DNA from: Acidimicrobiales bacterium
Lineage (GTDB): Bacteria > Actinomycetota > Acidimicrobiia > Acidimicrobiales > Acidimicrobilacustridaceae
Assembly (NCBI GenBank): GCA_030830565.1
Contig: JAURMR010000028.1
Span: 62,001 to 126,000 of the forward strand
Direction: 5' to 3'
DNA: 64,000 bases
Below the pieces are notes generated by a model. The model did not search any database and was not told the origin of the DNA. It saw nothing but the letters and a program-made list of their open reading frames with translations. Shown piece by piece: positions 1-64,000 of the stretch. The translations under genes were made by a program, and so were the position numbers. Position 1 is the stretch's first letter; each line of letters starts with the position of its first letter.

Positions 1-54
1 GCATGAACTCTGCGTCACTCGATCTCAAAACCGCGCAGTAACGCTGCGGACGCG

Positions 55-1290
55 TCAGCGGACAAGAAGTCGTCGACGCAAATGATCAAGCACCGTAATC
101 ACGGTGAACTGTCGCGACTGCTCGCGATTGAATGGGAACTTCGCCATTGATGTTTCGGTCACACCGTCGAGCGTTGTTGCCATAAAGACTGTTCCAACAG
201 GAATGCCTTCTTGTTCATCCGGTCCGGCAACGCCGGTTACCGCAATACCAACGTCGGCGTTGAGAACTCGGCACGCGCCTTCGCTCATTGCTCGCACCGC
301 ATCGTCGCTCACGACAGGGCCAACAGGTACACCGAGCACGTTGAACTTCACGTCGCTTGCGTAACTCACGACCGAACCTTGCAGAACATCGCTTGCACCA
401 GGGATCGAAACCAAACGGCTTGCGATCAAACCGCCAGTGAGTGACTCGGCAAGGCCCAATGTGAGCCCGCGATCGCGCAAGAGGTTCAGAACCACTTGTT
501 CCATGGTCTGATCTTCGGTCGTGAAGACATAGTCAGCAAGAATCCTTGCGACTTCAGCGACCTCAGCGGCGACGACTGCATCGGCTTCTTCAGCAGTATC
601 AGCCTTTGCAGTTACACGCACTTTGAGACCTTCAATGCCGCTAGCAAGAAAGGCGATCGTGGCTGCGCCGGTCCGATCGAGTTCATCGAGTCGATCGGCA
701 AGCATTTCTGCGATACCCGATTCGCTGTGACCCCACGTACGAATTGTGCGACTGCGGATCACACCGGTGTCGCCCGCACGGCGACGAAGTTCAGGGATAA
801 CCGTCCCCTCGACCATTTCTTTCATCTCGTAAGGAACACCGGGCACCGCGAAAATCACTTTGTCGCCAATCGGACACATGAGTCCAGGCGCAGTTCCAGG
901 CATTTGGGCGATACGCGTCGCGCCTTGGGGAACTTGTGCTTGACGAAGATTGTTCATCGGCATGTTGCGACCACGGGAACCGAAAATCTCATGCAGTCGT
1001 TCGATGACCTCGGGATCTTCAACAAGTTCGACACCCATAACCTCGGCAATGACATCGCGAGTGATGTCATCTTGTGTCGGCCCCAAACCGCCGCAAACGA
1101 TGACTGCGTCGCTGCGATCAAGGGCAATCTGCAGCGCGTCGCGAATGCGATCCCAGTTGTCGCCAACCTTGACCTGCAAGAAACAGTCGATGCCAGCGAG
1201 AGCGAGTTGTTCACCGATCCACGAGGAATTGGTGTCGACGATCTGACCAAGCAGAAGTTCTGTTCCGACGGCAACGACTTCACAATTCAT
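55..1290 (-). CDS. cinA: CinA family protein (competence/damage-inducible; nicotinamide-nucleotide amidohydrolase type)
   Basis: The 411-residue product has the two CinA parts. The N-terminal MoaB/MogA-like molybdopterin-binding fold starts EVVAVGTELLLGQIVDTN and continues with VIVCGGLGPTQDDITRD. The C-terminal domain carries LAESLTGGLIASRL and VGIAVTGVAGPD, typical of the nicotinamide mononucleotide deamidase (PncC-like) half. The likely role is pyridine-nucleotide repair or recycling in the cytoplasm. I chose the ATG at 1290 because AAAGAG lies seven bases upstream; a TTG four bases further out would add two residues. It is the last gene of a minus-strand run from ftsK, the usual actinobacterial place for cinA. 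Bases 1-54 beyond its stop show no supportable gene. Confidence 0.93.
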   Translation of the reverse strand: MNCEVVAVGTELLLGQIVDTNSSWIGEQLALAGIDCFLQVKVGDNWDRIRDALQIALDRSDAVIVCGGLGPTQDDITRDVIAEVMGVELVEDPEVIERLHEIFGSRGRNMPMNNLRQAQVPQGATRIAQMPGTAPGLMCPIGDKVIFAVPGVPYEMKEMVEGTVIPELRRRAGDTGVIRSRTIRTWGHSESGIAEMLADRLDELDRTGAATIAFLASGIEGLKVRVTAKADTAEEADAVVAAEVAEVARILADYVFTTEDQTMEQVVLNLLRDRGLTLGLAESLTGGLIASRLVSIPGASDVLQGSVVSYASDVKFNVLGVPVGPVVSDDAVRAMSEGACRVLNADVGIAVTGVAGPDEQEGIPVGTVFMATTLDGVTETSMAKFPFNREQSRQFTVITVLDHLRRRLLVR

Positions 1291-1336
1291 GTTCAACTCT
1301 TTCAGGTGCGGTCAGTAACTGGAAATCTCGTTCAAA

Positions 1337-2500
1337 TTAAACGTGTTGTTCAGTAACGCTGAGTACAACAGTGTCCTCTCGGACTCTCCATGAAAGTACT
1401 GCGTCACCAATCGAAAGAACTGCGAGCGTAATCAAATACATCCCTGGGGTAACGGGATGAAAAACGAGTGTCGCAACACCGCCCACGAGAGCAATTCCCG
1501 CCGCAGCGAAATGCACACCAAAGGTTGACCATCGAGGAACTCGCTGATCAAACGCACTGATGAGTGCGAGCCCCAAGAAGATCCCTACGTACGCAACCAT
1601 CAAGATGACAACAGCTTTTGTCGGCACTGGGGAATCACCAACCAGAAGAAACTTCGAAACCCCAACGGCCAACACGACGATTGCGAACTGCAACAGAAGA
1701 TGGGCCAACAACCACATCTCGCCCGAAAGTGCACCGGGCCGAATCCCCGCTTTTGGAACATCATCGAAGTACGCGGAAAAGAGTCCAAACAAAATGACGA
1801 ACAACACAACGAGAGCAATGACGTCATAGACGCCGATTGACCCTGTCGACATCACTAACGCAGATTTCACAAACGACTCCCCCATCACGACAAGAGTCAA
1901 GAGCGCAGCTCGTTCTGCCAAATGATGCGCGTCAATCGCAGGGACTGGGCGCCCTTCTTGCGACGTGAGTGACGTCGGCACGACAAGCAAGAGGATCGCC
2001 GCTGCGTAGAGCAACGAATCAGGTCCATCGGGAATAACAATTCCGATCAACATCACCGCTCCTGCAGTGATGAGACGGTTGCGACGAGATCGAGCCCAGC
2101 CGCCGACGGGATCAGGCTGATTCACCAGTCGATGATGGGAGTACGCCACTAAGAGAACCGCGAGGAGGTACACCGCGCCCACAAGATCAGCTGTCGAATC
2201 ACGCTGAACAAAGACCAACGTGGCCATGAAGATAAGGAACATCTGCGCAAAAATCAGACCACGCTGGCCAAGATCGTCACGACGCTCGACGTTCATCAAC
2301 ACGGTGGTGTGAAACCACAGGAGCCAAAGAATGACGAACATCAACCCACAGTTTCGTGCGGCTGACCATGTTGGATCATGGGAGAACTCGTTCGATAAGA
2401 CCATGATCGATGCAACAAAGATCAGGTCATAGAAGAGCTCCAGAAAGCCGACTGGTGCTTGCGCGTGCTTCTGAGAAGTACTTGATGTGCCATCGCCCAT
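1337..2500 (-). CDS. LtrA family multi-pass membrane protein
   Basis: The 387-residue, very hydrophobic protein carries the LtrA (low temperature requirement A) signature near its N-terminus, GFLELFYDLIFVASIMVL. It then has roughly ten to twelve predicted membrane helices with few charged loops. The biochemical function of the family is not established; the name comes from a Listeria cold-growth phenotype. The gene lies 21 bases after pgsA and 46 bases before cinA on the same strand. It therefore interrupts the common pgsA-cinA pair and is probably co-transcribed with it. The family call is secure; any function is not. Confidence 0.82.
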   Translation of the reverse strand: MGDGTSSTSQKHAQAPVGFLELFYDLIFVASIMVLSNEFSHDPTWSAARNCGLMFVILWLLWFHTTVLMNVERRDDLGQRGLIFAQMFLIFMATLVFVQRDSTADLVGAVYLLAVLLVAYSHHRLVNQPDPVGGWARSRRNRLITAGAVMLIGIVIPDGPDSLLYAAAILLLVVPTSLTSQEGRPVPAIDAHHLAERAALLTLVVMGESFVKSALVMSTGSIGVYDVIALVVLFVILFGLFSAYFDDVPKAGIRPGALSGEMWLLAHLLLQFAIVVLAVGVSKFLLVGDSPVPTKAVVILMVAYVGIFLGLALISAFDQRVPRWSTFGVHFAAAGIALVGGVATLVFHPVTPGMYLITLAVLSIGDAVLSWRVREDTVVLSVTEQHV

Positions 2501-2521
2501 GACTGCAGATGGTAGGGCTCG

Positions 2522-3100
2522 CTAGGTTGGGTCGGTGACTTGGGATTCCATCGTGGTCGCTGCTCGGCTTCCGTCCCACACGTATTGAAGTGCGCTAAAG
2601 ACAGCCAAGAAAGTGGCGAAGTACAGCAAACCATCGCCCAACCAGATCCAGTCGGTCGTGAGTGGAAAAAGTACAGCGGCAACAGCGAGCGACTGCACAA
2701 GCGTCTTGAGCTTGGCTGATTTACGAGCAGGCATGGCCAAACCTCGGCGCCCCCACCACATTCGGTACAGGCTAATGAAAACTTCACGTACAGCGATGAC
2801 GACAACAGGCCAGACCGGGAACCGATCTACTGCCACGAGCGAAAAGAGTGCTCCGAGGACGAGCACCTTGTCGGCCAAGGGATCAAGGAACGCTCCGCTA
2901 CGGGTCGTGCCATGACGACGAGCGATCCAACCGTCAACGCCATCGGTGAGCGCAAGCGCTGTCCACAGCGCCCAAACCAGCCAACCGCTGGGCTCACGGC
3001 TAATCATTGCGAAGAGCAATGGCGATACCAGAATGCGAAGCATCGTGACGTAGTTCGCGGGAGTCGCGATTGCGGAAGGGCCGTAGGCAGGATCGCTCAT
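2522..3100 (-). CDS. pgsA: CDP-diacylglycerol-glycerol-3-phosphate 3-phosphatidyltransferase
   Basis: This 192-residue membrane enzyme shows the full CDP-alcohol phosphotransferase motif: D53, D56, G57, A60, R61, G69, D73 and D77 in DGVDGWIA...G...D...D spacing. Several hydrophobic helices surround it. It should transfer phosphatidyl from CDP-diacylglycerol to glycerol-3-phosphate, the committed step to phosphatidylglycerol and cardiolipin, downstream of CdsA (39138-40601). Its ATG overlaps the rimO stop by four bases (ATGA), so the two are translationally coupled. The paralogue PgsA1 (phosphatidylinositol phosphate synthase) is an alternative for this fold, but the ftsK-cinA context favours PgsA. 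Confidence 0.9.
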   Translation of the reverse strand: MSDPAYGPSAIATPANYVTMLRILVSPLLFAMISREPSGWLVWALWTALALTDGVDGWIARRHGTTRSGAFLDPLADKVLVLGALFSLVAVDRFPVWPVVVIAVREVFISLYRMWWGRRGLAMPARKSAKLKTLVQSLAVAAVLFPLTTDWIWLGDGLLYFATFLAVFSALQYVWDGSRAATTMESQVTDPT

Positions 3101-4365
3101 GACTTCGCCTCTTCAACTGGCCCTGCGCCAGCGGCCACGAGATCGGGGCCAAGCGCATCAACAATGGTCACAGTCGCGAAACTCCCCGACTCAAGCTCCG
3201 ACGGCACCATCACGATGCCATCGATTTCAGGGGCTTCACGCCATGTTCGTCCGACTCCGGGGCTATCCACGAGTACTTCGACCAGCGAGCCGATCATTTC
3301 GTCACGTTTTGCCGCGGTGATCCGATCCTGCAGTTCGGTGAGCTCGGCCAGCCGCTCCGCCACGAGTTCTTCGGGTATCTGGTTATCGAGCGCCGCGGCA
3401 TAGGTGCCATCTTCACGAGAGAACGGGAAGAACCCACACCAGTCGAGGCGAACCGATTCAACAAAGTCCAGAAGTTGGTCGTGATCTTCTTCGGTTTCGC
3501 CTGGATAGCCGACAATGAAATTTGAACGAAATGCGGCGCCGGGTTCACGCTGTCGGATTGCATTGATGCGCGCCGAGAATCGATCGCCATCACCCCAGCG
3601 CTTCATTCTGCGCAGCAGCGGAGAGGAAACGTGCTGCAACGAAAGATCGAAATACGGAACGCCACTGGAGCAAATCGTGTCGACAAGTTCGTCGGTGAGA
3701 TCAGAAGGGTAGAGATACAACAAACGAACGCGATCGACCCGCTCGGCAACAGCTTTCATTAGCGGAACGATTGATCGTTCACCAACGCCTTGATCGCGGC
3801 CGTATGCGGCAAGGTCCTGCGCGACGAGAACAATCTCGCGCGCTTCAAGCGCGTCAACTTCAGCGAGGATGTCGTGAACCGAACGCGAACGCTGTTTGCC
3901 GCGGAAGGTTGGAATTGCGCAGAACCCACATGCCCGATCGCAGCCTTCTGCGACTTTCACATACGCCCACGGTGAGGTGGACTTCGGCCGTGGCAGATTC
4001 AATAAATCAAACGGTGAGGTTTTCGAACCGCGGGTTGATCCGAGTGTGACGGGGACCCCAAAACCTGCGACGGAGTCAATTTCCGGAAGCGCTTGGGATA
4101 ATTCCTCGCCGTAGCGCTCGGCCATACAACCGGTGACAACGAGGCGCGCTCCCGGAGCGCGAACCGAATCAAGCCCCAGGATTGTGTCGATCGATTCCTG
4201 TCGAGCTTGTTCAACAAAGGCGCACGTGTTGACGACGACGACATCGGCTGATTCAGGAGAATCGGCCGGCACCAAACCGTCGGCCAGCATCGTTCCGACC
4301 AACTTGTCGGAGTCGACCTCGTTCTTGGGACAGCCGAGTGTCTCGATCCAGAAACTCTCGGTCAT
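3097..4365 (-). CDS. rimO: Ribosomal protein S12 methylthiotransferase RimO
   Basis: The 422-residue radical-SAM methylthiotransferase has three N-terminal cluster cysteines, C12 in GCPKNEVDS, C48 in NTCAF and C80 in TGCMAE. The radical-SAM cluster is C142/C146/C149 (CDRACGFC), and a C-terminal TRAM domain lies at about residues 355-415. The GCPKN-VDS start and GKQRSR after the SAM cluster point to RimO rather than MiaB. It should methylthiolate the conserved aspartate of ribosomal protein S12. It starts 16 bases after ftsK and overlaps pgsA by four bases. The start ATG at 4365 is the only reasonable one. Confidence 0.93.
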   Translation of the reverse strand: MTESFWIETLGCPKNEVDSDKLVGTMLADGLVPADSPESADVVVVNTCAFVEQARQESIDTILGLDSVRAPGARLVVTGCMAERYGEELSQALPEIDSVAGFGVPVTLGSTRGSKTSPFDLLNLPRPKSTSPWAYVKVAEGCDRACGFCAIPTFRGKQRSRSVHDILAEVDALEAREIVLVAQDLAAYGRDQGVGERSIVPLMKAVAERVDRVRLLYLYPSDLTDELVDTICSSGVPYFDLSLQHVSSPLLRRMKRWGDGDRFSARINAIRQREPGAAFRSNFIVGYPGETEEDHDQLLDFVESVRLDWCGFFPFSREDGTYAAALDNQIPEELVAERLAELTELQDRITAAKRDEMIGSLVEVLVDSPGVGRTWREAPEIDGIVMVPSELESGSFATVTIVDALGPDLVAAGAGPVEEAKS

Positions 4366-4381
4366 CGGTTCATCGTAGGCG

Positions 4382-6886
4382 TCAGTCCGCGCCGTCGAGT
4401 TCCTCGGGGGTCATCAGAACGGTGCGAGCCTTCGAGCCCTCAGACGGACCAACGATGCCGCGCTGTTCGAGAAGGTCCATGAGGCGACCAGCACGAGCGA
4501 AGCCGACACGAAGTTTGCGCTGAAGCATCGAGGTCGAGCCCAGTTGCGAACGAACAACGAGTTCCATGGCCTGACTCAGCAGATCGTCGTCATCGTCATC
4601 GCCACCAGCTATTCCGCCGGCGCTACTTCCTGTTGCGGACTCTTCGCTGCCCTGCACGGTGTCGTCGTAGGAAACTTCAGGAGATTGCTGACGCCACGCG
4701 GCAACGACCGCACGAACCTCGTCTTCGGTGACCCATGCGCCCTGGATGCGTTGGGCAATGCTCGAGGATGGGCCCAGCAGCAACATGTCGCCTCGACCGA
4801 GGAGCTTCTCCGCGCCACCCTGATCGAGGATGACCCGAGAGTCAGCGAGGCTCGACACCGCAAAGGCAAGACGGGCAGGAACGTTGGCCTTGATCACGCC
4901 GGTGATGACGTTGACCGACGGACGCTGTGTCGCGATCACCAAATGGATACCGACGGCGCGAGCCATCTGCGCGATACGACAGATCGACTCTTCAACGTCG
5001 CGAGCAGCGACCATCATGAGGTCGTTGAGCTCGTCGACCACCACAAGGATGTACGGCAAGCGGTGGTATTCGATTCCCATTTCGGGCTGATCGACAACCT
5101 CGCCGCGGTCGTAGGCCGCGTTGTAGCCATCGATGTCACGGAAACCACAGTCAGAAAGAAGGTCGTAGCGACGTTCCATTTCCTTGACGGTCCATGAGAG
5201 AGCGTTCGCCGCTTTCTTGGGGTTGGTCACAACCTGCGTGAGCAAATGCGGAAGTCGGTTGTACTGACCAAGCTCCACACGCTTCGGGTCGATGAGAATC
5301 AATCGAACCTGATCAGGAGTCGACCGCATGAGGATCGAGGTGAGCAGCGAGTTGATGCACGATGACTTACCCGCACCCGTGGCACCAGCGATGAGAATGT
5401 GCGGCATCTTCGAAAGGTCGGCGAGCACCGAACGCCCGTTGATGTCACGACCAATCGCAACTTCGAGTGGGTTCTTGGCAGCTTTCGCTTCGGGCGACGC
5501 CAGGATGTCACCGACGGCAACCAACTGACGGTTGTCGTTCGGCACTTCGACACCGATGGCTTGTTTGCCAGGAATCGGGGCAAGAATTCGCACATCAGGC
5601 GAGGCCATTGCGTACGCGATGTCTTTGTGGAGACTCGTGACTTTCGAGACCTTTACACCCGGAAGAAGTTCGAGTTCGTAACGAGTGACGGTCGGACCAA
5701 CGACCATTCCCACAAGTTTCGTTTGCACACCGTGTTCCGCAAGAGCATGTTCGAGTAAACGCCCGCGATCTTCCACCATCTTCTTGTCGACCTGTTGTGC
5801 AACAGAGCGGTCAAGCATCTTCAGTGGCGGCAGCTTCCAATTAACTTTGCGCTCTTTGGGAAGCGGCATGGTGAGTTGCTCGGACTTGGCCGGCGGCGTG
5901 TCGCCTGTTGGAACGTGAATATCAAGTTCATCGACGACTGGTTCGTCATCAGATCCGGCAACAAACAGCAGCGATTCCTCGTCGAAAGAATCGACGGGTT
6001 CGCCTTCAGGATCGATGAGCTCGGTGAGCATTGGCTCGGCGTCGTCATCCCAGTCTTCTTCGACGGTTGAACTGCCGTCGTAGAGGATCGGCACGATGAC
6101 GTCGTCAACTTCGACATCGGCGTCACCCTCTGACTTGAGTTCAAAAAGCGAACCCATGCCGCGCTTCATTGCACCCTGTACGGGCTTCACACCGTCGGCG
6201 GTCTTGCGGGCCGCAGTACGAACGGAGATGCCTGTCGCGATGACCAGACCAACGACAATCAGCGCGATAAAGACGAGCGCGGCACCCCAAACAGCAAGCG
6301 CCTTTTCAAGCGGAGTTCCGACGATCGCGCCGACATAGCCGCCAGCGGCGATGAACGCGTCAAGAGATGCGCCGAATTCAGGACGACCCTTCGAAAGCTG
6401 CAAGAGGCCGGCAATTGCAATGAAAATCAGCGCAACGCCGATACCGAGACGTCCTGCGGAAATTCGTGGCGCGCCTTGCGCATCGCGAGGGCCGCGCAAT
6501 AACAGCGCGCCACCAACCACGAGCACGGGTGGAAGGAAGACGCGGAGTCCACCAACAAGTGCACCGGCAACCTCTGCCAATCCGCGGCCGAGCGGACCAG
6601 CGAGGTTGCCGTAGACGCCGAGAGCGGTCAGCAGCCCAAGTGCAACGAGCGCAACCCCCCATACGTCATGACCATGACCAGCAAATGCTTCACGAACGGG
6701 ACCAGGAGCAGGACGGCGTGCCGCTGCTGATGAACGACCCTTCGGCGCGGCAGAACTCCGCTTGGCGGCGGGCTTCTTCGCAGTGGATTTCTTGGCGGGC
6801 GCTTTTCGCGCCGATGACGACCGAGTGCCGGCTTTGGCCGACGACTTGGTGGTCGATCGTTTCGGAGGACTCTGTTTTGTGGCCAC
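4382..6886 (-). CDS. ftsK: DNA translocase FtsK/SpoIIIE
   Basis: The product has an Ala/Lys/Ser-rich basic head, four or five N-terminal membrane helices (about residues 70-230), an acidic linker, and a C-terminal RecA-like motor. The motor shows Walker A GATGAGKSSCIN and Walker B ILVVVDELNDLMM. It ends with a winged-helix gamma domain (about residues 755-830) that reads DNA polarity sequences. It pumps chromosomes at the division septum and activates XerCD recombination; a XerC-type recombinase is at 45605-46570. I chose the GTG at 6886 (834 residues, starting MATKQSPPK) because actinobacterial FtsK proteins begin this way. An ATG at 6949 would add 21 residues but has no ribosome-binding site. 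It leads the rimO-pgsA-ltrA-cinA run. Confidence 0.95.
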   Translation of the reverse strand: MATKQSPPKRSTTKSSAKAGTRSSSARKAPAKKSTAKKPAAKRSSAAPKGRSSAAARRPAPGPVREAFAGHGHDVWGVALVALGLLTALGVYGNLAGPLGRGLAEVAGALVGGLRVFLPPVLVVGGALLLRGPRDAQGAPRISAGRLGIGVALIFIAIAGLLQLSKGRPEFGASLDAFIAAGGYVGAIVGTPLEKALAVWGAALVFIALIVVGLVIATGISVRTAARKTADGVKPVQGAMKRGMGSLFELKSEGDADVEVDDVIVPILYDGSSTVEEDWDDDAEPMLTELIDPEGEPVDSFDEESLLFVAGSDDEPVVDELDIHVPTGDTPPAKSEQLTMPLPKERKVNWKLPPLKMLDRSVAQQVDKKMVEDRGRLLEHALAEHGVQTKLVGMVVGPTVTRYELELLPGVKVSKVTSLHKDIAYAMASPDVRILAPIPGKQAIGVEVPNDNRQLVAVGDILASPEAKAAKNPLEVAIGRDINGRSVLADLSKMPHILIAGATGAGKSSCINSLLTSILMRSTPDQVRLILIDPKRVELGQYNRLPHLLTQVVTNPKKAANALSWTVKEMERRYDLLSDCGFRDIDGYNAAYDRGEVVDQPEMGIEYHRLPYILVVVDELNDLMMVAARDVEESICRIAQMARAVGIHLVIATQRPSVNVITGVIKANVPARLAFAVSSLADSRVILDQGGAEKLLGRGDMLLLGPSSSIAQRIQGAWVTEDEVRAVVAAWRQQSPEVSYDDTVQGSEESATGSSAGGIAGGDDDDDDLLSQAMELVVRSQLGSTSMLQRKLRVGFARAGRLMDLLEQRGIVGPSEGSKARTVLMTPEELDGAD

Positions 6887-7046
6887 AGGCGTACGCGTTC
6901 CTGACGTGGCCCCTTCTCCGCTCGCCGCCCAGAAGGATACCCAAACCATCGGACATCGGTGCGGATAAGGCAGTCCCCACCCGCTTGGGCCCAGATTTCG
7001 ACCTCAACAGCAGTAGCGTGCCCGTAACAGGGGGAAAGGACCATCC

Positions 7047-8297
7047 ATGGCCATCAAGCGTTCACTCGCGATTCTGCTCGTCTTCGTCCTCGGGTTCGCC
7101 GCACTCGGCTGCTCATCGGACACCAAGAGCTCGTCTCCGGCACCTGGCAAGGTGACCACCGTCAAGAGCTCTCCGGACCTCCCTGATTTCTATGGCGTGC
7201 CTGATCCCCTTCCCGCCGGCAACCCAGGCCAACTCATTAACTCCGAAGCAGTCGACGCTCCCGGCCTGAACGGCTCCATGTCTCGAGTGATGTATCACTC
7301 GACCAACATCAACGGCCAAGACATCGCTGTCACAGGACTCATCATCATCCCGAAGGGCACAGCGCCCAGCGGAGGCTGGCCGATCATCACCTGGGCGCAC
7401 GGAACCACCGGCATCGCCGATGCCTGTGCACCCTCGCTGAAACCAAATGAATTCGTGACAATGGCCAACGGTTTGCTCGACGCTGGCTATCTCGTGGTCG
7501 CAACCGATTATGAAGGTCTCGCCACGCCGGGCCGTCACCCCTACATCGTTGGTGAAAGTGAAGCCCGCGGCACGCTCGACATCGTACGCATGGCGCAAAC
7601 CTTCCCGAACGCGAACGCCTCAAAGCGTTACGTGGTGTGGGGTCATTCGCAGGGTGGACATGCGGCGATGTTCGCTGGACACATTGCAAAGACCTACGCA
7701 CCCGAGATCGAACTTGTCGCTGATGTCGCTGGCGCTCCCCCATCACAGTTGCTCCTGGTGAATGCTGCACTTCAAACGAGTCCGTACAAGCACTACATCG
7801 CAATGGTGGCGGCAGCGATGAACGCGGCCTACGGAGATCAGAAGGCTGACCTCAACCAGGTACTCACTCCCGAAGGCCTTGAGTTCCTGAACAACATGGA
7901 CACCATGTGCAGTGGCGATCTCGGAAAGGCAGCTGCAGGTCTTGACTTCACGAAACTTCAGAAGGCTGACCCTTCAACGATTCCGACGTGGAACCAACTC
8001 TTGAAGGACAACGATCCAGGCACGTTCACTGCACCGATTCCCGCACCGCTGCTTATCATCCACGGCGGCAACGACGAACAGATCCCCGTGGTCTCGTCGG
8101 CAGTGTTGTTCGACCAGTTGTGCAAGATCGGACAGGTCGAACAGCGATGGGTTTTCGCCGGCCAATCACATGCCGGCGTGATCGCACCATCGTTCAGTTC
8201 AATGGTCGCTTGGATCGGTGATCGCTTCGCCGGAAAACCGATGCCCGACACCATTGCTCCCGAGGGTGCTGTCGTGCAGTCCTGCCCCAGCAAGTAA
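7047..8297 (+). CDS. Secreted lipoprotein, alpha/beta hydrolase of the secretory lipase (LIP) type
   Basis: The 416-residue protein opens with a lipoprotein signal peptide ending ALGC, so C22 is the probable lipidation site (the -3 residue is Ala, slightly off consensus). An alpha/beta hydrolase follows: oxyanion region WAHGTTG, nucleophile S201 in GHSQGG, probable acid in HGGNDEQIP, and catalytic His in GQSHAG near residue 373. This arrangement matches the secretory lipase family, acting outside the cell on lipids or other esters. A strong GGGGGAAAGGA site precedes the ATG. The gene diverges from ftsK and converges on bsaP, whose stop lies 11 bases away. The substrate cannot be read from sequence. 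Confidence 0.85.
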   Translation: MAIKRSLAILLVFVLGFAALGCSSDTKSSSPAPGKVTTVKSSPDLPDFYGVPDPLPAGNPGQLINSEAVDAPGLNGSMSRVMYHSTNINGQDIAVTGLIIIPKGTAPSGGWPIITWAHGTTGIADACAPSLKPNEFVTMANGLLDAGYLVVATDYEGLATPGRHPYIVGESEARGTLDIVRMAQTFPNANASKRYVVWGHSQGGHAAMFAGHIAKTYAPEIELVADVAGAPPSQLLLVNAALQTSPYKHYIAMVAAAMNAAYGDQKADLNQVLTPEGLEFLNNMDTMCSGDLGKAAAGLDFTKLQKADPSTIPTWNQLLKDNDPGTFTAPIPAPLLIIHGGNDEQIPVVSSAVLFDQLCKIGQVEQRWVFAGQSHAGVIAPSFSSMVAWIGDRFAGKPMPDTIAPEGAVVQSCPSK

Positions 8298-8308
8298 TTC
8301 CTCAGCTG

Positions 8309-8488
8309 CTAGAGGAGTAGTTCCCCGTGGTCTCGACACGAGGCCTCAAAGCCTGCGGTATGAACCTTGACGCGCAAGCGCCGCCCGCATTCGGGACAGA
8401 ACCGTGGCGGATCGAGTTCGCGCCGACACGCGATAGCTGGATGTTCGATCATCGCAGTGCCGCACCAGCGGCAATACGTATCGGCCAC
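8309..8488 (-). CDS. bsaP: Biotin synthase auxiliary protein BsaP-like small zinc protein
   Basis: This 59-residue reading frame (GTG start) begins two bases after the bioB stop on the same strand. It has two cysteine pairs, YCRWCG near the start and FCPECGRRL in the middle, then a C-terminal CRDHG. The tail from RFCPECGRR to CRDHG matches the small proteins encoded directly after bioB in mycobacteria and other actinobacteria. Those proteins have been shown to be needed for BioB to convert dethiobiotin to biotin, probably by helping its iron-sulfur cluster. Context and cysteine pattern agree, so I am fairly confident. It converges on the lipase gene with 11 bases between the stops. Confidence 0.8.
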   Translation of the reverse strand: MADTYCRWCGTAMIEHPAIACRRELDPPRFCPECGRRLRVKVHTAGFEASCRDHGELLL

Positions 8489-8490
8489 GC

Positions 8491-9558
8491 TCAGATGGCC
8501 TTGGACAGCGCGCCGATCGGCATCTGAAGATCCGCAAGCATCTGCAAATCTTCCTCTGGAGAACGCCCCAACGTCGTGAGGTAATTCCCGACGATGAGCG
8601 CGTTAATACCTGAGGTCAACCCAAGCGCCTGCAGTTCACGCAGCGTGACTTCGCGACCACCGGCATACCGAAGGATGACGGACGGAAGTCCAAGACGGAA
8701 CAGCGAGATCCAGCGAATGGCTTCAAGCGGTTCGGTAAGTGGAAGTCCGGCAAACGGGGTACCCGGACGCGGGTTGAGGAAGTTCAGCGGAACCTCGGCG
8801 GGATCAACTGCACGCAATTGACCAATGAGTTCGATTCGCTGATCAACAGTTTCACCCATTCCGAGCAAAACGCCACAGCACAGTTCCATACCCTGATCGC
8901 GCACAAGCTGACAGGTGTCGAAACGCTCCGCCCACGTGTGTGTGGTCACGACATTCTCAAAAAATGATTCGGCTGTCTCAAGATTGTGGTTGTAGCGATG
9001 AACGCCCACCTCAGCGAAACGCTTTGCTTGCGCTTCGGTCACAATGCCCGCGCTTACCGCAACGTTGAGACCGACCTCTTCCTGAACAAGGGGAACAAGT
9101 TCGCAGATGCGATCCATCGTGCGCTCGTCTGGGCCACGAATGGCCAACACGATGCAGAACTCTGTTGCACCAAGCGCAGCAGTCTCACGAGCAGCGGCAA
9201 GAACGTCTGCAGTATCGAGGAAAGGCATTGCTTGAACCGGTGATTCAAACTTCGCCGACTGACTACAAAAGTGACAGTCCTCCGGGCAACCGCCGGTCTT
9301 GGCCGAAAGAATTCCTTCGACCTCGACAGTGTCGCCGCACCATTCGAGACGAACCTCGTGAGCGAGTGAGGCCAATGCCGGCACTGCTGAATCGGGAACA
9401 TCGCACAGGACAGCGAGTTCTTCGAGAGTGAGTTGGCGGCGCTCGTCAAGCAACGCCACACCCGCAGCGCGGATGGCAGAACGCGCCGCTTCGGGCGTGA
9501 GCCGCTCACGAATCTCTGCGGGGGCTTTCGACGTCAGGGAGACGGGGACATCAGGCAT
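8491..9558 (-). CDS. bioB: Biotin synthase
   Basis: The 355-residue radical-SAM enzyme has the cluster motif C91/C95/C98 (CPEDCHFC) preceded by EGILSAKTGG. It also has the BioB features YNHNLET, CCGVLLGMGET and LNFLNPRPGTPF. It inserts sulfur into dethiobiotin, the last step of biotin synthesis. The N-terminal 60 residues before the barrel are longer than in E. coli BioB, as in several actinobacteria. The ATG at 9558 lies 43 bases after rnj. No other biotin genes are in the window; the neighbour bsaP (8309-8488) is its likely helper. Confidence 0.95.
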   Translation of the reverse strand: MPDVPVSLTSKAPAEIRERLTPEAARSAIRAAGVALLDERRQLTLEELAVLCDVPDSAVPALASLAHEVRLEWCGDTVEVEGILSAKTGGCPEDCHFCSQSAKFESPVQAMPFLDTADVLAAARETAALGATEFCIVLAIRGPDERTMDRICELVPLVQEEVGLNVAVSAGIVTEAQAKRFAEVGVHRYNHNLETAESFFENVVTTHTWAERFDTCQLVRDQGMELCCGVLLGMGETVDQRIELIGQLRAVDPAEVPLNFLNPRPGTPFAGLPLTEPLEAIRWISLFRLGLPSVILRYAGGREVTLRELQALGLTSGINALIVGNYLTTLGRSPEEDLQMLADLQMPIGALSKAI

Positions 9559-9601
9559 GGCGCAAGGGTACGCGGCCGAACCCCTACGGGCGAAAGCCGC
9601 C

Positions 9602-11350
9602 TCAGGCTTCCATGACGACGGGCACGATCATCGGCCGCCGCTTGGTCTTTTCGTTCACAAATCGACCAGCCGCCCGACGAACGACCCGCTGCACATTCTC
9701 GATATCGGTGCGGCCATTACGAAAAAGATCGGCGATGGCTTCACGAACCTGGTCGGCGCATTGGTCGAGAAGTTCTTCTGCCTCGGGGGCGTGGACCCAA
9801 CCTCGGGTGATGATTTCGGGCCCAATCATGGTCGTGCCATGCTCAATATCGACCCCCACGATCACGACCACGACGCCTTCTTCGGCGAGCACTCGGCGAT
9901 CGCGAAGAACACCGTTTCCGACGTCCCCGATGATCCCATCGACGTAGAGATAGCCCGAGGGCACCTGAGCGGTGGGACGAAGGCCCGTGTCGTCGAGGGT
10001 GACCTGATCGCCGTCGGTGCAGACGATGATCTTTGATGCGGCGACACCCATCTGACGGGCCAACTTCGCATGGGCAACGAGATGGCGGTACTCGCCATGA
10101 ACGGGAATGAAATGTTCCGGTCGAGTGATCGACAAGAACATCTTCAGATCTTCGGCTTTGGCGTGGCCAGAAGCATGAACGTCGGAAATTCCAGAGTGCA
10201 CAACCTCGGCACCAGCGCGCACCAAACCGTCGATGACTTTCGAAACGTCGGTTTCATTGCCCGGAATGGGATGTGAACTCATGATGACGACATCGGAGTT
10301 ACTCAACGTCAGCCAACGGTTTTCATTCGCCGCCATGAGCGCCAATGCCGACATCGGTTCGCCCTGAGAACCTGTCGAGATCACACAGACTTTTTCTGGC
10401 GGGAGATCGCCAACGTCGGCGATGTCCATGAGGCGCGATTCCGGAATGTTCAGCAGCCCCATCTCGCGCGCCATGCGTACGTTCTTCTTCATCGACATGC
10501 CCATCGTGGCGATGACGCGATCGAAGGAAATTGCAGCGTCGGCAATTTGCTGCACGCGGTGGATGTGGCTGGCGAAACACGTGGTGATGATGCGCCGACC
10601 CTCGTACCGATGGAAGAGGTCGTAAAGCACCGCGCCCACCGACGTTTCCGATGCAGCGTGACCGTGTTCTTCTGCATTGGTGCTATCGGACAGCAACAAA
10701 CGAATGCCTTCGGTCGAGGCGATGGCTCCGATACGAGCCAGATCGGTGAGTCGACCATCGACCGGGGTGAGATCGAGTTTGAAATCGCCCGTGTGGAGGA
10801 TGACACCCTGGGGGGTGTGGAACGCCGTGGCAATGCCATGCGGCACCGAGTGTGTGACAGGAATGAACTCCACATCGAATGGGCCAATCATCCGACGTTC
10901 GCCATCCGCGACCGGAATGAATTCGGTGCGATCAAGGAGCCCAGCTTCTTCGATGCGATTGCGGGCAAGACCGAGGGTCAGCGCCGACCCATAAATCGGA
11001 AACTCAAGTTCACGCAACAGGAATGAAAGCCCGCCTGTGTGATCTTCGTGACCATGTGTCGCGATGCAACCGATAATTCGGTCAGCGTTTTCGCGCAGAT
11101 AGGTGAAATCAGGAAGCACCAGATCGATCCCGAGCATGTCGAGATCAGGGAACATCAATCCGCAGTCGAGCAGAAGGATCTTCCCTTCGACTTCAACACA
11201 CGCACAGTTGCGGCCGATTTCACCGAGACCACCAAGGAATGTCACCGAAACAGGGGTTCCCTGCGAATCGCGAACCTTCGGCGCTTTTTCCGACGCGTCG
11301 CGCTTCTTTACCTTCGGCTTCGACTTGGGCTTCGATCCGTCGCGGCTCAC
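9602..11350 (-). CDS. rnj: Ribonuclease J
   Basis: The 582-residue metallo-beta-lactamase/beta-CASP nuclease has the zinc motif H99-x-H101-x-D103-H104 (THGHEDHTGG). The CASP-family segments SDSTNAEEHGHA and SSHPIPGNE follow, and a RNase J C-terminal domain closes it. The first 30 residues are Lys-rich and absent from Firmicute RNase J, as is common in actinobacteria. It acts on mRNA turnover and rRNA 5'-end maturation in the cytoplasm. It starts at a GTG whose GTGA overlaps the dapA stop by four bases, so translation is coupled. dapA-rnj is a conserved actinobacterial pair. Confidence 0.95.
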   Translation of the reverse strand: MSRDGSKPKSKPKVKKRDASEKAPKVRDSQGTPVSVTFLGGLGEIGRNCACVEVEGKILLLDCGLMFPDLDMLGIDLVLPDFTYLRENADRIIGCIATHGHEDHTGGLSFLLRELEFPIYGSALTLGLARNRIEEAGLLDRTEFIPVADGERRMIGPFDVEFIPVTHSVPHGIATAFHTPQGVILHTGDFKLDLTPVDGRLTDLARIGAIASTEGIRLLLSDSTNAEEHGHAASETSVGAVLYDLFHRYEGRRIITTCFASHIHRVQQIADAAISFDRVIATMGMSMKKNVRMAREMGLLNIPESRLMDIADVGDLPPEKVCVISTGSQGEPMSALALMAANENRWLTLSNSDVVIMSSHPIPGNETDVSKVIDGLVRAGAEVVHSGISDVHASGHAKAEDLKMFLSITRPEHFIPVHGEYRHLVAHAKLARQMGVAASKIIVCTDGDQVTLDDTGLRPTAQVPSGYLYVDGIIGDVGNGVLRDRRVLAEEGVVVVIVGVDIEHGTTMIGPEIITRGWVHAPEAEELLDQCADQVREAIADLFRNGRTDIENVQRVVRRAAGRFVNEKTKRRPMIVPVVMEA

Positions 11351-12228
11351 GCGTACAACCGACGATGCACAGCGAGGGCGCGTTCTTCAAGATCTTCAGG
11401 ACCAAAGCCCATTGGCGGTCGGCACGGACCAGCCGGCTGTCCGATGGCACGCAACAACGCCTTGGTCGGCACAGGGTTCGGATTGAGGTCGCCAGTTTCG
11501 AACTCGTAACTCTCAATCATCCGAGCATTGAGTTGTTGGGCGCGAGCGATATCGCCGGCCTGAAATGCGCTGATCATCTGCGCCATCACCGGAGCAGCCC
11601 AGTGCGTTGCAACTCCAATCACACCAACAGCGCCCACAGCGAGGAGCGAAAGCGTGAGCGGATCGTCGCCGCTATAGACCTCGAATCCCTCGGGAGCATC
11701 GGCAATGAGTCGAGCGGTTGCTCCTGGGTCTCCGGCAGCGTCTTTGAGACCAACAACATTGGGGATCTCGTTGGCCATGCGAAGAATCAGATCGGAGCCG
11801 ATCTTGCGGCCTGTTCGAACCGGGATGTCATAGACGATGACGGGAAGTTCCGTCGCCGCACACACATGACGAAAATGCGCCTCAATACCGGCTTGCGATG
11901 GACGGTTGTAATACGGCGTCACGATGAGCACGGCGTCCATGCCAGCTCCAGCGGCAGCTCCGGTGAGTTCGGCGGCGTGGCGCGTGTCGTTCGTGCCCGA
12001 ACCTGCAATAAGGGGAACGTCGACCGCATCGCGAACGGTTCGCCACAGCGCAATCTGTTCCTCGTCGGTCAGGCATGCTGCTTCGCCGGTCGTGCCGCTC
12101 AGGACCAGTGCATCGTTACCTTGCGCAACGAGCCATCGGGCCAACTCGGCCGCGCCTTCGTGATCGAGTTCGCCATCGGCAGTGAATGGGGTGACCATTG
12201 CGGTGATCACCGAACCGAAACGTGACAT
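11347..12228 (-). CDS. dapA: 4-hydroxy-tetrahydrodipicolinate synthase
   Basis: The 293-residue (beta/alpha)8 aldolase has the GTTGEA substrate loop (residues 45-50), the Schiff-base lysine K162 in VGLKDAAGD and catalytic Y133 in VYDIPVRTG. It condenses pyruvate with aspartate semialdehyde, the first committed step to lysine and diaminopimelate for peptidoglycan. The next enzyme, DapB, is encoded at 17453-18241. I favour ATG 12228; a GTG at 12237 would add three residues. Neither has a strong ribosome-binding site. Its stop overlaps the rnj start by four bases. Confidence 0.95.
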   Translation of the reverse strand: MSRFGSVITAMVTPFTADGELDHEGAAELARWLVAQGNDALVLSGTTGEAACLTDEEQIALWRTVRDAVDVPLIAGSGTNDTRHAAELTGAAAGAGMDAVLIVTPYYNRPSQAGIEAHFRHVCAATELPVIVYDIPVRTGRKIGSDLILRMANEIPNVVGLKDAAGDPGATARLIADAPEGFEVYSGDDPLTLSLLAVGAVGVIGVATHWAAPVMAQMISAFQAGDIARAQQLNARMIESYEFETGDLNPNPVPTKALLRAIGQPAGPCRPPMGFGPEDLEERALAVHRRLYA

Positions 12229-12294
12229 GGGTTTCACCGTACCAGCGCACCCCGCCGAACCCTGACGGATTTGAGGGGAAACGCAGGTCGACGG

Positions 12295-13413
12295 TTATCG
12301 CGCAGAGGCGACTTCACCCTCGGCGAGGGCAAACGTGTCGTATTCCTCTTCGGTGTCAGGCATATGTTCAAAGTCGATCACACCGAGTTCGGTGAACTTC
12401 TCGCGAAGCCAACCGTCACCGGCATCGAGAAGGCCAAGCTTGCGGCAGTTGGGAACGATCTTGGCGAACAGCATCTGCTGGAACAGTTGCTGGCCAGGAT
12501 CCTGCATGATCACTGTGACCGCTTCCTTCACCGGCACACCCATGCGATCCCAGACTTCCTGCTGAAGGAAACGATCACGCATGCGCACCGCTGCCTCGAA
12601 CGCGAATTCCTGACGCTCGCGAAGTTCGGCCTGCGTCAGCTCTTGGTAGTACTCCTTCAGCGAAAGCACACCGAACGCAACGTGACGAGCTTCATCGCTC
12701 ATGACGTAACGAAGGAGCTGCTTCAGCAGCGGTTCGGTGGTCATCTGATGCATGAATCCGAATGCAGCGAGGGCAAGGCCTTCAACCATGATCTGCATGC
12801 CGAGATAGGTCATGTCCCAACGGCTATCAAGAACGATGTCGTCGAGAAGCATCTTGAGGTGGGCATTCACCGGATAGTGGCCCGACAACTTCTCGTTGAG
12901 ATACTTCGCGAAAACTTCGACGTGTCGAGCTTCGTCCATGACCTGTGTGGAGGCGTAGTACTTGGCGTCGATCCACGGAACGGTTTCCACAATTTTGGCG
13001 GTGCAAAGAAGCGCTCCCTGTTCGCCGTGCATGAACTGACTCAGCATCCAGTTCTGTGATTGCACGCCGAGCTCATTCCATTCTTTGTCACCCCACTTCT
13101 CAAAGAATGTGCCGGCCAGATTCATTTCAGCGCCGCGACCGTTTGCTGCAGCATTTGCGGCAACGACGGCTTCTTGATCGACGTCGATCGACCAGTCGAG
13201 GTCGGTCTCGCCATTCCACTGGGAGTTCTTGGCCTTCTCGTACAACTTGTTGAGCGCCGGACGGGAGCCCTTTTCGTAGTCCCACGTGAAGATCGCGTCG
13301 GCGTTGTCTTTCACCGTGTGAATTGCGGCGTCGACATCAGTATTTGTGATCATGAGAATCTGCTCGATGTCGTTGACATTCTCGCGACCAATGATGCGTT
13401 CGTTACTAGTCAT
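12295..13413 (-). CDS. Ferritin-like di-iron carboxylate protein of unknown substrate
   Basis: The 372-residue protein has a complete ferritin-like six-ligand di-iron set: E131 (MHGEQGA), E161 and H164 (DEARHVE), E211 (MVEGLAL), and E241 and H244 (DEARHVA). It belongs to the broad R2/AurF-like group of soluble O2-activating di-iron proteins found widely in actinobacteria. Plausible activities are oxidation, hydroxylation or desaturation of a lipid-like or aromatic substrate; the sequence does not tell which. The start ATG has a strong AAGGAG seven bases upstream, inside the 13-base gap after the TetR gene. The two genes are therefore an operon and the regulator probably controls this enzyme. 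Confidence 0.8.
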   Translation of the reverse strand: MTSNERIIGRENVNDIEQILMITNTDVDAAIHTVKDNADAIFTWDYEKGSRPALNKLYEKAKNSQWNGETDLDWSIDVDQEAVVAANAAANGRGAEMNLAGTFFEKWGDKEWNELGVQSQNWMLSQFMHGEQGALLCTAKIVETVPWIDAKYYASTQVMDEARHVEVFAKYLNEKLSGHYPVNAHLKMLLDDIVLDSRWDMTYLGMQIMVEGLALAAFGFMHQMTTEPLLKQLLRYVMSDEARHVAFGVLSLKEYYQELTQAELRERQEFAFEAAVRMRDRFLQQEVWDRMGVPVKEAVTVIMQDPGQQLFQQMLFAKIVPNCRKLGLLDAGDGWLREKFTELGVIDFEHMPDTEEEYDTFALAEGEVASAR

Positions 13414-13426
13414 GATGGTCTCCTTC

Positions 13427-14059
13427 TCAGTGACGACGAATGGTTATGGAATGTTCCGCAGCCGAGCCGGGAATCAGTGTTGGAATGAGAAATGTGTCGA
13501 CAAGAGTTCGCGCGATATCTGACTGCGTGATGTCGATAACGGGTGCTGGCGACCGAAGGTGATCAGTGACGACTCGTGCACACCATTCGCCGATGTGAGC
13601 AGCAATCGCAGGTTCGACAAAGCGAGAGAAATGTTCGATCCCCCATTCCGATGCTCGTTCGAACAGTGGCTCAATGCGCACGGGTGAAATGAGCGTTGCA
13701 ATCGTGTCAGGCTCGTCAACAAGCAATTGCTGAACAACCGCATCGTTCGAAAGTTCGAGCACCGCGATGTTGATCGTGCCAGCAACGGCTTCGGCAAGAG
13801 TTTCAGCGTGATCGGTGATTCGCGTGCACGACGCAAAAATCCGATCGACACCCCGGCCGAGCGTTACGTCAAGAAGTTCGGAACGACCACCGGGGAAATA
13901 GCGATAGACGGTTGCTCGACCGCACTCGGCTGCGGATGCAATGTCGTCAACGCTCGTCGCCCGGAGGCCCTGAGACGAAATAAGGAGAGCTGCGGCCGCG
14001 ACGATTCGCTCCGGAACAGGAACATCGTGCTTCGTAGAGGCCACCCCTGCCGCTGACAT
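13427..14059 (-). CDS. TetR/AcrR family transcriptional regulator
   Basis: The 210-residue protein has an N-terminal TetR helix-turn-helix at about residues 15-65: RIVAAAALLISSQGLRATSV, then DIASAAECGRATVYRYFPGG. A ligand-binding domain of about 140 residues follows. It is the first gene of a two-gene operon with the di-iron protein downstream. A perfect 8-bp inverted repeat begins four bases before its start codon, the position expected for autorepression. The ligand is unknown. Fatty-acid or lipid ligands would fit the neighbouring acyl-CoA ligase but that is inference. Confidence 0.88.
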   Translation of the reverse strand: MSAAGVASTKHDVPVPERIVAAAALLISSQGLRATSVDDIASAAECGRATVYRYFPGGRSELLDVTLGRGVDRIFASCTRITDHAETLAEAVAGTINIAVLELSNDAVVQQLLVDEPDTIATLISPVRIEPLFERASEWGIEHFSRFVEPAIAAHIGEWCARVVTDHLRSPAPVIDITQSDIARTLVDTFLIPTLIPGSAAEHSITIRRH

Positions 14060-14062
14060 GAA

Positions 14063-14089
14063 TGAGACAGTACCGGAGAATCTGTCTCA
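14063..14089. promoter_or_regulatory. Probable TetR operator (27-bp palindrome)
   Basis: TGAGACAG and CTGTCTCA form a perfect 8-bp inverted repeat separated by 11 bases, ending four bases upstream of the TetR start codon. On the minus strand a TACTGT -10-like hexamer (14072-14067) lies inside it, which would put transcription start almost at the ATG and so a leaderless message. Binding by the adjacent TetR protein is inferred from position only. Confidence 0.65.
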
Positions 14090-14094
14090 CTGTC

Positions 14095-14139
14095 GTGTCG
14101 GGCAGGTGTCGGGCAGGTGTCAGGCCAGTGGTCAGGCCA
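14095..14139. repeat. Short degenerate tandem repeat, 11-12 bp unit
   Basis: Two exact copies of GTGTCGGGCAG (14095-14105 and 14106-14116) are followed by two diverged copies, GTGTCAGGCCA and GTGGTCAGGCCA. The repeat runs from the TetR promoter region into the last codons of the SURF1 gene (its stop is at 14132-14134). It may be slippage expansion or spaced protein-binding sites; there is no direct evidence for either. Confidence 0.6.
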
Positions 14140-14950
14140 GTTGGGTCCCATCGGCGGCTTCAACAACCTCGGCATCGTCGCCATCCATCTGCTTTCGCTT
14201 GGCATACCGACGCAGAAGAAGGGGGTAGACGATGAGGGTGAGCAAGGCGAAGGCAAACCACTGAATGGCGTAGCCAAGGTGAGGGCCCTGAGACAGTTCG
14301 GGAAGCGGGACCGGAACCGGCAGGTCATTTTGCGAAGGGTCCTGCGCTCTCAGGGAGATATAGCCAGGGATCAACCTCTCATCGGTTTGCTGGGCGAGAC
14401 GGCCAACGTCGAGGCGAGCCAGAACCCGCAGCGTTCCGACTTCTGCATCCTTTGGCGATGACACAAGTCCGTTTGTTTCTCGAACCTGCGATTGCCGCAA
14501 CAGCCCCTGGACCGTCACCGATCCGGTCGGCGGAGCGAAATCCTCCCAAGGACCATCTTCGGTGTACGAGTAGGGCACCCACCCGCGATTGATCGCCACG
14601 GCAGTTCCATCAGCTTGCACAAGCGGCGTCACGACCCAGTAGCCCGGCGCGCCGTTGTTGGTTCGGTTCGTAACAAGGACCTGCTCGTCGACGCGATAGG
14701 TGCCGGTGACATATACCGGCTGATAATCAGCAGCCTTCACCTGTTCCGAAGTTGCAGCCGTGCCTGCAGGAAGAACCGTTGCGAGAGGCTTCGCGTCTTG
14801 CTTCATCGCGTTCGTCACCACAGCGTTGGCTGCTTTACGTTCGTCGAGTCGGGCAAGTTGCCAAAACCCAAGGTTGATCATCGTCACCACAATGACGAGA
14901 ACAAAAATGTGCGACAGGATCCAACGAGGTTTGAGGAGGAACCGGTACAC
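14132..14950 (-). CDS. SURF1 family cytochrome oxidase assembly protein
   Basis: The 272-residue protein has the SURF1 layout: an N-terminal membrane helix (about residues 12-30) running into the signature LGFWQLARLDERKA, a periplasm-facing domain, and a second helix near residues 225-246 before a charged tail. RGWVP in AINRGWVPYSY is another family motif. SURF1 proteins assist assembly and haem insertion of aa3-type cytochrome c oxidase, implying aerobic respiration. It lies 63 bases after the acyl-CoA ligase on the same strand; no oxidase gene is in the window. Confidence 0.88.
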   Translation of the reverse strand: MYRFLLKPRWILSHIFVLVIVVTMINLGFWQLARLDERKAANAVVTNAMKQDAKPLATVLPAGTAATSEQVKAADYQPVYVTGTYRVDEQVLVTNRTNNGAPGYWVVTPLVQADGTAVAINRGWVPYSYTEDGPWEDFAPPTGSVTVQGLLRQSQVRETNGLVSSPKDAEVGTLRVLARLDVGRLAQQTDERLIPGYISLRAQDPSQNDLPVPVPLPELSQGPHLGYAIQWFAFALLTLIVYPLLLRRYAKRKQMDGDDAEVVEAADGTQLA

Positions 14951-15013
14951 GTGGTTCAGGCTAGGCGTGGCGAACGAGGCCCCGGCAATCGGGGACTCGT
15001 CACCAGCAATCGA

Positions 15014-16642
15014 CTAGGCGGTTGGCAGCACGTAGCCAGCGAATTGATCTCGAAGATCGCGTTTGGAGAACTTGCCCACAGACGTCTTCGGGACCACGTC
15101 GATAAAGACCACGTCGTCGGGAAGCCACCATTTCGCCACCCGGCCATCGAGAAACTCGAGGACGTCCTCGCGAGTCAACGTCTCCCCCGGCTTCAGAACG
15201 ACGCACGCGAGCGGACGCTCTGACCACTTGGGGTGCTTCACAGCGATCACTGCGGCTTCAGCGATTGCAGGGTGAGCCATGATCTCATTTTCAAGTTCAA
15301 CCGACGAGATCCATTCACCACCGGACTTCACGACATCCTTTGTGCGATCAACAATGCGCATGAAGCCTTCACTGTCGATGGTCGCAACATCGCCGGTCTT
15401 TAACCAACCATCAGGAGTGAACGACTCTGGCGAGCGTGAGTCGTTGTAGTACTCCCTCGCAATCCACGGGCCTGCGACCTGCAGTTCACCGCTGGTTTCA
15501 CCATCCCACGGGACTTCTTCTCCCGTTTCCTGATTCGCGATTCGGGCCTGCACCCCGAGCGTGGGCAGACCAATAGTGGCGCGGTAGTCAGCCTGTTCAT
15601 CTTCGGAAAGTTGCAGCATCGTCGACTTCACCTTTGCCACCGATGCCAGCGGGCTCGTTTCCGTCATGCCCCATGCCTGCAGGATTGGCAAACCAATTTT
15701 TTCCCGATATGCCTCGGACAAATGCTTCGGCACCGCCGAACCTCCGCAGGGAATTCCGCGGAGACTCGACACATCGCGTCCATCGATCTCGTTAAGGACT
15801 CCCATCCAAATCGTGGGAACACCTGCGGCGATCGTGACTCGCTCGGATTCGATGAGGTTCACGATGGCGGGCGGGGAAAGATCGGGACCAGGCATTACCA
15901 ACGTGGCGCCAGAGGCAACGCCGATATGAGCAAGACCCCACGCATTGGCGTGAAACATCGGGACCACGGGAAGAATCGTGTCGCGTTCACCGACGCCAAG
16001 TCCATCAGCCATCATTCCGGCCATCGTGTGCAACCACGTTGAACGGTGCGAATACACAACACCTTTGGGGTTGCCGGTCGTCCCGCTCGTGTAACACATT
16101 GACGCTGCTTGATTTTCGTCAGTGACATTCCACTCAACGGGACTCGCCGATTCAAGCAACGCTTCGTAATCGTGAAGAAGGCGACCACCGGTGTCGGCGG
16201 GGAGCTCACCCTTCCCATCGTCCATAACGACAATGTGTCGAACGGTGGTGAAGGTATCGACCAGCGGCCAGAGAAGTGCAAGCAGCGACTTATCGACGAA
16301 GATCACTTCGTCTTCGGCGTGGTTCACGATGTAGGTGATCTGTTCAGGGAACAAACGAATGTTCAACGTGTGCAGGACACGTCCCGAGCACGGAGCAGCG
16401 AAGTAGAGCTCAAGGTGACGAGCCGTGTTCCAGGCGAAGGTGGCAACACGACCGTCTGCGCTGATGCCCAAATCATCGAGGACGCCACCGAGCCGGCGTG
16501 TGCGGTCGGCCCATTGTCCGTAGGTCTCCCGTTCGACCCCAGTGGCGGTCGCCGTCACGATCTCTTTCTTTGGGAACAACTTCTCGGCGCGGTCAAACAG
16601 ATTGGTGAGGACGAGTGGACCGTCCTGCATGAGACCTTTCAT
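15014..16642 (-). CDS. Long/medium-chain fatty-acid-CoA ligase (AlkK-like)
   Basis: This 542-residue ANL-superfamily enzyme shows the AMP-binding signature [18 protein letters not shown] near residue 190. The hinge segment is [21 protein letters not shown], and the catalytic lysine is in [14 protein letters not shown] near the C-terminus. The opening [20 protein letters not shown] and the WWLPDD segment fit the AlkK-type acyl-CoA synthetases. It activates fatty acids with ATP and CoA for beta-oxidation or lipid synthesis. ATG 16642 follows a GGGGGAG six bases away; a GTG three bases earlier is possible. It diverges from the DedA-like gene. Confidence 0.88.
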
Positions 16643-16693
16643 CACAAACTCCCCCAGTTTGAGGCAACCCGCCGGGCGCCTACGTGCGGGTGA

Positions 16694-17440
16694 ATGGTAC
16701 GTGAGAGGATCAAGGCCTTGTCATCCGAACCCGAAACCCCTGCAGACGCCCATCGTGGACGTCGACACCTCATCTTGATCATCGCCCCCATCATCGCGAT
16801 GGTTGTGGCGGGTTACACGGCTGACGCGCTGTGGCCGGACCTCGTGAATGGCAACCCGCTCCTGCTCATTTCGCTGAGTTCCAAGAATCGCTATCTCGTA
16901 CTTGTCGTCAACAACCTTTCGCTCTGGGCCTATTACCTCGTCGGCGCCATTCGCCTACTGCTGCCCGATCCCTTCTTCTTCGCCCTCGGCTGGTTCTACG
17001 GTGAAGCGGCGCTCAACTGGATGGAGCGACGCACACCAACCACCGGCCGCTACATGCGTGCGGTCGAGGGCTGGTTTGGCAAGTGGGGAGCACCATTGGT
17101 TGTGTTGTTCCCGAACAATTACATCTGTCTCGTTGCCGGCGCCGCGAAGATGAATCCAGTTCGATTCGCGATTCTCAACATTGCTGGAACGATCGGCCGC
17201 CTCTTCATGCTGCAGATCATCGGCGACGTCTTCTCCAGACCGATCGATTCGATCCTTGACTTCATCGCTCAATGGCGAATTCCGTTGCTCGTCATTTCTA
17301 TTGGACTCGTTGCCGTGTTCTGGATCAGCGAGCTTCGTCGCGGCAAACAGGAAATCGAAGCGTTCCGGGAACTCGAAGACGCCGCCGACGAAATCGAACT
17401 CGGGCACACTGGTCCAGCCAGCGATCCTGACGCCGACTAA
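16694..17440 (+). CDS. DedA/VTT-domain-like integral membrane protein
   Basis: The 248-residue protein has four to five hydrophobic helices between residues 25 and 215 and charged ends. The central segment GAPLVVLFPNNYICLVAGAAKM followed by F...N..GT..R resembles the DedA re-entrant motif, with its F/P...AG..xM...F...N spacing. DedA proteins are linked to undecaprenyl-phosphate or phospholipid scrambling at the membrane. The fit is partial: the canonical acidic and arginine residues are replaced by FPNN. The family call is therefore moderate. It is alone on the plus strand between fadD and dapB, with a 12-base convergent gap to dapB. Confidence 0.55.
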   Translation: MVRERIKALSSEPETPADAHRGRRHLILIIAPIIAMVVAGYTADALWPDLVNGNPLLLISLSSKNRYLVLVVNNLSLWAYYLVGAIRLLLPDPFFFALGWFYGEAALNWMERRTPTTGRYMRAVEGWFGKWGAPLVVLFPNNYICLVAGAAKMNPVRFAILNIAGTIGRLFMLQIIGDVFSRPIDSILDFIAQWRIPLLVISIGLVAVFWISELRRGKQEIEAFRELEDAADEIELGHTGPASDPDAD

Positions 17441-17452
17441 ACGGCCGCCGAT

Positions 17453-18241
17453 CTAGAGGTCGAGCAGCGCGTCAAGCCCGATCGTCACTCCGGGACGATC
17501 GACCACAGCCTTCGTCGCCAACAAGACGCCCGGCATGAACGAATCGCGGTCGTAGGAGTCGTGACGAAGTGTGAGCGTTTGACCTGTCGTACCAAGAATG
17601 ACTTCCTGATGCGCAACCATTCCGCGCAGTCGAAGTGAATGCACACGGATGTCGGCGGGACCCTTGCCGCCTCGGGCACCGGGAAGAATTTCCGTCTTGG
17701 TGGGATCTGCGGCCCATTCAGCTGAGGCCTCGGCCATGCGCTCGGCGGTAAGCATCGCCGTGCCTGAAGGGGCGTCGATCTTCGCATCGTGATGGAGCTC
17801 AACAATTTCGGCGGTCTCGAAAAACGGTGATGCGAGCTCAGCGAAACGCATCATGAGGACTGCACCAATGGCGAAGTTCGGAGCGATTACGCAGTTTGAG
17901 TTCGTAAATTGATCGTGAAATGACTGGATGTCGGCATCGGAGAAGCCAGTCGTTCCAGTGACCGCGTGAATGCCATTCTCTGCGAGCCACAAAAGATTGG
18001 CTCGAGCGGCTTCAAGGTGGGTGAAGTCGATGACAACGTCGACATTGGCATCGAGAAACGCTTGACCGTCGGCAGAGACCTGAAATGGTTGATCGCATCC
18101 GGTCACCTGACGCATGTCAAGACCGGCATGGTGGGGATCAACAGCAGCGACCAGCACTAAGGCCGGATCAGCTTCGACCGCACGGCACACCGTGCTTCCC
18201 ATACGACCACCGGCACCGAAGACTCCAACTCGCAACGTCAT
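17453..18241 (-). CDS. dapB: 4-hydroxy-tetrahydrodipicolinate reductase
   Basis: The 262-residue enzyme has the dinucleotide motif GVFGAGGRMGS at its N-terminus, the VIDFTHLEAA and GTTGF segments, and the catalytic signature ELHHDAKIDAPSGTA. It reduces the DapA product on the way to diaminopimelate and lysine. It lies nine bases after the M16 peptidase gene and so is the last gene of the rpsO-pnp-M16-dapB run, a conserved actinobacterial arrangement. Confidence 0.95.
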   Translation of the reverse strand: MTLRVGVFGAGGRMGSTVCRAVEADPALVLVAAVDPHHAGLDMRQVTGCDQPFQVSADGQAFLDANVDVVIDFTHLEAARANLLWLAENGIHAVTGTTGFSDADIQSFHDQFTNSNCVIAPNFAIGAVLMMRFAELASPFFETAEIVELHHDAKIDAPSGTAMLTAERMAEASAEWAADPTKTEILPGARGGKGPADIRVHSLRLRGMVAHQEVILGTTGQTLTLRHDSYDRDSFMPGVLLATKAVVDRPGVTIGLDALLDL

Positions 18242-18250
18242 GGGCTGAAA

Positions 18251-19525
18251 CTAGCCGCAGGCGAAGCGTTCAAGCGCAGCCGATCCGTCGCCCAATGGCC
18301 CAACAGCCGAGACAGCACGGGGAGAACCAAACACACGAGCGATCACTGAATGAACTTCATCAGTCGTCACTGCACGAATTCGGCTGATGTGCTCGTCAAT
18401 CGAGGTGATGTCATATCGGGTCACAAGGCCAGTGCCCAGTCGGGCCATACGAGAACCGCTGTCTTCAAGGCCGAGCAACATCGAACCTTCGAGATATCCA
18501 AGCGCAATGGCGTGCTCTTCGTCGGTGATGCCATCGGCGAGGAAGGTTGCGAGAACGTCATCGGTGACGGAGAGAAGTTCCTCAAGACGAGCGAGCGCAG
18601 TACCGGCATAAACAATGAGTGAGCCGGCATCGGAATAGGAAGATGGCGACGAAAACACGGAGTAAGCCAAGCCGCGAGATTCGCGAATTTCTTGAAACAG
18701 ACGGCTCGACATTCCGCCGCCAAGGACATGATTTGCAACCCACATTGCATAACGATCCTCGTCAGCAAGCGGAAGTCCGCGCCAACCAATCGCAACGTGT
18801 ACTTGTTCAATGGGCCGATCGATCTGAACGAGCGATTGCAAATGCGCTTCGGGCGTTTCACGCACCGGTGCAACACCTGATTCAGTGCCGGAAAATAATG
18901 GGCCTAGCGCATCGACAACCTGCTGGTGCTCAAGTGCGCCTGCAGCAGCAACTACAAGGTTTGAAGGGCGATACCACTGTGCATGGAACGAAGCGACATC
19001 GTCGCGAGTCATTGCCGCAACGGTGTCGTGATCGCCGAGAGTTTCCCGACCGAGCGGATGGCCGGGATACAGACTTTCGTAAAGCGCTGTGAGTACGAGG
19101 TCGTCGGGCGTGTCCTCGCTCATCAACAGTTCTTCGATGATGACTTCACGTTCAGCATCGAGTTCCGTCGAACGAAACGCCGGTTCGCTCACGACATCGG
19201 CGAGCAGTTCAACACCGGCTTCGAGTTCGCTCACAGGTAGACGGAGGTAATACGCCGTGTGTTCACGACTCGTGTACGCGTTCATTTCGCCACCAACCGC
19301 GTCGACTGCAGTGGCGATCGAACGAGCGGATCGTTCCTCGGTGCCCTTGAACAACAAGTGCTCAAGAAAATGAGACGCGCCAGCGATGGACGCAGGTTCG
19401 TCGCGGGACCCAACGGCGAACCACATACCGACCGAGACGGAACGGGCCTCAGGCATACGTTCAGTAATGACACGCACACCCGAGGCCAGCTCGGTTCGTT
19501 CGATTTCCGTGTCGTTTACTGACAC
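18251..19525 (-). CDS. M16 family zinc metallopeptidase (PepR/MPP-like)
   Basis: The 424-residue processing-peptidase-like protein has the inverted zinc motif H-x-x-E-H (SHFLEHLLFKGTEER) near residue 55 and the distal ligand glutamate in GGEMNAYTSREHT. The R-x-Y helper region follows in the second domain (GGGMSSRLFQEIRE). The reading frame stays open far upstream inside pnp, but that extension is out-of-frame pnp sequence. The GTG at 19525, 13 bases after the pnp stop, gives a normal family length. Actinobacterial homologues sit between gpsI/pnp and dapB. Substrates of this cytoplasmic peptidase are unknown. Confidence 0.9.
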   Translation of the reverse strand: MSVNDTEIERTELASGVRVITERMPEARSVSVGMWFAVGSRDEPASIAGASHFLEHLLFKGTEERSARSIATAVDAVGGEMNAYTSREHTAYYLRLPVSELEAGVELLADVVSEPAFRSTELDAEREVIIEELLMSEDTPDDLVLTALYESLYPGHPLGRETLGDHDTVAAMTRDDVASFHAQWYRPSNLVVAAAGALEHQQVVDALGPLFSGTESGVAPVRETPEAHLQSLVQIDRPIEQVHVAIGWRGLPLADEDRYAMWVANHVLGGGMSSRLFQEIRESRGLAYSVFSSPSSYSDAGSLIVYAGTALARLEELLSVTDDVLATFLADGITDEEHAIALGYLEGSMLLGLEDSGSRMARLGTGLVTRYDITSIDEHISRIRAVTTDEVHSVIARVFGSPRAVSAVGPLGDGSAALERFACG

Positions 19526-19538
19526 GGCGGAAACGGAC

Positions 19539-21941
19539 TCAGCGGCGACGGTTGCCGCCTCGACGTCCACCGTTGCGACGGTCGCCGCCACCACGGTTTT
19601 CACTGGCGGGACCAAGGTCGCCCAGTTCCGAACTGATTTCAGCGTCGAATGCATCTTCGAACGAGACGTACTCGCGCTCGGCGCCTTCGGTTGCTTCAGA
19701 AGCAGCAGCGGGAGCGGACTCACGCGGTGCAGCTTCGGCAGCAGTGTCATCGCCTTCAGCGGCTTCTGCCACTGGCGTGCTGGCCAGCGAAAGCGAAACC
19801 TTGCCGTTGGGATCGACATCGTCGACGCGAACTTCGACAGCGTCACCAAGGTCAAGAACATCTTCGACCTTGTCGATGCGCTTGCCGCCACCGATTTTCG
19901 AGATGTGAAGGAGACCATCACGACCCGGGAGAATGTTGACGAACGCACCGAACTTGGTGACGTTCACAACGCGGCCCTGGTACACCTGACCAACTTCAGC
20001 GGTCGGCGGGTTGAGGATCAGACGGATCTGACGCTCGGCCTCGCGCACCGCACCACCATCGGTGGAGCCGATGCTGACGCGACCAACAGAACCATCGTCG
20101 TCGACACTGATGTCGGCGCCGGTTTCTTGCTGGATGGCGTTGATGACCTTGCCCTTCGGGCCGATGACTTCACCGATCTTGTCCATCGGAATTTCGAAGC
20201 TGATGATCTTCGGTGCGGTTTCGCCAACCTCTTCGCGAGGAGTAGCGATGGCGCCGGCCATCACGTCGAGGATGGCAAGACGAGCTTCCTTGGCCTGCTG
20301 AAGAGCCTGCGCAAGAACATCGGCGGGGATGCCGTCGATCTTGGTGTCGAGCTGCAGTGCCGTCACGAACTCAGACGTACCAGCAACCTTGAAGTCCATG
20401 TCGCCGAAGGCATCTTCAGCGCCGAGGATGTCGGTAAGGGTCGTGTACTTGCCATCGGCAAACACGAGGCCCATGGCGATACCAGCGACAGGTGCACGCA
20501 GCGGAACGCCGGCGTCCATCATCGAAAGTGTCGAACCACACACCGAACCCATCGAGGTCGAACCGTTCGATGAAAGAACGTCAGACACGGTACGAATCGT
20601 GTACGCGAATTCTTCCGGTGAAGGAAGAACCGGAACGAGTGCACGCTCAGCGAGCATGCCGTGTCCGATTTCGCGACGCTTCGGGCCACGCATGAAACCA
20701 GTCTCGCCAGTGGAGTACGGCGGGAAGTTGTAGTGGTGCATGTAACGCTTGCGGGTGACATCACCAAGCGCGTCGATCATTTGCTCCATACGGGGCATGC
20801 CGAGCGTCGTGACGTTGAGGACCTGTGTCTCGCCACGCTGGAAGAGACCAGAGCCTTGCACTGACGGAAGGATGCCGACCTCGGAAGAGAGCGGACGAAT
20901 GTCTTTCGGACCACGACCGTCGATACGAGCACCCTCGTTCACGATGCGTGAACGAACAACAGCCTTGGTGACCGAGCGGAACGCGGCCTTGAGCTGCTTG
21001 TCGGCGCCATCGACATCGGCGAACTGCGGAGCGAGTTCGGCAACAAGCTGATCGCGGAGCGCAGCTTCGGCTTCGAGACGAGCGGTCTTGTCGACAATGA
21101 CCTGGGTGGTGAGGATCTGCTCACGCTTACCCTGCATTGCGGCAAGAATTTCCGGCGAGTAGTCGGAGCTGACCGTGTACGCCATCGGATCCTTCTTGCC
21201 AACCTTGGCAACAAGTTCGTTTTGCGCAGCGATCGACTGGAGGATGTACTGCTTCGAGGCCTCGAGGCCACGAGCAAGTTCGGCTTCGTCAACCTTGGGA
21301 GCGCCGTCCTGCATGGCGGGCCACTGAGCTTCGGTGCCGCCGGCTTCCACCATCGAGATGGCGACATCGTTGGTGCCGAGCGCACGCCCAGCAACGACGA
21401 TTTCGAACTGGCTTTCCGAACCCTCTTCATAGGTGGGGTGCGGAATCCACTGACCGTCTGCGCTGAAGGCAAGACGAACAGCGCCGATAGGACCGTCGAA
21501 CGGAATGCCGGAAAGGCTGAGTGCCGCAGATGCGCCATTGATTGCGATGACATCGTGCGGGTTTACGAGATCGGCAGCAAGCACAGTGCCAACAACATGG
21601 ACCTCGTTGCGGAAACCGTCGGGGAAGCACGGACGCAACGGACGGTCCATGAGACGGCACGTGAGAATGGCCTGATCGGATGCTTTACCTTCACGACGGA
21701 AGAACGAACCGGGGATACGACCCGCGGCATACATGCGCTCTTCAATGTCAACGGTAAGCGGGAAGAAATCGGCACCATCGCGTGCGCTCTTGGCCGCAGT
21801 TGCGGTCACGAGCATGACGGTGTCACCAATGCGAACGGTCACTGCACCGTCAGCCTGACCGGCAAGCTTGCCGGCCGAAAAGGTAATGGTCTTGTCGGCG
21901 TCGCCGGGAGTGACGGCGTCGACGGAAATGGCATCAGCCAC
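19539..21941 (-). CDS. pnp: Polyribonucleotide nucleotidyltransferase (PNPase)
   Basis: The 800-residue enzyme has two RNase PH-like cores, with FFRREGKASDQAILTCR in the first and GSTSMGSVCGSTLSMMDAGV in the second. A KH domain (IGEVIGPKGKVINAIQ) and an S1 domain (GRVVNVTKFGAFVNILPG) follow. The tail is Arg/Gly-rich (NRGGGDRRNGGRRGGNRRR). It degrades RNA 3' to 5' phosphorolytically and can add tails. The GTG start has AAGGAG six bases upstream (21948-21953). It follows rpsO across a hairpin-rich 191-base spacer, suggesting post-transcriptional control as in other rpsO-pnp operons. Confidence 0.97.
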   Translation of the reverse strand: MADAISVDAVTPGDADKTITFSAGKLAGQADGAVTVRIGDTVMLVTATAAKSARDGADFFPLTVDIEERMYAAGRIPGSFFRREGKASDQAILTCRLMDRPLRPCFPDGFRNEVHVVGTVLAADLVNPHDVIAINGASAALSLSGIPFDGPIGAVRLAFSADGQWIPHPTYEEGSESQFEIVVAGRALGTNDVAISMVEAGGTEAQWPAMQDGAPKVDEAELARGLEASKQYILQSIAAQNELVAKVGKKDPMAYTVSSDYSPEILAAMQGKREQILTTQVIVDKTARLEAEAALRDQLVAELAPQFADVDGADKQLKAAFRSVTKAVVRSRIVNEGARIDGRGPKDIRPLSSEVGILPSVQGSGLFQRGETQVLNVTTLGMPRMEQMIDALGDVTRKRYMHHYNFPPYSTGETGFMRGPKRREIGHGMLAERALVPVLPSPEEFAYTIRTVSDVLSSNGSTSMGSVCGSTLSMMDAGVPLRAPVAGIAMGLVFADGKYTTLTDILGAEDAFGDMDFKVAGTSEFVTALQLDTKIDGIPADVLAQALQQAKEARLAILDVMAGAIATPREEVGETAPKIISFEIPMDKIGEVIGPKGKVINAIQQETGADISVDDDGSVGRVSIGSTDGGAVREAERQIRLILNPPTAEVGQVYQGRVVNVTKFGAFVNILPGRDGLLHISKIGGGKRIDKVEDVLDLGDAVEVRVDDVDPNGKVSLSLASTPVAEAAEGDDTAAEAAPRESAPAAASEATEGAEREYVSFEDAFDAEISSELGDLGPASENRGGGDRRNGGRRGGNRRR

Positions 21942-21958
21942 GTGTGTCTCCTTTGTGA

Positions 21959-22054
21959 GACGGACATTGGTCCGTCAGTTGGAGGCGACCTCGTAACCAG
22001 TTCCCAGAGGTGAACATCGGAGCAGTGATCCGATACTCACCTCCGGCAACTGAC
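21959..22054 (-). promoter_or_regulatory. Structured pnp 5' leader (alternative hairpins)
   Basis: Three pairings are visible just upstream of the pnp ribosome-binding site. The first is a 7-bp stem, 21959-21965 with 21970-21976, loop ATTG. The second is a 13-bp hairpin with a 2x2 internal loop, 22007-22021 with 22029-22043. The third is a long-range 8-bp stem, 21974-21981 with 22047-22054, that encloses the second and excludes the first. Mutually exclusive stems beside a start codon suggest a switch or nuclease-cleavage site. In Streptomyces and E. coli this spacer is a RNase III target; that comparison is established knowledge, its application here is inference. Confidence 0.55.
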
Positions 22055-22073
22055 AACGCAGTATCGCCGGGGA

Positions 22074-22122
22074 GCTGTTCCCAGACAGGAACAGCGAGGG
22101 GACGACCACGATGGTCGTCCCC
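22074..22122 (-). terminator. Tandem hairpins after rpsO (attenuator or RNase III site)
   Basis: An 8-bp stem GCTGTTCC/GGAACAGC (22074-22081 with 22088-22095, 6-base loop) lies next to an 11-bp GC-rich stem GGGGACGACCA/TGGTCGTCCCC (22098-22108 with 22112-22122). Both begin 11 bases after the rpsO stop. On the minus strand no U-run follows, so a classical terminator is unlikely. Partial termination or processing between rpsO and pnp is more plausible. Confidence 0.55.
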
Positions 22123-22132
22123 CGGTTCGCAA

Positions 22133-22411
22133 CTATCGGCGCAGGCCGAGTTTTGCGATGATCGAGCGGTATCGCTCGACGTCGTTCTTCTTGACGTAAT
22201 CGAGCAGGCGACGACGACGACCGACGAGCATGAGAAGTCCACGACGGCTGTGGTGATCCTTCTTATGTGACTTGAGATGTTCAGTCAGATGATTGATGCG
22301 GTCGGTCAGTAGTGCGATCTGAACTTCGGGCGACCCGGTATCGGTGGGGTGCGTCCGGTGTTCGGCGATCGTGTCAGCCTTCGGCGGAAGGTTTGCGGGT
22401 TCTGCAGACAT
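22133..22411 (-). CDS. rpsO: 30S ribosomal protein S15
   Basis: The 92-residue protein has the S15 core from [22 protein letters not shown] through [23 protein letters not shown] to [15 protein letters not shown]. It binds 16S rRNA in the platform. I chose ATG 22411, preceded by AGAAAGAA; the frame remains open upstream but that part does not resemble S15. The usual actinobacterial S15 is 89 residues, so this one carries three or four extra N-terminal residues. It is the first gene of rpsO-pnp-M16-dapB. Confidence 0.96.
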
Positions 22412-22680
22412 GCAATTTCTTTCTTGTGGGTTTTGGACCCAGCTCCGTGATCCGCTGAAACATGAACGGTGAGTCCCGCAATGTTTCTGGCGCAATCGGG
22501 AGGGGCTACACGGCTCGCAGGGTGCGAACCGACCCGATCACGGTACCAGCGAGGGCCTTCTCGCCCACATTCGACATTTCGGCGACCAGTCACCGATTCG
22601 GAGAGATTCCTGTCACCCCAAGGGAAATTCGGCTCTACGATGCGGTTTCGCTCGTCGGGGGACGGGCTCAAAGGGGAACC

Positions 22681-23958
22681 ATGTCTGCTGCATCACGACC
22701 GGCGCCGAAACGCCTTGACGATCTTGCCGACCCTCAGTTCTCGCCCGAGGCCCTGGCGATTTTTGAAGGTGCGGCCCCATTTGCCGACATGATCGAACTC
22801 AACGCCGACGCGCTCATGACACAAGCCGCAACCGAAACTGGGCTCAGTGATTTCGGTCCGATGGATTTCGTCGAGCGACTTGAACTGCTGCTCCACTGCC
22901 TCGACACCGAAGCACCGCTTTCGCCGATGGGTCGAATCTCAGCCGCATCGTTCATGACGACGTTGTTGAAAAACCGCTTGCTGCTCGCCGAGTTACTGGC
23001 GCGCCATCCTGAAATTCATGACATCGAGATCAAAGCGCCGATCGTCATTGCCGGACTCCCCCGCACCGGCACAACACATCTTCACAACTTGATTGCATGT
23101 GATCCAGCACTTCGTTCGCTTCCCTACTGGGAAAGCAATCAACCAGTTCCATCGCTTGACGAAGCATCACTTGCGAACACGCCCGAGGATCCGCGGCTTG
23201 AACGGACCGAGGGTGGATTGCAGATCATGAACATCCTCATGCCCGATTTCAATCGCATGCACGAGATGACGACATGGCATGTGCATGAAGAGATCCAGAT
23301 TCTTGCGATCGACTTCTCGACGATGATGTTCGAGACAATGGCACCGATGCCTACGTGGCGCGACTATTACAAGTCTCACGATCAAACGCCGCACTACGAC
23401 TACATGAAGACCGTGTTGAAGGCGTGCCAGTTCTTGCGCGGTGGCGATCGTTGGATTCTGAAATCTCCGCAGCACCTCGAACAGTTCGGACCGCTCGCGA
23501 CAACGTTCCCCGATGCAACGTTCCTCGTCACACATCGAGACCCAATTTCCGTGATGGTTTCGATGGGGACGATGGTGTCGTATTCCGCACGCACGTCACT
23601 TTCGCCCGTCGACCCCGTTGCGATTTCGAACTACTGGGCCGATCGCCTTGACGACATGCTCAATGCTGCGATGCGCGACCGTGCACTTCTCGGCGGGCCG
23701 GACCAATCAATGGATATTCGCTTCGATCAGTTCATGGCTGACGACTTGGGCACCATCCGCCGCATTTATGAACTTGCTGGCCAGCCGATGGACGCTCGTG
23801 CAGAGGCAGCATTGGCCGAATATGGAGCGACGCACGAGCGTGACCGGTTCGGCAAGGTCATCTATGACGTTGATCAAATCGGCATCAATGTGCCGGCTCG
23901 TCGCGAACAGATGCGCGCCTATAGCGAGCACTTCGGCATTCCTGACGAACCTTGGTAA
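22681..23958 (+). CDS. Sulfotransferase family protein (PAPS-binding P-loop type)
   Basis: The 425-residue protein has the 5'-phosphosulfate loop VIAGLPRTGTTHLHN near residue 120 and the 3'-phosphate motif TFLVTHRDP...S near residue 280. This is the layout of the actinobacterial sulfotransferase-3 family (mycobacterial Stf-like). It would transfer sulfate from PAPS to a hydroxyl of a lipid, sterol-like compound or carbohydrate; the acceptor is unknown. I chose ATG 22681 after AAAGGGG; the frame is open 219 bases further upstream but those residues look non-coding. It is the only plus-strand gene between 17.5 and 49.7 kb. It interrupts the usual ribF-rpsO junction and converges on ribF with a three-base gap. 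Confidence 0.83.
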   Translation: MSAASRPAPKRLDDLADPQFSPEALAIFEGAAPFADMIELNADALMTQAATETGLSDFGPMDFVERLELLLHCLDTEAPLSPMGRISAASFMTTLLKNRLLLAELLARHPEIHDIEIKAPIVIAGLPRTGTTHLHNLIACDPALRSLPYWESNQPVPSLDEASLANTPEDPRLERTEGGLQIMNILMPDFNRMHEMTTWHVHEEIQILAIDFSTMMFETMAPMPTWRDYYKSHDQTPHYDYMKTVLKACQFLRGGDRWILKSPQHLEQFGPLATTFPDATFLVTHRDPISVMVSMGTMVSYSARTSLSPVDPVAISNYWADRLDDMLNAAMRDRALLGGPDQSMDIRFDQFMADDLGTIRRIYELAGQPMDARAEAALAEYGATHERDRFGKVIYDVDQIGINVPARREQMRAYSEHFGIPDEPW

Positions 23959-23961
23959 CGC

Positions 23962-24909
23962 CTAACCCAGCAAGAGCGTTCGACACTGATCGACGTCTTT
24001 GCCCATTTGGGCAATCAACGCCTCGACAGAATCAAATTTCAGTTCGTTGCGCAGATGAGCAACGAACTGCACTGCGAGTTCCTGGCCATAGAGGTCTGCT
24101 TCGAAGTCGATGAGATGCGCCTCAAGTAACGACGTATCGGCAAACTCGTAAAACGTTGGGCGACGACCCAATGAGATTGCACAGGCCCGGTTCACGCCAT
24201 CGGGGGTGCGACACCATCCGGCATAGATCCCGTCGGCGGGAAGACAAATCGCCTCGGGCACTGCAACGTTGGCTGTGCGGAAACCAAGGTCGCGGGCACG
24301 GCCGTCGCCATGACCCACGATGCCGCGCACTTCATGCGGACGTCCCAGCATCGCGTTGGCAGCGTCGAGGTCGCCGCTTCGCAGTGCAGCGCGAATTCGT
24401 GTCGAGGACACCGATTCAGTCGACGGCTGTCCGTTCTGGTCGACGAGTTCATGGGCCAGAGTTTCGAATCCGAGTTCGGACCCCATCTCCGTAAGCAACG
24501 CCACGTTGCCAGCGCGCTTATTGCCGAAATGGAAATCACTTCCGACGGTGACCAACTTTGCGTTCAGTGTGCCGACGAGATCCGACGTGATGAAATCGGC
24601 TGCTGATTCTTGCGAACGGGTTTCGTCGAATCGCACGACGAAGGTCGCATCGACACCGCATTCAGCGAGAAGTTCAAGTTTCTGATCGAGGTCAGTGAGC
24701 AACAACGGCGCAGAGTCGGGACGCACGACCGATGCGGGATGGCGATCGAAGGTCACGACCACGGTGCGAAGCCCACGTTCAATCGCGAGTTTTTGCAACG
24801 TCGAGATGACCTGGCGGTGCCCACGGTGAACGCCATCGAACGCGCCAATAGTGACGGCCGAGCCCTGCCCTGCGAGATTCACTTCGTCGTTGTCGTAAAT
24901 GACGTCCAT
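23962..24909 (-). CDS. ribF: Bifunctional riboflavin kinase/FMN adenylyltransferase
   Basis: The 315-residue enzyme has an N-terminal nucleotidyltransferase domain with GAFDGVHRGHRQV (the HxGH element) and the STRIRAALRSGDL motif. A C-terminal flavokinase domain follows with GRARDLGFRTANVAVP and the LLEAHLIDFEADLYGQEL segment. It makes FMN and FAD, the cofactors for the acyl-CoA dehydrogenases at 60.7-62.9 kb. The frame is open into truB, but ATG 24909, 14 bases after the truB stop, gives the normal length. It closes the rimP-nusA-infB-rbfA-truB-ribF run. Confidence 0.94.
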   Translation of the reverse strand: MDVIYDNDEVNLAGQGSAVTIGAFDGVHRGHRQVISTLQKLAIERGLRTVVVTFDRHPASVVRPDSAPLLLTDLDQKLELLAECGVDATFVVRFDETRSQESAADFITSDLVGTLNAKLVTVGSDFHFGNKRAGNVALLTEMGSELGFETLAHELVDQNGQPSTESVSSTRIRAALRSGDLDAANAMLGRPHEVRGIVGHGDGRARDLGFRTANVAVPEAICLPADGIYAGWCRTPDGVNRACAISLGRRPTFYEFADTSLLEAHLIDFEADLYGQELAVQFVAHLRNELKFDSVEALIAQMGKDVDQCRTLLLG

Positions 24910-24922
24910 TCCGGGTCGAACG

Positions 24923-25822
24923 CTACCGTCCGTCAACCGGAGCGACGACAACATCGGGCTTTGCAGTTCCGACACGATGGGCGATGTACATGGCCAATAA
25001 GCGGCCCTCGCTGTCGACGACCGCCCAAGGCCCATCTCCAACGAATCGTTCATCGATTGTCAGCACTTTTCCGTGACCCACATCAATGCGCTCGGCATCG
25101 GTGACCATGACGACAGGGTTGTCACGCATTGCTTCGGCAGGCGTCAGAAGCGAATCAGGCGACACCGTTTCAAGCGCATTCGCCTCGGCCAAAGTGAATG
25201 AACCAATGGCGGTACGCCGGAGCTCACGCAGATGCGCTCCCCCGCCGAGCAAGTGGCCGAGGTCGGCCGCCAAGGTGCGCACATAGGTGCCCGAGGAACA
25301 TTCGACTTCAGCAGTGAGAACGAGCGGATCGCTGGTGGGTGCAACTGTGAAACGGTGAATCGTGACAAGGCGCGGCGCGCGCTCAATTTCGATGCCTTCC
25401 CGGGCGAGCTGGTGCAAACGCTTTCCGTCAACCTTCACTGCTGACACCATCGGTGGAATTTGCATGATGTCGCCCGTGAGTTGCGGCACGACTGCTTCAA
25501 CCTGCGCGAATGTCAGCGCAGACATGTCGTGTGTTGCCGTGACATCGCCAGCGGCATCGAGGGTGGAAGTTTCAGTACCAAGCACGATTTCGCAGGTATA
25601 GGTCTTCGGAAGCGCGGTGAGGTATTTCAATAAACGCGTGACACGGCCAACTCCGAGCAACAGAACGCCGGTCGCATCAGGATCAAGGGTTCCCGAGTGT
25701 CCAACTTTGCGAGTTCCGAGCAGGCCGCGCGACTTTGCAACAACATCGTGCGAGGTCCAACCCGCGTCCTTATCGACGATAACGAGTCCATCAGGCCCGT
25801 TGTCGCGCTTCTTCGCGCTCAC
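24923..25822 (-). CDS. truB: tRNA pseudouridine(55) synthase
   Basis: The 299-residue enzyme begins its core with GLVIVDKDAGWTSHDVV and carries the catalytic aspartate in KVGHSGTLDPDATGVLLLG, followed by KTYTCEIVLGTET. The C-terminal part beyond residue 240 is the actinobacterial TruB extension. It isomerises U55 in the T-arm of tRNA. Its GTG start overlaps the rbfA stop by four bases (GTGA), indicating coupled translation. Confidence 0.95.
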   Translation of the reverse strand: MSAKKRDNGPDGLVIVDKDAGWTSHDVVAKSRGLLGTRKVGHSGTLDPDATGVLLLGVGRVTRLLKYLTALPKTYTCEIVLGTETSTLDAAGDVTATHDMSALTFAQVEAVVPQLTGDIMQIPPMVSAVKVDGKRLHQLAREGIEIERAPRLVTIHRFTVAPTSDPLVLTAEVECSSGTYVRTLAADLGHLLGGGAHLRELRRTAIGSFTLAEANALETVSPDSLLTPAEAMRDNPVVMVTDAERIDVGHGKVLTIDERFVGDGPWAVVDSEGRLLAMYIAHRVGTAKPDVVVAPVDGR

Positions 25823-26211
25823 GATTCGGTGGCGTCGGGTTCTGGTCGCGGGCCTTCAGCTAAAAGCGATTCAATTCGCGCTCCGGCACGAACCGCTGGA
25901 TCGGGCGCGAAGGAAAGTTCCGGGGTTCGCTTCATACGCGCCTCGCGCCCAATTGCCGATTGCAACTTGTAGCGAATTTCGCCGAAGGCTTCGAGAACCT
26001 CGGGATCGCCTTCTTCGTCCTGAATCGAGTCGAAGTACACCTTTGCGTGACGAAGATCGCCTTCGATATCGACCGAGGTCACGGTGACGAGATGAAGTCG
26101 GTCGTCGTCCATGCGCTCAAGTTCGCCCGCGATGATCTCGCGTAACAACTCGTTGAGGCGAGCGGTTCGCGGATACTGCCGGGCGGAGCCGTGGTTACTT
26201 CGTCGACTCAT
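25819..26211 (-). CDS. rbfA: 30S ribosome-binding factor A
   Basis: The 130-residue protein has the RbfA KH-like fold: basic N-terminus, RTARLNELLREIIAGELERM, then VTVTSVDIEGDLRHAKVYFD and the C-terminal helix region IGREARMKRTPELSFAPD. It helps mature the 5' end of 16S rRNA and 30S subunits. It starts 56 bases after infB and overlaps truB by four bases. Confidence 0.94.
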   Translation of the reverse strand: MSRRSNHGSARQYPRTARLNELLREIIAGELERMDDDRLHLVTVTSVDIEGDLRHAKVYFDSIQDEEGDPEVLEAFGEIRYKLQSAIGREARMKRTPELSFAPDPAVRAGARIESLLAEGPRPEPDATES

Positions 26212-26267
26212 GCAAACGCCTCCTGATAGACCCTACGTAGTGCGAACGTCGAACCGTTCGGCACAAC

Positions 26268-29162
26268 TTAGGTGCGCGGAATCTCGCGGTCTTCGTAGGT
26301 TTCGATGATGTCGCCGGGCTTGAGATCTTGGAAATCGGTGAGACCGATACCGCACTCGAAACCGGATGCAACTTCGCGGACATCGTCCTTGAAGCGACGC
26401 AGCGACGCGACCGAACCCTTCCAGATGATCGTTCCTTCACGAAGGAAACGAACCTTGGTGCCACGAGTGATCTGACCGTTGGTGACGTAGCAGCCGGCGA
26501 TTGCGCCGACCTTCGGCACACGGAAGATCTCGCGAACCTCAGCTTCACCGGTCACGATTTCTTCGTATTCAGGCTTGAGGAGACCAAGCATGGCCTTCTC
26601 AATATCTTCAAGCACCTGATAGATGATTTCGTAGGCACGAATCTCGACGTGCTCGGTGTCAGCAAGTTCGCGGGCCTGACGATCGGGTCGAACATTGAAG
26701 CCGATGATCGTGGCATTTGACGTAGCCGCCAATTGGACGTCGTTCTGAGTGATGCCACCGACAGCGCGATGCACGAATGCAAGCTTGACCTCGTCGCGTT
26801 CAAGACGCTTGAGGCTCTCGGTAAGCGCTTCAAGTGAACCGGTGACATCGGCTTTGAGGATGAGGTTCAGCGTTGCTGATTCGCCGGCCTGAATCTGCTG
26901 GAAGATGTCTTCAAGCTTTGCACCACCACTCATTGCGTGAGCTTCACGGCCGATGGTTGCAACACGCAGCCAATGTTCGCGAGTAGCGGCGACCTTCGAT
27001 GCGGTCTTTTCATCGGGAGCAACAACGAATCGGTCGCCGGCGATTGCGACGTCGGAAAGACCAAGAACCTGAACCGGAGCCGAGGGGCCCGCTTCTTTGA
27101 TCTGGTTGCCCTTGTCGTCGATGATCGCTCGGACTCGACCCCACGCTGCGCCAGCAACCATGGGATCGCCGACACGAAGTGTTCCGTGTTGCACGAGCAC
27201 CGTGGCGACCGGACCACGACCGATGTCGAGGTTCGATTCGAGCACGACACCGCGCGCACGACCTTCGGGGTTGGCTCGGAGATCTTCAAGGTCGGCCATG
27301 ATGAGCACGTTCTCAAGAAGATCGTCGATACCGAGGTTCTGAAGTGCGGAGACCTCGACCATGACGGTTTCGCCGCCCCACGCTTCGGGGACGAGTTCGT
27401 GTTCTGACAACTGCTGCATGACGCGAGTTGGGTCAGCATTTTCGCGATCAATCTTGTTGATGGCAACAATGATCGGAACGTCGGCAGCCTTCGCGTGGTT
27501 GATGGCTTCGATCGTTTGCGGCATAACGCCGTCGTCGGCAGCCACAACAAGGATGACGACATCGGTCGCGTCGGCACCACGAGCACGCATAGCGGTGAAC
27601 GCTTCGTGGCCAGGAGTGTCGAGGAACGTAATGGCGCGTCCGTCTTGGGTGACCTGATAGGCGCCAATGTGCTGCGTGATGCCACCGGCTTCACCAGCAA
27701 CAACGTTTGCGTTACGGATTTGATCAAGAAGCTTGGTCTTACCGTGATCGACGTGACCCATAACGGTGATGACCGGCGGACGATGCGGCCACGCTTCATA
27801 GGTGACGTCGTCGACGTCCTCTTCAAGCATGAGCAACTTCTGCAGCTCGACTTCTTGTTCTTCGCCAGGATTGACAAGACGAATCGATGCGCCAATTTCG
27901 GCAGCGAACAATTCGATCATGTCGTCGCTCAGCGATTGTGTTGCCGTGACCATTTCGCCCTGCTGCATGAGGAAGCGAACGACGTCGGCCGCCGTACGGT
28001 TCATCTTGGGGCCGAGATCCTGCGCGGTTGACGCGCGCTCTACGACAACTTCACCAGTGGGGATCGGTGCTTCGCGAGGCGTGTAACTCGGTGCATCGAT
28101 CGGCTGAAGTTCGTCGCGGTTACGACGACGACGACCCTTACGCTTCGGACGCGGACCACCGGGACGACCACCTGGGCCACCACCGGGACGACCGCCGCCA
28201 CCAGGACGACCGCCGCCAGGACCGCCACCACCGGGACCACCAAAGCCACCGCCGGGACCACCGCCGCCGGGGCCACCGCCGGGGCGTGGGCCGTTGAAGC
28301 CACCGCCGCCGCCGGGACGCGGACCGCTAAAGCCACCGCCGCCACCGGGACGACCTGCGCCACCACCAGCGCCGGGACCACCGGGACGACCACCAGGACG
28401 CGCTCCGGGAGCAGGCGTTTCGCGACGCATGCCGGGAGGCGGCGGGATGGGCTTACCCGTGGAAGAAATCGGAGGACGTGCGCCAGGAGGAGGCGGGATG
28501 GGCTTACCCGTTGGCGAAGTCGGAGGACGTTGCGGCATCGGCGCACGTGCTGCAGGTGCTTCGGCCGGAGCAGCGGCAGCCGGAGCAACCGGTGCTTGGG
28601 TCGTTTCGGGAGCCGGTGCTGGAGCCGGTGCTGGAGCCGGTGCTGGTGCGACTGGCGCTGCAGCAGCCGGAGCCGGCGCTTCGCGACGAGGGCCAGCACT
28701 TCCGGAAGACGAAATGACGCGCTTTGGCGCAGCCGGCTTTGGAGCAGAGGCGGGTGCGGGTTCAGGTTCGGCGGCAGGTTCAGGCGCTGGAGCAACCGTC
28801 TCAACATCGGCAACAGGAGTCTCGATCACTGCCGGTTCTGGTTCGGCGGGCGCAACCGGAGTCTCAGCCTCGGCCGGTTCATCGGCAGTCTTCTTCGCAG
28901 CAGCCTTCTTGGCGGGAGCTTTCTTCGCTGCGGTCTTCTTGGCCGCCGCTTTCTTGGCCGGAGCTTCTGGTTCCTCAGGCTGAACATCGCGCACAAGGCC
29001 TTCACGCTCGGCCTTTCGGCGAACGCGGTCAGCTTGTGCTTCGACGACGCTTGAAGAGTGGCTCTTCACGCCGATCCCGAGCGCGACGCACAGATCCAAG
29101 GTCTCCTTATTTGTGAGACCTAGTTCTCGTGCCAGCTCGTACACACGGATGTTGGACGGCAA
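26268..29162 (-). CDS. infB: Translation initiation factor IF-2
   Basis: The 964-residue GTPase starts with the IF2-N fold ([19 protein letters not shown]). A very long low-complexity linker follows: an Ala/Lys repeat near residues 70-98, a Pro/Ala stretch, a duplicated GKPIPPPPG segment and a Gly/Arg/Pro repeat to about residue 345. The G domain has [25 protein letters not shown] and NKID, and domains II-IV complete it. It positions initiator tRNA on the 30S subunit. The start is TTG at 29162, supported by TGAGGT seven bases upstream and the in-phase IF2-N domain. It follows nusA by 129 bases. Confidence 0.97.
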
Positions 29163-29291
29163 CTGCTACCTCAGTGATCGTGGTTCGGGACCCACCAAAC
29201 AAAGCGTCAGATGGGCTCGACCCGCCGTGACATGGCCACGGAACGGGTCTCTATCCTCGCACGACCCAGCGCCGGGCGAGGAATAGGGCGA

Positions 29292-30524
29292 CTACGCCGG
29301 ATCTTCCGATCCGGTTTCCTCAACAGCCTCGGCCTCGGCGGCCTCGACAATTGCTTCGGCTTCGGCCACAACTTCAGCTTCTGCTTCTGCTTCGGTCTCT
29401 TCAACATCTTCGGCGGCTTGGGCGTAGGCCTCGGCGGACATTGCCTCGCCACCTTCAGCGGGCTGCCACACCTGTTCGCCAGTTTCGGCGTCGACGACCC
29501 ATTCGCCTTCGGCCCAATCCTGATTGGCGTAGGCCTCTTCTTCAGCGAGCTGGGTTTCGGACTTGATGTCGACGCGCCAACCGGTGAGACGAGCGGCGAG
29601 GCGAGCGTTCTGCCCTTCCTTACCGATCGCCAGCGAGAGCTGGTAGTCGGGAACGATGACCTCGGCGGTGCCGGTGTCTTCGTGAATTCGAACTTCCTTG
29701 ACCTTGGCCGGCGACAGCGCCTTCATGACGAAGTCGGCTGGTTCATCGGAGAACGGAACGATGTCGATCTTTTCGCCACGAAGTTCGTTGACGACCATGC
29801 GGACGCGAGCGCCACGAGCGCCGACGCATGCGCCGACGGGATCAACATTTGAATCGTTCGAAAGAACGGCGATCTTGGTACGTGCTCCTGGTTCACGAGC
29901 ACACGCCTTGATCTCGACAACGCCGTCGGCGATTTCGGGAACTTCAAGTTCGAACAGTCGCTTGATGAGGCCGGGATGGGTACGGCTCGTGACGATCTGC
30001 GGACCCTTCGCGGTCTTGCGAACTTCGACGATGTAGGCCTTGACGCGCGCACCGGGTTCGGGACGCTCGTAGGGCACCTGCTCGGCTTGGGGCATAAGCG
30101 CTTCGACGCGTCCGAGATCGAGCAGCGTGTAACGCGCATCGGTCTGCTGGATGATGCCGGTAACGATGTCGCCTTCGCGACCCGCGTATTCCTCGTACTT
30201 CATTTCGCGTTCTGCTTCACGAATGCGCTGGTTCATGACCTGCTTCATCGTTTGCGCAGCAACACGACCCCAGACCTCGGGCGGCGGGGTGACATCGAAC
30301 TCTTCGCCTTCGGGGATGCCGTCGTCGTCGAGGGCTTGCGCCATCACACGAATTTCGCCGGTGTCGGGATCGATAATGACCCACGCATATTCCTGCGAAT
30401 TCGGCAGCCGCTTGTAAGCGGATTCGAACGCGTCGGCGAGTGCGCCGAACAGCGTGTCGATCGAGATTCCCTTGTCGACGGCGAGTGCCTGGAGTGCCTC
30501 GATGAGATCAGGGGAGTTCATCAC
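29292..30524 (-). CDS. nusA: Transcription termination/antitermination factor NusA
   Basis: The 410-residue protein has the NusA N-terminal polymerase-binding domain (residues 1-130), an S1 domain ([21 protein letters not shown]) and two KH domains ([15 protein letters not shown] and [19 protein letters not shown]). It ends in a strongly acidic Glu/Ala tail from about residue 350. It modulates pausing, termination and rRNA antitermination. The GTG at 30524 overlaps the rimP stop (GTGA), with GAGAAGG seven bases upstream; the ATG one codon later is equally possible. The 129 bases between it and infB hold no ylxR (DUF448) gene, which is usual at this place in many bacteria. Confidence 0.96.
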
Positions 30525-31102
30525 GACTGGACCTTCTCTTCCTTGGGGGACGCGTTCGACGCGTCCTTCTTCGACTTCGTAGTTTTTGGCGAGTTCTTCG
30601 TCGGTTTCACGGCTTTGGCGCCGTTCTTGGGACCGCCCGGCTTCGGTGCAGGACCCCAGACGAATGTGGTGCGCGCTTTTTCGATTTCACCGAGGTTGAG
30701 CGTGATGCTCTCCCCCAGTGGTTCATCGAGGGCAATGGTGACCGTGGTGTCGGTCGAACCGGTAACGGTGCCGGCAAAGCGACGACCAACCGGGTGATTG
30801 GGGAATGTCTTGACTGCAACGGTGCGACCAACCGCCCACGCGTAATGAGCTGGCGTGCGCAACACACGCTCAAGACCAGGACTTGAAACCTCAAGAGTGA
30901 AACTGCTTGAGATCGGATCGTGTTCGTCGAGCGCCCGTGAGATTGCACGGGTTGTTTTGGTGATGTCATCGATGCCGACGCCACCTTCACGATCGACAGT
31001 GACACGCAGGACTGGACCAGCTTGTTCGAGGTCGAACAGTTCGAGACCCTCGGCGGCCACCAATGGTTCGATAAGTGCTCGTACACGTGCGGACACGCTC
31101 AT
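30521..31102 (-). CDS. rimP: Ribosome maturation factor RimP
   Basis: The 193-residue protein has the RimP N-terminal domain with LELFDLEQAG...LRVTVDREGGVGIDDITK and FTLEVSSPGLERVL. An SH3-like domain (GRTVAVKTF...FAGTVTGSTDTTVTIAL) follows, then a Lys-rich tail of about 40 residues. It assists 30S maturation. ATG 31102 has AAAGGAGG six bases upstream; the open frame beyond it is not RimP-like. It is first in the rimP-nusA-infB-rbfA-truB-ribF operon. Confidence 0.94.
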   Translation of the reverse strand: MSVSARVRALIEPLVAAEGLELFDLEQAGPVLRVTVDREGGVGIDDITKTTRAISRALDEHDPISSSFTLEVSSPGLERVLRTPAHYAWAVGRTVAVKTFPNHPVGRRFAGTVTGSTDTTVTIALDEPLGESITLNLGEIEKARTTFVWGPAPKPGGPKNGAKAVKPTKNSPKTTKSKKDASNASPKEEKVQS

Positions 31103-31176
31103 TGCTGGCCTCCTTTCAAAGGGTTTCAAAGATCACAGACTGCGGGGCGACCGCGACCTGAATTCGGCCGAAACAA

Positions 31177-31202
31177 AAGGCGTGGGCAAAAGCCCACGCC
31201 TT
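31177..31202 (-). terminator. Rho-independent terminator or rimP-leader attenuator
   Basis: A perfect 11-bp stem AAGGCGTGGGC/GCCCACGCCTT with a four-base loop is followed on the minus strand by TTGTTT, giving a U-rich tail. It lies 143 bases beyond the proS stop and 75 bases before the rimP start. It could end the proS transcript. A TACACT element at 31240-31235, resembling the rpsB -10, lies upstream on the same strand. If used, that promoter would place the hairpin inside the rimP leader, as an attenuator. Confidence 0.75.
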
Positions 31203-31344
31203 CGTCAGTACTGCCGAACGATTGCGATGCAAACAGTGTAGACCCCTCCGCAACGAAACGACCACCCGGGCAAGGCTCAAGGCCGGCCGGGTCCACCACG
31301 AAACCCCTGTTCAGAGCAGGTTTTTGGCGTGAATCAGCGAGGAA

Positions 31345-32757
31345 TCAATAGGAGCGGGCGACGATGGCGATGGCGCCGTCGGAGTTATCGGAGGCCGGCA
31401 GCGAGCCGTCCGGCATCACCAAACAGCGAACCGTGACGCTGGATTTCGCCAATTCGGCCTCGCCTTCGGTGCCCAGGCTGGACCATGGGATTCGGGCCCA
31501 TCCAGTGGCAGCAGCTTCAGCGGCTTCTGAAACGGTGGCGACGTCAACGGTGCGAGAGTCGCGACGCGAAGTGGCTTCGGCGAGCAGCTGGGCCTGGCCT
31601 GCATCGAGAGTCGCCGCTACGGATGCTGCGATCCCATTGAGCGCAACCGCATCCTTGGCACCGGTGAATCGGTTGGCGAGAGTGACGACACCTTCAGTGA
31701 GATCTCGAGGACCAAGTTCGAGTCGGACCGGAACACCCTTGAGTTCCCAGTCGGTGGCACGTCGACCCATTGAGGTTTCGACTCGCACGTCGAGTTCAAC
31801 GCGCAGACCAGCATCGGCGAGTTCTTCAGCAAGCACACGACAGCGTTCGATCACTGCGTCGTCATCGCGCACGGCAAGGACAACAACCTGCACCGGCGCG
31901 AGAGCGGGCGGAATACGCAAGCCGTTGTCGTCGCCGTGACACATGATGAGTCCGCCAACCATGCGGGTAGAAACGCCCCACGACGTTGTCCATGCGTGTT
32001 GTTGCGTGCCTTCGTTGTCGAGGTACTGAATGTCGAAGGCCTTCGCGAAGTTCTGACCGAGTTCGTGGCTCGTGCCCATTTGCAAGGCTTTTCCGTCGCC
32101 CATCATCGCTTCACAGGTCATCGTGTTCGTGGCGCCAGCAAAGCGTTCCTTTGCGGTCTTACGACCAACAACAACGGGCATCGCAAGAACGTCGCGCATG
32201 AATGACTCATACACATCGTGCAGGATTCGTTCGGCGTACTGACGTCCGTCGTCTTCGCTGACGTGCGCGGTGTGGCCTTCTTGCCACAGGAACTCACTCG
32301 TGCGAAGAAAGACGCGCGGGCGAAGTTCCCAGCGAACAACGTTGGCCCACTGATTGAGCAAAAGTGGAAGATCGCGATAACTCTGGACCCACTTGGCCAT
32401 GAACTCACCAATGACGGTTTCCGAGGTGGGACGAACCACGACTGGTTCTTCAAGTTCTTTGCCACCGGCAACCGTGACCACGGCAAGCTCGGGGCTGAAA
32501 CCTTCAACGTGCTCGGCTTCTCGCTTGAGATAACTCTCGGGGATGAACAACGGGAAGTAGGCGTTCTTGGCACCAGCGCGCTTGATACGGCGATCAACTT
32601 CCGCCTGCATCTGTTCCCAGATTGAATAGCCATACGGGCGGATAACCATCGTTCCGCGCACCGGACCGTTGTCGGCCAGTTCGGCCTTGGCAACGATGTC
32701 TTGATACCAGCGCGGGAAATCTTCGGACTGCGGGGTGAGAACAGGAGCCTTCGCCAT
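31345..32757 (-). CDS. proS: Prolyl-tRNA synthetase, archaeal/eukaryote-like type
   Basis: The 470-residue class II synthetase shows motif 2-like RTSEFLWQEGHTAH, the TSxE element RPTSETVIGEFMAKW and motif 3 GTSHELGQNFAKAF...WGVSTRMVGGLIM. It lacks the editing insertion of the bacterial-type enzyme and ends in the IVARSY type of C-terminus with a terminal tyrosine. Both mark the eukaryote/archaea-like ProRS class that is scattered among bacteria. It charges tRNA-Pro. It lies 62 bases after ispG on the same strand. Confidence 0.94.
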   Translation of the reverse strand: MAKAPVLTPQSEDFPRWYQDIVAKAELADNGPVRGTMVIRPYGYSIWEQMQAEVDRRIKRAGAKNAYFPLFIPESYLKREAEHVEGFSPELAVVTVAGGKELEEPVVVRPTSETVIGEFMAKWVQSYRDLPLLLNQWANVVRWELRPRVFLRTSEFLWQEGHTAHVSEDDGRQYAERILHDVYESFMRDVLAMPVVVGRKTAKERFAGATNTMTCEAMMGDGKALQMGTSHELGQNFAKAFDIQYLDNEGTQQHAWTTSWGVSTRMVGGLIMCHGDDNGLRIPPALAPVQVVVLAVRDDDAVIERCRVLAEELADAGLRVELDVRVETSMGRRATDWELKGVPVRLELGPRDLTEGVVTLANRFTGAKDAVALNGIAASVAATLDAGQAQLLAEATSRRDSRTVDVATVSEAAEAAATGWARIPWSSLGTEGEAELAKSSVTVRCLVMPDGSLPASDNSDGAIAIVARSY

Positions 32758-32819
32758 GGGGGCCGATGCTAGGCGACGACCCCTTCAGGACTGACCACGA
32801 TTCGCGTGCGTGTGTGGTT

Positions 32820-34049
32820 TCAGTCGAGTTTGCGAATGATCTGAATGCGCTCTTCGGCGTTATTGGCGTCCTCGCCTTTGTCGTCGAGCAACGCCATGCG
32901 ATCGGCTTCTGCTTCGGCTGCAGCACCGGCATCTTTACGACGAAGCGCTTCTTCCACGCCGCCGTCGGCAATGATCTGCGCCCATTCCACAAGCGCTTCG
33001 ACCATCTCGGGTTCGGGAACGACCTTCACCACTTCGCCTTTTACGAACAGATGGCCGCGCTTTCGACCTGCAGCGATACCAAGATCGGCCTCACGAGCTT
33101 CACCAGGCCCATTCACAACACAGCCCATGACGGCGACCTGGATAGGAATGTTCATGTTAGTAAGCGCGTCTTGCGCACGAGCGGCTACTTCAATGACATC
33201 AACTTCAGCGCGACCACACGACGGGCATGCGATGAGATCAAGACCGCGTCGTTCGCGCAGGCCAAGGCTTTCAAGCAACCAGCGGCCGGCGCGAACCTCT
33301 TCAACCGGGTCTGCAGTGAGCGAGTAGCGAATGGTGTCGCCAATTCCTTCGGCTAACAAGGTGGCCATACCTGCAGTTGCTTTCACGAGTCCTGCCGGAG
33401 GCGGTCCCGCCTCGGTAACGCCCAGGTGCAACGGGTAGTCGACTGTGTCGGCCAGAAGTCGGTACGCATCAATCATGAGCGCAACGTTCGATGCTTTCAC
33501 CGAAATCTTTACGTCGTCGAAGCCCACCTCTTCGAAGTAGGCGAGCTCGCGTTTGGCTGATTCGACCATTGCTTCGGCAGTCACTTTGCCGCCGTATTTG
33601 TCGTACAACTCGGGGTCGAGCGATCCGCCGTTGACGCCAATGCGAATCGGGATACCACGATCCTTCGCTTCGCGAGCAACTGCTTTGATGTGTTCGGGCC
33701 GACGAATGTTGCCGGGGTTCAAACGCAAACCCTGCACACCCGCTTCCATTGCTTCAAGCGCGCGCCGGTACTGATGATGAATGTCGGCGATGATCGGCAG
33801 CGGCGAACGCGGAACGATGTGTGCGAGTCCTTCAGCGGCTTCCTGTTCGTTACACGTGCAGCGCACGATGTCGCAACCGGCTCCAGCTAGCGCGTAGATC
33901 TGTTGCAGCGTGCCTTCGACGTCGGCCGTCTTCGTTGTCGTCATCGACTGAATCGAGATCGGCGCGCCGCCACCAACAGCAACGTCACCAACGTGCAACT
34001 GACGAGTTGCGCGTCGTGGGTATCGGGTCTGCGGGGAAAGCTCGCTCAC
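32820..34049 (-). CDS. ispG: (E)-4-hydroxy-3-methylbut-2-enyl-diphosphate synthase
   Basis: The 409-residue enzyme has the GcpE TIM barrel (RRATRQLHVGDVAVGG, IQSMTTTKTADVEGTL, IVRCTCNEQEAAEG). The C-terminal [4Fe-4S] ferredoxin-like domain has CPSCGRAEVDV and MGCVVNGPGEAREADLG. It catalyses the penultimate steps of the methylerythritol phosphate pathway, after Dxr (37895-39094). GTG 34049 lacks a clear ribosome-binding site. In related genomes ispG directly follows rseP; here three other genes lie between. Confidence 0.95.
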   Translation of the reverse strand: MSELSPQTRYPRRATRQLHVGDVAVGGGAPISIQSMTTTKTADVEGTLQQIYALAGAGCDIVRCTCNEQEAAEGLAHIVPRSPLPIIADIHHQYRRALEAMEAGVQGLRLNPGNIRRPEHIKAVAREAKDRGIPIRIGVNGGSLDPELYDKYGGKVTAEAMVESAKRELAYFEEVGFDDVKISVKASNVALMIDAYRLLADTVDYPLHLGVTEAGPPPAGLVKATAGMATLLAEGIGDTIRYSLTADPVEEVRAGRWLLESLGLRERRGLDLIACPSCGRAEVDVIEVAARAQDALTNMNIPIQVAVMGCVVNGPGEAREADLGIAAGRKRGHLFVKGEVVKVVPEPEMVEALVEWAQIIADGGVEEALRRKDAGAAAEAEADRMALLDDKGEDANNAEERIQIIRKLD

Positions 34050-34190
34050 ATCAAGAGGTTACGCACGAATGAGCGCAATTCACGTCTTCGGGGATATTCC
34101 ATCCGACATGAAGAAGCTCACTGGCGTCACGAACAGCGAGCCGTTTCCACCAAACTCAGGCCTGCACAAAGCGACAACCGAACTCGTTCA

Positions 34191-34880
34191 CTACGTCGTG
34201 TATTGAGCTCCACCTGAGAATGGTGGCGAGTCTGAGGCTCGTGAGGTGAAGCCCGGGGCGGGACCTTCAACCAGATCCACGAGCTCCGCCCCCGCTTCCA
34301 TAGCCTCAACGATTCGCTTTCCAATCGTCGGGCCAGCTTCAAGCACGACACGGCCTTGCGCTCGATCGATACTCACAGCGACGCCACCGAATTTCCGAAA
34401 GTCGTCTTCAGTCACGACTTTGGCCATGGCCGCGCGAGCACTCTCGGCCGCAACTTCCAAATCGGCCGCACTCGCACATCCGGCGACAAATAGAACTTCT
34501 GCATTGATCGTCTTCACTAACTGCTCGATGTCGTCGGTTGCAGCTCTCGATGGGGTAACCCCGGGAGCCACGACAACAAGAACGGTTTGAGTGACATAGT
34601 GCACGCGCACATCCAAGAAATCAGGGCTCCCAGCGATTTTCTCATGAAGCGCGTTAAAGACATCGCTAGCTTCCGGCGTTGTTGCCCACGCAAAAATGTC
34701 TTCTGCCGATCCCGACGACGGGGAATCGTACGCAGCGCCACATCCGTCTCCTTGCGAGGCATAGCCAATCCCGGAGTTAGAACTCGGCACCGCAACCCAC
34801 GCCAACACTGCGACAACTACTCCGAGCGCAAGTCCACAACTGATTCGCCGCCAGTTCTTGTTCATTACCTTCGTTGACAT
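34191..34880 (-). CDS. Single-pass exported protein, paralogue of its upstream neighbour (unknown family)
   Basis: The 229-residue protein has a short basic N-terminus, one membrane helix (residues 13-31) and an outward domain of about 195 residues with cysteines C47 and C135. Its second half (FVAGCASAADLEVAAESARA, then GGVAVSIDRAQGRVVLEAGP and EAMEAGAELVDLVEG) aligns with the end of the upstream protein (34943-35665), including the cysteine and the VVL..GP motif. I know no named family. ATG 34880 has AAAGGA upstream; an earlier in-frame start is weaker. It is the third gene of the sigma-factor trio. It may sense an envelope signal or compete with its paralogue, which is inference. Confidence 0.65.
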   Translation of the reverse strand: MSTKVMNKNWRRISCGLALGVVVAVLAWVAVPSSNSGIGYASQGDGCGAAYDSPSSGSAEDIFAWATTPEASDVFNALHEKIAGSPDFLDVRVHYVTQTVLVVVAPGVTPSRAATDDIEQLVKTINAEVLFVAGCASAADLEVAAESARAAMAKVVTEDDFRKFGGVAVSIDRAQGRVVLEAGPTIGKRIVEAMEAGAELVDLVEGPAPGFTSRASDSPPFSGGAQYTT

Positions 34881-34942
34881 TGCATTCCTTTCCGCACTCC
34901 GCCTCATTTCCGGAAACGATTAACCGATGGGCAAGACGTCCA

Positions 34943-35665
34943 TCAGTCGGTACTGCTCACAGATGAAGCGAAATCGATGAGAGCACCGTCCACGCGTGCC
35001 TCAGCGACCAACTCATCGGCGATCACCCGAGGTCCAGTGAGCACGACGAGTCCTCGCCCCTCATCAAGCGAAATAGAAACACCTGCAAGATGAGAATTTG
35101 AGCCCGCCGTTGAGATCGACGACCGGATCGATTCAGCGATAGTCGCTATGGACGCCAACGAACCGCATCGCTCAACAACGACGACTTTGAATCCTCCAGA
35201 GATTTCAAGAGCATCCAGCGATTGGCGAGGGACTGCTGTTCCTGGGTCGATTGAGAGAACTCGCACGAGACCGCTTTCGTCAAAAACTGTTCCATCGGCA
35301 AGCGAAAGTGTTGAACCGGAAGGGAGCCCTTCTCCTAAAGCAGCCGGCGCACTTACGAACTCATCGACAAATGTGCGTGCGTCCAGTGAACATCCCTCCG
35401 GACGCGGCGGCGCCGAATTTCCTGGAGTTACGCTCTCAACGTCCCGCGCAGAGTGACCAAGCCTCGGAACCACAATGAGCACGCCTAAGGACAAGGCAAC
35501 GACCGTAACGACGCCCCCGAGCGCGCGTTGGCGACGTCGACGTCTCTCGCGATGTAGACGTGGGGATTCACTTCGCGCCGATTCTGGCGTCATGGGCGTG
35601 ACGCTCTCTACCCAAGATCGAAGATCACGACCAAGGCGATCCCGTGACGTCGACCCCTCATGCAT
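34943..35665 (-). CDS. Anti-sigma-like single-pass membrane protein (unknown family)
   Basis: The 240-residue protein has a cytoplasmic head of about 48 residues ending in an Arg-rich run (RERRRRRQR), one membrane helix (49-67) and an outward domain with cysteines C92 and C167. It starts inside the end of the sigma gene: ATG 35665, GGAG nine bases upstream, eight bases overlap. Overlapping order, single membrane pass and cytoplasmic head are typical of ECF anti-sigma factors, but I see no recognised anti-sigma domain or HxxxCxxC zinc motif. Its C-terminal third is paralogous to the next protein (34191-34880). The role as anti-sigma factor is inferred from architecture and position. Confidence 0.6.
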   Translation of the reverse strand: MHEGSTSRDRLGRDLRSWVESVTPMTPESARSESPRLHRERRRRRQRALGGVVTVVALSLGVLIVVPRLGHSARDVESVTPGNSAPPRPEGCSLDARTFVDEFVSAPAALGEGLPSGSTLSLADGTVFDESGLVRVLSIDPGTAVPRQSLDALEISGGFKVVVVERCGSLASIATIAESIRSSISTAGSNSHLAGVSISLDEGRGLVVLTGPRVIADELVAEARVDGALIDFASSVSSTD

Positions 35666-36191
35666 CTTCATCAACTCCGATTTCGATCGCGACCGACTCG
35701 TCCGATTCAGGACCAGCAACACCAAGTTCATTTCGGAGACGTTCGATTCCACGCTCAAAATGCTTCTGGACCGTCGGCTTGGTCACCGACAAGACCTCAC
35801 CCGCTTCGGCAAATGACAGTCCGTAACCGGCGATGAGAACAACACAACTTCGCTGACGGTCAGAGAGTTTTCGAAGAGCCTTGTCGAGCCCCGGTTCAAA
35901 TTCATGCTCGCGAGGTGCGATTAGCGGTTCAATCTTGGGGAAAAGAAGTCTCATCCGCGTGCGGCTTGTTCCCACCTTCACCAGATACGGGATTGGCGAT
36001 TCGATTTCCCGCACCCGTTCCCATCGCTCCCACGCCCAACTTAAGGCTTCCGCTGTCGCGACCGCTCCCCGATCGCGCCCGTGACGGGCCACGAGCGCCG
36101 CTCGAAGTATCGGCTCCACACTGACGACAAAGGCATCAAAACCGTCTGACGTGAGATCTTTCGAATTTGCGCATTCAACGTCAGCACTCAT
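35658..36191 (-). CDS. ECF-like RNA polymerase sigma factor (SigE/RpoE-type region 4)
   Basis: The 177-residue protein has a reduced region 2-like helix bundle (about residues 20-65, FDAFVVSVEPILRAALVARH and EALSWAWERWERV) and a clear region 4 helix-turn-helix (103-155). Region 4 reads LRKLSDRQRSCVVLIAGYGL, then SFAEAGEVLSVTKPTVQKHF. Region 2 lacks the usual ECF DD-Q motif, so it is divergent. I chose ATG 36191 after GGGAG; a GTG 69 bases upstream is weaker. The tail is acidic. It heads a three-gene unit with two paralogous membrane proteins and sits 171 bases behind rseP, a site-2 protease of the kind that releases sigma factors. Confidence 0.72.
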   Translation of the reverse strand: MSADVECANSKDLTSDGFDAFVVSVEPILRAALVARHGRDRGAVATAEALSWAWERWERVREIESPIPYLVKVGTSRTRMRLLFPKIEPLIAPREHEFEPGLDKALRKLSDRQRSCVVLIAGYGLSFAEAGEVLSVTKPTVQKHFERGIERLRNELGVAGPESDESVAIEIGVDEDA

Positions 36192-36362
36192 CGCGACAAC
36201 TCCCGGAGGAGCAATTGACGTCACCTCCCCCGGGAGCCTGAAATCCGCCACCTGATTCACACCGGTAGAAGGCGGTGAGTGAGGCGATCGTATGACAGTG
36301 AGTTCTACAAAACTCTGCCTTTCGTCGAAATCAGCGACGCGCAGCGCCCGTTTGCCGACTAG

Positions 36363-37898
36363 CTACGGCGAGAGTTTTACGGGGTCCACGGCATCGAGAT
36401 AGAGCGTGGACGCGAAGAGCCCCACCATGAGCAAGACCACGATGTACGTGACGGGCATGAGTTTGGCCATATTCACCCGATAGGCCTTGCCCGAAATGCG
36501 GGTCCGGATCTCTTCGTAGGTGGCGACAGCAATGTGACCACCATCGAATGGGAGGATCGGAACCAAGTTGATCAGGCCGAGGAAAATATTGACGGTGGCC
36601 AGAAGCGCAAGGACCCCTGCCCACCCAGCCTCCTCACCTAACTGCGTTCCCACATTCACAATGCCGAGCAACGACATCGGTCGATCGGCATTCGAAGAGG
36701 CTGTTGCCGACGAACCTGAGTTTGAACCGGCACCGGTTGATCCCGAACTCACCGGTTCGATTGCGCTTGAAGATTCCGAACTGCCGCCATTGGCAACCTG
36801 CGAGGCCAACTTACTGATGCCACTCGGCGAGAAGAGGCGGCCCATCCCCTGCACCGAACCCACCACGGTGTCGCCGAACGCTTGAACGGCCTGGCCAGTT
36901 GCTTCAACGATGCCTGCGTGCACGAGAACAGAACTTGGGCTCACGCCAAGGAACCCCCGGTACCCTTCAACTGGCATTGCGAGGGGACCCTCAACAACAG
37001 TCGTGAAGGCGCGGTCGTTGCGGTCAAACGTGATTGTCACCGGGCCGATGACACGCTGAAGTGCAGCTTGCATCTCGGAATACGAGGACACGGAGATGTC
37101 GCCGACTTTGGTGACTCGATCACCGGGCACGAGTGGCTGAAGTGCACGAGCGCCTTCAGTGTTCAGCGACCAGCCGAAGGTGGTCGGAATCGTGAGCTGT
37201 TCATCGCCGCGCTGAACGGTGAGTTGGCCCGGCGAGCCAGCGTGGGCACGAACGACGGAGGTGAAATCATCAAAGGTGCCAACAGGCTCGCCGTCGAGCG
37301 CAAGAATTCTGTCGCCCGGCTGAAGACCGGCACTGGCTGCCGCCGAACCAGCCGACACTGAGTCAACTTTCCACTTATCGGTTGACGGATGCCCGAAACC
37401 GGCGAACACCACAACAAGCAGTACTAGGCCGAGCACGATGTTCGTTACCGGCCCCGCAAGAACCACCGGCATGCGACGCCAATAGGACTGCGCACGGTAG
37501 GTGCGGCCTTCATCGTCGGAATCGTCGATTTCCTCGAGGCCGTGCATGCCGATGATGCGGACATAGGCGCCAGCAGGAATCAGTTTGAGGCCGTATTCAG
37601 TTTCGCCGCGACGGAACGACCACACTCGCGGACCAAAGCCGATGAAGAACTCAGTGACCTTCATGCCATTGCGCTTGGCCATAAGGAAATGGCCCATTTC
37701 GTGCAAGAAAACCGATGCGACGATGGCGATGATCAAAACGAATAACCAAATGCGGGTGAATGCAACCCAACCCAGCAATGCAAGGAGCAAGCCGAGAAGT
37801 ACGAATTGGTTACCAAAGACTCGTTCGAGCAGTGGCGGTTTCGCCGCAGCATTGTTGAGTTCGTCGTTGGAATTCTTCGGTTCAACTGGGGTCGTCAT
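36363..37898 (-). CDS. rseP: Site-2 protease, RIP metalloprotease RseP/M50B
   Basis: The 511-residue integral membrane protease has zinc motif HEMGH in VASVFLHEMGHFLMAKRNGM near residue 66, a PDZ domain (about 175-330), and the second metal segment NLVPILPFDGGHIAVATYEE. A Ser/Gly-rich stretch at about residues 375-415 is an unusual linker between the PDZ part and the last helices. It cleaves transmembrane anti-sigma factors after a first cut. It overlaps dxr by four bases (ATGA), the normal dxr-rseP order, and is followed by the sigma trio instead of ispG. Confidence 0.93.
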   Translation of the reverse strand: MTTPVEPKNSNDELNNAAAKPPLLERVFGNQFVLLGLLLALLGWVAFTRIWLFVLIIAIVASVFLHEMGHFLMAKRNGMKVTEFFIGFGPRVWSFRRGETEYGLKLIPAGAYVRIIGMHGLEEIDDSDDEGRTYRAQSYWRRMPVVLAGPVTNIVLGLVLLVVVFAGFGHPSTDKWKVDSVSAGSAAASAGLQPGDRILALDGEPVGTFDDFTSVVRAHAGSPGQLTVQRGDEQLTIPTTFGWSLNTEGARALQPLVPGDRVTKVGDISVSSYSEMQAALQRVIGPVTITFDRNDRAFTTVVEGPLAMPVEGYRGFLGVSPSSVLVHAGIVEATGQAVQAFGDTVVGSVQGMGRLFSPSGISKLASQVANGGSSESSSAIEPVSSGSTGAGSNSGSSATASSNADRPMSLLGIVNVGTQLGEEAGWAGVLALLATVNIFLGLINLVPILPFDGGHIAVATYEEIRTRISGKAYRVNMAKLMPVTYIVVLLMVGLFASTLYLDAVDPVKLSP

Positions 37899-39094
37899 GC
37901 GCGCACCGCCGATGCCAAATGGTTGAGTTCTTCATGAGCCCTACGACGAGCCTCGGCGTCGGCATCGATGACTGATGCAGCGTCAGTTGCCGGGGCACCA
38001 TCGTGACGATCGAGTGTTGCTGCAATAACCGACGCAATTTCTCGCCAGGCGATTTTTCCGTCGAGGAAAGCATCAACAGCAACCTCGTTTGCCGCGCTGA
38101 TCCACGCCGGCGCAGTGCCGCCTGCGCGACCAGCTTGGTACGCAAGCGCGAGGCATGGGAATGCTTCGAGGTCCGGCGGTTCGAAATCGAGTCGACTAAG
38201 CGTGGTCCAGTCGATTCTTCCGAACGGTGTGGAAATTCGATCGGGCCAGGCCAAGGCATAGCCAATCGGCAGTCGCATATCGGGTGTTGACAGTTGCGCA
38301 ATTGTTGAGGCGTCGGTGAACTCGACCATTGAGTGCACGATGGACTGCGGGTGAACAACAACGTCGATTTCGTCGAAGCCGAGTCCGTATCCGGCCTCGC
38401 CAGCTGGCGTTCCGAAAAGTTCATGCGCCTCGATGACTTCAAGACCTTTATTCATGAGCGTCGAAGAATCGATGGTGATCTTCGGTCCCATGCTCCAGGT
38501 CGGATGAGCAAGCGCATTTTCGATTGTGACGTTGGCGAGATCTTCAACGCTACGACCGCGGAATGGTCCACCACTCGCAGTAAGGAGCAATCGAGCAACA
38601 CGATCGTGATTGTCGGCTGCACGAAGGCACTGGTGAATGGCGCCGTGTTCGCTATCGACGGGCACAAGTTCTGCACCCGGCGTGCGTCGTGCAACTTGCA
38701 CGACCGGGCCGGCGGCGATGAGCGACTCTTTGTTTGCGAGCGCAAGTCGTCGGCCTGCTTCAAGCGTTGCCAATGTGACGGTCAAACCTGCGAAGCCGAC
38801 GACACCGTTCACGACAACATCGGCTTCGAGCGCGAGGCTCGCCATTGCATCGGCGCCGCCTCGAACTTCGATACCCGGGAGTTCTGCGGCAATCGCCCGT
38901 GCCGCTTCTGGATCGCTAATTGCCACCACCGCTGGGCGATAGCGACGGGCTTGCTCGATGATGACCTCGGGCTGGCGGCCGGTGGCCCCGATAGCGCTGA
39001 GTTCGAAACGATCGGCTTCCGCTTCAATGACATCGAGCGCCTGCGTGCCGATCGATCCGGTAGATCCGGCGAGGGCGACGCGGGTCAGAGGCAT
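37895..39094 (-). CDS. dxr: 1-deoxy-D-xylulose-5-phosphate reductoisomerase
   Basis: The 399-residue enzyme begins with the NADPH fold RVALAGSTGSIGTQALDVIE. It has ALANKESLIAAG, PVDSEHGAIHQCL (metal and substrate site), the flexible loop MGPKITIDSSTLMNKGLEVIEA and HPQSIVHSMVEF. It makes methylerythritol phosphate, the first committed step of isoprenoid synthesis; ispG follows four genes later. It starts 43 bases after cdsA and overlaps rseP by four bases. Confidence 0.96.
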   Translation of the reverse strand: MPLTRVALAGSTGSIGTQALDVIEAEADRFELSAIGATGRQPEVIIEQARRYRPAVVAISDPEAARAIAAELPGIEVRGGADAMASLALEADVVVNGVVGFAGLTVTLATLEAGRRLALANKESLIAAGPVVQVARRTPGAELVPVDSEHGAIHQCLRAADNHDRVARLLLTASGGPFRGRSVEDLANVTIENALAHPTWSMGPKITIDSSTLMNKGLEVIEAHELFGTPAGEAGYGLGFDEIDVVVHPQSIVHSMVEFTDASTIAQLSTPDMRLPIGYALAWPDRISTPFGRIDWTTLSRLDFEPPDLEAFPCLALAYQAGRAGGTAPAWISAANEVAVDAFLDGKIAWREIASVIAATLDRHDGAPATDAASVIDADAEARRRAHEELNHLASAVRA

Positions 39095-39137
39095 GGACGT
39101 GAGCCTACCGAGACAGGGTGCGGAATTCCCCGCGGGA

Positions 39138-40601
39138 TCAGCCCAATCCGAGGATTCTCACCACGTAATAGGTCGTGGGAAGCACGAACAGCAGTGCATC
39201 GAATCGATCGAGCAAACCGCCGTGTTCAGGAAGCAATGAGCCCATGTCCTTCAGGCCAAGGTCCCGCTTGAACAGCGATTCGGCGAGATCGCCCAATGGG
39301 GCGATAACCGCGAGCACCACTGCGAGCACAAGTGCCTTGCCTGCGCCGAGCGAACTTACGCCAAGCACGACGACGAAGACAAAGACGGCGAACACGGTTG
39401 ACGCCATACCGCCGACAAGTCCTTCGACGGTCTTGTTCGGAGAGATCGCACTTAGCGGGCTGCGACCCATTGCTCGACCAAAGAAGAAGCCACCGACATC
39501 GGTTGCAACTGCGGCGACAACCGCAACAAGAAGGATGCTTACGCCTTGGGTCGGAATATCAACGATGAGCGCAGCGAAACTGCCAAAGATGCCGATCCAG
39601 ACAACGCCGATAAGGGTGATGCCAAGGTTGGCGGTGGGTCGAGCTCGACCGCTTGCACTACTAAGGAACCACACGATGCCAAAGAGGAATGTGAGGAAGA
39701 CGATCGCAGGAATTGCAGATTCGCCCTTCCAATAACTCGCGACCGGCAGCGCCGCGACCGCAGCGAGACCGAGCAGCGTTGCTGGTCGGAATCCGCTCTT
39801 TTGCATCGCGGTGAAGTACTCGAAGCCAGCGGCAACAAGTACGACTTCAATGAGCAGAAGTGTCGGTAACGGTCCAGCTTTGAAAAGCAGCGCAGCAACA
39901 AGTGCCATGCCGATGCCGACAGCAGCCGCCATCGGAACATTTCGCGATTTCGCTGCAACGGGAGCAACCGGTTGTTCCTGCGGCGCGGCCACAGGTTCAG
40001 CGCGTCCGGCAGATGGGGGTAGGGGCAAAGGTGCGTCAGTTCCGGAACCAACAAGATCAGGCGGAAGCAGGATCGCTGACAGCGGATCGTTTTCTTGGCG
40101 AGCGCCACGGGAAGAACGGCCGCGACGTGCTCCACGTCGGCGAGGCTGCGGGGCGAGTTCGACATCGTCGAAGTTCAGGTAGGCCTCGTCGGAAATGCGC
40201 TCGTCAGTGTCCAGCGCACCGAGACGTTCAACAACGGGTTCATCGGGTTCGGACGCGGCGAGATCAGCGAGAAGATCTCCGTGATCGGACGTGTCGTGTT
40301 CACTACGCCAACGCGGCGTATCGGCCATCAAGGCACGATCGTCATCGCCCGCGTTGTCACCAATAACAACAGCAGGCACCTGACCCGTTGCCGGTTCGGT
40401 CCAATGCGGCATTTCGTGTTCACCTGTTGGCGGCCCAACATTCATGACCGGCGGTGGAGGCGGCGGAAGTTCACGCTCAGGAAGTCGAGTGGCCACGTCG
40501 GGGCGATTCGATGCTTCGGCGATTTCATCGGCGGTGATGATTCGAACGTCTTCGGGATCACCAGGTGCTCGCGGTTCGCGGGACAGATCGTTTGAAGCCA
40601 T
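39138..40601 (-). CDS. cdsA: Phosphatidate cytidylyltransferase with long disordered N-terminal extension
   Basis: The last 270 residues form a multi-helix membrane enzyme with the CdsA signature in SLFKRDLGLKDMGSLLPEHG and GLLDRFD. It makes CDP-diacylglycerol, the substrate of PgsA (2522-3100). The first 215 residues or so are hydrophilic and low-complexity, with PPPPPP, acidic stretches and a basic patch RRRGARRGRSSRGAR. That extension is much longer than in most bacterial CdsA proteins (250-310 residues in total). The start ATG shares a base with the frr stop (TGATG), so the extension is in a coupled frame and probably translated. It belongs to the rpsB-tsf-pyrH-frr-cdsA-dxr run. Confidence 0.92.
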   Translation of the reverse strand: MASNDLSREPRAPGDPEDVRIITADEIAEASNRPDVATRLPERELPPPPPPVMNVGPPTGEHEMPHWTEPATGQVPAVVIGDNAGDDDRALMADTPRWRSEHDTSDHGDLLADLAASEPDEPVVERLGALDTDERISDEAYLNFDDVELAPQPRRRGARRGRSSRGARQENDPLSAILLPPDLVGSGTDAPLPLPPSAGRAEPVAAPQEQPVAPVAAKSRNVPMAAAVGIGMALVAALLFKAGPLPTLLLIEVVLVAAGFEYFTAMQKSGFRPATLLGLAAVAALPVASYWKGESAIPAIVFLTFLFGIVWFLSSASGRARPTANLGITLIGVVWIGIFGSFAALIVDIPTQGVSILLVAVVAAVATDVGGFFFGRAMGRSPLSAISPNKTVEGLVGGMASTVFAVFVFVVVLGVSSLGAGKALVLAVVLAVIAPLGDLAESLFKRDLGLKDMGSLLPEHGGLLDRFDALLFVLPTTYYVVRILGLG

Positions 40602-41170
40602 CAGTCCTCCATCAACTCGGTTTCCTTGGCACCCAACGCGTCACCGATTTCGGCTTCGTGAGAGTGGATGATCTTGTCGAGTTCTTTTTCAGCGCGCTCA
40701 AGTTCGTCTTTCGAAAGGTCGCCACCCTTCTCAAGGGCTTCAAGTTCTTGGCGAGTCGAACGACGCTGATTGCGCAGTGCAATCTTTCCGTCCTCGGCCA
40801 TGTTCTTGACGACCTTCACAAGTTCCTTACGACGCTCACCGGTGAGCGGAGGGAAGGTGAGACGAATCGAAATACCGTCATTGCTCGGGTTGAGACCGAG
40901 GTCGGATTGCTGCAACGCCTTTTCGATCGCGCCGATCGCACCTTTGTCGTACGGGGTGATGAGCAACTGGCGTGCTTCGGGAACGTTGAAGCCAGCAATC
41001 TGTTGCAACGGAACTTCCGAGCCGTAGTAATCGACCGGAATCTTTTCGACAAGCGCGGGTGCGGCACGTCCAGTGCGAATCGAAGAGAAGTCAGCGCGTG
41101 TGTGCGCAACGACCTTCTTCATTTTCTCGACAGTTTCCGCAAGCAGCAGATCAGCCATCTCAGATGTCAT
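40601..41170 (-). CDS. frr: Ribosome recycling factor
   Basis: The 189-residue protein shows the RRF pattern: MKKVVAHTRADFSSIRTGRA in domain I, then VPLQQIAGFNVPEARQLLITPYDK and LNPSNDGISIRLTFPPLTGERRKELVK. It splits post-termination ribosomes with EF-G. ATG 41170 with GGAG eight bases upstream gives the normal length; the open frame upstream is the shadow of pyrH. Its stop shares a base with the cdsA start (TGATG). Confidence 0.96.
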   Translation of the reverse strand: MTSEMADLLLAETVEKMKKVVAHTRADFSSIRTGRAAPALVEKIPVDYYGSEVPLQQIAGFNVPEARQLLITPYDKGAIGAIEKALQQSDLGLNPSNDGISIRLTFPPLTGERRKELVKVVKNMAEDGKIALRNQRRSTRQELEALEKGGDLSKDELERAEKELDKIIHSHEAEIGDALGAKETELMED

Positions 41171-41222
41171 CGGAACACTCCAGGAGAAATCGACGAGAGC
41201 GACGGGGTCTCCAGCGACCGCC

Positions 41223-42748
<1,526 letters not shown>

Positions 42749-42754
42749 TGGTTT

Positions 42755-43657
42755 TCAGGACTCCTGCGTGGTTTCGTTTGCGGGATCGGTCTGGGTGATT
42801 GCTTCTTCTGCGGTTGCGCGTTCGGCAGCAATGCGTGCTTCACGTGCAGCAGCAGCTTCGGCAGCCTGACGACGAGCGTCGGCCTGTGCAGCTTCATGTG
42901 CTGCTTCTTCTTCCGGCGTGCGCTCGAGAACAGCGGGGCCCTCAGGAGCAACGGCGCCACGCTTACGCGAAGCAATGAAGCGGCCTTCGTCGACAGCATC
43001 GGCGATCACGCGAGCCATAAGGTTCGCTGAGCGAATTGCGTCGTCATTGCCCGGGATCACGTAGGTGATGATGTCGGGATCGCAGTTGGTGTCGACCACA
43101 GCGACAATCGGGAGACCGAGCTTGTTTGCTTCGGTAACGGCGATGTCTTCCTTCTTGGTGTCGAGCACGAAGATGGCGCTGGGAAGGCGTTCCATGTTGC
43201 GGATACCGCCGAGGTTGCGCTCGAGCTTCTCGAGTTCACGGCTGATGAGAAGGGCTTCCTTCTTCGGCATCGCTTCGAAGTCACCGGTGTCGCGCATGCG
43301 CTGGTAGTCCTTCATCTTCGCGACGCGCTTGGACATGGTCTGGAAGTTGGTGAGCATGCCGCCGAGCCAACGCTCGTTCACGTAGGGCATGCCGCAACGC
43401 TCGGCGTAACTACGAACCGGATCTTGGGCTTGCTTCTTGGTGCCCACGAAAAGGATCGTGCCGCCGTCGGCCACGAGGTCGCGCACAAAGCTGTATGCGG
43501 TTTCGATGCGGCCGAGCGTCTGCTCAAGATCGATGATGTAAATGCCATTGCGCTCGCCGTGGATGAATCGCTTCATCTTCGGGTTCCAGCGGCGGGTCTG
43601 ATGACCGAAGTGCACGCCTGAATCGAGCAACTGGCGCATGGTGACAACTGGTGCCAT
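42755..43657 (-). CDS. rpsB: 30S ribosomal protein S2
   Basis: The 300-residue protein has the S2 core: [33 protein letters not shown], and the signature [14 protein letters not shown] with [10 protein letters not shown]. The last 60 residues are a Glu/Ala-rich tail seen in actinobacterial S2 proteins. ATG 43657 follows GGAAGGAA; the open frame upstream is non-coding leader. A promoter and two leader hairpins lie upstream (43708-43838). Confidence 0.95.
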
Positions 43658-43707
43658 GAGGGTGTTCCTTCCCATCGGTTCGGAGGATCGCTGGTCCGTG
43701 CGGGCGA

Positions 43708-43838
43708 CTTCCCAAACGGGAAGCGACCGTGGGGTGCACGGGTGCGGATGTGTAGAGGTATGTCGATCGGGTGACCAACATGCCCGACGGTCGTCGGGCC
43801 GGGCCATGAGTGTAAGGGAGGGCCCGAAAATCGGCCAA
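43708..43838 (-). promoter_or_regulatory. rpsB promoter and structured 5' leader
   Basis: On the minus strand TTGGCC (43838-43833) and TACACT (43814-43809) are separated by 18 bases, a plausible housekeeping promoter. Transcription would start near 43801, leaving a leader of about 145 bases. The leader holds GCCCGACG/CGTCGGGC (43782-43789 with 43792-43799) and CTTCCC-AAAC-GGGAAG (43708-43723). Such a leader could serve S2 autoregulation; this is inference. Confidence 0.5.
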
Positions 43839-43853
43839 CTGACCCTTCGGCCG

Positions 43854-45548
43854 TCAGTCGGCGGGCGGAATCGGGAGCACTCCAGCGGCCACCGCGGCCG
43901 TGGCCCCGGCCACCGATTCTCCGAACCGGATGGTTTCAGCGGTTACGAAGGCCGCCGAGACATCGCTGAAACTCTGACAGGTGAGGCCCATCCCTGCCAC
44001 GGCAAGCCCGATTTCCCTTGTGGCCGCCGGACTCGAGGGCAACGAGCCATGGGCGTCTTTGCCAATTTCGGTCGGGAGAATCACGCTGGCATTGGCGGTG
44101 GGAGCGATCGCCGACGAACCAGGTACGACGAGGTCGCCCGAACCTCCGATGGTCACGAATCTGACCCCTTCGGGCATCGGCCGCTGGTGGAGCTCGTCGA
44201 TGATCGGAGAGGTCTCGGCCAGATCCGAAATGGCCGGCAGCCGATTATCGAGATCCTCAGCGGCTCCGGCAGACCGGAGCTGCGTCAGAGCAGCCGCTCC
44301 CCCGGGGCTCTCGCCGAGCGCAACCACCCCGGTTGCCAGCGGCGCACCTTGTTGCGGCGAGGAAATCGTCACCAAAGTCTCGACCTCATCGGGAAGGTGT
44401 TGCTCTGCCCCCGAACGCTCAACCGCCAAGCGCGCCACAACGCCGCCTTGGGAATGGGCGACAACATCGATCGGAACGTCGGGCTGGGCGGCTGCCACCG
44501 ATTGAAGCAACGCAGACAAATGGTCTGCCGATGCACCGACTGATTGCTGACTATCGATCGAATCAAATGAGTGCTCGGCGATTGCATCGAACGGTTGTTG
44601 TGAAACCGTTCGGACTGCACCCGCCTGTTCCGGGTTTACTCGCGGAGCTTGTCCACCTTCATAGGAGTAGCGGACGACGTCAGCGTCGGCGTACCCGAGC
44701 GCTTTCGTGTCGATTTCCCATGCCGTGTTGGAATCGCTTGAAGTACCAAGACCGCTGACGAGAACCACGATGCGTCGCGATTCGGGGGCGGGAACGGAAA
44801 CCGATACGGGTGTGCAGGTCTCGTGATCGCGCAGCCATTTCGCAAACGCATCGACAGCACGAATCGCGTGCGTGGTCGGATTCAACTCAACCATGTAATG
44901 CGCAATGAGTGCAGTGGTTTGCGAACCCCACTCGGAGGTCGCTGAAAGTGCTGCGACTCCGGTGTCGAGAAACACATCAAGTAACGAACGACGTTCATGA
45001 GCGCCGAGACGGTCAAGTCCCTGATCGGTTCCCGGTACGAGTCGCGCACGCGGACGCAACGTCCCAGCGAGCAGTGCTTCGGGGTCCAGGTAGGTGTCAT
45101 CGGGAGCACGAACGCCGAAGTGGAATAGTCCTCCTGCAACTGCGATGACGTCCCCAGCGCGCACTCGGTCGCCGGCACTCACCGTCAACGAATCTAGAAA
45201 CGAGTAACTCGTGCGCAACCCGTCGGCGTGTTCAAGCGTGACATGAAGTGCGCCGCCGACGAGTCCAGCGAAGATCACACGCCCGTCGGCAGAGGCTGAA
45301 ATCTGCGCGCCAGGACTGGTTCCGTAATCGATGCCTCGGTTACCGGCCATCCACGGCTTCGGCGGCGGACGAAAGTGATCAACGATTTCGGCATCGCTCG
45401 GCGGTCGGTAGTCAACCCATGGCGTTGCTGCGCGCACCTCGTGAGGCGTGAATGCAACAACGACCGTCGACAGCAACGCCACAAGAACACCAAAGCAAAG
45501 TGCCCGCCTACATGAGCGACCAAAAGGGATGAAAGGCAATGACCGCAC
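43854..45548 (-). CDS. Secreted fusion of a degenerate M23 (LytM-like) domain and a lipase-like alpha/beta hydrolase
   Basis: The 564-residue protein has a signal peptide (basic start, hydrophobic 16-33, cleavage near VRA-AT, residue 40). A LytM/M23-like beta domain spans about residues 55-160 ([31 protein letters not shown]). A C-terminal alpha/beta hydrolase has nucleophile S366 in [12 protein letters not shown], acid GSGDLVVPG and probable His in GKDAHGS. M23 zinc ligands are mostly lost: the HxxxD histidine is N70 (D74 kept), and the first His of HxH is L141 (H143 kept). So it probably binds rather than cuts peptidoglycan, while the hydrolase looks intact. GTG 45548 follows GGAAGGA. M23 proteins beside rpsB are common in actinobacteria; the fused hydrolase is unusual. 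Confidence 0.75.
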
Positions 45549-45604
45549 GACGGTCCTTCCGGGTGTGACGACTCACCGGGGAAGGAATGAGGTGCGCTCG
45601 TGAA

Positions 45605-46570
45605 TTACGCGCGCGGGTGGGTGGAATCGACCACCGTACGTAAACGCTCTTTGCTCACGTGGGTGTAGTGCTGCGTCGTGGAGAGATCGGAATGACCGAG
45701 CAGCTCTTGAACAGCACGTAGATCAGCGCCGCCGTCAAGAAGATGAGTCGCAAACGTGTGGCGTAATGCATGTGGATGCGTTGGTGACGGTGCACGACGA
45801 TCAAGTAGTCGCCGAACATCTCGCGTACCCAAACGGGTGCCCTTGCGATTGAGGAAAACCGCGTCGGAAGGTGACGCTGCGGTCGCCATGACACGCCGAC
45901 CATGACCAAGCCATTGTTCAAGCGCGTCAACAGCAGGGGCGCTTAACGGAACGACTCGTTGCTTCGAGCCCTTTCCCCAGACGACCACGCGACGACGAGC
46001 AAGGTCGAGGTCTTCGGGACGAAGACCGCAGACCTCCGACACGCGCAGTCCGCTTCCGTAGAGAAGTTCAAGCACAGCATCGTCACGAGAACGAATCGCC
46101 GGCGGATCATTCGCAGTGGTGCCGGGAGGATTGTCGAGCACCTGGATGAGTTCTTCATCACGGAGGACTCGCGGGAGTCGACCAGTGGAACCCGGTGCGC
46201 TCAGGCCAGCAGAGGGATCGGCATTCAGATGACCGCTTCGAACCAACCAAGAGAAATAGCGACGCAACGCCGAGGCCTTCCGGGCGATTGTGCGGCGCGC
46301 AAGTTTTCGTGTGGTCATCGCTGCGATGTAGCGCCGAAGCGTTGTACGGCTCACATCATCGGGATTTTCGATGTCTTGACGCGAAACCCATTCGACGAAT
46401 TGATCGATGTCACTTCGGTAGGCGCGGAGGGTCGCGTCCGAAACAGACGTCAGCGACGCCTGAAACTCATCGAGAAACCAAGGGTCGACATCACGAGCCA
46501 CAAACAAAACTGTAACGGCGCGCAGTGAAGTTCCACTTGGATACTCAGTGATCGTGACGCATTCGCTCAT
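45605..46570 (-). CDS. xerC: Tyrosine recombinase XerC-like
   Basis: The 321-residue recombinase has the N-terminal SAM-like core-binding domain (about 30-115). The catalytic set is R176 (YGSGLRVSE), K200, H267 and R270 (HALRHTF), H293 (LLGHSDL) and nucleophile Y302 (QHYTHV). It should resolve chromosome dimers at dif with its partner under FtsK control. The ATG at 46570 overlaps the dprA stop (ATGA) and follows GGGGGA; a GTG 24 codons later is an alternative. The xerC-dprA-comM neighbourhood with rpsB is conserved, so it is a housekeeping recombinase and not an integrase. Confidence 0.92.
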   Translation of the reverse strand: MSECVTITEYPSGTSLRAVTVLFVARDVDPWFLDEFQASLTSVSDATLRAYRSDIDQFVEWVSRQDIENPDDVSRTTLRRYIAAMTTRKLARRTIARKASALRRYFSWLVRSGHLNADPSAGLSAPGSTGRLPRVLRDEELIQVLDNPPGTTANDPPAIRSRDDAVLELLYGSGLRVSEVCGLRPEDLDLARRRVVVWGKGSKQRVVPLSAPAVDALEQWLGHGRRVMATAASPSDAVFLNRKGTRLGTRDVRRLLDRRAPSPTHPHALRHTFATHLLDGGADLRAVQELLGHSDLSTTQHYTHVSKERLRTVVDSTHPRA

Positions 46571-47697
46571 TTCGATCCCCCACGACCGATGCGTTCGATC
46601 CACCCGGCACGCAGCGAGATCCAACCATCTACCTCAAGCTTCTCAAGCTCGATCATCACTGCGCCCAGTTTCAACCCAGTTGAAAGCACCACGTGTTGCA
46701 CTGGAACCGATTGCCACGGCAAAGACTCAAGGACGACTTTCGCGTTTCCGGTTGGTGACGGTCGATGTTCGGCGGCCATGCGACGACGCTCGGGTTCTCG
46801 TCCAAGCGACAGAAGAACATCGCCAACATCGCGAACTGGTCCGCAGCCATCGAAGAGAAGCTGATTGGTTCCTGCCGAGCTCGGCGCGGTGATCGGGCCA
46901 GGTACTGCAAGGACTGTTCGCCCTCTTCGGGCTGCCTCGATAGCGGTTCCCAATGCTCCGCCCGTGGATTGCGATTCAACGACGACAACGGCATCGGACA
47001 ACGCAGCAATGATCCGATTACGCGCGGGAAACTGCCACGCGACCGCTGGCGCACCGAGGGGATACTCACTTAGAACCACACCACGATCGGCCACAGCGCG
47101 CCATAAGGCGCGATGCGCTCGCGGATACACGCGATCGAGGCCACTTCCGACAACTGCAATCGGAGGAGCACCTTCGACAGCGAGTGCACCAGCATGCGCA
47201 GCGCCGTCAATTCCAAGCGCGAGTCCAGAAACCACCGAGACGCCAGCAAGAGAAAGTTCTCGCGCGAACTCGTTGGCGACATCGATGCCATAGCGAGTTG
47301 CTCGTCGTGTACCAACAATGGCAACACGTGTTCCCGCCAAGCGATCGATATCACCCATCCAGAACAACACCACTGGCGCATCGTCATCGTCGGCGAACTC
47401 GTTAGGGAATGACGCCGACCATCGCGTCATTACACCGATGCCCGCTTCAACGTGCGCCTCCCAGAACGCAACCGGATCCATCGACTTTGCAGCGACACTC
47501 CATTGCTCAAAGAACGCCGCAGGGATGCGTAGCGACTCGTCGTTCACCGCTTTTTTTAGAGACCCACTGCGCACTCGGCGCCACACCGCTTCTGGTTCGC
47601 CCTGAGTCAACAACCAGCGCAAACGGGATGGGCCCACACCAGGCAATGCAGAGAGCGCTACCACCCAAGCCTCGATCGGAACATTCGCGGTACCCAT
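46567..47697 (-). CDS. dprA: DNA-processing protein DprA
   Basis: The 376-residue protein has a helical N-terminus (LSALPGVGPSRLRWLL) and the Rossmann-like DprA core: VAIVGTRRATRYG, VVSGLALGIDGAAHAGAL, VVGSGLDRVYPRAH and LSEYPLGAP. A C-terminal winged-helix-like segment (WQSVPVQHVVLSTGLKLGAV) closes it. DprA loads RecA on incoming single-stranded DNA in transformation. It starts directly after the comM stop with no gap and overlaps xerC by four bases. Confidence 0.93.
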   Translation of the reverse strand: MGTANVPIEAWVVALSALPGVGPSRLRWLLTQGEPEAVWRRVRSGSLKKAVNDESLRIPAAFFEQWSVAAKSMDPVAFWEAHVEAGIGVMTRWSASFPNEFADDDDAPVVLFWMGDIDRLAGTRVAIVGTRRATRYGIDVANEFARELSLAGVSVVSGLALGIDGAAHAGALAVEGAPPIAVVGSGLDRVYPRAHRALWRAVADRGVVLSEYPLGAPAVAWQFPARNRIIAALSDAVVVVESQSTGGALGTAIEAARRGRTVLAVPGPITAPSSAGTNQLLFDGCGPVRDVGDVLLSLGREPERRRMAAEHRPSPTGNAKVVLESLPWQSVPVQHVVLSTGLKLGAVMIELEKLEVDGWISLRAGWIERIGRGGSK

Positions 47698-49212
47698 TCA
47701 GCTCGCCACCGAACGCGAGAGAAATGCAGGTTCGCTGCGCAGATGCAATGCACTGGCGACGTGTTCTGCAGTGAGCGCGTGATCGTGACCCTCGAGATCG
47801 GCAATCGTGCGAGCAACCCTCCAGACGCGGCGCATGCCTCGGGCCGAAAGTCGACCCGATTCCAACGAGCGTTCGATAAGCGCCGACGCTTCGTCGTCGA
47901 GCGGCGCGGTTCGTTCGAGCGCGGAGGTCGACAAATCAGCGTTACACCGAACACCACGATCCTCCGCCCGACCTCGGGCGAGTCGGACCCGAGCAGCAAC
48001 GATCGAACTCGCCTCGGAGCGCTCCGCGCTGAGCAATTGACGCGGATCAGGACGATGTACATCGATACGCAGATCGAACCGATCGAGCAATGGGCCCGAC
48101 AATCGTCGCCGGTATCGCTCAAGCGACCGTTCGGTACAGCGACAGGCGGCGGGCACAACGCCTTCACCACAAGGACATGGGTTCATTGCACCCACAAGAA
48201 GAAAACGTGCCGGGAGTTCGACTCGAGTTTCAGCACGGGCGAGGCGGATGACACCTTCTTCAAGTGGTTGTCGCAATGAATCAAGAACGACCGCGCCGAA
48301 CTCACCCATTTCATCGAGGAAGAGGACGCCACCATGCGCAAGCGAAATCTCGCCGGGTCGGACACGATGGGTGCCGCCTCCGACCATGGCCACAGCGCTC
48401 ATGCCGTGATGTGGCGCCCGCAGCGGTGGCCGTCGTACAAGGCCACCAAGAAGCGCTTCGCCCGCGGCCGAATGCACCCGCGTTGCATCGAATGCAGTCG
48501 AATCATCGAGATCGGGCAACAAACTCGGCAATCGATCGGCCAGCATCGTCTTGCCTGAACCCGGCGGACCAACCATCAGAAGGTGATGGCCACCCGCAGC
48601 GGCAACTTCAATCGCAAACCGCGCAAGCGGGTGCCCCCGAACCTCGGAAAGATCGGGACCATTCGAGACAGGAGCGACAAATGGTTCGTCAGGCGGCCGA
48701 GGCCACGGTGCTTCTGCTGTAAGGGCCTCGACCAGTACTCGCAGGTCTGATGCACAACGAATCACTGACCGCTCCACGAGTGCGGCTTCGGAATGCGAGC
48801 TCGGACCCACGATCACTTCGGGCTGAGGACACGACGCAACGAGTGACAGCACTCCCGGAACATGACGCAGAGATCCATCGAGCCCTAGTTCAGAGAGAAA
48901 CGCCCGATCCGCGACAACTTCTGGCGGAAGTTGTTCGCTGGCAACAAGAACACCGATTGCGATTGCAAGATCGAGCGAGGAACCAACCTTCCGAAGCGAT
49001 GTGGGCGCGAGATTCACCGTGGTGCGACGATCGGGCCACGCGAAGCCAGACGTCAGTAACGCAGCGCGAACACGATCCCGCGCCTCCCTGCACGACGCGT
49101 CGGGAAGGCCGACAACCGTAAAACCCGGCAGGCCGTTGGCAACATGGACTTCAACGGTGACGGGAACGCCGTCGATTCCCGACAACGTCGCCGACGCAAT
49201 AGTGGCGAGCAT
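47698..49212 (-). CDS. comM: ComM/YifB family AAA+ ATPase (Mg-chelatase-like)
   Basis: The 504-residue protein has the N-terminal LonC-like domain (ATLSGIDGVPVTVEVHVANG, GFTVVGLPDAS). The AAA+ Mg-chelatase-type core has Walker A MVGPPGSGKTMLADRLPSLL, the RPPLRAPHHGMSAVAMVGGG segment and Walker B VLFLDEMGEF. A zinc-like CPCGEG...CRC is followed by RRRLSGPLLDRFDLRID. ComM helicases help branch migration during natural transformation. ATG 49212 follows GCGGAGG. With dprA adjacent, this forms a small DNA-uptake/recombination cluster. Confidence 0.93.
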   Translation of the reverse strand: MLATIASATLSGIDGVPVTVEVHVANGLPGFTVVGLPDASCREARDRVRAALLTSGFAWPDRRTTVNLAPTSLRKVGSSLDLAIAIGVLVASEQLPPEVVADRAFLSELGLDGSLRHVPGVLSLVASCPQPEVIVGPSSHSEAALVERSVIRCASDLRVLVEALTAEAPWPRPPDEPFVAPVSNGPDLSEVRGHPLARFAIEVAAAGGHHLLMVGPPGSGKTMLADRLPSLLPDLDDSTAFDATRVHSAAGEALLGGLVRRPPLRAPHHGMSAVAMVGGGTHRVRPGEISLAHGGVLFLDEMGEFGAVVLDSLRQPLEEGVIRLARAETRVELPARFLLVGAMNPCPCGEGVVPAACRCTERSLERYRRRLSGPLLDRFDLRIDVHRPDPRQLLSAERSEASSIVAARVRLARGRAEDRGVRCNADLSTSALERTAPLDDEASALIERSLESGRLSARGMRRVWRVARTIADLEGHDHALTAEHVASALHLRSEPAFLSRSVAS

Positions 49213-49330
49213 CGAACCTCCGCGAACAACAGTCGATCGAAGGGCGATCGGTGCCGCCGAGGCGCTGACCTTAGGAACGAATCACACTGCAGCGCAGGAG
49301 TCGTTTGCCCTGAAGCTCAAAACTTGGCGT

Positions 49331-49687
49331 TTAGTTTTTGCCGAGAACCTCGCGGGTATAGCGAGTCACCGCAGTGATTTGCTCGGCGCTTAGCTTCTTC
49401 GAAAATGCGGGCATTGCGCCCTTACCATTCGTTATAAGAGCGATTTGATCGTCGATGTTCGGGTACTTCTCTGTCACGACACCAGCGAGCTTTTTGCCGT
49501 ATCCGCCTTGACCAGCAGCACCGTGGCAACTCGCGCAGTTCTGCGAATAGACCTGTTGCCCCTCGACCAACACAGGATCATCTGACGGAGCGGCCGGTGA
49601 GGATGAACTGCCGCCAGAGCAAGCGGCGACAAACGTCACGCCTGCAACCAGCGTCAAACCAGCGGCGAGAATTCGGGGGGAACGCAT
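49331..49687 (-). CDS. Lipoprotein c-type cytochrome
   Basis: The 118-residue protein has a lipoprotein signal peptide with lipobox VAAC (C23), a Ser/Ala/Pro linker and one class I cytochrome c domain. The haem site is C51-A-S-C54-H55, and the axial methionine is probably in GAMPAFS near residue 92. It would carry electrons on the outer face of the membrane, perhaps to a cytochrome oxidase (compare SURF1 at 14132-14950). ATG 49687 is chosen because the signal peptide begins there. It lies 118 bases before comM and diverges from the small plus-strand genes. Confidence 0.85.
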   Translation of the reverse strand: MRSPRILAAGLTLVAGVTFVAACSGGSSSSPAAPSDDPVLVEGQQVYSQNCASCHGAAGQGGYGKKLAGVVTEKYPNIDDQIALITNGKGAMPAFSKKLSAEQITAVTRYTREVLGKN

Positions 49688-49761
49688 GAAACTTGACGCT
49701 ACCAGTGACCTCGTCACGAAACGCGTGCGGGGCACGAGCGATATCAGGGAATACTTGGGGC

Positions 49762-49872
49762 GTGGGATTCAATCCGCATCGCCAACAACGCCGATCACCG
49801 TTCGACTACTTCATGGTTGGCGCAGCCATGATCATCTGCGTTGGGCTGCTCATCTGGGCGTTGTTCGGCTGA
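49762..49872 (+). CDS. Small single-helix membrane peptide (36 residues)
   Basis: A GTG-started frame of 36 residues has a basic, polar head with HRQQRRSPFDYF and one hydrophobic helix (FMVGAAMIICVGLLIWALFG) that ends at the stop. The next gene begins one base after this stop. Base composition and tight spacing suggest a real gene co-transcribed with the zinc-ribbon protein. No function is known to me. It faces the cytochrome gene across a divergent gap of 74 bases. Confidence 0.55.
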   Translation: MGFNPHRQQRRSPFDYFMVGAAMIICVGLLIWALFG

Positions 49873-49873
49873 C

Positions 49874-50098
49874 ATGGCGAGCGAACGCGAGCGCGACCCG
49901 ATGGGCCTCGAGGTTGAGGTTCGGCGCGTACAGCCTTATGAAGCACACAAGCCCTATCTGTGTCCCGGCTGCAATCGGGACATCCCTTCGGGAACGGGAC
50001 ATCTCGTCGCCGTACCCATCGACGCCCCCGATCTTCGCCGCCACTGGCATCGCGGGTGTTGGACAAACCGTCAACGCCGCCGGCCCGGACGCGGCTAA
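49874..50098 (+). CDS. Conserved actinobacterial CPGC zinc-ribbon protein
   Basis: The 74-residue protein carries YLCPGCNRDIPSGTGHLVAV and DLRRHWHRGCW, a Cys2 plus His/Cys pattern that should bind zinc. Its layout (VRRV...K.Y.CPGC...I..G..H.VA.P....RRHWH..CW..R) matches a short hypothetical family widespread in actinobacteria, sometimes annotated as ATP/GTP-binding protein without evidence. The role is unknown. It starts one base after the small membrane peptide and ends 15 bases before the histidine phosphatase gene. Confidence 0.7.
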   Translation: MASERERDPMGLEVEVRRVQPYEAHKPYLCPGCNRDIPSGTGHLVAVPIDAPDLRRHWHRGCWTNRQRRRPGRG

Positions 50099-50113
50099 CG
50101 CAAAGAACCTGAC

Positions 50114-50791
50114 ATGGAACTGATTTTCATTCGACACGGACAGCCACAGTGGGAGATCGACGGAGGTGGAGTCGATGACCCTGTGCTCACTGACATCGGA
50201 CACCGTCAGGCGGAACTACTCCCCTCATTCTTCGCTGACCTCCCAATCGATCGGTTGATCGTCTCACCTCTTGTTCGCGCACAACAGACGGCCGTACCAC
50301 TCATCGAAGCGTTTGATCTGGAACCCGAAACGCATGACTGGATCGCGGAGATTCGCGCGCCAGTTTGGCAAGGCACCCCATCTGAGGTCATCGCAAAAGC
50401 TTTCGCCGAACAACGCGGTCGGCCGCTCAACGAACAGTGGGACGCAATTCCTGGTGCCGAATCGTTCCTCGAATTTCACCAACGCGTCGTAGGTGGACTC
50501 ACCGAGTTCCTCGCTGACATCGGTTGCACACGGACGCGCGGTTTCCCTCCGTTGTGGAACATGAATCACGAGGGTCCGCGAATTGTGTTTGTTGCCCACT
50601 CTGGCGCCAATGCAGTCAGCCTCGGACACCTGCTCGGAATTGAACCCGTGCCGTGGGAGTGGGAGCGCTTTGTTGCCTTCCACGCATCAATCAGCGTGGT
50701 GCGCCCGATGCATATCGCTGCATCGTTGTCATTCAGTCTGTTCCGTTTCTCTGACACATCACATTTGCCGAAGGAACTTCAGACTCGCTGA
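50114..50791 (+). CDS. Histidine phosphatase family protein
   Basis: The 225-residue protein begins with the phosphoglycerate-mutase-like RHG motif (LIFIRHGQPQW, R7-H8-G9), with the second arginine in VSPLVRAQQTAVPL and the distal histidine in VFVAHSGANAVSL. A Glu near WIAEIRAPVW may be the proton donor. Substrates of this branched family are diverse (sugar phosphates, nucleotides, alpha-ribazole phosphate), so none is assigned. It ends nine bases from the convergent ppgK stop. Confidence 0.85.
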   Translation: MELIFIRHGQPQWEIDGGGVDDPVLTDIGHRQAELLPSFFADLPIDRLIVSPLVRAQQTAVPLIEAFDLEPETHDWIAEIRAPVWQGTPSEVIAKAFAEQRGRPLNEQWDAIPGAESFLEFHQRVVGGLTEFLADIGCTRTRGFPPLWNMNHEGPRIVFVAHSGANAVSLGHLLGIEPVPWEWERFVAFHASISVVRPMHIAASLSFSLFRFSDTSHLPKELQTR

Positions 50792-50799
50792 GCGAAAAA

Positions 50800-51582
50800 C
50801 TACTTCTTCTTACTGAGGTGCGACTGGCCATCGGTGCCGTGCTTGTCGCGATGGCGATGCACAGCAAGTGCGCCACCAACGATGCCTGCGGCATTGCGAA
50901 GTGACGCAGCAACGACCGGCGTCCGGCAGGTCAGGTTGGGAATGAACTTGTCCGCCTTCTTGGATACGCCACCACCGATGATGAACAGGTCAGGCCAGAA
51001 CAATTTCTCCACGGAACACAAATATTCATCGACTCGTGCGGTCCACTCGGACCAATCAAGTTCGAGTCGTTCGCGCACCGATGCTGCGGCCCACTTTTCG
51101 GCATCGCCCCCACGGAGCCACAAGTGACCAAGCTCAGTGTTGGGCACCAACGTTCCGTCAATCATGAGTGCGGAACCAATTCCGGTTCCCAGCGTGATGG
51201 TCATGATCACACCCGACTTTCCGCGAGCTGCACCAAAGCGCGTTTCGGCCTCACCAGCAGCGTCGGCATCGTTCACCATGGTGACGGGGCAACCGGTTGC
51301 ATCACTGATGATGCGCGACGCGTCGGCGTCGATCCACGACTTGTCGACATTGGCGGCGGTGAAGACCGTTCCACCTTTGACAACGCCTGGGAATGTGCAG
51401 CCGATGGGGCCTGTCCATTCAAAGTGCTTTGCGATCTCCGCGACTGTGGTGCCAACAGCATCTGGCGTCGCGGGTTCGGGAGTCAGCAATCGAAGTCGAT
51501 CGGTGACGAGATGCCCCTTCTTGGTGTCGACGACGGCACCCTTAATGCCAGTGCCACCGATATCGATACCTAGAACCTTCAT
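50800..51582 (-). CDS. ppgK: Polyphosphate glucokinase
   Basis: The 260-residue ROK-type kinase has [17 protein letters not shown] (phosphate 1 motif), [24 protein letters not shown] and [14 protein letters not shown], and the PPGK-specific [20 protein letters not shown] segment. It phosphorylates glucose with polyphosphate or ATP, a hallmark of actinobacteria and relatives. A Lys-rich tail ends the protein. It lies 78 bases after pgi and is last in the gnd-epimerase-pgi-ppgK run, so glucose uptake products feed straight into glucose-6-phosphate. Confidence 0.93.
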
Positions 51583-51660
51583 CCGTCAGTCTCCTCACCC
51601 TCAGGCGAAGGAGTCTGCCACGCTGCGGAGAGGGGTGTCCCGGCCCGGTCTCGGCCCGGC

Positions 51661-53301
51661 CTAGGCCCGACCGCGTCCGTTTCGGTATCGCCGAATCAGT
51701 GCGCTCGTCGATGAATCGTGGGTCAGTGCCGGCGCAGCGTCGGCGGTGAGCTCGGGAATGATCGCCTGCGCAAGTTTCTTGCCTAACTCGACACCCCACT
51801 GATCGAAGGAGTCGATGCCCCACACCGCGCCTTGCACGAATGTTTTGTGTTCGTAGGTTGCGATGAGTTGACCAAGAACCTTGGGAGAAAGTTCTGGGAC
51901 CATGATTGAGGTTGTCGGGTGATTTCCGGCAAACGTTCGTGCAGCAACCTGCGCTTCAGGAACGCCGTCTGCACGAACCTGGTCGGCGGTGCGACCGAAT
52001 GCCAATGCTTCGGGTTGCGCGAAAAAGTTGGCCATGAAGATGTCTTGATGGCCGCCAACTTCGTGAGCAGGTGACACAAGGCCGATAAAGTCCGCCGGAA
52101 TCAACTTCGTACCTTGATGAATGAGTTGGTAATACGCGTGCTGACCATTTGTGCCGGGTTGACCCCACACAATCTCTCCGGTCTGCGTTCCTACGGTTCG
52201 GCCCCAACGGTCGGTTGACTTTCCGTTGCTTTCCATCGCAAGTTGCTGCAAATACGGCGTGAGATGCGCGAGGTAATGGCTGTACGGAAGGACTGCAAGC
52301 GTTTGTGCCCCAAAGAAGTTGTTGTACCAAACACCGATGAGTCCAAGAATGGCCGGAAGGTTCTGCTCCAACGGCGCGGTGCGGAAGTGATCGTCAACAA
52401 GTCGGAAGCCTTCAAGCATCTCGGTGAAGTTCTCTGGACCGATTGCAATCATCAACGACAAACCAATCGCTGAGTCGTAGCTATAGCGGCCGCCGACCCA
52501 ATCCCAGAAGCCGAACATGTTGTCGGTATCAATGCCGAACTTCGCGACTTCGGAAGCGTTGGTTGACACAGCAACAAAGTGCTTTGCAATCGCTGCGTCG
52601 TCACCAAGCGAAGCCAGCGCCCAGTTGCGCGCGCTATGCGCGTTCGTCATCGTTTCAAGCGTCGTGAACGTCTTCGACGCAATGATGAACAGGGTCTCGG
52701 CAGGATCAAGGTCGTGTGTGAGTTCATAGAACTCAGTGCCATCAACGTTTGAAACGAAACGAACGTCGATGTTTTCTTGCGCGTAGGGCAACAGCGCTTC
52801 ATGAGCCATTCGCGGCCCAAGATCGCTACCGCCGATACCGATGTTGATCACGGTACGAATACGCTTGCCCGTATGGCCGACCCATTCACCTGAACGCACT
52901 CGGTTCGAGAACGACGCCATGCGGTCGAGAACCTCGTGCACATCAGGGACGACGTCGTGACCTTCGTCGGTGAGAACCACGCCCTTTGGTGCACGAAGTG
53001 CGATGTGAAGAACCGCGCGATCTTCAGTGACGTTGATGTGCTCGCCTGCCCACATGGCATCGCGCAGACCTTCGACGTCGGCCCGACGGGCAAGCGCGAA
53101 CAACTTCGTGAGCGTTTCGTCCGTAAGGCGGTGCTTCGCGTAGTCGACGTAAAGATCTCCCACTTCGATGTTGAGACGATCGCAGCGAGTCGGGTCTGCC
53201 GCAAAGAGATCCCGCAAATGCACATCGGCGATTTCGGCTTGATGCGAAGCGAGCTCCCACCACTCGGTGGTTTGTTCGATCGGCTGTGGGGCGTCAGACA
53301 T
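51661..53301 (-). CDS. pgi: Glucose-6-phosphate isomerase
   Basis: The 546-residue isomerase has [37 protein letters not shown], the signature [12 protein letters not shown] and the catalytic region [18 protein letters not shown]. It interconverts glucose-6-phosphate and fructose-6-phosphate. ATG 53301 follows GCAGGAG; the frame open beyond it overlaps the epimerase gene and is not used. It starts 14 bases after the epimerase stop. Confidence 0.96.
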
Positions 53302-53315
53302 GTGAACTCCTGCGT

Positions 53316-54281
53316 TCAGGTGAGAGAAATGACATAGCGAGCGGTGAACCGTTCGCCCGGAGCAACCATTGGAGTTGTTTCCTGACAAAGGGCATTCGTA
53401 GGAGCCGTCATCGGCTCGAGGGCAATGAAGTCTGCCCCGACCGGCGAATAGACCTGCGCGTAGGGGTACTTTCGGTCAAAGACAACAGTGAGACGGCGTC
53501 GGCCCGAGGCCAACAACAGCTGGCGATCGGCGCCAAGCCGATACGCGTTGTCATATGGCGTGTCACCCAGCTTCACGATTGATGCTTGCTGAGGAACTTC
53601 TTCCCCGGTCGGGAGTCCCCGCTCATCAAGGAGCAATTGGGTGCGTGCCGGCATGCCAAGCCTGATCCGGTCGCGCTCGGCATCAGGAAGTCGGAAGTAT
53701 GGATGCCAACCGAAACTGATCGGCACCGCACGACGACCAGTAGCAGTCACCGTGGTTGACACCATCAAACGTCCGGGCGACACAGTGAAACCAACTGCAA
53801 GTTCGTGCGGGAATGGAAATGCTTCCATCACCGCTTCATCAGCGGCCGCGTCGAAGGTCGCAACCAGCGAAGCCGACCCTGCCTGACCTTTGACTGATGC
53901 CAATTCCCAACCGGAACGTCCAACCAGGAGCCCATGAATGGGTAGTCCATTGCCGTCACGATGCAGCGCCAACTTCGAAAGCTCAACGACTTTTGAACCT
54001 ACGCGGTAGGACGATTCAGCAAGGCGATTCGCCCATGGGGCCAACAACGGGATGCCAGTGGTGTGTCCGCCCATGGCGGAACTTGGCCCGCCATGAAAGT
54101 TGACGTACTCGCGCCCTTTATGAGCCAGTGATGCGCCAACCAAACCTGCCTCAGGGAGAACAGAGAAAACTGTTTGTCCCGCCGAAAGCGTGACTGCCGC
54201 AATGCCGTCGATTGTCGAGACGACAACCGAGCCATCAGCAACAGGTTCAGTTGCCACTCGCCGGCTTCTCGTCGTGCCCAC
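53316..54281 (-). CDS. Aldose 1-epimerase family protein
   Basis: The 321-residue beta-sandwich protein has [10 protein letters not shown], the catalytic histidine region [15 protein letters not shown], the second histidine in [11 protein letters not shown], and the catalytic glutamate in [14 protein letters not shown]. It should equilibrate alpha and beta anomers of glucose or a related sugar, which suits its place before pgi and ppgK. Two GTG starts are possible: 54281 (GGAAG seven bases upstream, 35 bases overlap with gnd) and 54257 (11 bases overlap). A D-hexose-6-phosphate mutarotase role is also conceivable. Confidence 0.88.
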
Positions 54282-55275
54282 CGAACTGCTTCCGCATGGC
54301 CGACAACAACTTGTCGGCGTAATCAGCTTCGCCGCGTGAGGTGAACCGCTCGTACAACGAAGTCGTCAAGATCGGAGCAGGTGCGCCAATATCGATAGCG
54401 GCAAGACTTGTCCAGCGGCCTTCGCCCGAATCGCTGACACGTCCAGCGAACGTGTCGAGTTGCGGATCTTCGACAAGTGCAGCGGCGACGAGGTCAAGAA
54501 GCCACGACGCGACCACACTTCCGCGGCGCCATACTTCGGCAACCGACTCAATATCTATGTCGTATTGGTAGTACTTCGGCTCGCGCAGCGGGGTGGTTTC
54601 TGCGTCGTTCTCGCGCGCAACCTTTCCAGCATTCGCGTGCTTGAGGATGTTGAGCCCTTCTGCATACGCGGCCATAAGCCCGTATTCGATGCCGTTATGC
54701 ACCATCTTCACGAAATGGCCCGCGCCGGCCGGCCCACAATGCAACCAACCTTGTTCCTCCGGAGTGAACTCGCCGGTGCGACCGGGCGTGCGTTCTGCAT
54801 TGCCCACTCCGGGTGCGATCGTTCGAAAGATCGGTTCGAGATGCGTGACGATGTCATCCTCGCCACCAATCATCAGGCAGAAGCCGCGATCAAGACCAAA
54901 GACGCCACCGCTCGTGCCGACATCGACGTAATGAACACCCTTGGGAGCCAGGGCCTCGGCACGGTCGACGTCATCGCGGTAATAGGTGTTGCCACCGTCA
55001 ATCACGATGTCGCCCGATTCCATTAGTGCAGCAAGGTCATTCACGGTGCCGCCGGCGTATGCCGCGGGAACCATCACCCACGCCGCACGTGGAACATCAA
55101 GTTTCGAGACGAAATCCGCAAGATCGCTGGCCCCAGTGATGGAGTCGCTCTCAGCCGCAAGAGTTGCTACCGCTGCTGCATCGACATCGAAGACCACGCA
55201 AGTGTGGCCATCACGAACAAGACGACGAACGAGATTTGCACCCATTCGTCCAAGACCCACCATGCCGAGCTGCAT
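54247..55275 (-). CDS. gnd: 6-phosphogluconate dehydrogenase (decarboxylating, short form)
   Basis: The 342-residue protein has MVGLGRMGANLVRRL, IDGGNTYYRDD, VDVGTSGGVFGLDRG and the catalytic lysine and asparagine region HFVKMVHNGIEYG. It is shorter than the 470-residue dimeric enzyme and resembles the short Gnd form often linked to NAD. It converts 6-phosphogluconate to ribulose-5-phosphate. ATG 55275 follows AAAGGA. It is first in the operon with the epimerase, pgi and ppgK; no glucose-6-phosphate dehydrogenase is in the window. Confidence 0.92.
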   Translation of the reverse strand: MQLGMVGLGRMGANLVRRLVRDGHTCVVFDVDAAAVATLAAESDSITGASDLADFVSKLDVPRAAWVMVPAAYAGGTVNDLAALMESGDIVIDGGNTYYRDDVDRAEALAPKGVHYVDVGTSGGVFGLDRGFCLMIGGEDDIVTHLEPIFRTIAPGVGNAERTPGRTGEFTPEEQGWLHCGPAGAGHFVKMVHNGIEYGLMAAYAEGLNILKHANAGKVARENDAETTPLREPKYYQYDIDIESVAEVWRRGSVVASWLLDLVAAALVEDPQLDTFAGRVSDSGEGRWTSLAAIDIGAPAPILTTSLYERFTSRGEADYADKLLSAMRKQFGGHDEKPASGN

Positions 55276-55415
55276 CAGATTCCTTTCGGTTCCGCCAAAC
55301 AGCGGTTCAACCATCCTGCCAAACCCCCGGGTCGGTCGCATGCGCGTCGGCGAGAACCTTCGTTTGGGATTGGGGTGTGGCAAAGTCTCCCGGTCCCCGA
55401 TGCGAGGTCTTGGAA

Positions 55416-57737
55416 ATGCCGAACCCCTCCGAACAGTCTCGACCCCGTTCGGCCAAACGAACAGCACGGCACCTCGGGTCCATCACCTGTGCGGTCTTGT
55501 TTTTCGTCACGTTCACCTTGGGAGTCACGTCGGTGTGGGCCCGCATGACCGTGTTCGACTCAGCCCGGTTCGCGGAACGCGCCGATCACATTCTTGATTC
55601 CGATGCCGTCCGTTCCGAGTTGGCCGATGAGTTCACCAACGCCATCATCAACGCCGGCCCGTCGAGCTTGGCCTCATTTCGCACCGTCATCCGCACCGCG
55701 CTTGATCCAATTATGCAGACGCCGACGTTCCGAGCCATTTTTCGCCGCTCGCTCGATTCGGCACATGACTACCTCTTCACACGAAGCGGCAACGCTGCTG
55801 TCGTCAATCTCAGCGAAGGGCTCAATGTCCTCACTGGAAGTCTTCAAGCAACCAATCCCGATCTCGCCAATTCAATTCCCTCGGGAACGAATGATCTCTT
55901 AGTAAAGATCGGCGATCAGGCTCAGGGCCTCCATCTTTGGAAAATCGCCGAGAAACTCACACTGGCGGGCGTCGGTCTCCTCATCTCGGCCGGCCTCTTC
56001 GCCATCGGCGCAATCCTCCTCGACACCAATCGACGACGAGGAACATTCGCCCTCGGAATCGCGGCGTCATTCAGCGGCCTCGTGATGTTCCTCGTCGCCA
56101 CAGTGGTGCCGGTCATTGCCGGTTCTTTTGCCGATGATCCCGACACCGAACGGGCCTACTCGACGGCAACAAAATTATTCATTAGCGACTATCGACTTTT
56201 GTCGATCTGGTTCGTCGGAATGGGCGTTCTCCTTTGTTCCTTTGCGACTGCAACGACACCTCATGGCGAGTCACCGACCGTTCGTTCCACGATTGAACAG
56301 ATGGTCGCTGCTGTTCGACGACGCATGCCCACAACCCAACGAGGTCGAATCGCTCACGCCGTACTTCTTATGGCCTTAGGTCTCCTCGTCGTCATTGAGC
56401 GAGACACTGTTCTTTCTCTCACCGTTGTCATCGTCGGTGCTCTTCTCGCCTACGTCGGTGCCGTACAGCTTCTCAGCATCATCGGTCGTCAAGCTGATGT
56501 ACCGACGCGGGTGCTCGTGGCGTCAGATATTCGCAATTTCAGCTTTAAAAGTCCTGCAGTGCGGATCGGACTTGCGTCGTTTCTCGTAGTGTTTTCAATC
56601 TTCGCAGGCGCGTGGTACTCAACCTCTGCCGCCCGAGAGAAAAGCACGCTCAACGAAGAGCGCAAGTGCAACGGCTTTGCTGAATTGTGCGATAAACGGC
56701 TCAACGAAGTTGCGTTCCTCGGGGCACACAACGCGATGTCGACTGCCGCTGATCCCGGTTGGCTGTTTTATGAGCAAACAAAGAGCATCCCCGCTCAGCT
56801 CGATTACGGCGTACGCGCATTACTCGTCAAAACTCATTACGGCATTCCAACAACGGTGAACGTCACTGGCGCAAACCTTGTTGTGACCGACTCCATCGCC
56901 GAACTCACGGCTGCTCCAGTCGACAACGTCGATCAGTTTTCGAACGAACAACAAGAACGCGCCAAGCAACTCCAGGCCAGTGTCAAAGTCGATCCGAATC
57001 TCCGCGATGTGTACTTGTGTCACGTGTATTGCGAATACGGAGCGACGAAGTTCACCACTGCTCTTGGCTACACCCGACAATTCCTTCTCAACAATCCCAA
57101 CGAAGTCATCATGTGGTTCATCGGCGACTACGTCTCAAAAGCCGACACTGAAAAGGCGTTGCGTGATGCCAAGCTGATCGACCGGGTGTGGTTCTACAAC
57201 CCGAACGAGCCGCTCCCGACGCTTGGTCAGCTCATCGATACCAACCGAAACATCATCATGCTTTCGGAGTTCAGTGGCGCTCCACCTGAGTGGAACGTTC
57301 GCGGCTACGGCATTTTTCAAGACACGCCGTTTACCTTCCGGAAGGATTCCGAACTCTTCACGCCGGGATCTCCTCGTTATACCGGAGATCAGATGGTCGA
57401 CGGGCCCGTCGCTACTACCGAGCCCGGCCCGGATGGAACCGAACAATGGACCAAGACCTGGGCCGGTCTTCCGAGTTGTGCTCCCAATAGAGGCACCCCA
57501 AGCTCGCCGCTCTTTCAGATCAATCACTGGATCACCCCAGCAGGAGCAGCACCTACCGTTGAAGAAGCGAAAGTGGTCAACTCCTTCGACGTCCTCATGC
57601 CGAGGGTGCAGGACTGCATGACTCAGCGATCGGCCTTCCCCACGATCATTGGCGTCAATTTCGTTGAGACTGGCGACGCGCTCAAGGTCGTGAACCAGCT
57701 CAACTCCTCGAAACGGCAGCCGAGCCAAGCGCGCTAG
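55416..57737 (+). CDS. Multi-pass membrane protein with outward PI-PLC-like phosphodiesterase domain
   Basis: The 773-residue protein has helix one at 22-42, an external loop of about 135 residues, then helices near 180-202, 209-236, 260-280, 311-328, 331-350 and 383-403: about seven in all. That places the C-terminal 370 residues outside. That part begins LNEVAFLGAHNAMS, the pattern of the PLC-like phosphodiesterase barrel, with H438 and H536 (YLCHVYC) in positions of the two catalytic histidines. QLDYGVRALLVKTHY replaces the usual GVR-L-D segment. Cysteines C418, C425, C535 and C539 may form disulfides. It may cleave or sense a phosphodiester lipid; inference. It diverges from gnd. Confidence 0.65.
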   Translation: MPNPSEQSRPRSAKRTARHLGSITCAVLFFVTFTLGVTSVWARMTVFDSARFAERADHILDSDAVRSELADEFTNAIINAGPSSLASFRTVIRTALDPIMQTPTFRAIFRRSLDSAHDYLFTRSGNAAVVNLSEGLNVLTGSLQATNPDLANSIPSGTNDLLVKIGDQAQGLHLWKIAEKLTLAGVGLLISAGLFAIGAILLDTNRRRGTFALGIAASFSGLVMFLVATVVPVIAGSFADDPDTERAYSTATKLFISDYRLLSIWFVGMGVLLCSFATATTPHGESPTVRSTIEQMVAAVRRRMPTTQRGRIAHAVLLMALGLLVVIERDTVLSLTVVIVGALLAYVGAVQLLSIIGRQADVPTRVLVASDIRNFSFKSPAVRIGLASFLVVFSIFAGAWYSTSAAREKSTLNEERKCNGFAELCDKRLNEVAFLGAHNAMSTAADPGWLFYEQTKSIPAQLDYGVRALLVKTHYGIPTTVNVTGANLVVTDSIAELTAAPVDNVDQFSNEQQERAKQLQASVKVDPNLRDVYLCHVYCEYGATKFTTALGYTRQFLLNNPNEVIMWFIGDYVSKADTEKALRDAKLIDRVWFYNPNEPLPTLGQLIDTNRNIIMLSEFSGAPPEWNVRGYGIFQDTPFTFRKDSELFTPGSPRYTGDQMVDGPVATTEPGPDGTEQWTKTWAGLPSCAPNRGTPSSPLFQINHWITPAGAAPTVEEAKVVNSFDVLMPRVQDCMTQRSAFPTIIGVNFVETGDALKVVNQLNSSKRQPSQAR

Positions 57738-57842
57738 AACCAATCAGATTTCACCGGCAGGCGGATGGGACGAGCGGCGCTTGGGCCGATAGATTCAGTG
57801 CCCTGAGCGCCCGGCCGATCCGGGTGACGAGAAGGGGAAGTC

Positions 57843-59303
57843 ATGCTGACGTACGACAAGTTCTTCATCGGGGGCGAGTGGGTCGAACCCGCGGGGAACG
57901 AAACACTCAAGGTGCTCTCGCCGACCACTGAAGAGATCATCGGTTCTGTTCCGGTTGCGACCAATGCCGACATGGACCGCGCCGTTGCCGCCGCCAAGGC
58001 TGCACTGACCGGCCCATGGGCCGATTACACGCCGCAAGAGCGTTCCGCTCTGCTCGCAAAGGTCGCCGAACTCCTGACTGCGCGCCAGGAAGAGTTCACC
58101 AACCTCATCACCAGCGAAGTTGGTGCGCCGTACTACTTCTCCATGTTCGGTCAGGTTCTGTCCGCAACCATGGTGCTCAACTCATTCGCACAGCACACGC
58201 TGAACTTCCCGTTCGAAGAGCGTCGTGACGGCGCACTCGGCGGCCAGATCATCGTTCGCCGCGAACCAGTCGGCGTTTGCGCCGGCATCATCCCGTGGAA
58301 CGTGCCGCTGTTCATCACCACGCTCAAGGTCGGACCGACGCTTGCTTCGGGTTCCACCATCGTGCTGAAGCCCGCACCGGAAACCCCGCTCGACGCAAAC
58401 CTCTTCGCCGAGGTTCTCATCGAAGCCGGCGTTCCCGCCGGTGTCATCAACATCGTTCCAGCCGACCGAGAGGTTGGCGAGTACCTGGTGCGTCATCCTG
58501 ACGTCAACAAGGTCAGCTTCACCGGTTCAACCGCTGCTGGTCGCAAGATCGGCGCCATCTGCGGCGAGCAGCTCAAGCGCTGCACGCTTGAGCTTGGTGG
58601 CAAGTCCGCCGCAATCATTTGCGACGACGCCAACATCGAAGAGGCAGTCGGCCACATCATTCAGGGTGGCCTCATGAACAACGGTCAGGCGTGCGTCGCG
58701 CTCACCCGTGTTCTTGCCCCGGCAAGCAAGTACGACGAAATCCGTGAAGCACTCGGTGCTGCCGTTGGTGCACAGATCGCTGGCGATCCGGCCAACCCCG
58801 AGAACATGTGTGGACCACTCATCGCCGAGCGTCAGCGCGAGCGCGTCGAGGGCTACATCGCCAAGGGCAAGGCCGAAGGCGCAACCGTTGTTGTCGGTGG
58901 CGGACGTCCCGACGAAGCAAAGGGTCACTTCGTGTCCCCCACACTCTTCGCCGATGTCACCAATGACATGACCATCGCCCGTGAAGAAATCTTCGGCCCA
59001 GTGTTGTCGCTTATCAAGTACGACACCCTCGAAGACGCCATCGCCATTGCCAACGACAACGATTACGGCCTTGCCGGTGCCTGCTACACCTCAGACATCG
59101 AAAAGGGCATCAACGTTGCTCGCAAGGTTCGCACTGGCACCTTCGGCGTGAACACTGCGCAGGGCATGGACTTCAACGGCCCGTTCGGTGGCTTCAAGAA
59201 CTCGGGCGTTGGCCGCGAGCTTGGCCCCGAAGGCATCGAAGCATTCTGCGAGTGCAAGACCATCTCGCTCCCCGGTGGCATTGATCTTCCGATCGGCGGC
59301 TGA
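57843..59303 (+). CDS. NAD(P)-dependent aldehyde dehydrogenase
   Basis: The 486-residue enzyme has N153 in IIPWNVPL, the cofactor loop FTGSTAAGRKIG, general base E250 in LELGGKSA, nucleophile C284 in NNGQACVALTR and EEIFGPVLSL. It oxidises an aldehyde to an acid; the GQACVA variant and start LTYDKFFIGGEW are like mycobacterial aldehyde dehydrogenases of broad use. The substrate is unknown. A GAGAAGGGG site precedes ATG 57843. A strong terminator follows, so it is probably monocistronic. Confidence 0.92.
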   Translation: MLTYDKFFIGGEWVEPAGNETLKVLSPTTEEIIGSVPVATNADMDRAVAAAKAALTGPWADYTPQERSALLAKVAELLTARQEEFTNLITSEVGAPYYFSMFGQVLSATMVLNSFAQHTLNFPFEERRDGALGGQIIVRREPVGVCAGIIPWNVPLFITTLKVGPTLASGSTIVLKPAPETPLDANLFAEVLIEAGVPAGVINIVPADREVGEYLVRHPDVNKVSFTGSTAAGRKIGAICGEQLKRCTLELGGKSAAIICDDANIEEAVGHIIQGGLMNNGQACVALTRVLAPASKYDEIREALGAAVGAQIAGDPANPENMCGPLIAERQRERVEGYIAKGKAEGATVVVGGGRPDEAKGHFVSPTLFADVTNDMTIAREEIFGPVLSLIKYDTLEDAIAIANDNDYGLAGACYTSDIEKGINVARKVRTGTFGVNTAQGMDFNGPFGGFKNSGVGRELGPEGIEAFCECKTISLPGGIDLPIGG

Positions 59304-59328
59304 TCGCTCCACCAACGTTGTGTAGTAC

Positions 59329-59366
59329 CCGGGGGTCGACCACACGGTCGGCCCCCGGTTTCGTTT
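59329..59366 (+). terminator. Rho-independent terminator after the aldehyde dehydrogenase
   Basis: A 13-bp GC-rich stem with one G-U pair (59329-59341 with 59346-59358) and loop ACAC is followed by TTTCGTTTT. It lies 26 bases after the dehydrogenase stop, between convergent genes, and may also serve the opposite strand. Confidence 0.82.
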
Positions 59367-59402
59367 TGCGTTCGAGTTGGTGTTCGGGTTCGTGTTCGCC
59401 AG

Positions 59403-60710
59403 CTAGTTGAACGTTGGCCAGGCCACAACGGGACCGGCAAGATCAACAAGTTCCGCAGCAGCGGCAAGGTCAACCGCTACACCAGTAACGCTGACACCGG
59501 AATCGCTCATTGCCGCAACTAGATTCGCTCGGTGTTGCGAAGGATCGCCCCCGTCGACATCGTCGCCCCATTGTTCAACAACGATGCCGAGGTCAAGCGC
59601 AGCAGCAAGGTCGAGCAACTCGTTTTCGAGTGAACTGCCAGGGTAGGTGATGGCAACCGAGCGAGTGCCGTCGAGCGCCGAAACGATCGCCGCAGAAATT
59701 GCGAACCCATCGGCCGAACGAGCAGGAACGACAACGCGTCCCATCGGAACGGGTACGACTCCACGAGCAAACCAGAAACCGGCGGGGCCACCATCGACAT
59801 AAACCTGCACGTCAGGGTCGATTGCATCGAAGACATCAAGCACTGCGCGAACGGGATGAAGTGGCGAGGTTGCCACGTCACGATGGTCACCGAACACCGC
59901 TGCACATGCTTCGACGAGCGACGAACGAACAGCTTGCGATTCGATTGCAGGCCAATCAGTGGCCAAGAACGGTAGATGCCACGACTCTACTTCCAAAAGC
60001 TGTGCATTCATCGGGAGCGACTCGCCCAGTTCGTCATCGTCGACGCCAACGACAATGACAAGTTCGCACTCATCAAGACCACCGAGCGCAGGATCATCCG
60101 CCTGAACACCTACAACTCCTCGCCATGCCGGATGGTCAAACGGAATAACACCGATCGCACCCATCGTGGTCATGACTCCGGCGCCAGTTCTGGTGACGAA
60201 ATCAGCTACGTCGGCTGCGGCTCCGTCGCGAAGAACTCCCGGGCCAGCGATGATCATCGTGCGGAAGTCAGCGAGACCAGCCGAAAGGCGAAGCAGCTGA
60301 TCGCTGCGTTGAAGAACGAGCGGCTGCGCGCCTTCAGGCACCTCGGCGAAAAGGTCGGCGGGAAGTTCGATCTCAACCGCACCAAACACACGGCCCAAGG
60401 ACCAACCAGCAATTGCCGCAGGGAGATCTTCGACTCCGATTGAAAGCGCTTGCGTTTCTTCACCGGGCTGCGAGGACAATCGCACTCGACGACCCGAAAG
60501 AAGCGCAACGCCCGGGCGTGCATCGGGAGCGACAGAAAGTCGTCCGTCGGCATCAGCCAACGCGATTGCCGCAGCTTCGGTTGCAACAGGTATCAGTGCA
60601 AGCCCTTCGAGCGCCTCCAGGTCATGACCCGGTGCAGCGAATGCACGTGTCGCACCGACGGCGCGCAAACAGCGCGAAACCAGCGAAGCTACCGATTCCG
60701 ACGCAGCCAC
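59403..60710 (-). CDS. Thiamine-diphosphate-enzyme-like protein with altered cofactor motif
   Basis: The 435-residue protein is built like acetolactate-synthase-type enzymes but short (these are usually about 550). There is an N-terminal Pyr-like domain with possible activating E45 (VATEAAAIALADADG) and a middle domain IIAGPGVLRDGAAADVADFV...ELVIVVGVDDDE. The PP-like domain has ADGFAISAAIVSALDGTRSV. The Mg-binding GDGS...N motif is changed to YPGSSLENEL...EQWGDD, so ordinary cofactor binding looks doubtful. GTG 60710 lies five bases after the acyl-CoA dehydrogenase stop, so it is third in that operon. It may be an inactive or repurposed subunit. Confidence 0.65.
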   Translation of the reverse strand: MAASESVASLVSRCLRAVGATRAFAAPGHDLEALEGLALIPVATEAAAIALADADGRLSVAPDARPGVALLSGRRVRLSSQPGEETQALSIGVEDLPAAIAGWSLGRVFGAVEIELPADLFAEVPEGAQPLVLQRSDQLLRLSAGLADFRTMIIAGPGVLRDGAAADVADFVTRTGAGVMTTMGAIGVIPFDHPAWRGVVGVQADDPALGGLDECELVIVVGVDDDELGESLPMNAQLLEVESWHLPFLATDWPAIESQAVRSSLVEACAAVFGDHRDVATSPLHPVRAVLDVFDAIDPDVQVYVDGGPAGFWFARGVVPVPMGRVVVPARSADGFAISAAIVSALDGTRSVAITYPGSSLENELLDLAAALDLGIVVEQWGDDVDGGDPSQHRANLVAAMSDSGVSVTGVAVDLAAAAELVDLAGPVVAWPTFN

Positions 60711-60714
60711 AGGC

Positions 60715-61734
60715 TTAGTTGTCGAGCAACAGGTGAGCGACGCGGCGACGGTGCCAAAGGGCATCGCCCCAACTTGAGGAGAGCGCCCATGAACGCTTCA
60801 GCCAAAAGTGAAGGTCGTGTTCGGTGGTGTAACCGATAGCGCCGTGAGTTTGCAGTGCCTTACGAGCGACAACCTCGGCAGCATCAGAAGCGAAACACTT
60901 CGCCATCGAGACTTCACGATCGACATCGGCAGAACCCATGGCGAGACCATAGGCAGCGGCCCACACTGCTGGGCGAGCAAAGGACACCTTGAGTTCAGCG
61001 TCGGCGAGATGATGCTTCACGGCTTGGAAGCTTCCGATCGGCACACCGAACTGCTTGCGATCGACCACATAGGCAACCGTCATCGCGATCATTTGTTCGG
61101 ACAAACCGATGAGCATCGCGGCCGTGGCAACAGCGCCACGATCGAAGGCTCGGTTCACTGCCTGCAGCGCGGCGTCGCCCGAGGCGATGAGTTCAGCGTC
61201 GGCTTCGTCCCATTCGACAGCAAACAATCGACGAGCACCGTCGACCGACACTTGCTGTGTTGAACGAACCTTGTCGGCCGGAACAGCGAAGAGGCGATCA
61301 TCACGCTGCGCAACCAAAAGGTTGGCGATGTGCATGTCGTTCACGAAGGGCTGACCATCGAGTTGAACGGTGGCGATGACCGAACCATCGGCAATTCCTG
61401 GCAGCCATTTCTCGGCGATTGCCGCAGGTGCTGATTCAGCGAGAAGCGGAGCAACGACCGCAACGGTTTCAACCAGCGGACCTGGGTACGCGTAGCGACC
61501 GGCTTCGGTCAGGATCGGAAGGAGATCGATCTCGTTCATTCCCATGCCGCCAAAGGCTTCGGGAACGGTGAGACCGAGCACACCCATTTCGGCAAGAGCT
61601 GCCCAGGTTGACGCGTCGCGACCGACAGCGTCGTCCCATGACCAGCGCACCTTTTCGGGCGGGCATTCATTGGCAAAGAATTCTGCGACAGCGTCGCGGA
61701 ACAGCAGTTGATCTTCGGTGAAAGCGAATTGCAT
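60715..61734 (-). CDS. Acyl-CoA dehydrogenase, smaller subunit type
   Basis: The 339-residue protein has the helical N-terminal acyl-CoA dehydrogenase domain (FTEDQLLFRDAVAEFF, LGLTVPEAFGGMGM), a shortened middle domain, and a C-terminal domain with VDRKQFGVPIGSFQAVKHHL and QTHGAIGYTTEHDLHFWLKR. It lacks the GT-EIQ end of full-length enzymes. Adjacent small and large dehydrogenases like this form alpha2beta2 FAD enzymes in mycobacterial steroid side-chain degradation; by analogy the two neighbours here may be one enzyme. It starts six bases after the larger one. Confidence 0.88.
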   Translation of the reverse strand: MQFAFTEDQLLFRDAVAEFFANECPPEKVRWSWDDAVGRDASTWAALAEMGVLGLTVPEAFGGMGMNEIDLLPILTEAGRYAYPGPLVETVAVVAPLLAESAPAAIAEKWLPGIADGSVIATVQLDGQPFVNDMHIANLLVAQRDDRLFAVPADKVRSTQQVSVDGARRLFAVEWDEADAELIASGDAALQAVNRAFDRGAVATAAMLIGLSEQMIAMTVAYVVDRKQFGVPIGSFQAVKHHLADAELKVSFARPAVWAAAYGLAMGSADVDREVSMAKCFASDAAEVVARKALQTHGAIGYTTEHDLHFWLKRSWALSSSWGDALWHRRRVAHLLLDN

Positions 61735-61740
61735 CTCGGC

Positions 61741-62919
61741 CTACTTCCGGGGCAGACCGAGCACGCGCTCGGCGACGACGTTGCGTTGGATTTCATTGGT
61801 GCCGGCGTAGATCGGACCGCTGAGTGCAAACTCAAAGCCCTTCATCCACGCTCCCCCGTCGACGGCATCGGGAGAAGTTTCAATCAGTTCGGCAGTGGGG
61901 CCGAGCAAACGAAGTGCGGTCTCATTGAGATTCACGTCGAGTTCCGACCAGAAGATCTTCGTGAGACTTGAACGTGCGCCTTGCGATACGCCGTTCACCA
62001 AACCGGTGACATCGGCAAGCGTTGCGAGGCGATATGCCTCTGCTTCCATCCACGACTGAGCAACATCGTCACGCATTGCAGCAACGCGTTCTGCATGTTC
62101 GCCCGCAGCATTCTGACGCTTCCAGAGATCGACAAGACGATCGGCAGCGGCGCAGAAACGGCCCGGCGAACGAAGGGTAAGCCCACGCTCAGAAGAGGTG
62201 GTTGCCATTGCGACACCCCAACCTTCGTTCACGCCACCCAACACCAAATCGTCAGAAACAAAGACGTCATCGAAGAACACTTCAGCGAAACCTTCGTCGC
62301 CGTCGAGTCGTTCAACTCCACGAACCGTGACACCAGCTGCATCGAGCGGAACCATGAGGTAGGTCATGCCGCTGTGACGCGCTGCTTCGGGATCAGTGCG
62401 GAACAAACCAAACACCCAATTGCAAAAGGCACCGCGTGTCGTCCACGTCTTTTGACCGTTGATCACCCATCCGCCGCGCTCATCATCACGCGCCGCGCGA
62501 CTCTTGATGCCGGCAAGATCGGAACCAGCGTCGGGTTCCGACCATCCTTGACACCAGAGATCATCAGCAGCTGCCATCCGCGGGAGGAACCGTGCTTTTT
62601 GTTCGTCAGTGCCGAACTCGAAAATGGTGGGGGCAAGAAGGAAGATGCCGTTCTGGGTCACACGCTGCGGACCACCAGCTCGGTAGTACTCCTCCTCAAA
62701 AATGAGCCACTCCCAAAGTGATGCACCACGGCCGCCGTATTCCTCGGGCCATGACACCACCGACCAACCGGCAGCGAACAGTTTCTTTTCCCACTCGACA
62801 TGAAGGGCAAAACCTTCGGCGGTATCGCCCGATGGCAAACCGACGGGGACATTGGCCTCGAGCCAAGCCCGGGCCTCGGCCCGGAAGGCCTCTTCGGCCG
62901 GTGTGAAGTTCAGATCCAT
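61741..62919 (-). CDS. Acyl-CoA dehydrogenase, larger subunit type
   Basis: The 392-residue flavoprotein has VVSWPEEYGGRGASLWEWLI, the FAD/substrate segment WCQGWSEPDAGSDLAGI, WVINGQKTWTT and the C-terminal IYAGTNEIQRNVVAERVLGLPRK. The glutamate that precedes GT in medium-chain dehydrogenases is alanine here (YAGT), so the catalytic base must lie elsewhere, as in IVD/LCAD-like enzymes, or in the partner chain. ATG 62919 follows ACGGAG; the open frame beyond it enters the divergent promoter. It leads the operon with the small dehydrogenase and the TPP-like gene. Confidence 0.9.
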   Translation of the reverse strand: MDLNFTPAEEAFRAEARAWLEANVPVGLPSGDTAEGFALHVEWEKKLFAAGWSVVSWPEEYGGRGASLWEWLIFEEEYYRAGGPQRVTQNGIFLLAPTIFEFGTDEQKARFLPRMAAADDLWCQGWSEPDAGSDLAGIKSRAARDDERGGWVINGQKTWTTRGAFCNWVFGLFRTDPEAARHSGMTYLMVPLDAAGVTVRGVERLDGDEGFAEVFFDDVFVSDDLVLGGVNEGWGVAMATTSSERGLTLRSPGRFCAAADRLVDLWKRQNAAGEHAERVAAMRDDVAQSWMEAEAYRLATLADVTGLVNGVSQGARSSLTKIFWSELDVNLNETALRLLGPTAELIETSPDAVDGGAWMKGFEFALSGPIYAGTNEIQRNVVAERVLGLPRK

Positions 62920-63032
62920 GGGGACTCCGTTTAGGGGGGAACAACCGCTCCGGAGGGGCGATCGTAGGCCCTCCATCATTGATTGGTCAGGTTGGGCGGC
63001 TGCAGCGACGAAGGTCACGTTGCTCAATCCGG

Positions 63033-63059
63033 CAGAACCTGACGGGTCGTCAGGTTCTG
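63033..63059. promoter_or_regulatory. Palindromic operator between the dehydrogenase and amidohydrolase genes
   Basis: CAGAACCTGAC and GTCAGGTTCTG are a perfect 11-bp inverted repeat with a five-base spacer. A further GTCAGGTT half-site lies near 62986. For the plus strand, CTGACG (63039-63044) and TAGAGT (63063-63068), 18 bases apart, could be a promoter overlapping the palindrome, so a bound dimer would block it. It lies between two divergent catabolic units; a TetR- or GntR-type repressor is likely but none is encoded beside it in this window. Confidence 0.7.
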
Positions 63060-63114
63060 TTCTAGAGTCATCGGAGCGGGGAAGAGCCCCGACACCGTGC
63101 CCTCGAGGAGAGCC

Positions 63115-64000
63115 ATGACCATCACCGCTCCCAATCCCGCTTCGGCCGATACCAAGCGGGTCATCCCGAAGATCGTTTCTGTCGACGATCACATCATCGA
63201 ACCGGCCGATGTGTGGACCAGTCGCCTCCCCAAGAAGTACCTCGACGTTGGTCCGCGCCTCGAGCGCTTGCGCGTCGACAATCTCAAGTTCGACGGCATG
63301 AACTACTCGTTCGACATTGTCGGCGACAACAGCCCTGGTGGAAAGTTCGCCGACTTCTGGTGCTACGAGGACCTCAAGGTTCCGATGCGTCGCATCATCA
63401 CCGCTGTTGGTTTCGATGCCGAGGAGCGCACGATGCTTCCGGTCACCTATGAAGAAATGCGCAAGGGATGCTGGGATCAAACAGCACGACTTGCTGACAT
63501 GGACGCAAACCACACCGAAGCTTCACTGTGCTTCCCAACCTTCCCCCGTTTCTGCGGACAAACCTTCGCCGAAGCCAAGGACAAAGAACTCGCACTGCTT
63601 TGCGTGCAGGCCTACAACGACTTCATGGTCGAAGAGTGGTGCGGCGGGGCCGGCAAGGGCCGTCTCATTCCACTGATCATCGTTCCGATGTGGGATCCCC
63701 AGCTCGCCGCTGCCGAGATCTACCGCAACGCCGCACGCGGTGTGCATGCAGTGTGCTTCTCGGAGGTTCCACACTTCCTCGGCCTGCCTACCATTCACTC
63801 CGGCGAATGGGACCCCTTCTTCCAAGCATGCAATGACACACAAACCGTGATCAACATGCACATCGGTTCCTCCTCACGCATGCCGGCAACCTCACCTGAC
63901 GCGCCTGCCGCAGTTCAGGCCACGTTGAGTTTCAACCAGGGCATGTCGTCACTCGCCGACTGGATCTTCTCGGGCATCCTCCCCCGCTTCCCAGACATCA
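63115..64000 (+). CDS. Amidohydrolase-2 family metal-dependent hydrolase (cut by the window end)
   Basis: The 295 residues present start MTITAPNPASADTKRV and reach the amidohydrolase-2 opening VSVDDHIIEPADVWTSRLP, where the metal ligands usually sit as DxH. MDANHTEASLCFPTFPRFCG, LLCVQAYNDFMVEEWC and GVHAVCFSEVP follow the family's barrel pattern; NMHIGSSS carries a probable later metal ligand. Such proteins are decarboxylases or hydrolases in aromatic and steroid catabolism; the substrate is unknown. GAGGAG lies four bases before ATG 63115. Translation runs open to base 64000, so the C-terminus is missing. It is divergent from the acyl-CoA dehydrogenase operon and shares the palindromic control region. 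Confidence 0.88.
   Translation, partial: MTITAPNPASADTKRVIPKIVSVDDHIIEPADVWTSRLPKKYLDVGPRLERLRVDNLKFDGMNYSFDIVGDNSPGGKFADFWCYEDLKVPMRRIITAVGFDAEERTMLPVTYEEMRKGCWDQTARLADMDANHTEASLCFPTFPRFCGQTFAEAKDKELALLCVQAYNDFMVEEWCGGAGKGRLIPLIIVPMWDPQLAAAEIYRNAARGVHAVCFSEVPHFLGLPTIHSGEWDPFFQACNDTQTVINMHIGSSSRMPATSPDAPAAVQATLSFNQGMSSLADWIFSGILPRFPDI

Follow-up and report, generated by a model that had tools for sequence, protein, structure and literature searches.

Which signal controls the sigma factor encoded between rseP and ispG in this member of the Acidimicrobiales, and why is it followed by two membrane proteins whose outward domains resemble each other? We analysed a window of 64,000 nucleotides (contig JAURMR010000028.1, positions 62,001 to 126,000), in which dxr, rseP, a sigma-like gene, an anti-sigma candidate, a second membrane protein, ispG and proS follow one another, in this order of transcription, on the minus strand (Table 1). 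The sigma gene and the anti-sigma candidate overlap by eight bases (35658–35665), as the initial annotation had reported. ATG 34880 was used as the start of the second protein; the frame is also open from an alternative upstream ATG at 34907. The inverted repeat before the sigma gene folds at -33.2 kcal/mol (z -2.18; 6 of 200 shuffles were equally good) and carries in its 3' arm a GGGAG that we take to be the likely ribosome-binding motif. Rfam (gathering threshold) and tRNA scans across the window gave no match.

Table 1. Features of the inserted genes and their immediate neighbours in the window
Feature	Position	Strand	Remarks
ispG	32820–34049	-	GcpE, E 1.7e-137; downstream neighbour of the insert
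Second single-pass or anchored protein, 229 aa	34191–34880	-	Headless; shares a homologous outward domain with the anti-sigma candidate
Anti-sigma candidate, 240 aa	34943–35665	-	Arg-rich head of ~48 aa, one membrane helix, outward domain
ECF-like sigma factor, 177 aa	35658–36191	-	Region 4 clear, region 2 divergent
Inverted repeat, 12-nt arms, 92% complementary	36200–36236	-	Directly before the sigma ATG
rseP, site-2 protease	36363–37898	-	Peptidase_M50, E 2.5e-47, plus PDZ; upstream neighbour of the insert

We found rseP in 18 of the 21 genomes of the genus. Twenty rseP loci were taken: one is that of the window, 15 come from as many other genomes and show ispG as well, and four end with their contig at or within rseP. 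In all 15 congeneric genomes showing both genes, rseP and ispG are neighbours at 13–25 nt (the gap between aligned ends being 19 nt in 13 loci, with one locus each at 13 and 25 nt), against an interval of ~2.3 kb here, which bears out the earlier view that the three genes separate normal neighbours. The empty site reads rseP-TAG-CCCTAACCTC-...-GTG-ispG in four of the six such sites printed; in the window, foreign sequence begins past the rseP TAG, and TAACCTC is retained beside ispG. No transposase gene is present among the three genes of the insert. We conclude that a sigma/anti-sigma switch was inserted between rseP and ispG, probably by horizontal transfer. Base composition was also considered as a sign of horizontal origin, and the difference in G+C (0.556–0.575 for the three insert genes against 0.581–0.597 for dxr, rseP, ispG and proS) is slight and too little to decide.

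The initial annotation had seen in these genes an envelope-sensing module with the paralogue as co-sensor, decoy or ligand-binding partner, and had proposed a synteny survey for conservation of the trio. Beside rseP there is indeed a sigma/anti-sigma pair whose sensor domain has a tandem paralogue, but the survey found the pair in only one of the 20 other genus genomes (G012), on a different contig from rseP and lacking this second protein, and it found no full trio. This genome is the only one among those seen with the trio beside rseP. Since the trio is not conserved, the rseP neighbourhood alone cannot show a functional link to RseP.

The sigma factor is recognisable by its region 4 (Pfam Sigma70_r4_2, E 1.3e-9, above cut-off). 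Region 2 has no Pfam match at E up to 1, and the NCBIfam model SigE-fam_strep matches residues 15–156 with 53 bits, below its cut-off of 141.55. At E 1e-6 or better, G012 held the only relative among the other genus genomes (49% identity); the anti-sigma relative encoded there is 32% identical to the window's and overlaps its sigma gene. A profile of two sigma sequences run against 397 genomes of the order matched 81 places in 53 genomes, the window's own included. For a survey of this class we kept the best 41 of the 80 other places, which fall in 40 stretches, together with G012, and left out the 39 weaker places. Across these 41 loci (40 stretches plus G012), a single-pass partner on the same strand is the next gene downstream of 41 of 43 sigma-homologue open reading frames, compared with a background of 41 among all 348 genes predicted in the 40 stretches, with the partners counted. 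Loci L093 and L115 hold the exceptions without a single-pass partner. The partners have a strong hydrophobic segment, mostly after 35–60 residues, followed by a long outward part. Start codons were set mechanically in the survey, with the result that some heads appear too long, and a few partners have a second, weaker hydrophobic segment; with starts so set, the overlap within the 41 pairs is 8 bases in 13 and 4 bases in 7. Judged by eye, the outward parts are diverse across the class.

A short motif of the form L...LR...P(I/V)...E...RRR is shared by the aligned heads of the class. Against a model of 40 other heads, built without the window protein and without G012, the head of the window's anti-sigma candidate scores 15.5 bits, which none of 1000 shuffles reached (best 8.6), whereas the N-terminus of the second protein scores -0.4. 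From these two scores, the membrane protein next to the sigma gene is very probably the anti-sigma factor; the second one is headless and very probably is not. The membrane helix of the anti-sigma candidate lies at about residues 50–68 by hydropathy, on which the topology is based. Further matches to the anti-sigma protein, at E 2e-4 to 0.01 in genomes of the family and a sample of relatives, mostly cover the stretch of the query from head to membrane; an anti-sigma profile found no relative in viral contigs. The single-pass anti-sigma candidate with an Arg-rich head, already proposed in the initial annotation, is strengthened by the partners in 41 of 43 cases and by the head score. It is well supported, at the level of sequence, that the sigma factor would be held by the short Arg-rich head of an overlapping single-pass protein, like a large class in the order. 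Class I and II anti-sigma factors of ECF sigmas are likewise encoded beside their sigma, and heads under 50 residues, a size that the window's head of ~48 residues fits, are set aside as possible class II (PMC7406223). The window's head differs in containing no recognised anti-sigma Pfam domain.

What does the anti-sigma factor carry on the outside? The outward domain of the second protein had been aligned with that of the anti-sigma factor, and the two are indeed homologous: BLASTP gave E 0.002 across 41 residues, and hhalign gave 33.0, a score that none of 300 shuffles reached (best 19.8). The outward cysteines C92/C167 of the anti-sigma factor and C47/C135 of the second protein are as the initial annotation placed them; we add C15 of the second protein, an extra cysteine at or within the membrane segment. 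Exactly two cysteines lie outside the membrane segment in all eight proteins compared, a set picked for likeness that comprises both window proteins, the anti-sigma factor and a small protein of G012, two protease pro regions and two solo proteins of the distant actinobacterium G470. The pro region of an S1 protease in G608 has none, and the anti-sigma factor of G192 has four in a different pattern. The constancy of the pair would suit a redox sensor, in which a change between thiol and disulfide governs proteolysis of the anti-sigma factor. This we consider distinctly improbable: the pair is equally retained in the two protease pro regions and the two solos, which points to a structural disulfide, and in the window proteins the cysteines stand at distances of 75 and 88 residues, with no CxxC.

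That neither membrane protein belongs to a named family holds for Pfam and NCBIfam, where no family fits; relatives nevertheless exist, and the closest likeness is to the pro regions of S1 proteases. No convincing relative of the second protein turned up in the 36 remaining family genomes (E 9.8e-4 in the best other genome). Two small proteins of G470 consist of an N-terminal hydrophobic segment and this domain alone, with two cysteines each; there the solo domain is encoded as separate genes. The alpha-lytic protease prodomain (PF02983) is the sole Pfam family listed for one of these solos, as a weak match (E 0.17; 12.4 of 23.4 bits), and neither window protein reaches its curated cut-off. 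PDB sequence searches with the anti-sigma factor, two proteases and a five-row profile of the domain returned nothing useful. By eye, the pro region of the G012 protease and the window domains share an order of elements: first cysteine, helix, beta hairpin, helix, strand ending in the second cysteine, and then helix, second hairpin, helix, strand. Relative to this layout, the anti-sigma domain has a reduced first hairpin.

A pro-region profile, made from two pro regions and two solo proteins, scored 21.7 against the anti-sigma domain (0 of 200 shuffles) and 20.6 against the second protein (1 of 200). It found no support in the G012 anti-sigma domain alone (12.8, reached by 63 of 200). Single scores near 21 are no proof, because one of the 41 outward parts of the survey (G012 counted), beta-propeller-like by eye, scored 24.8 over 52 columns, more than each window domain by itself, and none of 100 shuffles of that part reached this. 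Against a joint profile of both window domains the score rose to 28.0, which no column shuffle out of 300 reached (best 22.9). Taken alone, this sequence evidence for a likeness to pro regions is modest. The G012 small secreted protein was weakly supported as pro-region-like (hhalign E 0.014 to 0.25). The outward part of the G192 anti-sigma factor, suspected by eye to be of this kind, was unsupported by profile comparison.

Alternatively, the domains could bind lipid, peptidoglycan or some other ligand in the envelope, as BON-like or generic tandem alpha-beta-beta-alpha-beta modules; the likeness to pro regions would then be convergent and the system an ordinary envelope-stress sensor. We regard this as rather unlikely. 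The BON domains of E. coli OsmY and DolP scored only 13.9 against the whole window domain pair, reached by 25 of 300 shuffles, compared with the 28.0 of the pro region, and Pfam gives no BON match for the window proteins. When the comparison was confined to C-terminal halves (three sequences, one of them from G012), BON scored 16.1 (1 of 200 shuffles) and the halves of S1 pro regions 11.7 (3 of 200), reversing the ranking obtained with whole domains. The two-cysteine layout, common to two protease pro regions, speaks for the pro region.

Structure models bear on the same choice. An AlphaFold2 model of the outward part of the second protein, from a four-row alignment of which one row is the G012 pro region, reached pLDDT 72.7 and pTM 0.54, with the elements H-H-EE-H-E-H-(H)-EE-H-E. 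The alpha-lytic protease pro region had been recorded as the predicted match ahead of the fold search. In Foldseek, the best E-values went to archaeal KH proteins (5.8e-4) and dual-BON proteins (DolP 1.2e-3, OsmY 1.5e-3), above the alpha-lytic pro region 3pro_C (E 1.6e-2, probability 0.98), an order that favours the BON reading. In VIA, where best Z-scores of 7–8 are usual for models without a clear match, a designed binder came top on the first half (Z 9.0), and alpha-lytic pro regions took ranks 2–4 of the 50 rows listed: 3pro_D (Z 9.0; 68 residues of the second half at 2.1 A), 4pro_D (Z 8.7) and 2pro_C (Z 8.0), with the following row at Z 7.3. The 2pro_C match spans both halves (112 residues) at 10.0 A rmsd, so the halves are not placed alike in the model and the pro region. 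DolP and OsmY are absent from the 50 VIA rows listed, which is no evidence of a difference. Support for a fold match between the second protein, as modelled, and the alpha-lytic pro region is good but not overwhelming. Structure prediction and profile search of the outward domains, as the initial annotation had proposed, gave a pro-region-like fold of two repeats for the second protein's model only; the anti-sigma domain was modelled poorly (pLDDT 43), with a second half of the same element order, and Pfam named nothing for either. We conclude, with moderate support, that the pro region of secreted S1 proteases, with its two repeats and its cysteines, is either ancestral to the outward domains of the anti-sigma factor and the second protein or has a fold in common with them.

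Are such proteases encoded near related switches? In G012, the sigma/anti-sigma pair is preceded by a small secreted protein and, two genes upstream, by a secreted S1-like protease of 440 residues with a pro region; its motifs TAGHC, HD and GDSGG were read by eye as an S1-type triad, and Pfam Trypsin does not match it. Queried against the 397 genomes of the order, from which G012 is evidently absent, this protease gave one match at E 1e-6, in G192. That gene starts ~170 nt past an anti-sigma gene of the class, whose sigma had been found independently by the sigma profile; the chance of this coincidence is near 2e-4 by a rough estimate (80 other sigma places, 2 kb on either side, 397 genomes of ~3.5 Mb). 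A profile of the two proteases, run on 346 genomes from the phylum, had matches in four: S1 proteases in three, and in the fourth, G470, the two solo proteins. On plasmids, the window's sigma matched two remote records. A separate plasmid, CP108401.1 (Streptomycetaceae bacterium), carries a sigma-70 gene, the gene of a single-pass protein with 256 residues and, after 30 nt, an S1 peptidase gene in convergent orientation; this case is remote and outside the class, its single-pass protein being judged by eye only. The other plasmid locus, L173, has neither a sigma gene nor a motif-positive S1 protease. The G012 protease matched three Streptomyces clavuligerus plasmid records, of which the one examined (L177) has no sigma-like frame; the G192 protease matched no plasmid and the NBC_01309 protease only itself. 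Altogether, eight loci have a motif-positive S1 protease; three of them show a sigma gene within ~2 kb and five show none in the stretch seen, a rough count given that the G012 locus was found through its sigma and that the plasmid sigma belonged to the model used.

The proteases encoded beside two related switches, in G012 and G192, also speak against the BON reading, and the absence of a partner speaks for it: in this 71%-complete genome, no G012-type protease was found at E up to 10. The Trypsin family has a single match there, a membrane protease that by eye is HtrA-like, with an end resembling PDZ. The whole proteases of G012 and G192, against only a free domain here, might also suggest that the second protein is a functionless leftover of a protease gene once part of the module, its pro region having survived the loss of the catalytic domain; that the second protein has no convincing relative in the other family genomes fits this too. 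We find this improbable, as the frame is open and has its own anchor, its composition is like that of its neighbours, and the two separately encoded solo homologues of G470 indicate that the solo form can persist.

Pro regions inhibit their own protease tightly, assist its folding and are afterwards degraded by it. Because they bind, inhibit and are destroyed by that protease, an anti-sigma factor bearing such a domain could be a receptor or a sacrificial substrate of an S1 protease, and docking or cutting by a secreted enzyme is also suggested by RsiV, an anti-sigma factor that is the receptor of one. Our best reading, held tentatively as a little short of an even call, is that a secreted protease is sensed by the anti-sigma factor or cuts it, and that the anchored free prosegment acts as modulator. 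A secreted trypsin-like S1 protease, either the cell's own (missing from the assembly) or a neighbour's, would dock on or cut the outward domain of the anti-sigma factor. The anti-sigma factor would then be open to site-2 cleavage, for which RseP is a candidate suggested by gene neighbourhood, and this cleavage would free the sigma factor. The second protein, an anchored domain without a sigma-binding head, may buffer the signal by capturing the protease or aiding its folding. A bolder form of this proposal, possible but on the unlikely side, is that the switch reads extracellular proteolysis directly. The pro region would act as bait, on which an S1 protease, cognate or foreign, docks as on its own inhibitor and destroys the anti-sigma factor; the anchored free pro region would set the threshold; and the switch would travel among actinobacteria with or without the protease.

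We know of no tandem paralogue in the RsiV–SigV system of Bacillus subtilis. There, the anti-sigma factor RsiV is a receptor for lysozyme, and binding exposes it to site-1 and then intramembrane proteolysis (PMC4183432). Our proposal resembles this in giving the anti-sigma factor itself the role of receptor for a secreted enzyme; the difference is that RsiV senses lysozyme and the window's protein, as proposed, a protease. The alpha-lytic protease pro region (PF02983; 2PRO, 3PRO, 4PRO) shares its two-repeat fold with the second protein's model at Z 8.0–9.0, but the domain sits here on a membrane anchor or an anti-sigma factor instead of a protease, carries a cysteine pair and falls below Pfam detection. 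In RsgI proteins the sensors are polysaccharide-binding modules, and the partner sigma belongs to another family, unlike the window's. Those of Clostridium thermocellum are membrane anti-sigma factors that sense extracellular substrates and have their membrane helix cut by RseP, and they thus resemble the window's protein in combining a membrane anti-sigma factor with extracellular sensing (PMC12203970). Among the matches listed in the open-licence PMC literature, judged by title and the start of the abstract, none joined anti-sigma factors with protease pro regions.

If our reading is true, bacteria would perceive protease activity outside the cell through the protease's own inhibitor segment, mounted on an anti-sigma factor, in parallel to the lysozyme receptor RsiV. 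It would give a concrete class of ligand to one of the many orphan anti-sigma sensors of the Acidimicrobiia, and it would also suggest that protease pro regions can exist as free, membrane-anchored proteins.

Many sigma genes of the order Acidimicrobiales belong to one large class (stretches L080-L119 and L120-L134) in which a single-pass partner lies next downstream. By eye, the outward parts of these partners are highly varied; they include beta-propellers and PASTA-like, transpeptidase-like and DUF4349-like types. Genome G164 has six class sigma matches. Two of them, together with a third, weaker match (50 bits), lie within 3.6 kb of contig C56 in divergent and tandem arrangement, and every one of the three has a membrane partner of its own.

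Two proteins of genome G470 resemble the pro regions of secreted S1 proteases (inhibitor/folding segments), and the stretches seen around them (L152 and L153) contained neither a sigma-like frame nor a motif-positive S1 protease. On the Streptomycetaceae plasmid CP108401.1, the genes for a sigma factor, for a single-pass protein whose head is Arg-rich, and for an S1 peptidase in convergent orientation adjoin one another. The plasmid sigma looks more canonical than that of the window.

Coordinates of the loci in other genomes
Feature	Position	Strand	Description
G470 solo protein 1	L152 7726-8415	(-)	anchored or secreted; protease-pro-region-like domain alone
G470 solo protein 2	L153 5274-5894	(-)	anchored or secreted; protease-pro-region-like domain alone
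G164 sigma cluster	L110 4221-10723 (G164:C56)		two of six class matches and a weaker third
Plasmid sigma/single-pass protein/S1 peptidase locus	L172 4888-7527 = CP108401.1 278887-281526		

Immediately 5' of the start codon of the window sigma gene lies a stable hairpin with 12-nt arms (36200-36236), which appears to mask the gene's likely ribosome-binding site; translational control of this sigma gene via the hairpin is possible.
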